Positions 1 to 44,932 of a DNA stretch of 44,932 bases are shown here, piece by piece. This DNA is from Candidatus Methanovirga australis (GTDB lineage: Archaea; Methanobacteriota; Methanobacteria; Methanobacteriales; Methanobacteriaceae): the NCBI GenBank assembly GCA_031272765.1, contig JAISTD010000108.1:1-44932 (forward strand). The letters are read 5' to 3'. Under the pieces are notes generated by a model. That model had not been told where the DNA came from. It did not search any database and worked only from the letters and a program-made list of their open reading frames with translations. Both the position numbers and the translations under genes were made by a program. How positions within the stretch are numbered: the first letter of the stretch is position 1; each line of letters opens with the position of its first letter.

Positions 1-410
1 CCATATAATTCTTCATCGATGGATATAACATTGTCAACTTCGGTGTAGGCAATAAAATAAATACCTTTTTCAAAGTTATGAATCTTTTTTTCAAAGGTAG
101 TAAAAATGATAATTTTATCGTTGGGACTAATTTCTTTCATTTCATTTGAATCTTTAGATTTAAATTTCAAAATTGAATTTTCTTTTTTAGCACCCAAATA
201 TCTTTTAGTTTCCATGTCTTTATTAAAGTTTAAACCTTTATCTACATCCTTTAAATGTTCAAAAAGAATTCCATGAATCCAATAATTTGTTTTTTTATTT
301 TTGTAATCTTCATTTCTTTTTTTAATTATGTAGTTAGCAGTATTTTCATTAATTGAACTTGATTTACTTTCAAAATTCTTATTAAAATCATCTAAGCTTA
401 TTTTAATCAC
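1..410 (-). CDS. Hypothetical protein, C-terminus beyond window edge (...NDKIIIFTTFEKKIHNFEKGIYFIAYTEVDNVISIDEELY)
   Basis: Open frame on the minus strand from about 410 to the window edge; GTG start within GAGGTGATT is uncertain (no ATG). Confidence 0.6.
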   Translation of the reverse strand, partial: MIKISLDDFNKNFESKSSSINENTANYIIKKRNEDYKNKKTNYWIHGILFEHLKDVDKGLNFNKDMETKRYLGAKKENSILKFKSKDSNEMKEISPNDKIIIFTTFEKKIHNFEKGIYFIAYTEVDNVISIDEELY

Positions 411-505
411 CTCTATTAGTTAAGTACTTTAATTTATATAAATCAAATCCTTCAATACTTAAGCGGATGCATCCAGCTCTATTAATTAAGTACTTTAATT
501 TATAT
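411..505. repeat. Direct repeat pair CTCTATTA(G/A)TTAAGTACTTTAATTTATAT at 411-439 and 477-505
   Basis: Two 29-nt near-identical copies, 66 nt apart start to start, just upstream of the partial gene 1-410. Confidence 0.85.
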
Positions 506-739
506 TGAATAAAGAAATCAATGTAATCCTACATATTTTAATATTTTTTTTCAATTTGATCTTCTTCTAAAATTTCTTTACTTTTGTTGAAACATTCATT
601 TTTTATATTATTTGAAAAATATATATTATAGTGTCAAGACAAATTAATTTAGTAAGATTTTAAAAAATAAGTTTTATGAAATCAATATTTATCAGATAGA
701 ATTTCATTAAACACAAGATGTCTAACAATTAGACAATAT

Positions 740-1260
740 AAAAAATTCAATGGGTGGCATGTTAATACCGACTGAGAAATAAATCCAAAAAAGTTGTATG
801 AACATATATATTTAAGTAGGAGAAAGGATGTTAAGTAATATCATGTTAATTAAAGAAATCCAATCTCCAAATAGTAATATTGTCTCTTAAATATATAATT
901 TTAACTGTACTGGTGATTTGTCTTAGAAGATGATAAATTGTACTTAGAGAACAGTTTTGACTTATTAGTCCATCAACACTTTGAACAATTTAGTTGATAG
1001 AGAATTAGAATTAATTACTGAAAATCTTCGATTACTGAAAATCCTTTGGATTACTGAAAATCCTTTGGATTACTGAAAATCGAAGATTTTCATAATTACA
1101 AAAATCGAAGATTTTTGGTAATTTTCATAATTACAAAAATTGCAAAGCAATTTTTGGTAATTTACACAGATTTTGATCTGGTGTGTCCAAAATGTGGTTT
1201 GCATATTTTTTATATTATTAAATTCCAAAAATTTATTTAAAAATAATTGAATATCCATAA
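740..1260 (+). pseudogene. Degenerate transposase copy (IS remnant 1), multiple stops
   Basis: Aligns by eye with the reverse complement of 12180-12630: shared AAAAAATTCAATGGGT(G/A)GCATGTTAATA end, AGGAGAAAGGAT leader, (L/I)KEIQSPNSN N-terminus, RELELITENLRLL, then YTDFDLVCPKCG; several in-frame stops. Confidence 0.75.
1015..1160. repeat. Palindrome array 1 within IS remnant 1
   Basis: Perfect stems GAAAATC-gaa-GATTTTC (1075-1091), AAAAATC-gaa-GATTTTT (1100-1116), AAAAATTGC-aaa-GCAATTTTT (1135-1155), preceded by repeated GATTACTGAAAATCCTTTG units. Confidence 0.9.
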
Positions 1261-1405
1261 ATAAACATACCATTCACTATATACATTTATTGTTAATCAA
1301 AAAAGTTAAAAGTCAAAATATAAAAATTGATAGCAAAAATAAGAGATTAACAGACAAAAAAAGGAAATTAAAAGTTAAAATCGCATGATTAGTAATTACT
1401 TAAAA

Positions 1406-1774
1406 TCAAATTGTTGCTAACTTCGCATCTATAAATGGGATATTGTTATCATTAATGACAGTAGCATTTGCCATTTTAAACTCATCATGATTTTGAATAG
1501 CTAAAGTAAATATTGCATTAACAAGTATTTGATACTCAGTAACCTTAACTATTAAATCTATACTGTTAATATTTTTAAGACTTTCAACAGTAGTATTCAA
1601 TACATGGGAAGTGTTTATTATTTCTAAACCTATAATTTCGCCTTTTTTAGTGAAGTCTAATACAATATTGTCAGTTAATGAAGTAGCTTTTGGGTTTGGA
1701 TGATCTTTAACTTGAATATATAATGCATCAACTTCTGAATCGTAATCGTAATTTAGTATTTTTTCATTGAACAT
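1406..1774 (-). CDS. DUF2283 family protein
   Basis: YDYDSEVDALYIQVKD...IVLDFTKKGEIIGLEIINTSH resembles the DUF2283 pattern. Confidence 0.8.
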   Translation of the reverse strand: MFNEKILNYDYDSEVDALYIQVKDHPNPKATSLTDNIVLDFTKKGEIIGLEIINTSHVLNTTVESLKNINSIDLIVKVTEYQILVNAIFTLAIQNHDEFKMANATVINDNNIPFIDAKLATI

Positions 1775-1910
1775 TACAATTTACTCCTTTAATTTAGATT
1801 TGGACTCTGGAAAAGTGGTTATTAATGTCATGGCAATTTAATATTTTGGATAAATTTATATAATAATAAAATTTAAATAAAAATAAATTATTGCTTTATT
1901 TAATTAAATT

Positions 1911-2069
1911 TTAAGATAACTGAATATAATGATTAAAATTAATACAAAGAAGATTGGTTCTTAATAAGCCATAGTAAAGAGTCGAATCAGTGGTAATTAC
2001 TGCATAATTATATTTTTTCTTGTTAGCATTTTTCAAAAATTCATCTAAATGGAGAAATATATTATTCAC
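1911..2069 (-). CDS. Small ORF (52 aa), GTG start overlapping the upstream stop by 8 nt
   Basis: VNNIFLHLDEFLKNANKKKYNYAVITTDSTLYYGLLRTNLLCINFNHYIQLS; below the 60-aa ORF cut-off; arranged as GTGAATAA overlap with 2062-2340. Confidence 0.4.
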   Translation of the reverse strand: MNNIFLHLDEFLKNANKKKYNYAVITTDSTLYYGLLRTNLLCINFNHYIQLS

Positions 2070-2340
2070 AATCTCCTTTCCATATTTTCATTTTCTTTAT
2101 ATCTCCACTTTCAGAATCAACGAAAAAAGTTTTGTAAGCACGTTTTACTCCCCTAAATAAAGGATTCATAGCTTGTTCAAGATTATTATTCTTTTTTATT
2201 TCATCCCAACCTAAGGTGATAATCCAAAATTCCTCATTATCTGAAAGTTCAATTTCTTCCACTCTCAAATCAGGTAATTGTTCATAAACATCTCTTATGT
2301 AATTGATTGAACTTTCAATAGCTTGTTTTGTATCTATCAT
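2062..2340 (-). CDS. Hypothetical protein, 92 aa
   Basis: ORF with ATG and coding-like composition. Confidence 0.7.
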   Translation of the reverse strand: MIDTKQAIESSINYIRDVYEQLPDLRVEEIELSDNEEFWIITLGWDEIKKNNNLEQAMNPLFRGVKRAYKTFFVDSESGDIKKMKIWKGDCE

Positions 2341-2387
2341 ATTATTCCATAAATATATTTATCATTAATTAATTATAAATATTTTTG

Positions 2388-2543
2388 TTTTAAAGGAGGT
2401 TGTCAAAAAGTGTGGAGGTTTTCGTGAACACCCATGTTTCATATAAGCAAAAATAAAAAATTTTCTAATTTAAAACAAGTTTTAAATAAAGAAAACCATG
2501 AAAATTGAAAAACCTCCACAAAAGTTTACAACCTCTTTTAAAG
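2388..2543. mobile_element. MITE-like or IS-end element with ~35-nt imperfect terminal inverted repeats
   Basis: TTTTAAAGGAGGTTGTCAAAAAGTGTGGAGGTTTT (2388-2422) against AAAACCTCCACAAAAGTTTACAACCTCTTTTAAAG (2509-2543). Confidence 0.6.
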
Positions 2544-2670
2544 TTTCTGTTTATATTTATTTCTTTAAAAACTGTATAATTTATTTTTTTTAAAAATATT
2601 ATTTTAATATATGTTATTATATCGATTTTAGTATTATGTCTGTTCGTGCATAAAATTGATCTTAAATAGT

Positions 2671-3534
2671 TCACTTATTTTCAAATAAAATTTTCTCAAT
2701 ATTATCTCTAAAAATATTATAATTAAAAATATAGTCAATTTTATTCAATGCAGGTTTTAAAGTCGTGAACATTTTTCTCCATCCTAAACCATCAGTAATC
2801 CAGATAAATGTCATGCCAGAATTAGAAATACTGTCCTGTAAATCTATGTATGCATGTGCAACCTCAATAGGCTTACTCCCAGTACTATTATAAAAATTAC
2901 ATTCAAAAACAAATTTAAGAATATTATTTTTATAAATAACATGATCAAATCGCTTATTTCTTCTAAGTTTAATATTTTTATCCTCAGCAACTAATTTATA
3001 CTCTTCCTTATCTTTAATAGTTTCATTCAATGTATCTCCTACAAGTTTTTCAAATATATGTCCACTTCTATTTTTACGAGCATTTGTATCTAATCCTACC
3101 TCAGTTCCAGTCAAATAAGAGTACAAATCATTAATTTCACTGAAAAGATTTAATAAACCTGTTTTTTTAGAAAATTTTATTATTTCATCCATTTTAAAGT
3201 ATCTTTTAGAAAAATCTATATTTTTAAAAGTTTTATCATCAGCATCTAAAATACCTATCTTTTTGTCTCTGATCGCTAAAATCATTGGTAAAACAGGAAC
3301 ACATTCTGGATATTTTTTTAATATCTCAATGAATTTTTCACTAATACTTGTTGAAGATATTTTAGTAAGACTATTTAAAATATTAATTTCTATTAAATAA
3401 TTTTCAAGCTTAGAAAAAACTTTATCCCAATCAATGAAAAAATCATAAGTTCTATTAGTTTCTAAAAGACTATCTAAAAAATATTGACTGTAATTTTCCA
3501 ATGATTTGTAACCTAACTTTGAATAGTTTGACAT
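2671..3534 (-). CDS. DpnII-type (GATC) type II restriction endonuclease
   Basis: TGTEVGLDTNARKNRSG, FDHVIYKNNILKFVFECNFYNSTGSK, FIWITDGLGWRKM resemble DpnII; full-length 287 aa; adjacent to a Dam-type methylase. Confidence 0.88.
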   Translation of the reverse strand: MSNYSKLGYKSLENYSQYFLDSLLETNRTYDFFIDWDKVFSKLENYLIEINILNSLTKISSTSISEKFIEILKKYPECVPVLPMILAIRDKKIGILDADDKTFKNIDFSKRYFKMDEIIKFSKKTGLLNLFSEINDLYSYLTGTEVGLDTNARKNRSGHIFEKLVGDTLNETIKDKEEYKLVAEDKNIKLRRNKRFDHVIYKNNILKFVFECNFYNSTGSKPIEVAHAYIDLQDSISNSGMTFIWITDGLGWRKMFTTLKPALNKIDYIFNYNIFRDNIEKILFENK

Positions 3535-3557
3535 TTTTACACTCCATAGTTCTGATA

Positions 3558-4497
3558 TTAATAATTTTTAATCAATAGTTCATTAATAGCTCCTCTTTTT
3601 TTAGGATCAGAATTAATAAACCTTTTTGCTTGAACTCTTTGAATATGGTGTTTGGAGTATAAATCATCGAAAAAATGATCATCTATATTCTCATTTTTAG
3701 GGTCAGAATTACTTAGAATAACTTTTGCACCTTTTTTTGTTATTCTATCAAAATATTCTGCTAATCTATCTGCTGAATATCTGTAAACTCGTTTTGTGAG
3801 TAACTTGTAAAATTTGAAGTTTTATTCAATGGTCTGTATGGAGGATCAAGATACACAAGTGAATTCTCAGTTATGTATTTCTCAGATGCTTGAAAATCAT
3901 TGTTAAAGATTTGGGTTATTTTTAAAGCCTTAGAAACATTTTCAATATTCTTTTCATCTAAAATTTTAGGGTTTTTATACTTTCCCATTGGAACATTGAA
4001 TTCTCCTTTCTTATTTAATCTAAAAAGTCCATTAAAACATGTTTTATTTAAAAAAATTGTTTGTGATGCTCTTTCAATATGATTCTCATCATATTTTTCA
4101 AAATTAAACCATCTAAATCTTCATTGAATTTTTTTCTAATATTCAAAAAATATTCTTTCCTTCTATCTTGATCTCTTTTTAGAAATTTATCCGAATGTTC
4201 AACTAAAAAATCAATCAAAGCATTAGAATCCTCTTTTATGACATTATAAACCAATATTAACTCTTTGTTAATATCAAAAAGAAGTGCTTTTTTAACTGTA
4301 TAATTACTTACCAGATGAAAAAATATTGCTCCTCCTCCAATAAACGGTTCAACATAACAGTCTATTTTTTTATTATTTTTAATATCTTGAGGCAATATTC
4401 TTTCAATTTCATTGATAAGTTGAGTTTTGCCACCAACCCATTTTAAGAAAGGTTTGACCTCAATTATTTCATTACCATCTAAATCATATTGCGACAT
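3558..4497 (-). pseudogene. Dam/DpnM-type adenine methyltransferase, split by two single-nt frameshifts
   Basis: PFLKWVGGKTQL and EPFIGGGAIFFH in 4048-4497; FNVPMGKYKNP and YLDPPYRPL in 3761-3988; continues in another frame as RLAEYFDRITKKGAKVILSNSDPKNENIDDHFFDDLYSKHHIQRVQAKRFINSDPKKRGAINELLIKNY ending at 3558. Shifts near 4100-4103 and ~3768. Confidence 0.9.
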
Positions 4498-5085
4498 AGT
4501 TATTTCCTTTATGATTTTAAATTAATATTTCTTATGTATAAAATATTTAGAATTTTAATCAATCTAATATTTAGCTATTAATAATTTATGTGCTATTAAA
4601 TCCAATTAATTATAATCAAATTAATATTTACTCAATAAATTTTTTATAGTTATCTATTAAACAAAGTGCCTGATTTATTTGAAAAAATAAAGAGCTTATG
4701 ATTCTTATTTCATAAGTTTTAAGATATAAATGTATTGTTAATTTAAAAGTACAAATGAGAATTTAGCTTTAATTCCTGATAATTTTTTGAAAAAATCCTT
4801 AATTTTGATTTGAAGCAAATATTATTTAGTTAATTTTTTTTATATAACTTTGATTTTTCTTAATTTTTATAAAATATCTTTATTTTAAATATAAAGAATT
4901 TTTATCAAGTTAAATTTTATTTAATTATTATTTTTTGCTAAATTTCGGTTTATTACTAAAATAAACTTTTTAAATTTTAGAATTTTGACTTAAAAGCCCA
5001 TATATTTAAAACTATTGAAGGTATTGAAATTTATTTTGGACTTCGAGAGTTAAATGGGACCAGAATCATAGCAAAAATATTTCGT

Positions 5086-5125
5086 CCATTGAATTTTTTA
5101 CATAGATGCTTATTTTTAATTATTT
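5086..5125. repeat. Solo IS-end remnant (CCATTGAATTTTTTACATAGATGCTTATTT)
   Basis: Matches the IS end at 12611-12655 (CCCATTGAATTTTTTACACAG...ATGCTTATTT) with an internal deletion. Confidence 0.55.
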
Positions 5126-5304
5126 TCCTATGTTTTCTCAAATTATTTAAAGTGAAACCTCGTTGATATGTCATATTTATATTTTATTTACATAATAACT
5201 TCATATTAATTTTCTTGAAAGTAATATTTATATATGATATATTCAAAATGTATTAATTGCAAGTAATTAGTTGCATTATATAGAATATGGATTGGAGGTA
5301 ATTA

Positions 5305-6324
5305 ATGCCAAAAAACATGAAGAACAATGAACTCATTGATAAAAAACACAACTATGAGCATAGTGATGATGAGCATAATGATCGTGAACATGAGTATAAT
5401 ATCAGTAGTAATAATGCCAGTAGAGATAATGAGAATATTGGTGATGTTAAGTCTTTGAAAGCTACTGCGAGTAATATTTTAAGAGACGAAATTTTTAAAG
5501 CTGTTTTCAGGAAAAAAACCTCAAAAAAATTATTAGAACGATTAATTAAAAGATTAGTTTCCTTAGAAGTAGAGATAGAGCAAATTTTAAATAGTGAAAT
5601 AGTAAGAGAGAACGAATTTGGTAAAACAATACTCTTGGATTTAGTATTTCTAACTAAGAATAATGAAATAATCACGCTTGAAATCCAAAACAAAGAAATA
5701 GAAGATATGGAAGAGAGAATAAAATTCTACACAGACCGATTAAGCACCATAACCCTTAAAAGAGGCGAAAATTACCGAGACATCAAAAAAATAATCTCAA
5801 TATCCTTACTAAACCACAAATTTTATAAAAACGAAAAAGAGATATACAAGCATAATTATAAAATAATTAACAAAAGAAACTCTAAAGTATTTAGTAATGA
5901 CTTATTAGACATCCATATTTTCGAAAAAGCAAATAAGACATTATATGATATAAATAATCTATTAGATGCTTTTTTAATGTATCTGTATGGCTTGTTAAAT
6001 AAGCAAGAGCTTAAAAACCTAATAAAAAAAGACAAATTCATAAAAGATGTAGAGGAGGAAAGACTAATGTTTTCAGAATCCGAGAGAGAAGAAATTTTAA
6101 AAATATCAATAGAAAAGGCAGAAAGAGACCAGCGATCAATACTAACCACAGCAAAAAGAAAAGCCGAAGAAAAAGGAAGAGAAGAAGGAATGGAGAAAGG
6201 AAGAGAAGAAGGGAGAGAGGAGACTATGTTTGATTTTGCAAAAAAACTCAAATCTACTGGCGAAACTCTTCAAAGAATAAGCGAACTAACAGGAGTCCCA
6301 ATAGAAAAAATCAAAAACATTTAA
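5305..6324 (+). CDS. Rpn family / PD-(D/E)XK nuclease-like 'putative transposase' (PDDEXK_2)
   Basis: LLDLVFLTKNNEIITLEIQNKE, ERIKFYTDRL and C-terminal EEKGREEGMEKGREEGREET are typical of this family. Confidence 0.85.
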   Translation: MPKNMKNNELIDKKHNYEHSDDEHNDREHEYNISSNNASRDNENIGDVKSLKATASNILRDEIFKAVFRKKTSKKLLERLIKRLVSLEVEIEQILNSEIVRENEFGKTILLDLVFLTKNNEIITLEIQNKEIEDMEERIKFYTDRLSTITLKRGENYRDIKKIISISLLNHKFYKNEKEIYKHNYKIINKRNSKVFSNDLLDIHIFEKANKTLYDINNLLDAFLMYLYGLLNKQELKNLIKKDKFIKDVEEERLMFSESEREEILKISIEKAERDQRSILTTAKRKAEEKGREEGMEKGREEGREETMFDFAKKLKSTGETLQRISELTGVPIEKIKNI

Positions 6325-6378
6325 CCCTTTTCTTTTTAAACTCCACATAAAATAGTTAGATATTAACTCCCTATTATA

Positions 6379-7614
6379 TTAATATCTATTATCAAATATA
6401 CGAGTAGATTTCTTTTCATTGCGAGGTAAGTCTTTAAATCCTACTGAAATTACTTTGGGAGTGAAACCTAATCTGTCTTTGAATCTATTTACTATGTCTC
6501 TTTCAAGTTTTCTAATATCTTCCCCATATCCAAGTTCTGTTTCGAAAAATAGTGTTAATATATCTCTACCGTTTAGATGGTCTATTATGATTTGGTATTC
6601 ACTACTTGCTCCTTCTACTTCAGATAATATCTGATCCACACTACTTGGATAAAGTATGGTGCCTTTTATTTTTATCATATCATCTGATCTGCCAATAAGA
6701 GTATCAATTCGAGGATAAGCAAGTCCACAAGGACAATTATCTTCGATTTCCCTTGTTAAATCATGGGTACGGTATCTTATAAGTGGAGCACCTTCTTTTT
6801 CTAATGTTGTGATTACAAGTTCTCCAACTTCCCCTTTCTTTACTTTTTCATTGGTTTTAGGATCTATAATCTCATAAAAAATATAATCATCCCACATATG
6901 CATTCCAGACTCATATTTACAACTTATCCCTATTCCTGGCCCATATATCTCAGTAAGCCCATAGATATCATACAATTCAACACCAAGTTCATTAGCTATT
7001 CTCTCTCTCATCTTCTTTCCCCATCTTTCAGAACCAATAAGTGCTTTTTTAAGATGAATATCCTTTTTAATAGAATGTTTTTCAATTTCTTCTCCAAGCA
7101 AAAGAGCATAAGATGATGTGGCTGTTAGAATTGTGGATTTCAAGTCTTTCATCATTTTCAATTGTTTTGATGTGTTGCCTGGTCCTAATGGTATGGTCAT
7201 CGCACCTAATAGCTCAGCTCCTAATTGAAAACCTATTCCAGCTGTCCATAAGCCATATCCTGGTGTTATGTGAACAATATCTTTGTTAGTCACTCCTGCA
7301 ACTTCATAACATCTTTTTAACATTTTAGCCCAATCTTCAAGATCTTTTTTGGTGTAAGGTATTATTACTGGTGTTCCAGTTGTACCAGAAGAAGAATGTA
7401 TTCTAACAATATCTTTATTATCTACTGCAGATATTCCCATAGGGTAAGAGTCTTGCAAGTCTTTTTTTCCTGTAAAAGGTAATTTTTGAAAGTCTTCATA
7501 ACTTTGAATATCTTCACCATTAATTCCATCAAGATGTTTTCTGTAAAACTCACTATTTTTAGAATGTTCAATGGTTTTTTGAATTTTTTTGAGAATTTCT
7601 GGATTCATATCCAC
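6379..7614 (-). CDS. Phenylacetate-CoA ligase family protein (adenylate-forming)
   Basis: SSSGTTGTPVIIPYT, YGLTEIYGPGIGISC, RSDDMIKIKGTILYPSSVDQIL. Confidence 0.9.
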   Translation of the reverse strand: MDMNPEILKKIQKTIEHSKNSEFYRKHLDGINGEDIQSYEDFQKLPFTGKKDLQDSYPMGISAVDNKDIVRIHSSSGTTGTPVIIPYTKKDLEDWAKMLKRCYEVAGVTNKDIVHITPGYGLWTAGIGFQLGAELLGAMTIPLGPGNTSKQLKMMKDLKSTILTATSSYALLLGEEIEKHSIKKDIHLKKALIGSERWGKKMRERIANELGVELYDIYGLTEIYGPGIGISCKYESGMHMWDDYIFYEIIDPKTNEKVKKGEVGELVITTLEKEGAPLIRYRTHDLTREIEDNCPCGLAYPRIDTLIGRSDDMIKIKGTILYPSSVDQILSEVEGASSEYQIIIDHLNGRDILTLFFETELGYGEDIRKLERDIVNRFKDRLGFTPKVISVGFKDLPRNEKKSTRIFDNRY

Positions 7615-7752
7615 AGTATCACTTTATTTATGAGAATTTCTAAAGAATAGCTATTAACAAGTTAGTATTATAAAAAATAAGAATTAAGTGGGAATTAATT
7701 TAAGCTATTTCAAGAGAAGTAATTTAATTATTAAGAAATAGCTATTAATAAG

Positions 7753-8160
7753 TTATAATGTTTTGAGAGGAGCTTTAGCACCACATGCTGAGCATTTTAG
7801 GATGAATATTCTTCCTTCTCTTATTATTTGTGTATCTGGCCTATTACATTCTTGACAATAGACAAATTTTTCAATATATTCATCAATTCTTTCATTTATT
7901 AAATAATGGGTAAATTTACCTTGCATGATAGCCCTACTACCTTCTATATTTCCTGCAGTTCCTAATTCTCTTAATAAGAACTTTAGGACATGTTGTGGGT
8001 CTCTATTTAAACTTTCAGATATCTCTTTAAAGTTTTTAATGAAAGTTCTATTTCCTTGTATATCTGAGTATGCTCTTGGAACAACAAACCTTTTTGTTTC
8101 AAAAATTTCTGGGGGTAATTGGTCAATTGCTCTTGTTAACAAATCTTCATATTTTTCCAT
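7753..8160 (-). CDS. Translation initiation factor aIF-2 subunit beta
   Basis: [21 protein letters not shown]-terminal zinc motif CQEC...CSAC; start set to MEKYEDLL after GGTGAAGAT rather than the longer ORF start at 8265. Confidence 0.93.
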
Positions 8161-8640
8161 AATATCTTCACCTGATTGAATAATTGTTGATTTAATAAAT
8201 TTTATTCTAATAATTTGATAAAATATTGATTCATTATATACTATTTTATTAAAAAAAGAATACAATAAGTTTAAATTAATTTATAACAATATAATATAAC
8301 TCTTTAACAGTTTATTAAATATATACTTAAGATGTTTTTAAATAATTTTTTAAAATAAAAACTCAATGATATGTTATAAAAATTAGTATAAACTATAAAG
8401 TAATATAATGTTAGTAAACTATCATCTTTTAAATAAAATAATTATAATATTAATAATTAATAACATGAATACATTCTTTTTTATAATATATTAAATTTTC
8501 GGTAATGTATCAATACCATCAATTTATAAGTTTTATTAAAAATTTGTTCTTATTAAATTCTTTAAAGTTTGATTATAAATAGTATTAATAATTTTTAATA
8601 TCAAAAAAAACACTTTAAACCAAGAATAACAGAAACTTTT

Positions 8641-8722
8641 ATTCCCTAAGTTCCTCATGACTTCGGAACAACAGGAATTTCATTCCCTAAGTTCCTCATG
8701 ACTTCGGAACCAAGGATTTTCT
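8641..8722. repeat. Intergenic stem-loop repeat family B, two copies (hairpins 8650-8669 and 8691-8710)
   Basis: CCCTAAGTTCCTCATGACTTCGGAAC twice, with GGAAT-ttc-ATTCC between. Confidence 0.9.
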
Positions 8723-8763
8723 AACTTTTAAATCTTCGATTTAAAAAATTATATGGACTTAAA

Positions 8764-10146
8764 TCAAGAATCATTATGATCTGTAGAATAATTTGAATCA
8801 TCATCATACTCTAATAAACCATAAACCATAAAAGCACTTAATAAAATTAAAACAGCCCAATAAATAATCCTCCAACGACTACCATGAATAAAATCAACAG
8901 GAAAAAAACCTAAAGAAAACTGAGAAAAAAACACCAAAACTAAAGAAAACAATAATGAAACACTAACAAACTTTTTACCTTCTCTAAACAACAAAAACAA
9001 AGAAAACAAAACAAAAACAACAAGCACAACATATATCATAACAGGAATCATACTACTTGTAATAATGGTGCTTGATCTAACTTCACTTAAAACTTTTACA
9101 AGTGGTTGGAATTGAATAAAACCTAAAAAATAAATTAAGTTCAAAATCAAGAAAGGAACCATGGAAAAAACATTGAACCTACTTTTAACATTACCATAAA
9201 CATAAACCCCAAACACTGCAAAAAACAAGTAAGAAACTATATCCACTTTAGTTATTAATTGATTGAAAAAAATAGCTAAACCCATATAAACCTTACCAAT
9301 CAATGATGATTGGTAAACATAAAGATGGTTTGGCATCATTGTAAGCAAATATCTTTCTTTGTTTCCAGGTGATAAGAACACAAAAACAGCCATTAAAACA
9401 CATAAAATAAAACCATAAAAGAAAATTTTAGGAGTTTTAACCTTTTTATAATAATAATAAAATATTATGAATAAATATACTCCAAGAACTAAGCATAAAA
9501 TCATCTCTTGACTTATCGCAAATAATAATGAAAAGAACACTAAGAAATAAAGAATAAACTTCCTACAAAAAATCACGAGAATAATATTATTCTCATTATT
9601 ACCCTTATTATCATTATTGAGTATATATTCTTTAATAAGGTGAAAGTGCAGTAATGCGAAGACAAACGGCCAAACATAATTCAGACTCGTGGTTATGTAG
9701 CCTGCAAAATTAATATCATAAGCATAAGCACACACATAAAAAATCAACACTAAAAAAACAGCAATACAATTAAAAATAGTTTGTTTTTTAAGGTCAAGAT
9801 TCTTAAAATCACTGATAAGCAATTTTGGAATCAAAGCACTCATAAGTAAAACCAGACAAGAATCCACAAACATCCAAACCTGAACAGGCAAATTACAAAA
9901 AATTGGCAGCAAACAGTCTATTAAAAGTCTTGAACTCCAATGAAAATATCTGTAAATCAGCAAATTATCCCAATTCAGCTGCATCAGCTGTCCTAAAAAT
10001 GATCTGAATGTGAAATCATCAGGACCAAAATAAGGCACACCAGAATGAAAACAAAATAATAAACCAAAAAAAGCAATAAAAGGAATATAAGTCAAAACAG
10101 ACAAATTATCCAACTTAAATTTCAAAATAATAACACACAAACCCAT
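8764..10146 (-). CDS. Multi-pass membrane protein, GT-C/DUF6056-like
   Basis: Many hydrophobic segments; first external loop GPDDFTFRSFLGQ...YRYFHWSSRLLID resembles GT-C type membrane glycosyltransferases. Confidence 0.65.
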   Translation of the reverse strand: MGLCVIILKFKLDNLSVLTYIPFIAFFGLLFCFHSGVPYFGPDDFTFRSFLGQLMQLNWDNLLIYRYFHWSSRLLIDCLLPIFCNLPVQVWMFVDSCLVLLMSALIPKLLISDFKNLDLKKQTIFNCIAVFLVLIFYVCAYAYDINFAGYITTSLNYVWPFVFALLHFHLIKEYILNNDNKGNNENNIILVIFCRKFILYFLVFFSLLFAISQEMILCLVLGVYLFIIFYYYYKKVKTPKIFFYGFILCVLMAVFVFLSPGNKERYLLTMMPNHLYVYQSSLIGKVYMGLAIFFNQLITKVDIVSYLFFAVFGVYVYGNVKSRFNVFSMVPFLILNLIYFLGFIQFQPLVKVLSEVRSSTIITSSMIPVMIYVVLVVFVLFSLFLLFREGKKFVSVSLLFSLVLVFFSQFSLGFFPVDFIHGSRWRIIYWAVLILLSAFMVYGLLEYDDDSNYSTDHNDS

Positions 10147-10289
10147 AAAAAAAAATAATTAATAATAATATTATCACATTTATTAACTATAAATAATACA
10201 ATTGTAAAAAATGAATGATCAACATATATTCCCATTTGTTTAATAATATAAATAGTTTTTTTAGTATAATAAACCCTCAAACCTACCCC

Positions 10290-10345
10290 AAAAAAAAAGA
10301 AATGGAAATGAAGAAAACTTCACTTTTCATTTTATATAAATAAGG
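10290..10345 (-). terminator. Candidate hairpin plus T-run terminator downstream of 10395-11294
   Basis: On the minus strand, GAAAAGTGAAG-tttt-CTTCATTTCC followed by CATTTC and a long T run. Confidence 0.5.
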
Positions 10346-10394
10346 TTGTCTTTTAGGGGGACGAAAATGAAGGGATTTTACCAAATAATTTTAG

Positions 10395-11294
10395 CTATTT
10401 TCTCTTGTAGTAGTAAACTCCACCAACAATAGCAAGAACTAAAACAAGTATTGGGATGCCAGTCCAAGGCAAACCATCAAAACCATTACCACCTGTACCA
10501 TTAGTACTATTATTATCAGGGTTAGGTGCAGGATTCACAGTTATTAAGAAATTAGCTGTTGTAGGTAGATACCAAACATTAGACCCTTCAAAACCATTGA
10601 AAGAAGCTGTAATATTCATATCTTCTTTAATATTAGTGAAATCATAATAAGCACAACCATCATCAGAAGTAGTAACAGTATAATCCACACCATTAACACT
10701 TAAAACAATTAAAGCATTATTCACAGGATTACCTTTACTATCATTCAACTGAAGCTTGAATTTTAAAGAATCACCATTATTAACTGTGGCATTTGATCCA
10801 ACAATACTTGTATTCAAATCAGGCCTATTATCACCAATGATACTTAAAAAAGTATTCCTACCAAAATAACTAAGTGAAGAATTGAAACCAGTACCCCCCA
10901 TACCAATATTCACAGTAACATTACCATCATTAGGTATAGGTCCAAAATTACTTAAATCAGTGCTAAAAGGCAAAATACTACCATTAACAACATCCACCTC
11001 ACCTAAACGAGTACTTGCGAACAATTGGGTATCATTATGAAAAGCTTTAAAATAATAAGGAATACTGGCTAATGTCGGTAACTTACCACCAGACCCAGGA
11101 GTAACATCCGCATTAATAGTTATTTGATGAGTGAAACCATCATAAGACCCATAAACGATACCACCCCATCCTCCACTGGTTTGAGTCGGGTTAATATTTT
11201 GAGTGCTCGTAACTAAATGAGCCACGGTTAAACCACAAACAAAGAACATACAAACACTTAACATTACCCAAATCATCTTTCTACTCTTATACAT
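10395..11294 (-). CDS. Secreted, cell-surface (adhesin-like) protein with Ig-like domain and LPWTG-TM-KRK C-terminus
   Basis: N-terminal signal segment; GDSLKFKLQLNDSKGNPVNNALIVLSVNG Ig-like pattern; C-terminus GLPWTGIPILVLVLAIVGGVYYYKRK. Confidence 0.85.
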   Translation of the reverse strand: MYKSRKMIWVMLSVCMFFVCGLTVAHLVTSTQNINPTQTSGGWGGIVYGSYDGFTHQITINADVTPGSGGKLPTLASIPYYFKAFHNDTQLFASTRLGEVDVVNGSILPFSTDLSNFGPIPNDGNVTVNIGMGGTGFNSSLSYFGRNTFLSIIGDNRPDLNTSIVGSNATVNNGDSLKFKLQLNDSKGNPVNNALIVLSVNGVDYTVTTSDDGCAYYDFTNIKEDMNITASFNGFEGSNVWYLPTTANFLITVNPAPNPDNNSTNGTGGNGFDGLPWTGIPILVLVLAIVGGVYYYKRK

Positions 11295-11540
11295 AAATTT
11301 AACACCTTACAATATCATTTTTTATCTTATATCTCTATAATAACAAATTATAATATGATAATATCTATAATATCCATCATATTACTAACAATAAAGAATA
11401 TAGATCCAAATCATATTCTCTTCTATAACTCATAATCAATATAATTAAAACAGTATTATACAAATGAAACTTTTTGAGAAATATATGGAAAAACTCTTCA
11501 TCAGTTTATATGTTATATTTATCATAGTATATAAACATAT

Positions 11541-11840
11541 TCAGTAGATGATGACCCATTAATTTACTGATATATTTATTTATATAGAGTGTTAGAAATT
11601 TGGAAAAAATCGAAGAGAAATTCTCTTTTAAAAAAAGTATCGTGTACGGAAAACCTGAAGAAATAAACTATACACGACATTTTCAACAACACTATATTGA
11701 ACCTAAATTTAAATCTAAGGCAAGATAACAAGAGACTGACCAGAAAAACAATATCCTACTCCAAAAAAAGTATAAAATGGCTTACAATAAAGCTTAGATT
11801 TTATATAAAACAGTCCATAATATTCGTTAAAACTCATCAT
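11541..11840 (+). pseudogene. Internally deleted IS1-like element remnant (IS end plus transposase C-terminal fragment)
   Basis: TAGATGATGACCCATTAATTTACTGATATATTTAT matches 26259-26294; downstream fragments VYGKPEEINYTRH and RLTRKTISYSKK. Confidence 0.6.
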
Positions 11841-11874
11841 TCCTTGAAAAAAAAAAGAATTTAAAGAAAATTAC

Positions 11875-11945
11875 CAAAAATCTTCGATTTTTGTAATTAT
11901 GAAAATCCAAAGGATTTTCAGTAATCCGAAGGATTTTCAGTAATT
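11875..11945. repeat. Palindrome array 2
   Basis: AAAAATC-ttc-GATTTTT (11875-11891), GAAAATCC-aaa-GGATTTTC (11900-11918), AGTAATCCGAAGGATTTTCAGTAATT. Confidence 0.9.
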
Positions 11946-12630
11946 TACCATAATATATTCCTAAGTTCATTGTAAATATGTTTGTCTTGAAGGAGTAACT
12001 CCTTGAAAACATCCTATTAATCCAGTGATATTAGTTAAAGACATATGTTCAAAGAATATTTAACAATCATTCCCATCTTTTTAATATCGTGTGTGTAGTT
12101 TACAATTTATCTGCGAATTTAGTTAGTGGATGTTCGATTATAAACCATCCACATTTGCAGCGATATAATGGTTTACTTTAACTGGATAGTTCTTATTATA
12201 TGAATCTGTCGCCTTTATCATACTTAGCAGTAAATGTTCGAGTCACATTTTGGACATTTTGGATCAGAATCTGTGTATATTACCAAAAATCGAAGATTTT
12301 TGTAATTATGAAAATCCAAAGGATTTTCAGTAATCGAAGATTTTCAGTAATTAACTCTAATTCTCTATCGCTTAACTGTTCAAAGTGTTGATGGACTGAT
12401 AAATCGAAACTATTATCTAAATATAGTTTATCGTCTTTTAAGACATATTTCTCAGTACCGTTAACATTATATACTTGAACAGACAAATTACTATTTGGAG
12501 ATTGGATTTCTTGTATTTTCATGATATTAATTGTTATCCTTTCTCCTATTTATATTTTCATGTTCATATAACACTTATTGTTTTATTTTTTTCATGCTAT
12601 TAACATGCTACCCATTGAATTTTTTACACA
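11940..12630 (-). pseudogene. Degenerate transposase copy (IS remnant 2); includes the 80-aa ORF 12280-12522
   Basis: MKIQEIQSPNSNLSVQVYNVNGTEKYVLKDDKLYLDNSFD...RELELITENLRLL, then YTDSDPKCPKCDS, then CKCGWFIIEHPLTKFADKL in other frames; shared IS end at 12598-12630. Confidence 0.75.
12285..12350. repeat. Palindrome array 3 within IS remnant 2
   Basis: AAAAATC-gaa-GATTTTT (12285-12301), GAAAATCC-aaa-GGATTTTC (12310-12328), then AGTAATCGAAGATTTTCAGTAATTA. Confidence 0.9.
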
Positions 12631-12796
12631 GTCATATTTTTTAACATGCTTATTTACTAATTAATTTATCCTCTGTTTAACAAATAAATATTTTTAAATA
12701 TCATAGTTGTTATAATTATAATTTTAGATAAAAAAATTTTTTCGTATGGGTTGTAAATAGTTGAATTTTTTGAATATATTTCATTGCAGGGATTAA

Positions 12797-13795
12797 ATGA
12801 TTAAAATCGAAGAAAATTATAAGAATAGTTTAGATAAAATCAAATTTATAGATTTATTTTGTGGAATTGGTGGATTTAGACTAGCATTAGAATCTTTTGG
12901 TGCTGAGTGTGTTTATAGTATTGATATTGATAAACATGCATGTTCTACATATAAATTAAATTTTGGTGATTATCCTATAGGTGATATAACAAAAGAAGAT
13001 ATTGAAAAAATTCCATATCATGATATTTTATGTGCAGGATTTCCTTGCCAAGCATTTAGTATTTCTGGAAAACAAAAAGGATTTGATGATACAAGAGGGA
13101 ATTTATTTTTTGATATTGCAAGGATTGTAGGATATCATAAACCTAAAATACTACTCTTAGAAAATGTGAAAAATTTAAAAAAGCATGACAAAGGAAATAC
13201 ATTTAGAACAATAAAAAATACCTTAAACGAATTAGAATATAATGTTTATTTTGACATTATAAATGCTAGTAAATATGGTATCCCTCAATCTAGAGAAAGA
13301 ATATATTTAATCTGTATAAAAAAAGATTTAGATAATCATAATTTTCATTTTCCTCAACAATTAAATGTTAATACTTCATTAAATGATATTTTAATCGATG
13401 AAAAGGAATGTGAAGAGTATATAATAAATAAAAAATATGTTTTAGATGAAAAAAAAATTAAGAAATATAAAAAAATTGCACCTCGACCATTGAGAGTTGG
13501 CACTGTAAATAAAGGAGGGCAAGGGGATAGGATTTACTTACCTAATGGACATGCTATCACATTATCTGCTGAAGGTGGTGGAACAGGTGCTAAAACAGGA
13601 CTGTATTTAATAAATAATGTAGTAAGAAAATTACATCCTAGGGAAACAGCGAGATTAATGGGGTTTCCTGATTCTTTTAAGTTTAATCATTCAGTTAGCC
13701 AATCACATAAACAGTTTGGTAATAGTGTTATAATTAATATAATCCAATATTTAATTAAAAAAATTGTTGATGATGGGAGTATATACAATGGATAG
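12797..13795 (+). CDS. DNA (cytosine-5-)-methyltransferase
   Basis: FIDLFCGIGGFRLALES, GFPCQAFSISGKQKGFDDTRGNLFF, LLLENVKNL, RKLHPRETARLMGFPDSF, QFGNSV motifs. Confidence 0.95.
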   Translation: MIKIEENYKNSLDKIKFIDLFCGIGGFRLALESFGAECVYSIDIDKHACSTYKLNFGDYPIGDITKEDIEKIPYHDILCAGFPCQAFSISGKQKGFDDTRGNLFFDIARIVGYHKPKILLLENVKNLKKHDKGNTFRTIKNTLNELEYNVYFDIINASKYGIPQSRERIYLICIKKDLDNHNFHFPQQLNVNTSLNDILIDEKECEEYIINKKYVLDEKKIKKYKKIAPRPLRVGTVNKGGQGDRIYLPNGHAITLSAEGGGTGAKTGLYLINNVVRKLHPRETARLMGFPDSFKFNHSVSQSHKQFGNSVIINIIQYLIKKIVDDGSIYNG

Positions 13796-14534
13796 TGAAA
13801 AAGGGTCAAAAATAGCGAAAAACGGATTCAAAAATGAACATGATGTTGCAAAAAAGTTTAATCATTGGAAAGTTGATGTTGATGCACAAAAATGGCTAAA
13901 AATAATGGGCTACGATTTAGAAGAAATTGAATATGTTAAAGCAGAAGTTGTTCATGGTTATAAAACTGATGTTCAAGTGCATATTACAATCAAGATAGTT
14001 AAGCTTATTGATGCTCAAAATATTCAAGTAAAATTAGTGAGTAATCCAAAAGGATTCAACCAAGTTGATAAAAGATGGGTGGATAAATATGTTGAAATGT
14101 GGAATATACCTGAAGACATTTCAATTCTATTAAAACATTTTACTGGAGAATTATTTCCCTACAAAGCTGATGTTAAAAATCCTAGAAGAATGTTCATGAA
14201 CGAATTTACTGAAGAAGAACAGAACAAAATATTAAATTTTTTTAAGAAGAATAAAACTTTAATTGTCTGTGATATCCTTAAAGGTAGGGGAAAGTTTGCT
14301 GCTGAATGGATATTAGTAATTCAGAAAGTAGATAATATTCGTTGGGTATTACTGCCTATTAATGTGGCAATTAATCATTATGGAAATGAAAATGTTGAAA
14401 TAACAGGTCGGGGCAGTTTAAGATTAGGGAGTATTACAATGCAAAGAAAAGGTGGGGATGGTGGCAGAAAAACAGCTAATATGCTACAATTTAAGATAAA
14501 TCCTGCAGAATTATTTGATTTAATTGAAATTTAA
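13788..14534 (+). CDS. Probable cognate type II restriction endonuclease
   Basis: Starts 8 nt inside the methylase stop (ATGGATAG); MDSEKGSKIAKNGFKNEHDVAKKFNHW...; assignment rests on context and general family recollection. Confidence 0.7.
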   Translation: MDSEKGSKIAKNGFKNEHDVAKKFNHWKVDVDAQKWLKIMGYDLEEIEYVKAEVVHGYKTDVQVHITIKIVKLIDAQNIQVKLVSNPKGFNQVDKRWVDKYVEMWNIPEDISILLKHFTGELFPYKADVKNPRRMFMNEFTEEEQNKILNFFKKNKTLIVCDILKGRGKFAAEWILVIQKVDNIRWVLLPINVAINHYGNENVEITGRGSLRLGSITMQRKGGDGGRKTANMLQFKINPAELFDLIEI

Positions 14535-14605
14535 TGTATGGTGGTTTGATGGATATTCTATATTGATTGACAATGAGAGGATCACTGAAAACAAAACGAT
14601 GAATT

Positions 14606-14944
14606 TTTAATCTTAAAAAGATGCCCTGACTCCAGAACAAATCTTAATTGTTGGGAATTGTTTGTGGTAAAGTTGACCCTGGAGAAGACTTTGATAAAGC
14701 CATTATAAGAGAATTTAGAGAAGAAACAAATCTAAAAATAAAAATAGGCAATTTAATGGGAGCAGTTTAAGAAGATTTCCCACACAAAAGAACTATAGCT
14801 TTAATTATGAATGTTGATTTTATATATGGAAATATAAAAATTAGCGATGAACATATCGACTGGAAATGGGCAACTATGGAAGAAATAAAAGAATTAAAAC
14901 CATCAGGTTGGTTTAAAAAGCTATTAATTGAAAAAAAATCATGA
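14606..14944 (+). pseudogene. Nudix hydrolase pseudogene
   Basis: Nudix box GKVDPGEDFDKAIIREFREETNL; upstream NDEFLILKRCPDSRTNLNCWEL is in another frame (shift ~14660-14666); in-frame TAA at 14768-14770; continues EDFPHKRTIALIMNVDFIYGNIKISDEHIDWKWATMEEIKELKPSGWFKKLLIEKKS. Confidence 0.88.
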
Positions 14945-15027
14945 ATTATAGCTACTTATTTTTATCATAAATAAAATTGTTAGTAATACTTTTTTCTATA
15001 TTATTATGCTATTTTGAAGACTTGGCT

Positions 15028-15124
15028 AAGGAATATATTGACAGTCCCTTATGAACAAGATTATAGTTCAGATATAAAACCAAGATCTTATAGTTAGGGA
15101 ATATATTAACAGTCCCTTAAGAAC
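15028..15124. repeat. Direct repeat pair A(A/G)GGAATATATT(G/A)ACAGTCCCTTA(T/A)GAAC at 15028-15056 and 15096-15124
   Basis: 29-nt copies with 68-nt period; each contains a GGGA...TCCC type stem. Confidence 0.85.
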
Positions 15125-15439
15125 TCTCCATAAAAGTTTAATATAATCATCCAGAGTTAAATTTTCATCATATTCTTTTTTAACATTATATGGAGAAAAT
15201 GTCACCATGAGATGAATGCTATTATTGGTATTTTTTCCATAAATTCACTGGATTTGCAATATAATTTTATTAATGAATTTTTTAGGTACTTTAAACTCAC
15301 TTATATTAAACTTAGCATATAAATGTATCGATTATTCAACACCCTCCCTGTGGTTTTAATTTGAGTATTAAGGACTCTTTACTGTTTATATGGTGTAATT
15401 GATAATATGAACAATAAGATTAATCTTTATCCAGCAGCA

Positions 15440-15930
15440 TAATGTAGGCTATGTTAAAAAGCACGGCGTACAAATTAAATGAATATTGACCAAGATAATA
15501 AGTATTGGGAAATACTTCCGCCCATACTATCCACAATCTTTCATAAAAACAAGATAAAAAAAAAGGATGGAAGACCTGAAAATCAATGTTATTATAATAC
15601 ATTGTTATAAAGCATTATATAATCCAAAAAAATCCATGGTTTATACTGATACCTGAATTAGAAATAAGTCTCTGTGACAGAGTCTCCTAAACGAAACATT
15701 TCTTGAATGGTCATAATACACCTGATAAAGCTTATAATAATAGTACTTTAGAGAAAAGATTAACAAAATCCAAGTGATGGAATCTATGGTCCATGTATTC
15801 AATGAATATAATAGATTAATCTATGGGTTTAGAGTCTGGAAGGAAAATATGATTCAATGCGTAGTATTTAACTTAATCCAACTACCAAAACTCCTAAAAA
15901 AATTATACTCCATTTAACAACAGCTATGAA
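15440..15930 (+). pseudogene. Decayed IS5-like transposase
   Basis: YWEILPPILSTIFHKNKIKKK/DGRPENQCYYNTLL (frameshift), later MESMVHVFNEYNRLIYGFRVWKENMIQCVVFNLIQLPKLL. Confidence 0.65.
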
Positions 15931-16110
15931 AAAATTAGAAAAAATCCCTAAAAATAACAGCAAAATTAGCCTCAAAAAGACACAATATACAACTTTTCCA
16001 ATGAAAAAAAAAATAAAAATAATAACAAAACATCATATCAATATATAATCAAACAAGTTTATAAAAATTCTCTATATTTATAATAGTAGCCAGAATCATA
16101 TTTCTCAACA

Positions 16111-18111
16111 TTAAACTAACTTTAAATAGCCAGTCATTGGTTCATAAATTGCTCCCTTACTTTTAAGTTGTTTTATCATTTCTTTAACTTTTTCCTCACT
16201 AAGATTATATTGATCTACCAAGTTACTTGTTAAAATATTAACTGGTGCCTTATCACCATATTCTTCTTGAAGCTCCTTAATTTCTTCAACAACTCTTTGA
16301 AGCTTATCCCTCTCGGATTTAGGTGGTCTTCCTTCAACAATATCAATATCTATTTTTCCAGTTTCAGGGTCAACACCTACTTCTCTAAGACAAGTTTGTT
16401 GAAGTTGAACAGCTTTTCTTGCATCTTCTGCAAGAACTTCATCTCTAAGTTTAACTTTAGCAGATGCTTCTGCCAAACGTATAATAGCTTCTAATTGCCT
16501 TGCTGTAATAGCTACTGGAGATTCTTCATCAATTGTACTGCTCCTCATTGAGACATAAAATTCTTCAAGAACCTTCATAGCTTCATCAGTTAAAACTGGT
16601 TTAATATTTTTTCTTGCATAAGCTATATATTTTCTTAAAAGTTCTGGTTCAATTTCATAGGTTATTGAATCTGTTTGATGAATTTTAAGTATGTGCTGAG
16701 CCAATTCTCTATCATTTTCAATGTTAGGCTTGTCTTCTAAAATAAATGTTAAATCAAACCTGGATAAAATAGGTGAAGGTAAGTTTATTTGTTCTGCCAC
16801 TGATTTGTATCTATCAAACCTTCCAAACTTAGGATTTGCAGCTGCAAGAACAGAGCATCTTGAATTTAATGTTGCCATTATCCCTGCCTTTGCAATACTT
16901 ATGGTTTGTTGTTCAAGTGCCTCGTGGAGTGCTGATCTATCTTCTGGTCGCATTTTATCCAGCTCATCAACACAAACATTACCCATATCACCAAGAACAA
17001 GTGCTCCTGCTTCTAATGACCATCCCCCAAGTTCATCTCTAACAGCTGCAGCTGTTAATCCTGCTCCACTTGTTCCTTTACCACTGGTATATATACTTCT
17101 TGGTGCAAGTTTTGAAACATATTTCAACATTTGAGATTTACCCATACCAGGATCCCCAACTATTAAAATATGTATATCTCCGCGTAATCTTGTTTTATCT
17201 TCAAGTTCCTTAGGAGTTCCACCGAATAATTGTAAAGCGATAGCTTCCTTAATATCTCTAAATCCTTTAATAGACGGAGCAGTAGATTTAATAATTTTAT
17301 CGTATATGTGAGGATCTTTCGCTAATTCCACTATCTTTTCTTCATCTTCTGGACTAAGTTGAAGTTCTTCAAACTCTTGTTCAAGTGGTTCTATATGATT
17401 AGCATAAATATAATTCTTAAACTTCCCACTTTTCTCTTCTCTAAAAGTTTTTAATGTTCCAGTTATCCGAACATTATCCCCTGGATTTAACTGATCAACT
17501 AAATCATCTTCCAAGATGATTAAAATTTGTTTAGGTTCTGTTCCCCCAGATAAGTTTTCTAATGGTTCCTGTATTCTCGCAGTCTGAGTGTCGATATATT
17601 TAGATTCTTCTTGTAAAAGTCTAAAAGACCTACCACCACATTCACTGCATAAACTTGGTTCAGTGATAAGATTACTATTTGTCTGTTCAACTTCATGAAG
17701 TCTTAAACATCCTCTACATTCAAATACTCCTGTTTCTATTCTTGGTCTGATTTCATCTGTTTTTCTAACAATACCATCTACAGAAACAAATTTTCCAATA
17801 TATTTACTTAAAAGTATGTTTAAAGGAACTACATTTGTTAGGTGTTCTAACCTTATATTTAAAGTTGCTCCAGACATTAAAGGATCTATATTTTTAATAG
17901 CTTTTTCAGAAGCATTTAAAACATCCTCAGGTTTTTCAATTAAAAGGTCTGCTAAATCTGGATCAAACAGTTCTAATTCTAAATAGTCGATTACTAATGA
18001 TCTATCATCAGGATATTGTTCTAAAACCTTGAAAAGATCATCTTTATACTTTGCCTGAAAAAATTCTTCAAATTTGCTTAATGGTGAATTTGTTTTATTT
18101 ACTGAAGCCAT
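16111..18111 (-). CDS. mcm: MCM replicative helicase
   Basis: [42 protein letters not shown]-type [22 protein letters not shown]-terminal zinc motif. Confidence 0.97.
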
Positions 18112-18480
18112 TGTATCATATTTTTGTTTATTTATGAGTCTTTTGTTTATAATTTAAAAAGTTTATACTTATAATTTAGACCTTCTATAATTTAAAAATA
18201 GTTAATGATTTTTTAAAAATGGTTATTAAATAGTTTGATTAGATTATTATTTATAATTTAGTTAACGATTAGGTAAATTTCTTCATGTGAATTATTATTT
18301 AATTCTATAAAAAATAATTAACTTAAAATAAATATTTAAATTTTTTATAATATCTTATATTTTTAGTAATTTACTAAATAGTGTTTTACCAATTTTTTAT
18401 AACATTTTTATTAAAGATTTTTATTTAAAAATTATTCTTAAATTGATTAATTTTCAATTTTAAGATATATTAAACTTTTG

Positions 18481-18560
18481 TTGTCGAAGACAACTTAGAA
18501 GAATCTTTAGTTTCGAATGAAATGAGAAACTTAGGAAACAAAGTTTCTGCTATTCTATGT
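18481..18560. repeat. Intergenic stem-loop repeat family B, variant copy (hairpin 18510-18530)
   Basis: GTTTC-gaatgaaatga-GAAAC next to GAAAC-aaa-GTTTC and GTTGTC-gaa-GACAAC. Confidence 0.85.
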
Positions 18561-18811
18561 TTTAAAAATTTTAATAAAAATATATTATGTCAATAAATTT
18601 CAGTAAACTACTATAAAACACATACTTAAATTTTTTATGAAATATTTACATTTTTAATAATTTATTAGGATATTCTTATTTTTAATTATAAAATAATTAT
18701 ATAAAATATCATAGCATATATTTTAAAAAAATAAGGATTATAATATGAGAAATTTAAATTTAATGAAATTATATCAATAATTAAATTGTAAAAAGATGTC
18801 ATGAACTATGA

Positions 18812-20476
18812 TTATAAGTCTCTATTCAGAACATCTTTTACTCTACACTTAACATCGGTTATAAAACCATCGTCTATCTCAACATCTTTAAGTGCCAATG
18901 CCATTAACTTAATTTTCCCAGTATAAGCCCACCAATACTTTTTATGTTCAATTTGTTTGAAGGCTTCGTTAATTAAATTATCCAATGTTTTAGTCTGGTC
19001 TGCAGTATATTTCATTTCAACGATGAGTGTCTGCTCTTTTTCATTATTTTCAAGAACAAAATCAATTCGACCATCCTCAATTACTCTCTCTTCAGTCATA
19101 TAAAAATCCATTGATTCTGCCCAAATCGTGAATATCATGGAATAAACTTTCCACTTTTCCTCGTTATACATGCTAATTCTATTAAAGTAGGGGACTCCTG
19201 AAATATATGCTCTCAAACTTTCAGACAATTTTCCACACTTACCAGAGATAATTTCATTCCAAACTTGTTCTTGAGAACTTTTAAACCTACTTTCAACTCT
19301 TTTCATATATAATTCAGTTAGATTATATTTAAATGCTTGTTCAACCTCAAAATTAGGTATTTTAAGTGAATATTCAATTTCATCATTATCATTGATAAAC
19401 ATTTTATCAATTGTTAAATAACCTCCTTGAAAAAGCAAAGGTAATTCTTCCATGTTAATTGGATCAATTTCATTCAAATCCCTTTCATTTAAAGTTATGT
19501 TTTCAAAATTAATGATTTGTTCCCTTCTATTCTTTAAGATATCTACTAAAAAATGTGGTGTTCCAGTTTTAAACCAAAAATGAGACAATCTCCCTGTTTT
19601 CAATGCTGTTAAAGTGGAAAATGGATTGAAAACTCTTTTTTTCCCATCGAAACTATAACCATCATACCAATTGTTAATTTTAGCTAAAACAGTAGCATAG
19701 TCCGTGTCTTTCTTGTCAGCTAAAGTTTGAATATATTCACTACAGTAATCTTCTAATTCTCTATGAGTTATTCCACAAATTGTAGAATATTCCTCAGATA
19801 ATGTAATATCTGTTGGATTATTTAATTTAGAGAAAATTGATGTGTGAGCGAACTTAGTAATACCAGTTATGAAAATAAAATTAATATACTTATCCGAATT
19901 CTTCAAAGACATAAAAAAGCTCTGAAGTGTTTTACGATTAGCATCAGCTAATTTTTCATTATTTATGTTATCCAAGATTGGAGCATCATACTCATCAACT
20001 AAGACAACAATTTCATTATTATGTTTATAATATAATTCTTCAATTAACTCTGATAATTTATCATTAGGATGTTCACCAATTAGATCTATAGAAAAATGTT
20101 TAGCTATTCTATTTAAGTGAAAATTTAATGACTCTTTAAATTGTTCATTGTCTTCATTAAATGGTTTAGATAAATCAATATTTATTACCGTGTATTTTTT
20201 ACTCCAATTCCATTTATCATATATGTAAAGTCCTTTAAACAAATCTTTATTACCCAAAAAAAGATTATCTAATGTGCTAACCAATAAAGATTTACCAAAT
20301 CTTCTTGGACGAGATAAAAAAACCGTACTTTCATTATCAATGAGATTATAAATATCTTTTGTCTTATCAACATACAAAAAATCATTTTTTATTAAAAATT
20401 CAAATGTTTGTTTGCCTAATCTTATCCTCTTTGAAAGTTTTGGATTACTATCTTTATTTTTAATCATAGCTAACAT
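18812..20476 (-). CDS. AAA-ATPase-like / PD-(D/E)XK nuclease domain protein (AAA-ATPase_like + PDDEXK_9)
   Basis: FLYVDKTKDIYNLIDNESTVFLSRPRRFGKSLLVSTL; C-terminal GRIDFVLENNEKEQTLIVEMKYT. Confidence 0.9.
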   Translation of the reverse strand: MLAMIKNKDSNPKLSKRIRLGKQTFEFLIKNDFLYVDKTKDIYNLIDNESTVFLSRPRRFGKSLLVSTLDNLFLGNKDLFKGLYIYDKWNWSKKYTVINIDLSKPFNEDNEQFKESLNFHLNRIAKHFSIDLIGEHPNDKLSELIEELYYKHNNEIVVLVDEYDAPILDNINNEKLADANRKTLQSFFMSLKNSDKYINFIFITGITKFAHTSIFSKLNNPTDITLSEEYSTICGITHRELEDYCSEYIQTLADKKDTDYATVLAKINNWYDGYSFDGKKRVFNPFSTLTALKTGRLSHFWFKTGTPHFLVDILKNRREQIINFENITLNERDLNEIDPINMEELPLLFQGGYLTIDKMFINDNDEIEYSLKIPNFEVEQAFKYNLTELYMKRVESRFKSSQEQVWNEIISGKCGKLSESLRAYISGVPYFNRISMYNEEKWKVYSMIFTIWAESMDFYMTEERVIEDGRIDFVLENNEKEQTLIVEMKYTADQTKTLDNLINEAFKQIEHKKYWWAYTGKIKLMALALKDVEIDDGFITDVKCRVKDVLNRDL

Positions 20477-20570
20477 TCCTCAATAAGTGATAATGATTGA
20501 TCATAGAATAAACTCTTTAATTTTATTCATAGTAGTTCAATTCTGACTTCATCAATTATCTAATCCGCAT

Positions 20571-21158
20571 TCATCTGATTCCATCAACACAAATTCCTAA
20601 TAATGGAGCTATAGCTTTTTTTATATCTGATTTAACTTTATTTTCTCCATTTGAGCCATCAACAATCTTAAAAGCTTCATTTTCAGCTATTTTTAAATAA
20701 TTATTTCTAACATCGTTTAAAAAAGATTCATTTTCAAAGGTATCCTGCTGCGAACATCTTTTAATAGCTAAGCTTGGAGTAATATCTATCAAAATCACTA
20801 AATTTGGTCTTTTAGCATATTCATTAAGAGTATAAATCCATTTTTGAGGAATTTGATATGCTAAGCTTGAATAAAAAGATCTATCACTAATTATAATCTC
20901 ATTATTTTCTTCACATTCATCTAATTCCTTTTTAAGAATTAATCTATCTGCTGCGAAAAGTAAACCAAAAACCTTTTGCATATCTTCACAGTTAGCATCA
21001 CGACTTTTAAGTAGTTTTCTCAAAAGTTTACCAACATCTGAATCAGTTGGTTCATTAACTTTTTTAACTTTAAATCCTGATTCAATCAACCATTCACTAA
21101 TATAATCTAACTGTGTAGATTTACCAGCTCCATCAATTCCTTCTAAACATATATACAT
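20571..21158 (-). CDS. tmk: Thymidylate kinase
   Basis: MYICLEGIDGAGKSTQ, ISDRSFYSSLAYQ; start refined from ORF start 21200. Confidence 0.93.
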   Translation of the reverse strand: MYICLEGIDGAGKSTQLDYISEWLIESGFKVKKVNEPTDSDVGKLLRKLLKSRDANCEDMQKVFGLLFAADRLILKKELDECEENNEIIISDRSFYSSLAYQIPQKWIYTLNEYAKRPNLVILIDITPSLAIKRCSQQDTFENESFLNDVRNNYLKIAENEAFKIVDGSNGENKVKSDIKKAIAPLLGICVDGIR

Positions 21159-21563
21159 AATAATTAATATAGTTTTAAAACTATAAATAATATTATACAC
21201 AATTGCAGCGATTGTTAATTAAATATTAATAAACAATAACTCTTAAAAATTTTCTTAGAATAAAAAAAGTTATAAGAGTTCGATCTTCTATTATTTTTTT
21301 AATTTATTGTTGTTTTTTAGAAATAATTAATTTTTGAAAATAATATTTTAAATGAAAATTTATATAAAAATAAATTTAAAATCTATGCATTTAAACAAGA
21401 TTTTTTTTTTATTGGAAAAATAAAAAACGACAAAGGAAAAATAATTTTATTAGAAATAGACAATACATCAATTTTTAAATAAAAAAATTATATAGATTTA
21501 AATGAATAAAACTTCTTAAAAGATAATATTCAATTAAAATCATATATAAAAACCTAAAGAAAG

Positions 21564-21965
21564 TTAAAAATCTTCTTCTGAACATGCCAGACTATTTTTT
21601 GCTTTTCTTGCTTTTATAAAATTATATAATCCTATAAAACCTGCAACAAAAATTAAGACTGCACTAAACTCAGGTGAACCCATAGCTACTATACTACCTA
21701 TACCAGCCATAATTAAAATAACGGACATTATCTTTTCATTTTTAAAATAAAATGTTGCAGCGATAATGGATAATATGGATAAAACCAATACAACAGCTAT
21801 AACAGGATTTTGAAAGATTTGAGTAAACCCTTTTGTGCCTGACATTTGTAACATCATTACCAAATAGCCAAAAACTTGTGTGAAAGCACTGATTCCACCA
21901 ACGAGACCCAAGACTCTCAAAATAATAGTTGATTGTTCACAATTAACTCTTTCTTCATTAACCAT
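21564..21965 (-). CDS. Small four-TM membrane protein (DUF4064-like)
   Basis: Four hydrophobic segments in 133 aa. Confidence 0.6.
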   Translation of the reverse strand: MVNEERVNCEQSTIILRVLGLVGGISAFTQVFGYLVMMLQMSGTKGFTQIFQNPVIAVVLVLSILSIIAATFYFKNEKIMSVILIMAGIGSIVAMGSPEFSAVLIFVAGFIGLYNFIKARKAKNSLACSEEDF

Positions 21966-22303
21966 TAAAAACCTCCTTCATTTGTTATAAAATAGTGATT
22001 ATAAAATATAGTAAACTAATTTTATATCCTTTAATAAGTTTATTATTACTTTATATAAATAGTTTACTACATCGTGTTAGTTAAGTCCTATGAAAAATTA
22101 AGAGTCACAAAAGTTTTAGAAACTTAGATACTATGAAATAAAGTAGAAAATTTATTTAATTAATTAAAATACACTGAAAAACACATATAATCCGTCGAAA
22201 AAATAAATTATCCGTTATAAATGAAATTAAATGATAATAAAAAGCTTAATGTATTTTTACAACATTTAATAATAAACTTCAATTATATTAACAAAAGTGA
22301 AGA

Positions 22304-22313
22304 TTTATATATA
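22304..22313 (+). promoter_or_regulatory. Candidate archaeal TATA box (TTTATATATA) for the FBPase gene
   Basis: TTTATATATA preceded by GTGAAGA, ~120 nt upstream of ATG 22435. Confidence 0.4.
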
Positions 22314-22434
22314 TTAAATTTTAAAAATTAGTTTGTATAAGAAAATGTAAATTTTTTTATGTAATTAATTATTTTTTTTGTAATTAATTAACTTAATTAT
22401 TCAAATATACAGAAAAATTAAATGAGAAAAAAAT

Positions 22435-23535
22435 ATGACAAAAACTACAATAAGTGTTATTAAAGCAGATGTAGGAAGTATTTCTGGGCATGGTGTAGCT
22501 CATCCAGAGTTAATCCAAATTTGTAAAGACACATTGAAAGAAGCTACTTCAAATGGATTATTAGAAGATTATTATGTCACTCGCTGTGGTGACGATATTG
22601 ATATGATAATGACCCATAGAAACGGTGAAGAAAATGAAGAAGTTCATAAGACAGCATTCAATGCATTTATGAAAGCGACTGAAAGAGCTCGTGAATTAAA
22701 ACTCTATGGTGCAGGTCAAGATTTATTATCCGATACATTTTCTGGAAATATTAAAGGTATGGGTCCTGGTGTTGCTGAAATGGAATTTAAAGAAAGACCA
22801 AGTGATCCTGTAATAGTATATTGCTGTGATAAGACTGAACCAGGAGCATTTAACTTCCCACTATACAGAATATTTGCAGACCCATTCAATACAGCTGGAC
22901 TTGTTATAGACCCAAGTTTACACGATGGATTCAAATTTGAAGTATTTGATGTTATGGAACACAGAAAAGTTATCTTAGAATGTCCTGAAGAATCCTATGA
23001 TCTACTTGCTCTTTTAGGTTCAACTGGAAGATATGTTATTAAAAGAATCTTTAAGAAAAACGGAGAAATAGCTGCAAGCGTTTCTACAGAAAGATTAAAC
23101 TTAATGGCAGGACAATACATTGGTAAAGACGACCCAGCAGCTATTGTAAGAGCACAATCAGGATTTCCAGCTGGTGGAGAAGTAGTGGAACCATTCGCAT
23201 TCCCACATCTCGTTAGTGGTTGGATGAGAGGGTCCCATAATGGTCCTTTAATGCCAACAAGTCAAAAACATGCAAATCCAATCAGATTTGATGGACCTCC
23301 AAGAATTATCGGTTTAGGTTTCCAAATAGCTGATTCCAAATTAGTAGGACCAATTGATTTATTTGATGATCCTGCATTTGATAATACAAGGAACCAAGCA
23401 TCAACTATTGCAAGTTATATGAGACGTCATGGTCCATTTGAACCACACAGATTACCAAGTGAAGAAATGGAATACACATCATTACCTGGTGTCTTAGAAA
23501 AATTAGAAACAAGATTTAAAGATATGGATAGTTAA
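22435..23535 (+). CDS. fbp: Fructose 1,6-bisphosphate aldolase/phosphatase (class V FBPase)
   Basis: MTKTTISVIKADVGSISGHGVAHPELIQ, RCGDDIDMIMTH, GAGQDLLSDTFSGNIKGMGPGVAEMEF. Confidence 0.96.
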   Translation: MTKTTISVIKADVGSISGHGVAHPELIQICKDTLKEATSNGLLEDYYVTRCGDDIDMIMTHRNGEENEEVHKTAFNAFMKATERARELKLYGAGQDLLSDTFSGNIKGMGPGVAEMEFKERPSDPVIVYCCDKTEPGAFNFPLYRIFADPFNTAGLVIDPSLHDGFKFEVFDVMEHRKVILECPEESYDLLALLGSTGRYVIKRIFKKNGEIAASVSTERLNLMAGQYIGKDDPAAIVRAQSGFPAGGEVVEPFAFPHLVSGWMRGSHNGPLMPTSQKHANPIRFDGPPRIIGLGFQIADSKLVGPIDLFDDPAFDNTRNQASTIASYMRRHGPFEPHRLPSEEMEYTSLPGVLEKLETRFKDMDS

Positions 23536-23718
23536 TTACATATATTATTCATAATAACTATTTATTTTTAATATTATTTTTTTTAAGAACCCGATCCATA
23601 TAATATATGGTAGTTAGTTCAATTTCTTATCCTCTTTTTTAAAGTGATGCTGAAGAACCGATAGGATGGTTTAAATATTTAATAAAAGATTAATTCCTTA
23701 GAGTAATATAAATTTTGA

Positions 23719-23952
23719 TTAAATGAGTCCGTGAATCATTTTTAAAGCATCTATTAATCCATGACTATAAGTTATACATCCAAAAGAAGTCATTTCATCT
23801 CCTTTTTCAAGATAATATTCACTATCAAACTTATAACTTTTTGCTCTTTCAATGATTTCTTTTTCTTTAGAAGTAAATTTTATATTTTCAATATCCTTAA
23901 AACTCACATCTAATTTTTCAATATCTAACAATATTCTCTCACTATTTTTCAC
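23719..23952 (-). CDS. DUF357 domain protein
   Basis: RAKSYKFDSEYYLEKGDEMTSFGCITYSHGLIDAL. Confidence 0.85.
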   Translation of the reverse strand: MKNSERILLDIEKLDVSFKDIENIKFTSKEKEIIERAKSYKFDSEYYLEKGDEMTSFGCITYSHGLIDALKMIHGLI

Positions 23953-23999
23953 TGATAGTCCTCCTCCAACAAGAAAAATGAAAATAAAAATTATAGTGT

Positions 24000-24205
24000 G
24001 ACAAAGTTCTTTACACTTTAAAAACTTTGTTTTTGAAGTTAGAGAATCTTAGATTCTCTTTACTTTAATAATTTTTCACTTGAAAATTTTAATTTTTAAG
24101 TTAAAAGAACGAAGTTTTTCTTTAGTTATGAAATTTTTTATTCATAAGTTAGAGAATCTTTGGTTCCGAAGTCATGAGGAACTTAGAGAATGAAATTTCC
24201 ATTGT
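24000..24205. repeat. Intergenic multi-hairpin array with family B copy (hairpin 24163-24182)
   Basis: AGAGAATC-tta-GATTCTCT, TTATGAA-attttTTA-TTCATAA, GGTTCCGAAGTCATGAGGAACTTAGAG. Confidence 0.85.
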
Positions 24206-24499
24206 TTTGAAGGTCATTGAAAAAAAATATGATGAATTAAAATTTAATCAAATACTAATAATTTATAGTCCTTGATATTAATAATTTAATTAATAAATTT
24301 TTTATATAATCTTCTGTTATTAAAAATATCTTCAAACATGACCTATTTCACTATTAAATAATTATAAAATTAACTATATCAATAAATACACTATTTAATT
24401 AAATAAAACTTAAAATAAAACAATATTATATTTATCTAAAAAGTCCATTACTTACAAAAATTATGTCAAAGACTATAATTACTAAAAAAATATGATGAA

Positions 24500-25075
24500 T
24501 TATAATTTATAGTTACTTCCATATTTCCATGCATGAAACATCCTTTGGGTAGCTGTAAAATAGGATAAAATTATCAAAAATATAAATGCAGAATAAATGT
24601 AGTTAACATCTATTAAGCCAATGAGTAAAGATATCATCAATATTATTAATCTAACAGCCCTTTCAGCTATTCCAACACTATTATCTATTCCCTTAGACTC
24701 TGAACTTGACCTAACATAGCTAACTATAAACCCAGAATGGATAGCTAAAATACCAACAAACCAATCGACATAGTTCCCAAATATGAATCCAATAACAATT
24801 ATAGTATCAGAAAATCTATCTATTGTTGAATCTAAAATAGCTCCAAACTTAGATGTTCTATTATGACATCTTGCAATTGCTCCATCTAAAACATCTAAAA
24901 ATCCGCTGAATAATATTAAAACGAGCCCCAATAATATGTTTGAAGTTCCAATAGCAATGGCAGAAAAAATAGCTATTATCAAGGATGTTAAAGTTATTAA
25001 ATTAGGATTTATATTAAGTTTTACCACGATTGGATCCAATATTCCCCTTAAAAAAGGTCTTAGATTAGTTAACAT
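24500..25075 (-). CDS. CDP-alcohol phosphatidyltransferase family (archaetidylinositol-phosphate synthase-like)
   Basis: DGAIARCHNRTSKFGAILDSTIDRFSD matches DGx2ARx8Gx3Dx3D. Confidence 0.9.
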   Translation of the reverse strand: MLTNLRPFLRGILDPIVVKLNINPNLITLTSLIIAIFSAIAIGTSNILLGLVLILFSGFLDVLDGAIARCHNRTSKFGAILDSTIDRFSDTIIVIGFIFGNYVDWFVGILAIHSGFIVSYVRSSSESKGIDNSVGIAERAVRLIILMISLLIGLIDVNYIYSAFIFLIILSYFTATQRMFHAWKYGSNYKL

Positions 25076-25089
25076 AAACTATCACGATG

Positions 25090-25557
25090 CTAACTATCTT
25101 CTAATTTTTTTAGCCTTTCATCTATAGAATCTAATTTTTCATTTGTGAACTCTTTATATTCATTGAATCTCTTATTAATATTATCAATACTATTGTTAAC
25201 AACATCAAATCTTTCTTCTAAAATATTAATATCTTCTTTTGTGGCTAATTCCCAATCTTTAATTAATTCCTCACTTTTTTCATTCAAAAAAGCATCTAAC
25301 TTATTGGAAAAAGCATCAGTGTTTATATTTGGCATGTCAATATCCTTAATTTTAGTTTTGAGTTTTTTGCCAACAGAAATATTGTCATTGCCTTCAGACA
25401 TATTTAATCCTCCAATATTGAAATCTCTTAAATCTGCAACACCACTACTCAGTTTGTTTCTCATAGCAGTGTCATTAAAATAATAGTAAGCCAAAATACC
25501 TATTGCAACCACTAAAATTAAAAAAGCTATTATTTCAAAAATAGTCATTAAAATCAC
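25090..25557 (-). CDS. N-terminally anchored coiled-coil hypothetical protein
   Basis: One TM segment then long charged coiled coil. Confidence 0.7.
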   Translation of the reverse strand: MILMTIFEIIAFLILVVAIGILAYYYFNDTAMRNKLSSGVADLRDFNIGGLNMSEGNDNISVGKKLKTKIKDIDMPNINTDAFSNKLDAFLNEKSEELIKDWELATKEDINILEERFDVVNNSIDNINKRFNEYKEFTNEKLDSIDERLKKLEDS

Positions 25558-25676
25558 CTATCCAAAATTTACAAATCTATACCAAAATTTCAAACCTATA
25601 CCAAAATTTACAACTACAACTTAATTTACAATAAATTAATACAATAAAGTCCTACACAATACCTTAATATATTAAA

Positions 25677-26114
25677 TTAGATCTTATGTTTAAGTAACTC
25701 TTTTTCCTTTCTTTCAATATCTTTAAGGATTTTTTCAAGCTTTTTTTGTTCAGTTTGAGCTTCAAGTCTTGTTAATCTTTCATTAACTTCATTATGAAGA
25801 TAACCAACATCGCCTAAAATGTCTGTAGTCGAACTTCTTATATTTAAAAGCTTATCTTCCTGTTCTTTAGGCAAAGATATTCTATTCTCCATTAATCGTT
25901 TAGTTTCAATATCTTTCTCCACCATGCTAATTTTTTTTAATTCAATTTCTTTTTCAATTAATCTAATCGCATTAGACGATTTTCTAACACTTTTCCAATA
26001 CCCAACAACAATTATTATTGCAATAGCAGATATAATAACTACTAATAAAATAAAAACATGTTGTGGTATTAACTCTCCTGCCATCATTTCACACTCCAAA
26101 TAATTTAATTCCAA
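25677..26114 (-). CDS. N-terminally anchored coiled-coil hypothetical protein
   Basis: TM segment HVFILLVVIISAIAIIIVVGYW then coiled coil; real start probably an internal Met. Confidence 0.7.
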   Translation of the reverse strand: MELNYLECEMMAGELIPQHVFILLVVIISAIAIIIVVGYWKSVRKSSNAIRLIEKEIELKKISMVEKDIETKRLMENRISLPKEQEDKLLNIRSSTTDILGDVGYLHNEVNERLTRLEAQTEQKKLEKILKDIERKEKELLKHKI

Positions 26115-26254
26115 TTCAGAATAATCTAATCTAACTCCAAATTATTAAATTTAAATGTAGTCATAGATATTTAATAATCTTCTTATCTAAAATTATTGCA
26201 TTAGATGATTATTATATAAATTTTAATCATATAAATACTTTTCATCAAATTTAG

Positions 26255-26900
26255 GTTAGATGGTGATCCTTTAATTTACTGATATATTTATATGGGAGTT
26301 TATGCATAAATAATTACATAAATATAATTAATTCGTTTTTGGTGATTATTTATGGGAAAAAGAGACCCTAAACCTAAATTTACAGATATTACTTGTCCAA
26401 ATGAAGATTATAAAAATTATAGTAAGGTTAATAGTGGAAATATCGTTGGTAATGGCACATACATAGACAAAAAAATGGGTAAAGTACATAAATTTCATTG
26501 CAAAACATGTGAAAAAAGCTTTACTTCAAATTCAAACACTATTTTACATATATTTAAGAACTGATGAGAAGGGCTGTGTTTTTAGCTTTAAAAATGATTC
26601 TCAAAGGAATGAATTTAAGAGGAACAATTGAGGTTTTAGATGTAAAAATTAGATACTATTCGCAGATGGTTTAAGTATATGCAGCAAAATACATAGGGAA
26701 AAAGTCAATAAAGTGCTGATGAAAGTATTTAAATGTGTAAAGCAGAACTTGGACGATATTATGGACTTTTGTTAAAAAAACATTACCAAAAATGGGCTGC
26801 AAGAGAGAAGAAGAAAAGTATGGATCTACAATAAAATGGAATTCAAGATTTAATGAAGAATATAGATAGTGCTAATGGAGAAAAAATTAAAATATGATGG
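26255..26900 (+). pseudogene. IS1-like transposase remnant, including ORF 26352-26564
   Basis: DITCPNEDYKNYSKVNSGNIVGNGTY...KFHCKTCEKSFTSNSNT zinc-ribbon N-terminus; downstream fragments LALKMILKGMNLRGTIEVLDVKI and KVNKVLMKVFK in shifted frames; IS end shared with 11541. Confidence 0.75.
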
Positions 26901-26913
26901 TTTGAAATGTAGA

Positions 26914-27828
26914 TTATAAAACAAATATTAAAATAATTAAAATTGCAACTGAAATAAAGAATGTAATAGTTCCTTTTATTATCCATGTGATCTTATTTTC
27001 ATTTAACACTAAAACTAACCCATATGATAAAACTAAAGAGGATAATATCTTCCCTATTCCAGCTATTTTTCCAGAAAGTAGTCCAAAACTTACAAGAAGT
27101 TGAGGAATAAAGTATGATAAGAAGACAGTGATAAATATCATTACAACTATGTTATTTAAAATTGCCTTCAATATTTTACCATAGTTTACATTTCTCTTTT
27201 CTTCTTCACTATCGAAATGTGGATTTCGAAGAGCATTTTTTAAAGAGGTTTTACTATTTTTCGAAAATATAGAACTTAGTCCATTATTTGGAGAATTGTT
27301 ATTTAATGGTTTTGAAAGTTCAATATTTCTTTTATTAAACTGAGAATTTATTTTAGGTTCTTCAAAAAAAGTATTTTTGGAATTATAAGTATCATTATCT
27401 TCTAAATTAGAATTTACATTTTCATCATCATTTAATGAAGAATAATCCGATGGAGGAATAGTTCCCTTATTTTCTTCAGAGAACTTCTTAGCAAACTTCA
27501 TCAAATCTTCTCTATCAATTAGTTTAATATTTTTTCTTGTTGCATAGTTAATTGCTTGGGATGAAAATGAAGAACTTGTAACAATAGCTACTTTTGAAGC
27601 TTTTAACCTTCTACCTTCCATTTCCATATCTTTTAAAACTTCAATTCCAACATCCCATTGTTTATCATAGTTTTTACAAGTAACAACCACACCAAAATCA
27701 CCCATTAATGTGGAAAAAATCCCATAAATATCTATAACCATATTTGATGTTTTAAAATTCTTATAAATTTTGAATCCAGAACTTTCCATCATTTTTGCAA
27801 TGAAATTTACTAACTGTGATTTTTCCAT
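26914..27828 (-). CDS. Membrane-anchored Mrr-like restriction endonuclease-fold protein
   Basis: LVNFIAKMMESSGFKIYKNF...IDIYGIFSTLMGDFGVVVTCKNYDKQWDVGIEVLKDME...KVAIVTSSSFSSQAINYATRKNIKLIDREDL; two C-terminal TM segments. Confidence 0.8.
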   Translation of the reverse strand: MEKSQLVNFIAKMMESSGFKIYKNFKTSNMVIDIYGIFSTLMGDFGVVVTCKNYDKQWDVGIEVLKDMEMEGRRLKASKVAIVTSSSFSSQAINYATRKNIKLIDREDLMKFAKKFSEENKGTIPPSDYSSLNDDENVNSNLEDNDTYNSKNTFFEEPKINSQFNKRNIELSKPLNNNSPNNGLSSIFSKNSKTSLKNALRNPHFDSEEEKRNVNYGKILKAILNNIVVMIFITVFLSYFIPQLLVSFGLLSGKIAGIGKILSSLVLSYGLVLVLNENKITWIIKGTITFFISVAILIILIFVL

Positions 27829-27935
27829 CGTTACACCAGTGATTATTATATGTTTTTAATAATATAATATTTATTATAAAAGTATTGATAAAATTTAGGG
27901 AAACTTTTAAAAAGTTAAGAAAATAAAAAATAACG

Positions 27936-28020
27936 GAATTTCATTCCCTAAGTTCCTCATGTCTTCGGAACCAAAGATTTTCTGACTTAACAAGCTAAGT
28001 TTCACTAAAAGTTATTTTTT
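27936..28020. repeat. Intergenic stem-loop repeat family B copy (hairpin 27952-27971)
   Basis: GGAAT-ttc-ATTCCCTAAGTTCCTCATGTCTTCGGAACCAAAGATTTTCTGACTTAACAAGCTAAGT. Confidence 0.9.
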
Positions 28021-28402
28021 TTTAAATAGCTAATAAAATAGTAGTTTTAAGAAATCATTTTATCTCTTATAAAAAAATATAGATTTTTATATAATGAAAG
28101 ATTTTTCTTTAAAAATATTAATATAGAATTATTTTTGTTTAATAACTATATGAATTTTAAATATTATATAATTAAATTAGACAATAGTTATATATCAAAA
28201 TTGATATTAGTAAAATCAATGAAATAATTAAAAATAAAAAAACTTTTAATAATGTTACACAATGACTTTTAATTGTTCATAAAGTTTTTATTAAAGTTAG
28301 TTTATATTGAAAATAAAACTATTTAATTTATTTATTTCACAATCACTATAAAATCTCAAATAAATATAAGATAAATAATAATATAAAGTATTGGTAGTTT
28401 AT

Positions 28403-29176
28403 ATGAAAATTCTAATCTCAAATGATGATGGCATAAACTCTTCAGGACTATTAGCATCTAAAAATGCAGTTGAATCATTAGGAGAAACTGTTGTTGTTGC
28501 ACCATCTACACAACAAAGTGGAATAGGTCGTGCATTAACACTGTTTGAACCACTTCGCTTAAACGAAGTGGCATTGAAAGATGAAAGTATCGGATATTCT
28601 GTGTCTGGAACTCCTACTGATTCTGTGACCTTAGGATTATTCGAACTAATGGACAAAAAGCCAGATCTATGTATTTCTGGAGTTAATATAGGAGAAAACA
28701 TTGGAAAAGGTGAATTAACGACTTCTGGAACATTGGGAGCTGCAATGGAAGCTGCTTCCTATGGAATACCAACAATAGCTATTTCTCAAGAAGTTATGCG
28801 AGGAGATTTTAAGTTTGAGGAAGGACATTTAGAAATAAATTTTGAAAACTCAAAAAAAATCCTCTACAAAGTAGCTAAAAAAACATTGGATAAGGATTTA
28901 CCTAAAGGAGTAGATTTACTAAATATTAATGTTCCATCTAAACCAAAAAGTAACAAGCTATTAATATCTAATCTTGGAAAAAGAATGTTCACCCCTAAAA
29001 TAGAAACAAGATTGGATCCTCGAGGAACACCATATCATTGGATAGATGGGATTCCATATACAGATCATGAAGAAGGAACTGATGGTTATGGATTACACAT
29101 TAAAAAACAGCCTACTATAACTCCCTTATCCTTAAATTTCGGAGTGGATTTAAAATTGTTAAAAGACTGGATTTAA
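28403..29176 (+). CDS. surE: 5'-nucleotidase SurE (copy 1)
   Basis: MKILISNDDGINSSG, VVAPSTQQSGIGRALT, SGVNIGENIGKG; start refined from 28391. Confidence 0.93.
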   Translation: MKILISNDDGINSSGLLASKNAVESLGETVVVAPSTQQSGIGRALTLFEPLRLNEVALKDESIGYSVSGTPTDSVTLGLFELMDKKPDLCISGVNIGENIGKGELTTSGTLGAAMEAASYGIPTIAISQEVMRGDFKFEEGHLEINFENSKKILYKVAKKTLDKDLPKGVDLLNINVPSKPKSNKLLISNLGKRMFTPKIETRLDPRGTPYHWIDGIPYTDHEEGTDGYGLHIKKQPTITPLSLNFGVDLKLLKDWI

Positions 29177-29322
29177 TCCAGATATTTAATAATTTATAGT
29201 TTATTATTTATGATTTCAATACCTATGAATTTTAAGATTAGAATTAAGGTACTTTACTATTTTTTATAACATTTTATTAAAAAATTATTCTTAAAAATAT
29301 TAAATGATGAAATTTGGAATGA

Positions 29323-29472
29323 TTAGAAATTAATATTTAATTTCTTTAATAATCCATTCCTCTCTTTTTTAAGATTATTTAAAAGTTTTTCATCACTACA
29401 TCCAGTTCTCTCTAAGTAAGCTATAGTATTTGTGATTTCTTTTAAATTAAATTCTAATTGATTCATCACCAT
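29323..29472 (-). CDS. Small ORF, 49 aa, coiled-coil-like
   Basis: GGAG ribosome-binding site then MVMNQLEFNLKEITNTIAYLERTGCSDEKLLNNLKKERNGLLKKLNINF; below the ORF-track length cut-off. Confidence 0.6.
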   Translation of the reverse strand: MVMNQLEFNLKEITNTIAYLERTGCSDEKLLNNLKKERNGLLKKLNINF

Positions 29473-29833
29473 AAAATCAGCTCCATTAAATATGTTTTAT
29501 ATTTGGACTTTATTATTTATAGACACTTATTATTTTATAGGAATTATATAGATAATTTATTGTTATATTATTTATAATTTAATATACATATATTAAAATT
29601 ACAGAAAATTATTAGTATATTATCTGAATCTGTATATATATGAATATGATATAATAAAATATTATGCCTGATTTAAAAGATGTTATTATTTTATATAATA
29701 AAATAAAACAATTTATAATATAAATTACATATATTTAATAAATAATTTAAGAACTATTTAATTAGGATAGAAAAAATTTTATATTATGTAAAATGTAACT
29801 CAACTTATAATATAATAAATAATTGGTGAAATA

Positions 29834-30034
29834 ATGCAGAATGATGATTTTAAAGTTAACAGACAATTTTTAAGGTTCAGAGGAAAAGATGTGATAATAG
29901 GATTTAAAAATCGTGATGAAATTGAAGGCAAAATAACAGCTATTGATAATTTTTTAAACATATCTTTAGAAACTGCAGATCACACAATAGCCGTAAAAGG
30001 TGGAGAAATAACATTTATTTCAGTGAAAGATTAA
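29834..30034 (+). CDS. LSm/Sm-like archaeal RNA-binding protein
   Basis: FLRFRGKDVIIGFKNRDEIEGKITAIDNFLNISLETADHTIAVKGGEITFISV Sm fold pattern. Confidence 0.85.
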   Translation: MQNDDFKVNRQFLRFRGKDVIIGFKNRDEIEGKITAIDNFLNISLETADHTIAVKGGEITFISVKD

Positions 30035-30098
30035 TATAATCTCAATATATTTAATTAATCATAATGTTATCTGGTTTATAGATTAATAATAAGTTTAT

Positions 30099-31343
30099 TT
30101 AAGAGTTAAAAGGTGTTCCCTTAGTTAAATACTCTCTAAATTCATTTTCAGCTATTTTTTCAGCTTCTATTAATGTTAAACCGTGACTTTGAGCTAATTT
30201 TTTAATGTCTTCGTATTCTCTTCTTTGGGATATTATTTTATCTCCCATCATAGCTAATTTAAATCTAACAGTGCAAATATCAGATGTATTTAGATATTTT
30301 CCAACATCCACATTTATAGAAACTATTTTTCTTTTAACTAACCCTCTATGAGTTTGTTTAACTCTTATTCCTAAAGTTCCAGTTTCTTCATAAATAGCTA
30401 ATAAAAGATCATCAGTTTTCCCTGGAGAGGATATGACTTTAATTATGTGTCCTGGTCTATTTTTTTTCATTATAGTTGGAGTTATACTTACATCGGCTGC
30501 TCCAATCCCAATAAGTTTCTCAAAAAGATAACCTAATAACTCTCCATTCAAATGGTCTACATTTGTTTCTATTACATCAACATTTTCAAAGTCTATGTTA
30601 GAATAACCTTCTATAATTCTTAAAACATTTGGAAATCCTAAATCTTTAGATCCTGAACCATAGCCTATATTCTTCACATTCATAATGGGTTGAAATGGTT
30701 GAAACTCATTGCATAATTCAGCATAAATAGCTGAACCAGTTGGTGTGGTTAATTCTTCTTTAACTGGTCCACCAAAACATTCTAAGCCTTTTAAAATATC
30801 TATTGTTGCTGGTGCAGGAATTGGTATTCTACCGTGGGAAGAGTTTATGGTTCCTCCTCCAAGTGCAAGAGGAAGCCCAATTACTTTTCCATTGTTAAAT
30901 CCAAGTTGATAATATAGAAAAACAGAACCAAATACATCAATTATTCCATCTATGGCTCCAACTTCATGAAAATGGATAGTATCTAAAGATTTTCCGTGTA
31001 CATTTGATTCACTAATAGCTATTCTCTTAAAAATATTCTTAGATGTTTCAATCATCTCATTTCTAATTAAATCATCTTTTTCTAAGTTATCAATTTTGTT
31101 AATTAACTCTCTATAAGATATTACCTTGTTTTTACTGGTGCTTTCTTCTGTGAGGTCAACATAAGTCGTTTCAATACCATAAGAATTAAATTTTTTAATC
31201 TTAAAATCAACATTTCCAAAATGAGAGATTAGATGACTTACAATATGATTTAATTCATTTTCATTAGCCCCTAAGTCAATCAAAGCCCCTAAAATCATAT
31301 TCCCTGATATTCCTGCACTTTGAGGATCAAATATAACTGTCAT
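30099..31343 (-). CDS. larC: LarC family nickel pincer cofactor biosynthesis protein
   Basis: MTVIFDPQSAGISGNMILGALIDLGA, HFHEVGAIDGIIDVFGS, GGTINSSHGRIPIPAPATIDILKG; start refined from ORF start 31400. Confidence 0.9.
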   Translation of the reverse strand: MTVIFDPQSAGISGNMILGALIDLGANENELNHIVSHLISHFGNVDFKIKKFNSYGIETTYVDLTEESTSKNKVISYRELINKIDNLEKDDLIRNEMIETSKNIFKRIAISESNVHGKSLDTIHFHEVGAIDGIIDVFGSVFLYYQLGFNNGKVIGLPLALGGGTINSSHGRIPIPAPATIDILKGLECFGGPVKEELTTPTGSAIYAELCNEFQPFQPIMNVKNIGYGSGSKDLGFPNVLRIIEGYSNIDFENVDVIETNVDHLNGELLGYLFEKLIGIGAADVSITPTIMKKNRPGHIIKVISSPGKTDDLLLAIYEETGTLGIRVKQTHRGLVKRKIVSINVDVGKYLNTSDICTVRFKLAMMGDKIISQRREYEDIKKLAQSHGLTLIEAEKIAENEFREYLTKGTPFNS

Positions 31344-31422
31344 TTTTTCCACTCTTTTAAACTGTTCAACTAAAGTATGTTCTAAGCTAATAGGAAACAA
31401 AACCCATAAAATTTACTTAAAA

Positions 31423-33144
31423 TTACATAAATTCAGGTGATTCTACACCTAAAATATTTAAAGCATTTTTAATCGTTATTTTTGTTTTGTCGACAAGTAA
31501 TAATCTTGCTAATTCATTTTCATCACCTATAACTTTCTTTGATTTGTAAAACTTGTTAAATGCTGTAGCAAGATCTTGAGCATAATGGGCGATTAAATGA
31601 ACTCGAAGAACTTTAACTGACTCTTCAATAACAAGAGGAAATTTAGCGAGTAATCTTATTAATTCAATCTCAGATTTGTCTAAATTCCAATTATTGATTT
31701 CATCTATTGAAACATTTAAATTTCCATTATTATACCTATTTGATTTGTTAAGTAGTTTACATGCACGTGCATGAGCATATTGGATTGAAACACAACCTTT
31801 TTCAAAATTCAATGCATCATCCCATTTAAATGTAATGTGCTTTTCTGGTGAAAGTTTAGCGATATAATATCTAATAGCTCCTATCCCTATTATTTGAGAT
31901 ATTTTATCAATATTTTTAGAATTTAATTCAGGTCTTCGTTGTTTTAACTCTTTATAAGAACGTTTAATTGCTTCATCAATCAAATCATCAGATGAAATGA
32001 ATACTCCTCTTCGTGTTGACATTGATCCTTCAGGTAAAGTTATAAATTCATAAAATATAACTTCTGGAACTTTTTCACCTAAAATTTCTAATGCGATACC
32101 AAGTTGTTTGGAAACTAGTTTATGATCTGAACCAAGAATATCTATAACTAAGTTTCCAAGTTTAAATTTTTTAATATGATAAGCCAAATCCCTTGTTGAA
32201 TAAAGTGAAGTTCCATCAGAACGTTTTAAAACAAGTTCTTTATCTATTCCAAAATCTTCAAGATCCAAATATAAAGCTTCATTTTCTTTTGTATGACCTG
32301 AATCAATTAAAAAGTTAATAACATTCCCTACCTCACCATTACGAACAAACTGTCCTTCCCATACAAATTCATCGTGATAGATATTTAATTTTAGTAATGT
32401 CTCTTTTACACCTTTTAAGCAATAGTTAACATATTTTTCAAACAAATTATTCAAACTAAGATCCTTTCCAGACTCATATTCTTTAATGAGCATGTCCACC
32501 TTATTTTTAATAGCTGGGTTCTTATTTAATTCTTGGTTGACTTGGAAGTATAGGTCTCCAATTTGATGATCAGTTTTCAGAGAATTTTCCTCATCAATTT
32601 TTAAATTAAGTTCTTTAACACCAAAAATAATCATGGCAATTTGTCTACCCATATCATTAACATAATATTGAGTTACAACATCGTTTCCAGCTGTCTTAAG
32701 GAGACGACTTAAACAATCCCCTATTATTCCATTTCTAATGTGACCTATATGAAGTGGACCATTAGGATTAGCAGATGTATGCTCTAAAATAACTTTAAAA
32801 TCTTTGGATTTGAGGCTTCCATAATTTTCATCAATCTCAGCTAAAAAATCTTTAGAGAGTTTATCATAGTCAATGAAGAAATTTATATAGGGTCCTTTTG
32901 CTTCAATTTTTTTAAAATATTCACTATAATCTAATTTTCTAACAATTATTTGTGATATTTCAACTGGAGATTTTTTTAGTTTTTTAGCCAATTCAAAGGA
33001 TATTGTTGAAGCTAAATCTCCCATATCAGAATTAGGTGGGAATTCAAGTTTTATTTCCTCTGGAATTTCTAATTTTAGCTTTTTCAGACCCTTTTTTAAT
33101 ATTTCTTTAGATTCTTCAATAATTTTATAGTACATAATTCCCAC
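31423..33144 (-). CDS. argS: Arginyl-tRNA synthetase
   Basis: EHTSANPNGPLHIGHIRNGIIGD, GSDHKLVSKQL, SMSTRRGVFI. Confidence 0.96.
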   Translation of the reverse strand: MGIMYYKIIEESKEILKKGLKKLKLEIPEEIKLEFPPNSDMGDLASTISFELAKKLKKSPVEISQIIVRKLDYSEYFKKIEAKGPYINFFIDYDKLSKDFLAEIDENYGSLKSKDFKVILEHTSANPNGPLHIGHIRNGIIGDCLSRLLKTAGNDVVTQYYVNDMGRQIAMIIFGVKELNLKIDEENSLKTDHQIGDLYFQVNQELNKNPAIKNKVDMLIKEYESGKDLSLNNLFEKYVNYCLKGVKETLLKLNIYHDEFVWEGQFVRNGEVGNVINFLIDSGHTKENEALYLDLEDFGIDKELVLKRSDGTSLYSTRDLAYHIKKFKLGNLVIDILGSDHKLVSKQLGIALEILGEKVPEVIFYEFITLPEGSMSTRRGVFISSDDLIDEAIKRSYKELKQRRPELNSKNIDKISQIIGIGAIRYYIAKLSPEKHITFKWDDALNFEKGCVSIQYAHARACKLLNKSNRYNNGNLNVSIDEINNWNLDKSEIELIRLLAKFPLVIEESVKVLRVHLIAHYAQDLATAFNKFYKSKKVIGDENELARLLLVDKTKITIKNALNILGVESPEFM

Positions 33145-33196
33145 TTAATACTTTTCTATCCATCTAATAGTTTTCCACTTTAGTTTAAACCTAAAC

Positions 33197-33229
33197 ACTA
33201 TCCTTTATTCTATTTCCATAAAGGATAGT
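33197..33229. promoter_or_regulatory. Perfect 11-bp inverted repeat upstream of argS
   Basis: ACTATCCTTTA-ttctatttcca-TAAAGGATAGT. Confidence 0.6.
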
Positions 33230-33310
33230 TATGACAACTACTTAATACCTATTTTCTAAAATTAGTACTCACATTTAGGTTTATACTGACAAGTATTATT
33301 AATGTTATTA

Positions 33311-33769
33311 TTAGTATTCTCCATTAATACCAAGTAATTGATACCAAAAACCTTTAAGATAAATTGTTATATAACCAATTTTAGGAATTATAAATGGATG
33401 ACCTCCAATAGTTATAACTCTTGCAACAATCTGATCTGGCTTAACAGGGTAAGGATCTTTAACTGGATTATGATCTCCCTTTATAGTAAATAGTTTAGTT
33501 CCATTAACCTCACTAACATTAATAACTCTATGGATAATTGGACCTGGGAACCATACACCATTATAGACAACTATGTCTCCTACTTTTACATCATTTGGAT
33601 CAAATTCATTGAAACCTAAAAAATTAGTCTTTTCAATTCCAACAATGTCGCCTCGGTATAAAACAGGTTCCATACTGCCTGAAACAACCACATTCAAATG
33701 TTGAGAAAGAAATAGACCAAAGATGATTATAAAGGCATAAATAATTATTTCTCGATTTTTAACATCCAT
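33311..33769 (-). CDS. Signal peptidase I (archaeal S26B type)
   Basis: VVVSGSMEPVLYRGDIVGI, IIHRVINV, IKGDHNP. Confidence 0.92.
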   Translation of the reverse strand: MDVKNREIIIYAFIIIFGLFLSQHLNVVVSGSMEPVLYRGDIVGIEKTNFLGFNEFDPNDVKVGDIVVYNGVWFPGPIIHRVINVSEVNGTKLFTIKGDHNPVKDPYPVKPDQIVARVITIGGHPFIIPKIGYITIYLKGFWYQLLGINGEY

Positions 33770-34141
33770 TTAAACACTCCACATAAATCCATCATTTAAT
33801 AAAACCATCATTTTTAAAAATAGATATCTTTTATATAAAAAATAAGTATATTATTTATAAATTTTATTTATAAATTTTTGAATATTTTAATAATAATTTA
33901 TATTAGTTTAATAATTATTAGAATATATATTAATTGAATATTATTATAATATTTATAGAATAATATAAAATATAATAAATTACTCACATTGTAAAATAAA
34001 TATTACATTGCAGCACAATGAGTTAAATATGATTATGAGCCACATTCAATTTTTAATACTAATTTTATAATAAATACCCAATAAAGACATGTTCTTATTA
34101 ATAAAACAAAGAGCATTGATAAAATAAAGGAAAAAAACTAT

Positions 34142-35494
34142 TTACTTAGTCTCCTTTCCAATGACTTCATCAAGTAAGTTCAAAAAATTGTCTTTTTCCT
34201 TAAATGGGATCATCGCACCAGCGGCGATATCATGACCTCCACCCTGACCACCAAAACTAACTGCAACATCTTGAAGAGCCGTGCTAAGGTTTACACCCTC
34301 TTCAACAATGCGTCTGGTTGTTCTTCCAGAAATCTTTATATCCTTATGGAATCTTGACATTCCAATAACAGGTTTACTACTGTCAAAAATACCAATAGAT
34401 AATCCAACACCAGCAATTGTCCCAAGAAGAGTTTTTATAATCTTATCCTCACTATACATATATTGTATATTCTCTAATTCAACAACACCTTCTCTTCTAA
34501 CCCAATCAAAACCTTTTATCAGTTGATTTCTATACTTGTTCTGTAAATTAACAGCTGCATGCAATGCTTTTTCCCTTTCACCAAGACACAAACTAATTCC
34601 TAAACCAAACTTTTTATTCTTACCACAGGCATCTAAGATACTACCAAAGTCCTCTAAGTTTCTAAGTTCAGGTGACTCTTTTGGAGTTGTAAAAACCTCA
34701 CCAAAAATTTTTGGATTAACATTAATAAGTTCATCTTTTAGAACATCCTGTTCTTCACCTTCAAGATCAGAGAATTTAACACCATAAGACAAACCTATCT
34801 TTTCTAAAAACATTATTGAAGCTTCTAAATCCCCAGTTAGCCCAGATAATCCTGGATTAAGAGTGTAAGCCATTGATTTATAAATTGGTTCGCTATTCTT
34901 AGAAGCTATTTTCAGATCATTATGAACTTCCAATCCAGCGAACTCCTTAGCCTCCTCTAAAATCAAAGAATTAACACCAATAAAACCATCATGAAATTGC
35001 ATATCAGCAAAAGCACCAACCAAAGCTAAATTAGCTAAATGCTTTTTATTCATTTCTCTAACAGCTAAGTAAGATGTTCCAGAACCACTTATCTCTTTAC
35101 TTCCCTCAATTCCAAAGATGTGAGGATTAACATGAACCACATTCTCCTTAGCTTCACCTTCACCAGGAATATGATGGTCCAATATTATAACATCAGATTT
35201 AAAATTATTTATATCATTTAAAAAAACACTACCCATATCACAGAAAACAAATAATTTATATCTCTCACTTCTAAATTGAATGACATTTTCATCTTTAAGT
35301 CTTGGAAGAATAGTCACATGAAACTTTCCATCTTCTTCATTAATGGCATTAGCTATTATTCCTGCCGCAGATAATCCATCAGCATCGTTGTGAGATACAA
35401 TTCTTATAATATTTCCTTGAGATATATGCTTTTTTAATATGGCACAGGCTTCATCCGCCCTATTTAACAAGGAGTGCTGCTTCTTTTGGGTCAT
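34142..35494 (-). CDS. DHH-family RecJ-like single-strand exonuclease
   Basis: [37 protein letters not shown]. Confidence 0.92.
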
Positions 35495-35858
35495 ATCTCC
35501 ATCCTTCAGGTAATTTTCCTTCTTTAGAATAGTATTTACCTAATCTACGAATTCTAAATTCAATGATATTTAATCCTCTTTTACCATGTAAATCCTTAGG
35601 ATTTTCTTTAATATGATCCCTAATATTAACAGCTCGCCTAATCAAGTTCATTATATCTTCAGGATAATCTCCTGCTTGGTCATTTCTTTTTAGAATAGCT
35701 GTGATTTTTTCTCCAACAATATTCTTAACACTTGGAATTCCATAAGTATCTCTTAAAATAATCCCTATTTCACTTGCAGTTCTCCCTTCACGGTTAAATT
35801 TTAAAATTAATTCTTCAATTTCTTCATCTGAATACATTACCCATTCTGGTCTTGACAT
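35460..35858 (-). CDS. rps15: 30S ribosomal protein S15
   Basis: [57 protein letters not shown]. Confidence 0.96.
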
Positions 35859-36090
35859 GATTTATCCTCCATATATTATATTCTTTAAAAAATTAAATTC
35901 TACAAAAAATTTATAAAATAAATAAAATTTATTAATAAAAAAACTTTGTAAAATACCTAAACTTAGTAATAAAAATAACAAAAATTAAATATTCAACTAT
36001 TAAATAGCTGATTAATTTTATTATTATATGGATTCCTTATTTAATAGCTGTTTAGAATATTAAATAGAAATCTATCAAATACAAAGCAAA

Positions 36091-36648
36091 TTAATCAGTT
36101 GAATTCTCTTTATACCAATTAATAAATATTTCTAAGGAATTTCTTCTATGAGAAAACTGATTTTTCTCCTCAATAGAAAGTTCAGCGAAAGTTTTGTCTT
36201 TTTCCTCAACATAAAACAAGGGATCAAAAGCAAAGCCTTTATTTCCTTTTTCTTGAAAAGCTATTTGACCTTTGACACGCCCTAAAAAAGTCTTGGGTTC
36301 GGTTTTGGGAGTGCAATATCCAATCACCGACCTGAATTCGGCGTATCTATCATCAATATCTTCCATTAATTTTAATATGCTTGAATTTCCAATAGTTTCT
36401 TGAACATAAGAGGAATATACTCCAGGAAACCCATTCAATGCTCTAATAAATAAACCAGCATCTTCAACAATTACGGGTTTTCTTAATTTTGAGGAAGCAT
36501 ATTTTGCTCCAGATATTGCCACATCCTCCAATTCTCCTTGGAGTTCAGGGTAACCTAAATCTATATGTTCAAGTTCAATATTAAAATTATGAAATATTTT
36601 TTTTGCTTCTTCTACTTTATGTTTGTTCCCAGTTATAAATGTTATCAT
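36091..36648 (-). CDS. XTP/dITP diphosphatase (RdgB/HAM1)
   Basis: [54 protein letters not shown]. Confidence 0.95.
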
Positions 36649-36910
36649 AACAAATTTTATTGATTCTTTAAATTTATATAATTTTTTATTAAATTATATT
36701 ATTATTTTAAAAAATAATTCTTTATTAAATTTTATTAATATATTATAAATTTAATTCATTGAAATTTATATATCAAACATATTTATTAAAAGTAATCATT
36801 AAATATTAAAGTAGTTATTGAAAAATTCAGTGATAAGATTAAAGTCGTCGAATAAAAAATTAATGAAAAAAATTAAATAAATGAAAAATTGATAAAAACT
36901 ATAAGATACT

Positions 36911-37744
36911 ATGAACTCTTATTTAGAAATATTAAGACCTGTTAATGGATTAATGACCATTATAGCACTTATATTAATAGGAATTATAGAAAAAAGTATT
37001 GATATGCCCTTATTAATAGGAATTTTAGCTGTTTTTTTGGCTACTGGAGGAGGCAATGTAATTAATGATTTCTATGATTACAAAATAGATCACATAAATA
37101 GACCAGAGCGTCCTATTCCTTCAGGTAAAATTTCTCTAAAAAATGCTAAAAATTATAGCTTATCATTGTTTACCATAGCTATTGTCTTAGGAATTATAAT
37201 TTCTATTATGGTAAATAGCTATTTGCCCTGTATCTTAGTGATATTGAATTGTGTGGTAATGTATTATTATGGTTACAGTCTTAAAAGAATACTTTTAATT
37301 GGAAATATAAGTGTTGCCTATTTAACTGGGTCTTGTTTTATATTTGGAGGTTTGATTCTTGGAAAGATATACATTCCATTGTTCTTATCTTTCTTTGCAT
37401 TTATGATGACTTTATCAAGAGAGATTGTTAAAGATATGGAGGATATAGAAGGAGATAAATTGGAAAACGCTAATACATTTCCCATCAAATATGGATTAAA
37501 AAATTCGAGTATTCTAACTTTAATATCTATACTTGTTCCTACATTTATCAGTCCTACTCTTTATTTTATTAAAATTTTCAATATTTATTATCTTATTGTG
37601 CTTTCAATAGCTATTATATTGTTTCTTGTTTCTGCCTATAAAATAATGATTAATCAAGATAAGAATACTTCACATGAAGTTTCTAAGTTGATTAAAATAG
37701 GAATGTTCATTAGCTTTATTGCTTTTGCGATTGGTTCTATATAA
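36911..37744 (+). CDS. UbiA family prenyltransferase, probable digeranylgeranylglyceryl phosphate synthase
   Basis: NVINDFYDYKIDHINRPERPIPSGKIS; SREIVKDMEDIEGDKLENANTFPI. Confidence 0.9.
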   Translation: MNSYLEILRPVNGLMTIIALILIGIIEKSIDMPLLIGILAVFLATGGGNVINDFYDYKIDHINRPERPIPSGKISLKNAKNYSLSLFTIAIVLGIIISIMVNSYLPCILVILNCVVMYYYGYSLKRILLIGNISVAYLTGSCFIFGGLILGKIYIPLFLSFFAFMMTLSREIVKDMEDIEGDKLENANTFPIKYGLKNSSILTLISILVPTFISPTLYFIKIFNIYYLIVLSIAIILFLVSAYKIMINQDKNTSHEVSKLIKIGMFISFIAFAIGSI

Positions 37745-37767
37745 ATATGTTATATTTTCTAACTTTA

Positions 37768-38766
37768 TTAACCTAAAAGCCATTTTAAATTTAAGATATT
37801 ATGTTTATTCATATATGCAGCTATTTTTACGGGAAATTTAGTGAAAATAAACCTGTTAATAGCTGCTTTCCACATATAACTTTTAGGCATTACTTTATAC
37901 TTAATTTCATGATCTGCAAACGGAGAAAGATTTTTGTACTTAAAAAACAGATCTACATATGGGTGCTTACAATTTAATTCCCAAGGTCTTCTCCAAGGAG
38001 AAGTAATAAAATGAATACACACAGGATTTGTATGTGCTTCGTTATAGTCCTTCTCAACAAACACATGATCTTTCAGCCTGAAAATCCCCATAAATCTTTT
38101 ATAAGCTAAAACAGACACATGGGTTAGAACATTGTTTTTTGGTTCTAAAACTTTTATATTGTTTTTAAGTGCATAATTAATTATGTGTTGGTCATATAAT
38201 AACTCTTTGTTTGTTGTTTTATTAATAAAATCAATTATTTGATCTTGGATATTATCTTCTCTCCATTTTTCTAAGTTCATCAATAAAACTCCAGAGTTAA
38301 CATAAATATCATTAGGATCCATATTTAATTCTTCTTTAAAGCCTGTTTGATTTATATCTATTACACCAGCAGCATAATAGCTACCAACATTTGTATTATA
38401 CAATTCAATTAAACTATTATTTGTGACTATATCTGAATCCATATACAAAATTTTATCAACATTTGGTAAAATTGAAGCGGCAAACATTCTATAGTAGTAA
38501 CTTGTGGATTTATCTGTTGCAGGTAATTTATCTTTAATATTTTCTAACTTTTTTTCAATTTCTGTATTAGGTATTATATGTAATTTTGTTTTCTCGTAGG
38601 TGGTCTCTAATGACCTGATCTTCTCAAGACTACTGTCAGTAATATTATTACTTAATATGTAAAAATTAATTTCATCAAAATCATCATAACTATTATTTAA
38701 AATCGAAGTCATCAGCACTGTTAACTGCATTGCATAATTTTCATCTGAAACCAACAAAAGATTCAT
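37768..38766 (-). CDS. Glycosyltransferase family 8 protein
   Basis: KILYMDSDIVTNNSLIELYN, YVNSGVLLMNLEKWRE, LLYDQHIINYAL. Confidence 0.92.
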   Translation of the reverse strand: MNLLLVSDENYAMQLTVLMTSILNNSYDDFDEINFYILSNNITDSSLEKIRSLETTYEKTKLHIIPNTEIEKKLENIKDKLPATDKSTSYYYRMFAASILPNVDKILYMDSDIVTNNSLIELYNTNVGSYYAAGVIDINQTGFKEELNMDPNDIYVNSGVLLMNLEKWREDNIQDQIIDFINKTTNKELLYDQHIINYALKNNIKVLEPKNNVLTHVSVLAYKRFMGIFRLKDHVFVEKDYNEAHTNPVCIHFITSPWRRPWELNCKHPYVDLFFKYKNLSPFADHEIKYKVMPKSYMWKAAINRFIFTKFPVKIAAYMNKHNILNLKWLLG

Positions 38767-38800
38767 AAATTTACTCCTTAATTATCAAACAACCATATTT

Positions 38801-39574
38801 TTAAACTATCCAATCTTTAATATCTGTTCTTACACTTAAATTTGCAGTTAATGGAGTAATAGTCACTTTTTTTTCGACCAGTGTAGTGTATCTATCTGTT
38901 CCTGATTTTTTTGCAATGTCTTCAAATGTTCCATCTTTCCAGATATATGTTTCTTCCTCTAATTGCTCAACATTAGGATGATACAATTGTTTACCTAATC
39001 TGGTAACAACTATTTCATCATCAATAGGATTTGCTGGAATGTTAATATTAAAAACATCCACTCCTTCAGGCATTCCTTTCTCTAAGACATTTTTAGCTAT
39101 TTTATTTACTATATTCTTAGCAAAGCTAAAGTCAATGCCTTCACCTTTTTTAGAAAAGATGTTTACATTATCTGCGACTTCAATAGAAACACATAGACTT
39201 GGAATTCCATATGCTGCAGCTTCTAATGCAGCCCCAAGAGTACCTGAAGAAGTAATTCGTTCACAACCAAGATTAGGTCCAATATTAATTCCAGAAACCA
39301 CTAAATCAGGTTTTCCTCCTAATAATGAAAATCCAATTACAATACAATCTGCTGGTGTACCTAAAACAAAAAAAGCCTCTGAACCATCATCCAAATATGT
39401 TTTAGATGTTATTAAATGTTTAAAGTATGATAAACTATGACTTTTTCCTGATTGTTGTTCCAAAGGTGCAACAACAAATGCTTCCCCTAAATCTTCCACA
39501 GCTTTTTTACTGGATAGAATACCTTGACTGTGTATACTATCATCGTTTACAAGTAAAATCTTCTTATTGACCAT
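38801..39574 (-). CDS. surE: SurE-like 5'-nucleotidase (copy 2, NDDS variant)
   Basis: ILLVNDDSIHSQGILSSKKAV, VVAPLEQQSGKSHSLSY, SGINIGPNLG. Confidence 0.9.
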   Translation of the reverse strand: MVNKKILLVNDDSIHSQGILSSKKAVEDLGEAFVVAPLEQQSGKSHSLSYFKHLITSKTYLDDGSEAFFVLGTPADCIVIGFSLLGGKPDLVVSGINIGPNLGCERITSSGTLGAALEAAAYGIPSLCVSIEVADNVNIFSKKGEGIDFSFAKNIVNKIAKNVLEKGMPEGVDVFNINIPANPIDDEIVVTRLGKQLYHPNVEQLEEETYIWKDGTFEDIAKKSGTDRYTTLVEKKVTITPLTANLSVRTDIKDWIV

Positions 39575-39795
39575 TTACATCCCTATTTCTAATATAACCT
39601 ATACATCATCCTATTTTATAATTATTATCATAATTATATTGATAACATTAAAATTTAATCTAATATCTAATAATTGTTATATAAGTATTTAACTATAATA
39701 TTTAAATAATATAGAATATTGTTAATAAAATGATTTTGAACTTATTTCGAAAATCTGAACATTAATCATTATCTAATTTTCCATTATTTTAAATA

Positions 39796-41001
39796 TTATC
39801 CCTTTTTAAAATTATCCAAAGTTAATTGCTTCTTTTTTTTAACTTTAACTTCATTATTTAAATTATCATCCAAAGATATTTGACCATATTTTCCTCCTCC
39901 TCCTGGACTTATATGAATAGACTTATTTCTAAATGCTTCAATAGCTATTGCAACTCTTTCATCTATTTCATTAATACTTGAAAGTGGAATTTTAATCAGA
40001 ATATCTATTTCATTATTAAACTCTTTAATTAAAGTCTTCCAAATGTTTTGAACAGTTTTTGTTGTGACACCTCTATCATACACCATACTAATAATTTCAG
40101 CTAAAGGCATGAGATAAACATAAGGTGGACGATGATCAGGATGATGTGGATTATTCCAATCAGCAATCTCAGATATTCTAAAATCAACACCTTTTTTTAT
40201 TATTCCTCCACAATCACATTTCATCTTATTTTCCTTAGCAAAAATAGGATCCACCAACTGATAACATTTGCTACAAGCAGTCATATGATACTTACCTAAA
40301 TTAGCTATTAAGCCATAGTTAGCTTTAATGTCATTATTCTTTATTCCATTCTTAAGAGATGTGAAAGAAATATCTTCCATTTCAATTTGATTAAACTCTC
40401 TACCTAACCTATGTGGCCATGGAGAATGAGCATCAGAATTTGTTAAAAAAGGAATATTTTGAAGTTCTTTAACTCTGTCTGCCATATTACTATCTGCAGA
40501 AAGCCCTAACTCTAAAAAATCAGGTTTTCCATCGTAACAATCATAAACATGGTCGTGTGTTTTATACATTCCAGTCCAAGGTGTAAAAGCATGGGCAGGA
40601 CCAAACAAACATCCATAATCCTTTGCTAAATCTTTAATCTCACAACCATCCATTTCAACTCGTGGTCTACCATCAACATCTTTATTTTTAGAAGCCAATT
40701 TTTCAGATATTTCTCTTGCTATTTCAATATTTGGAAGAATAAATAAATGATGAATTCTATTTTTAGCCTCAACTTCAGCAGTTAAAATAAAATCACAGTC
40801 TTTTTTAGAATATATTCCATCTCCAGAGTAAATTGTACTCTCCTCAATCATATCCAACCATTTAAGATGAAATCCATCTCCTGTTCCCATTAATTGAAGT
40901 CCTTTTAATTTAGCTTGAGGAGCTATATTGTCTACAACCATATCTTTAGAACTTGCCATTGAAAAACAGCTATGAATATGCAAATCAGCATTTATCAACA
41001 T
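39796..41001 (-). CDS. PHP-domain protein, Endonuclease Q-like
   Basis: MLINADLHIHSCFSMASSKDM, LTNSDAHSPWPHRLGREF, zinc motif CSKC...CDCGG. Confidence 0.88.
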   Translation of the reverse strand: MLINADLHIHSCFSMASSKDMVVDNIAPQAKLKGLQLMGTGDGFHLKWLDMIEESTIYSGDGIYSKKDCDFILTAEVEAKNRIHHLFILPNIEIAREISEKLASKNKDVDGRPRVEMDGCEIKDLAKDYGCLFGPAHAFTPWTGMYKTHDHVYDCYDGKPDFLELGLSADSNMADRVKELQNIPFLTNSDAHSPWPHRLGREFNQIEMEDISFTSLKNGIKNNDIKANYGLIANLGKYHMTACSKCYQLVDPIFAKENKMKCDCGGIIKKGVDFRISEIADWNNPHHPDHRPPYVYLMPLAEIISMVYDRGVTTKTVQNIWKTLIKEFNNEIDILIKIPLSSINEIDERVAIAIEAFRNKSIHISPGGGGKYGQISLDDNLNNEVKVKKKKQLTLDNFKKG

Positions 41002-41340
41002 TATATTTCCTTTTAAGTTTATAGTATTATAGTTAATTATTCTTAAATTAATTATTATATATTAAAATATAAATTCATTTAATTCAGCATAATTTAATTC
41101 AGCTAAAATATTAATTCAATATAAATATTAATTCAATATATTTAACTAAATATATTATTTATAATAGTTTATAGATTTATTTTGTAATCTTATTACTATA
41201 TAATTAAATAGTAAGTTATAAAAAAGATGTTATAAAAAATAACTTACAATAGGATAATACCATTCTCAAATAAATATCAAATTGGTATAAAATAGACTTT
41301 TTACTTTAAAATTAGATATTTATAAGAACTTAAAAAACTT

Positions 41341-41470
41341 TTGTTTTCTAAGTTTCTCACTCTGTTCGAAACAACAAAAACTGAAGTTATCTAACTTACC
41401 TAAAAGGTAAGAAAATGGAAAATCAAAATTTTCTAACTTAACAAGTTAAGGTTCATCAAAAATTTTTATA
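41341..41470. repeat. Intergenic stem-loop repeat family B, variant copy (hairpin 41352-41372)
   Basis: CTAAGTTTCTCACTCTGTTCGAAAC; followed by CTTACC-taaaa-GGTAAG and CTTAAC-aa-GTTAAG. Confidence 0.85.
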
Positions 41471-41744
41471 AATTAAAAAAACTTCAATTTTTTACTATTT
41501 ATAAAAATAGGATTATAAGACCTATTCACTGTAATTTATGAATAATATGGAACTTAATAATATTTATATAGTTTAAATATAAAACAATATCATATATTTT
41601 AAAAATAATTCCTACTAACAACATTAAGTTCTGAATGATAAGTTAAAGCAAGGAGGAATTGAAATCGGTTTTTTAAACGAACAAAATCTACCATTTAATG
41701 CAGATATTTTCTATTTCTTTAATCATAACATTCATAATCCTATT

Positions 41745-42320
41745 TTGGACTTTTTCATACCTATTCTTACAAACTGTGTTAATGATTTTTTCCTTTTAGG
41801 ATTATCTATCTTCATATTTGCTTTAGCTATTACACTTAATAAACATAAACTTCAAAGAATTTCCGTTTATTTGATTCTATCAGCCATAACCAGTGGCATA
41901 ATATTTATCACGATTAAAATCCTAACTGGAGAATTAAGACCATTCTTAGTTTTGGAAAATGTTAATCAATTAGTCAGTGTAGGTTCTCCATTAACCTTTC
42001 CTTCAGGACACACAACCAGTGCTTTTGCTTTCGCATCAACAATTGCTTTAACTTATAAAATTAAAATTAAAAATTTCAATTTTAATTCTGGATGGATTGC
42101 ATACCCAATAGCTATTTTTATGGGTGTTTCAAGAATATATGTCGGAGTTCATTATCCTTTAGATGTTTTAGTAGGTGCCATCATTGGTTTTCTATCAGCT
42201 TATATCGTTATAAAATTAGGGGACAAATACTTAAAAGATAACATTTGTAGTTTAAGAATCACTGCAGCTGTTATTCTTATTTTAATTCTTTATATTTGTT
42301 TCATTTATGTGAATATTTAA
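41745..42320 (+). CDS. PAP2-family phosphatase (membrane)
   Basis: PSGHTTSAFAFAS, SRIYVGVHYPLDVLVG; true start probably further upstream (see findings). Confidence 0.9.
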   Translation: MDFFIPILTNCVNDFFLLGLSIFIFALAITLNKHKLQRISVYLILSAITSGIIFITIKILTGELRPFLVLENVNQLVSVGSPLTFPSGHTTSAFAFASTIALTYKIKIKNFNFNSGWIAYPIAIFMGVSRIYVGVHYPLDVLVGAIIGFLSAYIVIKLGDKYLKDNICSLRITAAVILILILYICFIYVNI

Positions 42321-42439
42321 TATTTCAGCTGCACGACCGAAATTTCATATGATCTTTATGGATAATCTTTAAAAAGTAGAATTTGGAATTATGGAGAATC
42401 CGTAATATATTCCTATATAAACACATATTTTAACCTTAA

Positions 42440-43102
42440 TTAATTCACTACTTTTCCGTCTAAGATATTAATAATTCTATTGGCTTGAATTGCAACATCG
42501 TGGTCGTGAGTCACAATAACTAAAGTAATATTTTCTTTTTCATGAAGATCCTTCAACAAATCAATAATTTTTTGAGAATTAACAGAATCTAAAGAACCAG
42601 TAGGCTCATCAGCAAGAATAATTGAAGGAGAATTAACAAGAGCTCGTGCAACAGCTATTCTCTGTCTTTCACCACCAGATAATTTCACAGGAGAAAAATC
42701 GGCCTTATCACCTAAACCAACACTTTCCAACAACATTAATGCCTTTTTCCTCATTTCAGATGATGAAGCCTTGGATTCATAAGCAGGAAGTTCAACATTC
42801 TCAACAGATGATAGCATTGGAAGAAGATTATCCAACTGAAAAACAAATCCAATGGTTTGTGAACGAAAACTACTTAAATCTTTCTCTGATAAAAGATCAT
42901 GGTTATCCACAATGATTTTACCTTTATCTGCCCTATCCAAAGCACCAATCATATTCAGTAGTGTTGACTTACCAGAACCAGACGGACCAGTAATAGCCAC
43001 AAATTCACCTTCCTCAATTATCAAATCAACACCATCCAATGCTTTAACACTACCTTTTTCATAAGATTTTGCTAAACCCTCAATTTCTACAATATTAACC
43101 AT
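42440..43102 (-). CDS. ABC transporter ATP-binding protein (LolD/MacB type)
   Basis: GPSGSGKSTLLNMIGALDRADKG, LSGGERQRIAVARALVNSPSIILADEPTGSLD; AAGGTGG upstream of MVNIVEIEG. Confidence 0.95.
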   Translation of the reverse strand: MVNIVEIEGLAKSYEKGSVKALDGVDLIIEEGEFVAITGPSGSGKSTLLNMIGALDRADKGKIIVDNHDLLSEKDLSSFRSQTIGFVFQLDNLLPMLSSVENVELPAYESKASSSEMRKKALMLLESVGLGDKADFSPVKLSGGERQRIAVARALVNSPSIILADEPTGSLDSVNSQKIIDLLKDLHEKENITLVIVTHDHDVAIQANRIINILDGKVVN

Positions 43103-43124
43103 AAAAATCCACCTTTTCACTATT

Positions 43125-44318
43125 TTATTCTTCTCTTACAGCTTCAGCTGGAGACAATCTACTTGCCCTAATAGCAGGAACTAAAGAACCTAACAAAGCC
43201 ATTATAAGAACTATATAAAATGCTTTCAAAAAAGCCACAACGGATAAAGTATCTAAATAGATTAAGAAACTTACTGCATAATCTGGCATCATGTTATTCA
43301 TTTCAAAGGTAATTAAAATTACTAATATTGAAGCAATGATAAATGAGATAAGGGTTAATATAAATGCTTCACTAAGAATCATTATAAATATTCTTCTTGA
43401 TTTCCATCCAATAGCTTTTAAAACACCGATTTCACGGGTTCTATCACCAATCGCCTTCAACATAATGATCAAAGTTAATACAACACCGATAAATACTGGG
43501 ATTAAATCATATATTATTCTACTTAGGTCATGATAATATCTATTTTCGGCAATTTCCCTTTCATTAGGTCCTTCAACGATTAAATTACTATCATAAAACT
43601 TTTTTTTCAAATCTTCAGTGATTTGGGAAGCATTTTCATCTTCTTTAACTTTAATATAGATGTTTTTGAGTTTTCCCGAAGTTTGATCAAGTCCTCCCCC
43701 ATATTTCTCATTTTGTATTAAATGTAATTTAGCTATTTCTTCAACATTTCCTACAGATGTATAAGAATCACTCCTACTTTTAAAGGTTGTAATCCCAACA
43801 ACTTCATAACTATCATTACTAAATAAAAGGTTTTCTCCAATAGTCTTATTCAACATTTTTGCATCACGATCAGATAAGATCATTTCTTTCTTGTTATCAT
43901 CAAACATTCTACCTTCAGAAAGATGTATTTTCATGAGGTCTGCATCTTGCGAATTAAATCCAATGATGCCCATACCTTGTGTTTTATTAATGCTCCAAGA
44001 AGTATAATATGTTCCCACTACTTTTTCAATTCGCTTATCTTTTTTTATTTCATCAATTAAATTTTCAGTCAAATTCTGATGACGAAACATACCATATTCA
44101 TCCTTTTCAAGCATGGATGATGTTGGAATTGTTATCTCAGAAGGTATTTCTTTTCCATAACTTCCACCGTAAGCATGCATAGAAATCGCGAAAAAAAGAA
44201 TTATGAATACTGGAATACTAATGCCAGTTAACATGTATACTACACGAGACTTTTTTCTAAACGAACTTTTCAAAATAAATTTACTAAAAGACAAAATACC
44301 TTCCCTCATTAATAACAA
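43125..44318 (-). CDS. FtsX/MacB-type ABC transporter permease
   Basis: N-terminal TM, periplasmic-type domain, IGDRTREIGVLKAIGWKSRRIF. Confidence 0.93.
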   Translation of the reverse strand: MLLMREGILSFSKFILKSSFRKKSRVVYMLTGISIPVFIILFFAISMHAYGGSYGKEIPSEITIPTSSMLEKDEYGMFRHQNLTENLIDEIKKDKRIEKVVGTYYTSWSINKTQGMGIIGFNSQDADLMKIHLSEGRMFDDNKKEMILSDRDAKMLNKTIGENLLFSNDSYEVVGITTFKSRSDSYTSVGNVEEIAKLHLIQNEKYGGGLDQTSGKLKNIYIKVKEDENASQITEDLKKKFYDSNLIVEGPNEREIAENRYYHDLSRIIYDLIPVFIGVVLTLIIMLKAIGDRTREIGVLKAIGWKSRRIFIMILSEAFILTLISFIIASILVILITFEMNNMMPDYAVSFLIYLDTLSVVAFLKAFYIVLIMALLGSLVPAIRASRLSPAEAVREE

Positions 44319-44330
44319 TTGACTCTACGA

Positions 44331-44777
44331 TTACCAATTTAATTCTATACCATCATTACCATCATCATCAACATATTTGTCAACAAAAGGAGCTCTATCA
44401 CTGAAAGGTCCATAGACACGATCGCGACCCCACTTCCCATCCTCGTTTAGATGGACATAATAATAGAAATTATCAACAACTACACCAAAACTTTGCCATT
44501 TTCTGTCAAAATGGGATTCAACAATTGTACGTCCACTTGTATCGGTAATCCAAACTTTACAATGCTTATCTGTTCTACTCCAAATAGTAAAACTGCCATA
44601 ATCACAAGGCATTGGTTTTGAATCTCCTGTATTTAACAGTGCAGCATTATCTAAATTTTGTTGATCGTTATCTACTAATGTAGTTGATATACCGTCATTA
44701 GAAATAGTGGATACTGCATTAGTTGTACTAATAGCTAAAGCAATTAGCAGTAAACTCCATATTATTTTTTTAAACAT
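44331..44777 (-). CDS. Small secreted protein of unknown function
   Basis: MFKKIIWSLLLIALAISTTNAVS signal peptide; immediately upstream of the FtsX/ABC pair. Confidence 0.75.
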   Translation of the reverse strand: MFKKIIWSLLLIALAISTTNAVSTISNDGISTTLVDNDQQNLDNAALLNTGDSKPMPCDYGSFTIWSRTDKHCKVWITDTSGRTIVESHFDRKWQSFGVVVDNFYYYVHLNEDGKWGRDRVYGPFSDRAPFVDKYVDDDGNDGIELNW

Positions 44778-44932
44778 ATAACATTTCACCTCATTTTTTG
44801 AATAATTTTATTTACTATTGTTATGACATGAGTATTTTTCTGCATAAATTCTTCATGTATAATGTTTTGATAATTTTTCATCAGCATCTCCTTTAGTGAA
44901 ATTCCAGCTTATTTTACAATTATTTTCATTTC

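Follow-up and report, generated by a model that had tools for sequence, protein, structure and literature searches.

What kind of element is formed by short runs of hairpins that recur between the genes of a methanogen, with both arms of their stems changing together? The question is raised by a 44,932-nucleotide stretch of Candidatus Methanovirga australis (contig JAISTD010000108.1; hereafter the window), in which CTAAGTTCCTCATGACTTCGGAAC occurs exactly at 8646-8669(+), 8687-8710(+), and 24163-24186(-), and with one change at 27948-27971(+), against an expectation of 0 chance copies (100 dinucleotide shuffles). A previous sequence-only reading placed this core at 8650, 8691, 24163, and 27952, where it is indeed present (8650, 8691, and 27952 mark GTTCC, 4 nt into the string), as are the variants with GTTTC/GAAAC stems that were reported at 18510 (reverse) and 41352.

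Architecture of the unit and its copies in the window

The unit consists of an outer stem, CAAACTTTT...AAAAGTTTG, around 0 to ~6 modules, each ordered as hairpin A, TAA, and hairpin B, with AAAC-type linkers joining successive modules. The unpaired linkers and the tail GATCAAAA are conserved, while the stems vary freely and remain complementary. Hairpin A is found as GGAAAC-TTC-GTTTCC, GGAGAC..., GGAACC..., GTAAAC..., and GAGAATC-AAA-GATTCTC, hairpin B as GTTTC...GAAAC, GTTGTC-TTC-GACAAC, ATTCTCATGCTTCGCTTGAGAAT, and CTTACC...GGTAAG, and the outer arms of many arrays as CAAACTTTT/AAAAGTTTG, GAAACTTTT/AAAAGTTTC, or GAACCTTTT/AAAAGGTTC, followed by ATCAAAA. Interior lengths between exact arms fall into classes of 3, 39-60, 81-97, 124-138, 211-217, and 276 nt, corresponding to 0, 1, 2, 3, ~5, and ~6 modules, respectively. 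Units of 0 modules (the outer stem alone, e.g. CAAACTTTTAGAAAAAGTTTGATCAAAA) adjoin full units at L314 and L337 in Candidatus Methanovirga procula and at L334 in Methanobrevibacter filiformis. A subclass of arrays (L139, L095, L116, and L118, on contigs C220, C77, C150, and C155) lies between GTGGAG...CATGAAAATCCATG ends, which apparently represent another inverted-repeat element.

The features identified in the window are summarized in Table 1. A covariance model search of the window recovered all of the copies, and covariance model R2 matched all five sites, mostly weakly (46.8 bits for the element at 18480..18573, with a model match at 18489-18573); these copies are partial or decayed forms of the outer-stem unit. 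Module 2 is a 41-nt tandem copy of module 1, and fold prediction indicates that the two can alternatively pair with each other (8633-8755). The hairpin preceding the core had also been described as co-varying. While this is strongly the case genome-wide, it is not universal within the window, given that the hairpin is imperfect in two copies (AGAAACTTTTATTCCC before 8646 and GGAAATTTCATTCTC in the copy at 24163).

Table 1. Coordinates of hairpin modules, elements, and associated features in the window
Feature	Position	Strand	Description
Module 1	8630..8669	+	Imperfect hairpin A (8630-8645), CTAA (8646-8649), hairpin B GTTCC...GGAAC (8650-8669)
Module 2	8672..8710	+	Hairpin A GGAAT-TTC-ATTCC, CTAA, hairpin B; 75 bits (covariance model)
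Terminal hairpin	8726..8746	+	TTTTAAATC-TTC-GATTTAAAA, preceded by CTAA
Segment of ~252 bp	18339..18590	-	Absent at the collinear M. procula site (alignment); holds a module and an extra hairpin
Element	18480..18573	-	Outer-arm-like ends, hairpin A GAAAC-TTT-GTTTC, CTAA, hairpin B GTTTC...GAAAC
Extra hairpin of 18480..18573	18480-18494	-	GTTGTC-TTC-GACAAC, after hairpin B
Module	24153..24204	-	Imperfect hairpin A (24186-24200) and hairpin B
Element	27900..28003	+	Arms GAAACTTTT (27900-27908) / AAGTTTC (27997-28003) around module 27930-27971
Second hairpin of 27900..28003	27986-27999	+	CTTAACAAGCTAAG
Element, left part	41317..41466	+	Left end TATTTATAAGAACTT, hairpin A AAAAC-TTTT-GTTTT, CTAA, hairpin B GTTTC...GAAAC (to 41371)
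Further hairpins of 41317..41466	41395-41411, 41437-41450	+	CTTACC-TAAAA-GGTAAG; CTTAAC-AA-GTTAAG

Elsewhere in the window, an ORF-poor repeat (15313-16074; ~75-80% identity to other contigs, including C71, C103, C41, and C212) resembles, by eye, a decayed IS5-type transposase relic (GRPEIDV...LCDRI), and several of its other copies contain hairpin arrays. A non-coding stretch at 14640-14945 likewise resembles, by eye, a decayed Nudix hydrolase (REFREETN-like).

Distribution, genomic setting, and turnover

The draft host genome (G000; 2.44 Mb in 236 contigs) contains 18 near-exact copies of the core and 141 hairpin-pair modules, the latter identified using a two-hairpin covariance model (R1, E<=10). 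The best 107 of the 141 modules outside the window (at least 29.7 bits) form 79 clusters, nearly all of which are intergenic, the two overlap flags being one merged cluster pair and one short ORF. Orientation of the neighbouring genes among scored clusters reveals no preference (-- 21, ++ 14, -+ 13, +- 10). A TATA-like TTTATAA is located just upstream of many left ends in this genome, and some arrays lie inside a decayed IS-like repeat, with which they may have spread together.

A near-exact core pattern, searched in 30 relatives, was matched in the host genome only, and a structure model is therefore needed for relatives. When R2 was searched in 100 Methanobacteriaceae genomes (E<=0.001 and stricter filters, under which weak matches can be missed), carriers were found in 8 of the 100 genomes and 4 of 17 genera, with no matches in the other 92 genomes at this threshold. 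The host genome and M. procula Pc512_bin29 (G002) have 46 and 45 matches, respectively, followed by the cultured carrier Methanobrevibacter (Methanacia) filiformis DSM 11501 (G032; 26), G035 (13), G003 (11), G039 (7), G001 (5), and G005 (4). Outer arms, linkers, and tail are conserved across the four genera. The six window sites originally noticed are fragments of this large family, which appears to be undescribed: it was not found in the literature searched (open-licence PubMed Central papers), word searches of papers on the clade and on archaeal REPs returned no mention of it, and none of the curated covariance models of Rfam 15 matched it.

M. procula is a close relative of the host (87-98% DNA identity); the facultative endosymbiont Ca. 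Mbv. cononymphae is given as 96.2% ANI to M. procula (PMC11287868). Alignment reveals clean absences in M. procula at window positions 18339-18590, at C66:9992, and at C101:11353. The module at 24153..24204 sits within ~500 bp missing from that species, and the element at 27900..28003 is represented there by its arms, with an 87-nt interior missing. At C66, the gap between probes is 80-102 bp in G001, G004, and G005 and, judged from alignment length, ~48 bp in G003, compared with ~267 bp in the host genome. Since these four outgroups have a short or empty site, the C66 copy, a complete one-module unit, is an insertion in the host lineage. It is important to note that insertion is polarised at this one locus, and that the absences elsewhere could be deletions. 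Single modules are also gained or lost as whole units, with indels relative to M. procula of 48 nt at C100, 2 x 42 nt at C111, and 52 nt at C40. The C75 and C187 copies are common to both species, and their changes are one-sided and uncompensated. Near-identical 77-mers occur at three unlinked loci of the host genome (C66, C146, and C191), which suggests recent spread.

The window also encodes an AAA-ATPase_like/PDDEXK_9 gene (18812-20476) that is 98% identical in M. procula and is probably missing at the G004 locus, where the gap is too short to hold it. Its homologues of ~40% in termite-gut bacteria (Endomicrobium, Prevotellaceae) suggest exchange of this gene.

Based on copy dynamics, indifference to gene surroundings, and the occurrence of nearly the same unit at loci that are not linked, we consider the family to be, with fair probability, a non-autonomous, selfish, REPIN/MITE-like folded mobile repeat of termite-gut Methanobacteriaceae. 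The sequence-only reading had offered a structured ncRNA, a REP/MITE-like element, or a DNA-structure signal; the second is best supported by copy number, intergenic location, presence/absence polymorphism, and module turnover.

Covariation and predicted folding

The compensatory stem change first seen in the window proved real and general to the family. An alignment of 136 modules, comprising matches from the host genome and fetched M. procula loci and fitted to the model, contains 158 double-changed cells versus 46+-5 in shuffles, with a covariation score of 0.417 compared to 0.204 when shuffled and at most 0.149 in slid controls. Among complete units (68 matches from several genera, also fitted to the model), both sides have changed in 16 of 18 pairs, involving all three helices, with 141 double-changed cells versus 36+-5 in shuffles and a score of 0.407 versus 0.162+-0.010. 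In an independent control, modules were picked on hairpin B alone and hairpin A was scored in fixed register: pairing was 0.696, compared to 0.506 after arms were swapped among the copies, with none of 2000 swaps exceeding 0.576. Perfectly complementary A hairpins include sixteen distinct 6-nt arms, a variety that cannot come from shared ancestry alone.

Hairpins of the form ATC-NNN-GAT before TAA have loops in both orientations, forward and reverse-complemented (AAA 229/TTT 65, AGA 105/TCT 13, TTC 49/GAA 33; counted over overlapping loci after removal of exact-context duplicates, and uncorrected for relatedness or for reading of palindromes on both strands). Template switching leaves inverted loops of this kind behind (PMC8794818), and it is a mutational route to arm complementarity without function. 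Because inversions within the same stem suggest maintenance by template switching, covariation alone is not proof of RNA function, and it is treated here as a sign of maintained structure rather than of an RNA gene. The paired loops are also what would be predicted if the family consisted of passive structural repeats, that is, template-switch palindromes spread by slippage or recombination, or riding insertion sequences, without dedicated mobility. Module-sized indels, the several arrays within the decayed IS-like repeat, and the endosymbiont-type genome erosion known in the clade (PMC11287868, PMC13135261) fit this explanation as well, yet we regard it as doubtful in view of the arms, linkers, and tail conserved over four genera, the complete unit inserted at C66, and the near-identical units at unlinked loci.

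In fold predictions, the C71 array (L092:915-1212) as RNA has 12 hairpins inside one outer stem (z=-9.5) and as DNA a partly different structure (z=-7.9). A one-module unit of another genus (L324) is predicted to form the same three-way junction whether it is RNA or, for either strand, DNA. The RNA fold of the C71 array, together with strong covariation, conserved single-stranded linkers, and the TTTATAA motif before many left ends, would suit a structured ncRNA or 3'-UTR element selected at each locus, with arrays serving as multivalent scaffolds for an RNA-binding protein. This is nonetheless improbable: copies have no set orientation or position relative to genes, whole copies are lacking in the sister species, orthologous changes at C75 and C187 are uncompensated, Rfam offers no match, and G.T is not in excess of A.C (10 vs 22, p=0.05) on the strand read, which gives no support to an RNA from that strand. 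Intrinsic transcription terminators or mRNA-stabilising hairpins 3' of genes, although every element does consist of hairpins in intergenic DNA, are highly improbable, given that arrays reach 12 hairpins, that the same gene borders lack the element in the sister species, and that elements occur in either orientation and also between divergent genes, including the copies at 27952 and 41352, for which gene calls agree with the sequence-only reading. Its view that a simple terminator role is insufficient is likewise borne out.

Proposed mobility and related systems

For a mobile repeat, conservation of the linkers while the stems are free to vary points to the folded strand as the recognised form. 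Propagating copies would move as a folded single strand, most likely ssDNA and possibly RNA, and a mobiliser supplied in trans would recognise the outer arms and unpaired linkers. Arrays may grow and shrink via slippage between tandem modules. Arm complementarity would be kept partly because foldable copies alone propagate, and may also arise in part from template-switch repair of quasi-palindromes; after insertion, single copies would decay neutrally. More tentatively, folded mobile elements of this kind might form a class of their own in archaea. In such a class, the outer hairpin would serve as a dock, with two-hairpin cassettes entering and leaving its loop; a non-Y1 enzyme would move the unit as a single strand, and what is selected would be the secondary structure together with the unpaired linkers, not the sequence.

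A REP-associated (Y1) transposase, RAYT, suggested earlier as a possible mobiliser, was rejected, as no intact gene was present in the element-rich carriers tested: the two richest genomes (G000 and G002) contain decayed copies only, and none was found in G032, G035, and G039 (draft, incomplete genomes). Intact Y1 transposases occur at L304, L305, and L309, in G001 and G003, genomes poor in elements, and no strong element match lies beside Y1 genes in fetched loci (best E 0.056). Nor did the fetched loci contain a longer copy with an ORF between identical ends. Target-site duplications are not claimed; the permutation result (286/20,000, p ~0.014) is weak overall and carried by two loci, and the direct repeats in the flanks are also found at other, unrelated loci and may therefore belong to the element.

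As an analogy, REPINs are the nearest working comparison (PMC3116915, PMC3733652). REPIN/REP sequences and the present family are both small, intergenic, and found in high copy and in tandem clusters. Inverted ends are conserved around a variable, complementary interior, a short invariant tetranucleotide stands beside the hairpin (CTAA here, GTAG in REPINs), and compensatory changes are reported to be common in REPIN hairpins (PMC3116915). In contrast to REPINs, the GTAG/CGTC tag is absent, with CTAA/TAA at the hairpin foot instead, each module has two inner hairpins, units hold 0 to ~6 modules, the host is an archaeon, and no intact Y1 transposase accompanies the elements in the rich carriers tested. 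Like MITEs, the units are short, non-coding, and polymorphic in presence, with 9 bp terminal inverted repeats (CAAACTTTT/AAAAGTTTG and covarying versions), but they differ in their modular, covarying interior, and a parent transposon was not found in fetched loci. The double-hairpin and repetitive hairpin-forming elements of organelles (PMC2800124, PMC2670323) are likewise dispersed multi-hairpin repeats that spread through the intergenic DNA of AT-rich genomes, but belong to another domain of life, and the present units have an outer stem and linkers conserved across genera; the comparison is one of analogy, and homology is not claimed.

With hundreds of related folds and empty sister sites, the family allows structural selection, template-switch mutation, and mobility to be separated. 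It also cautions that a family of repeats may show textbook covariation without a functional RNA behind it, and it may help account for the intergenic bloat of protist-associated methanogens.
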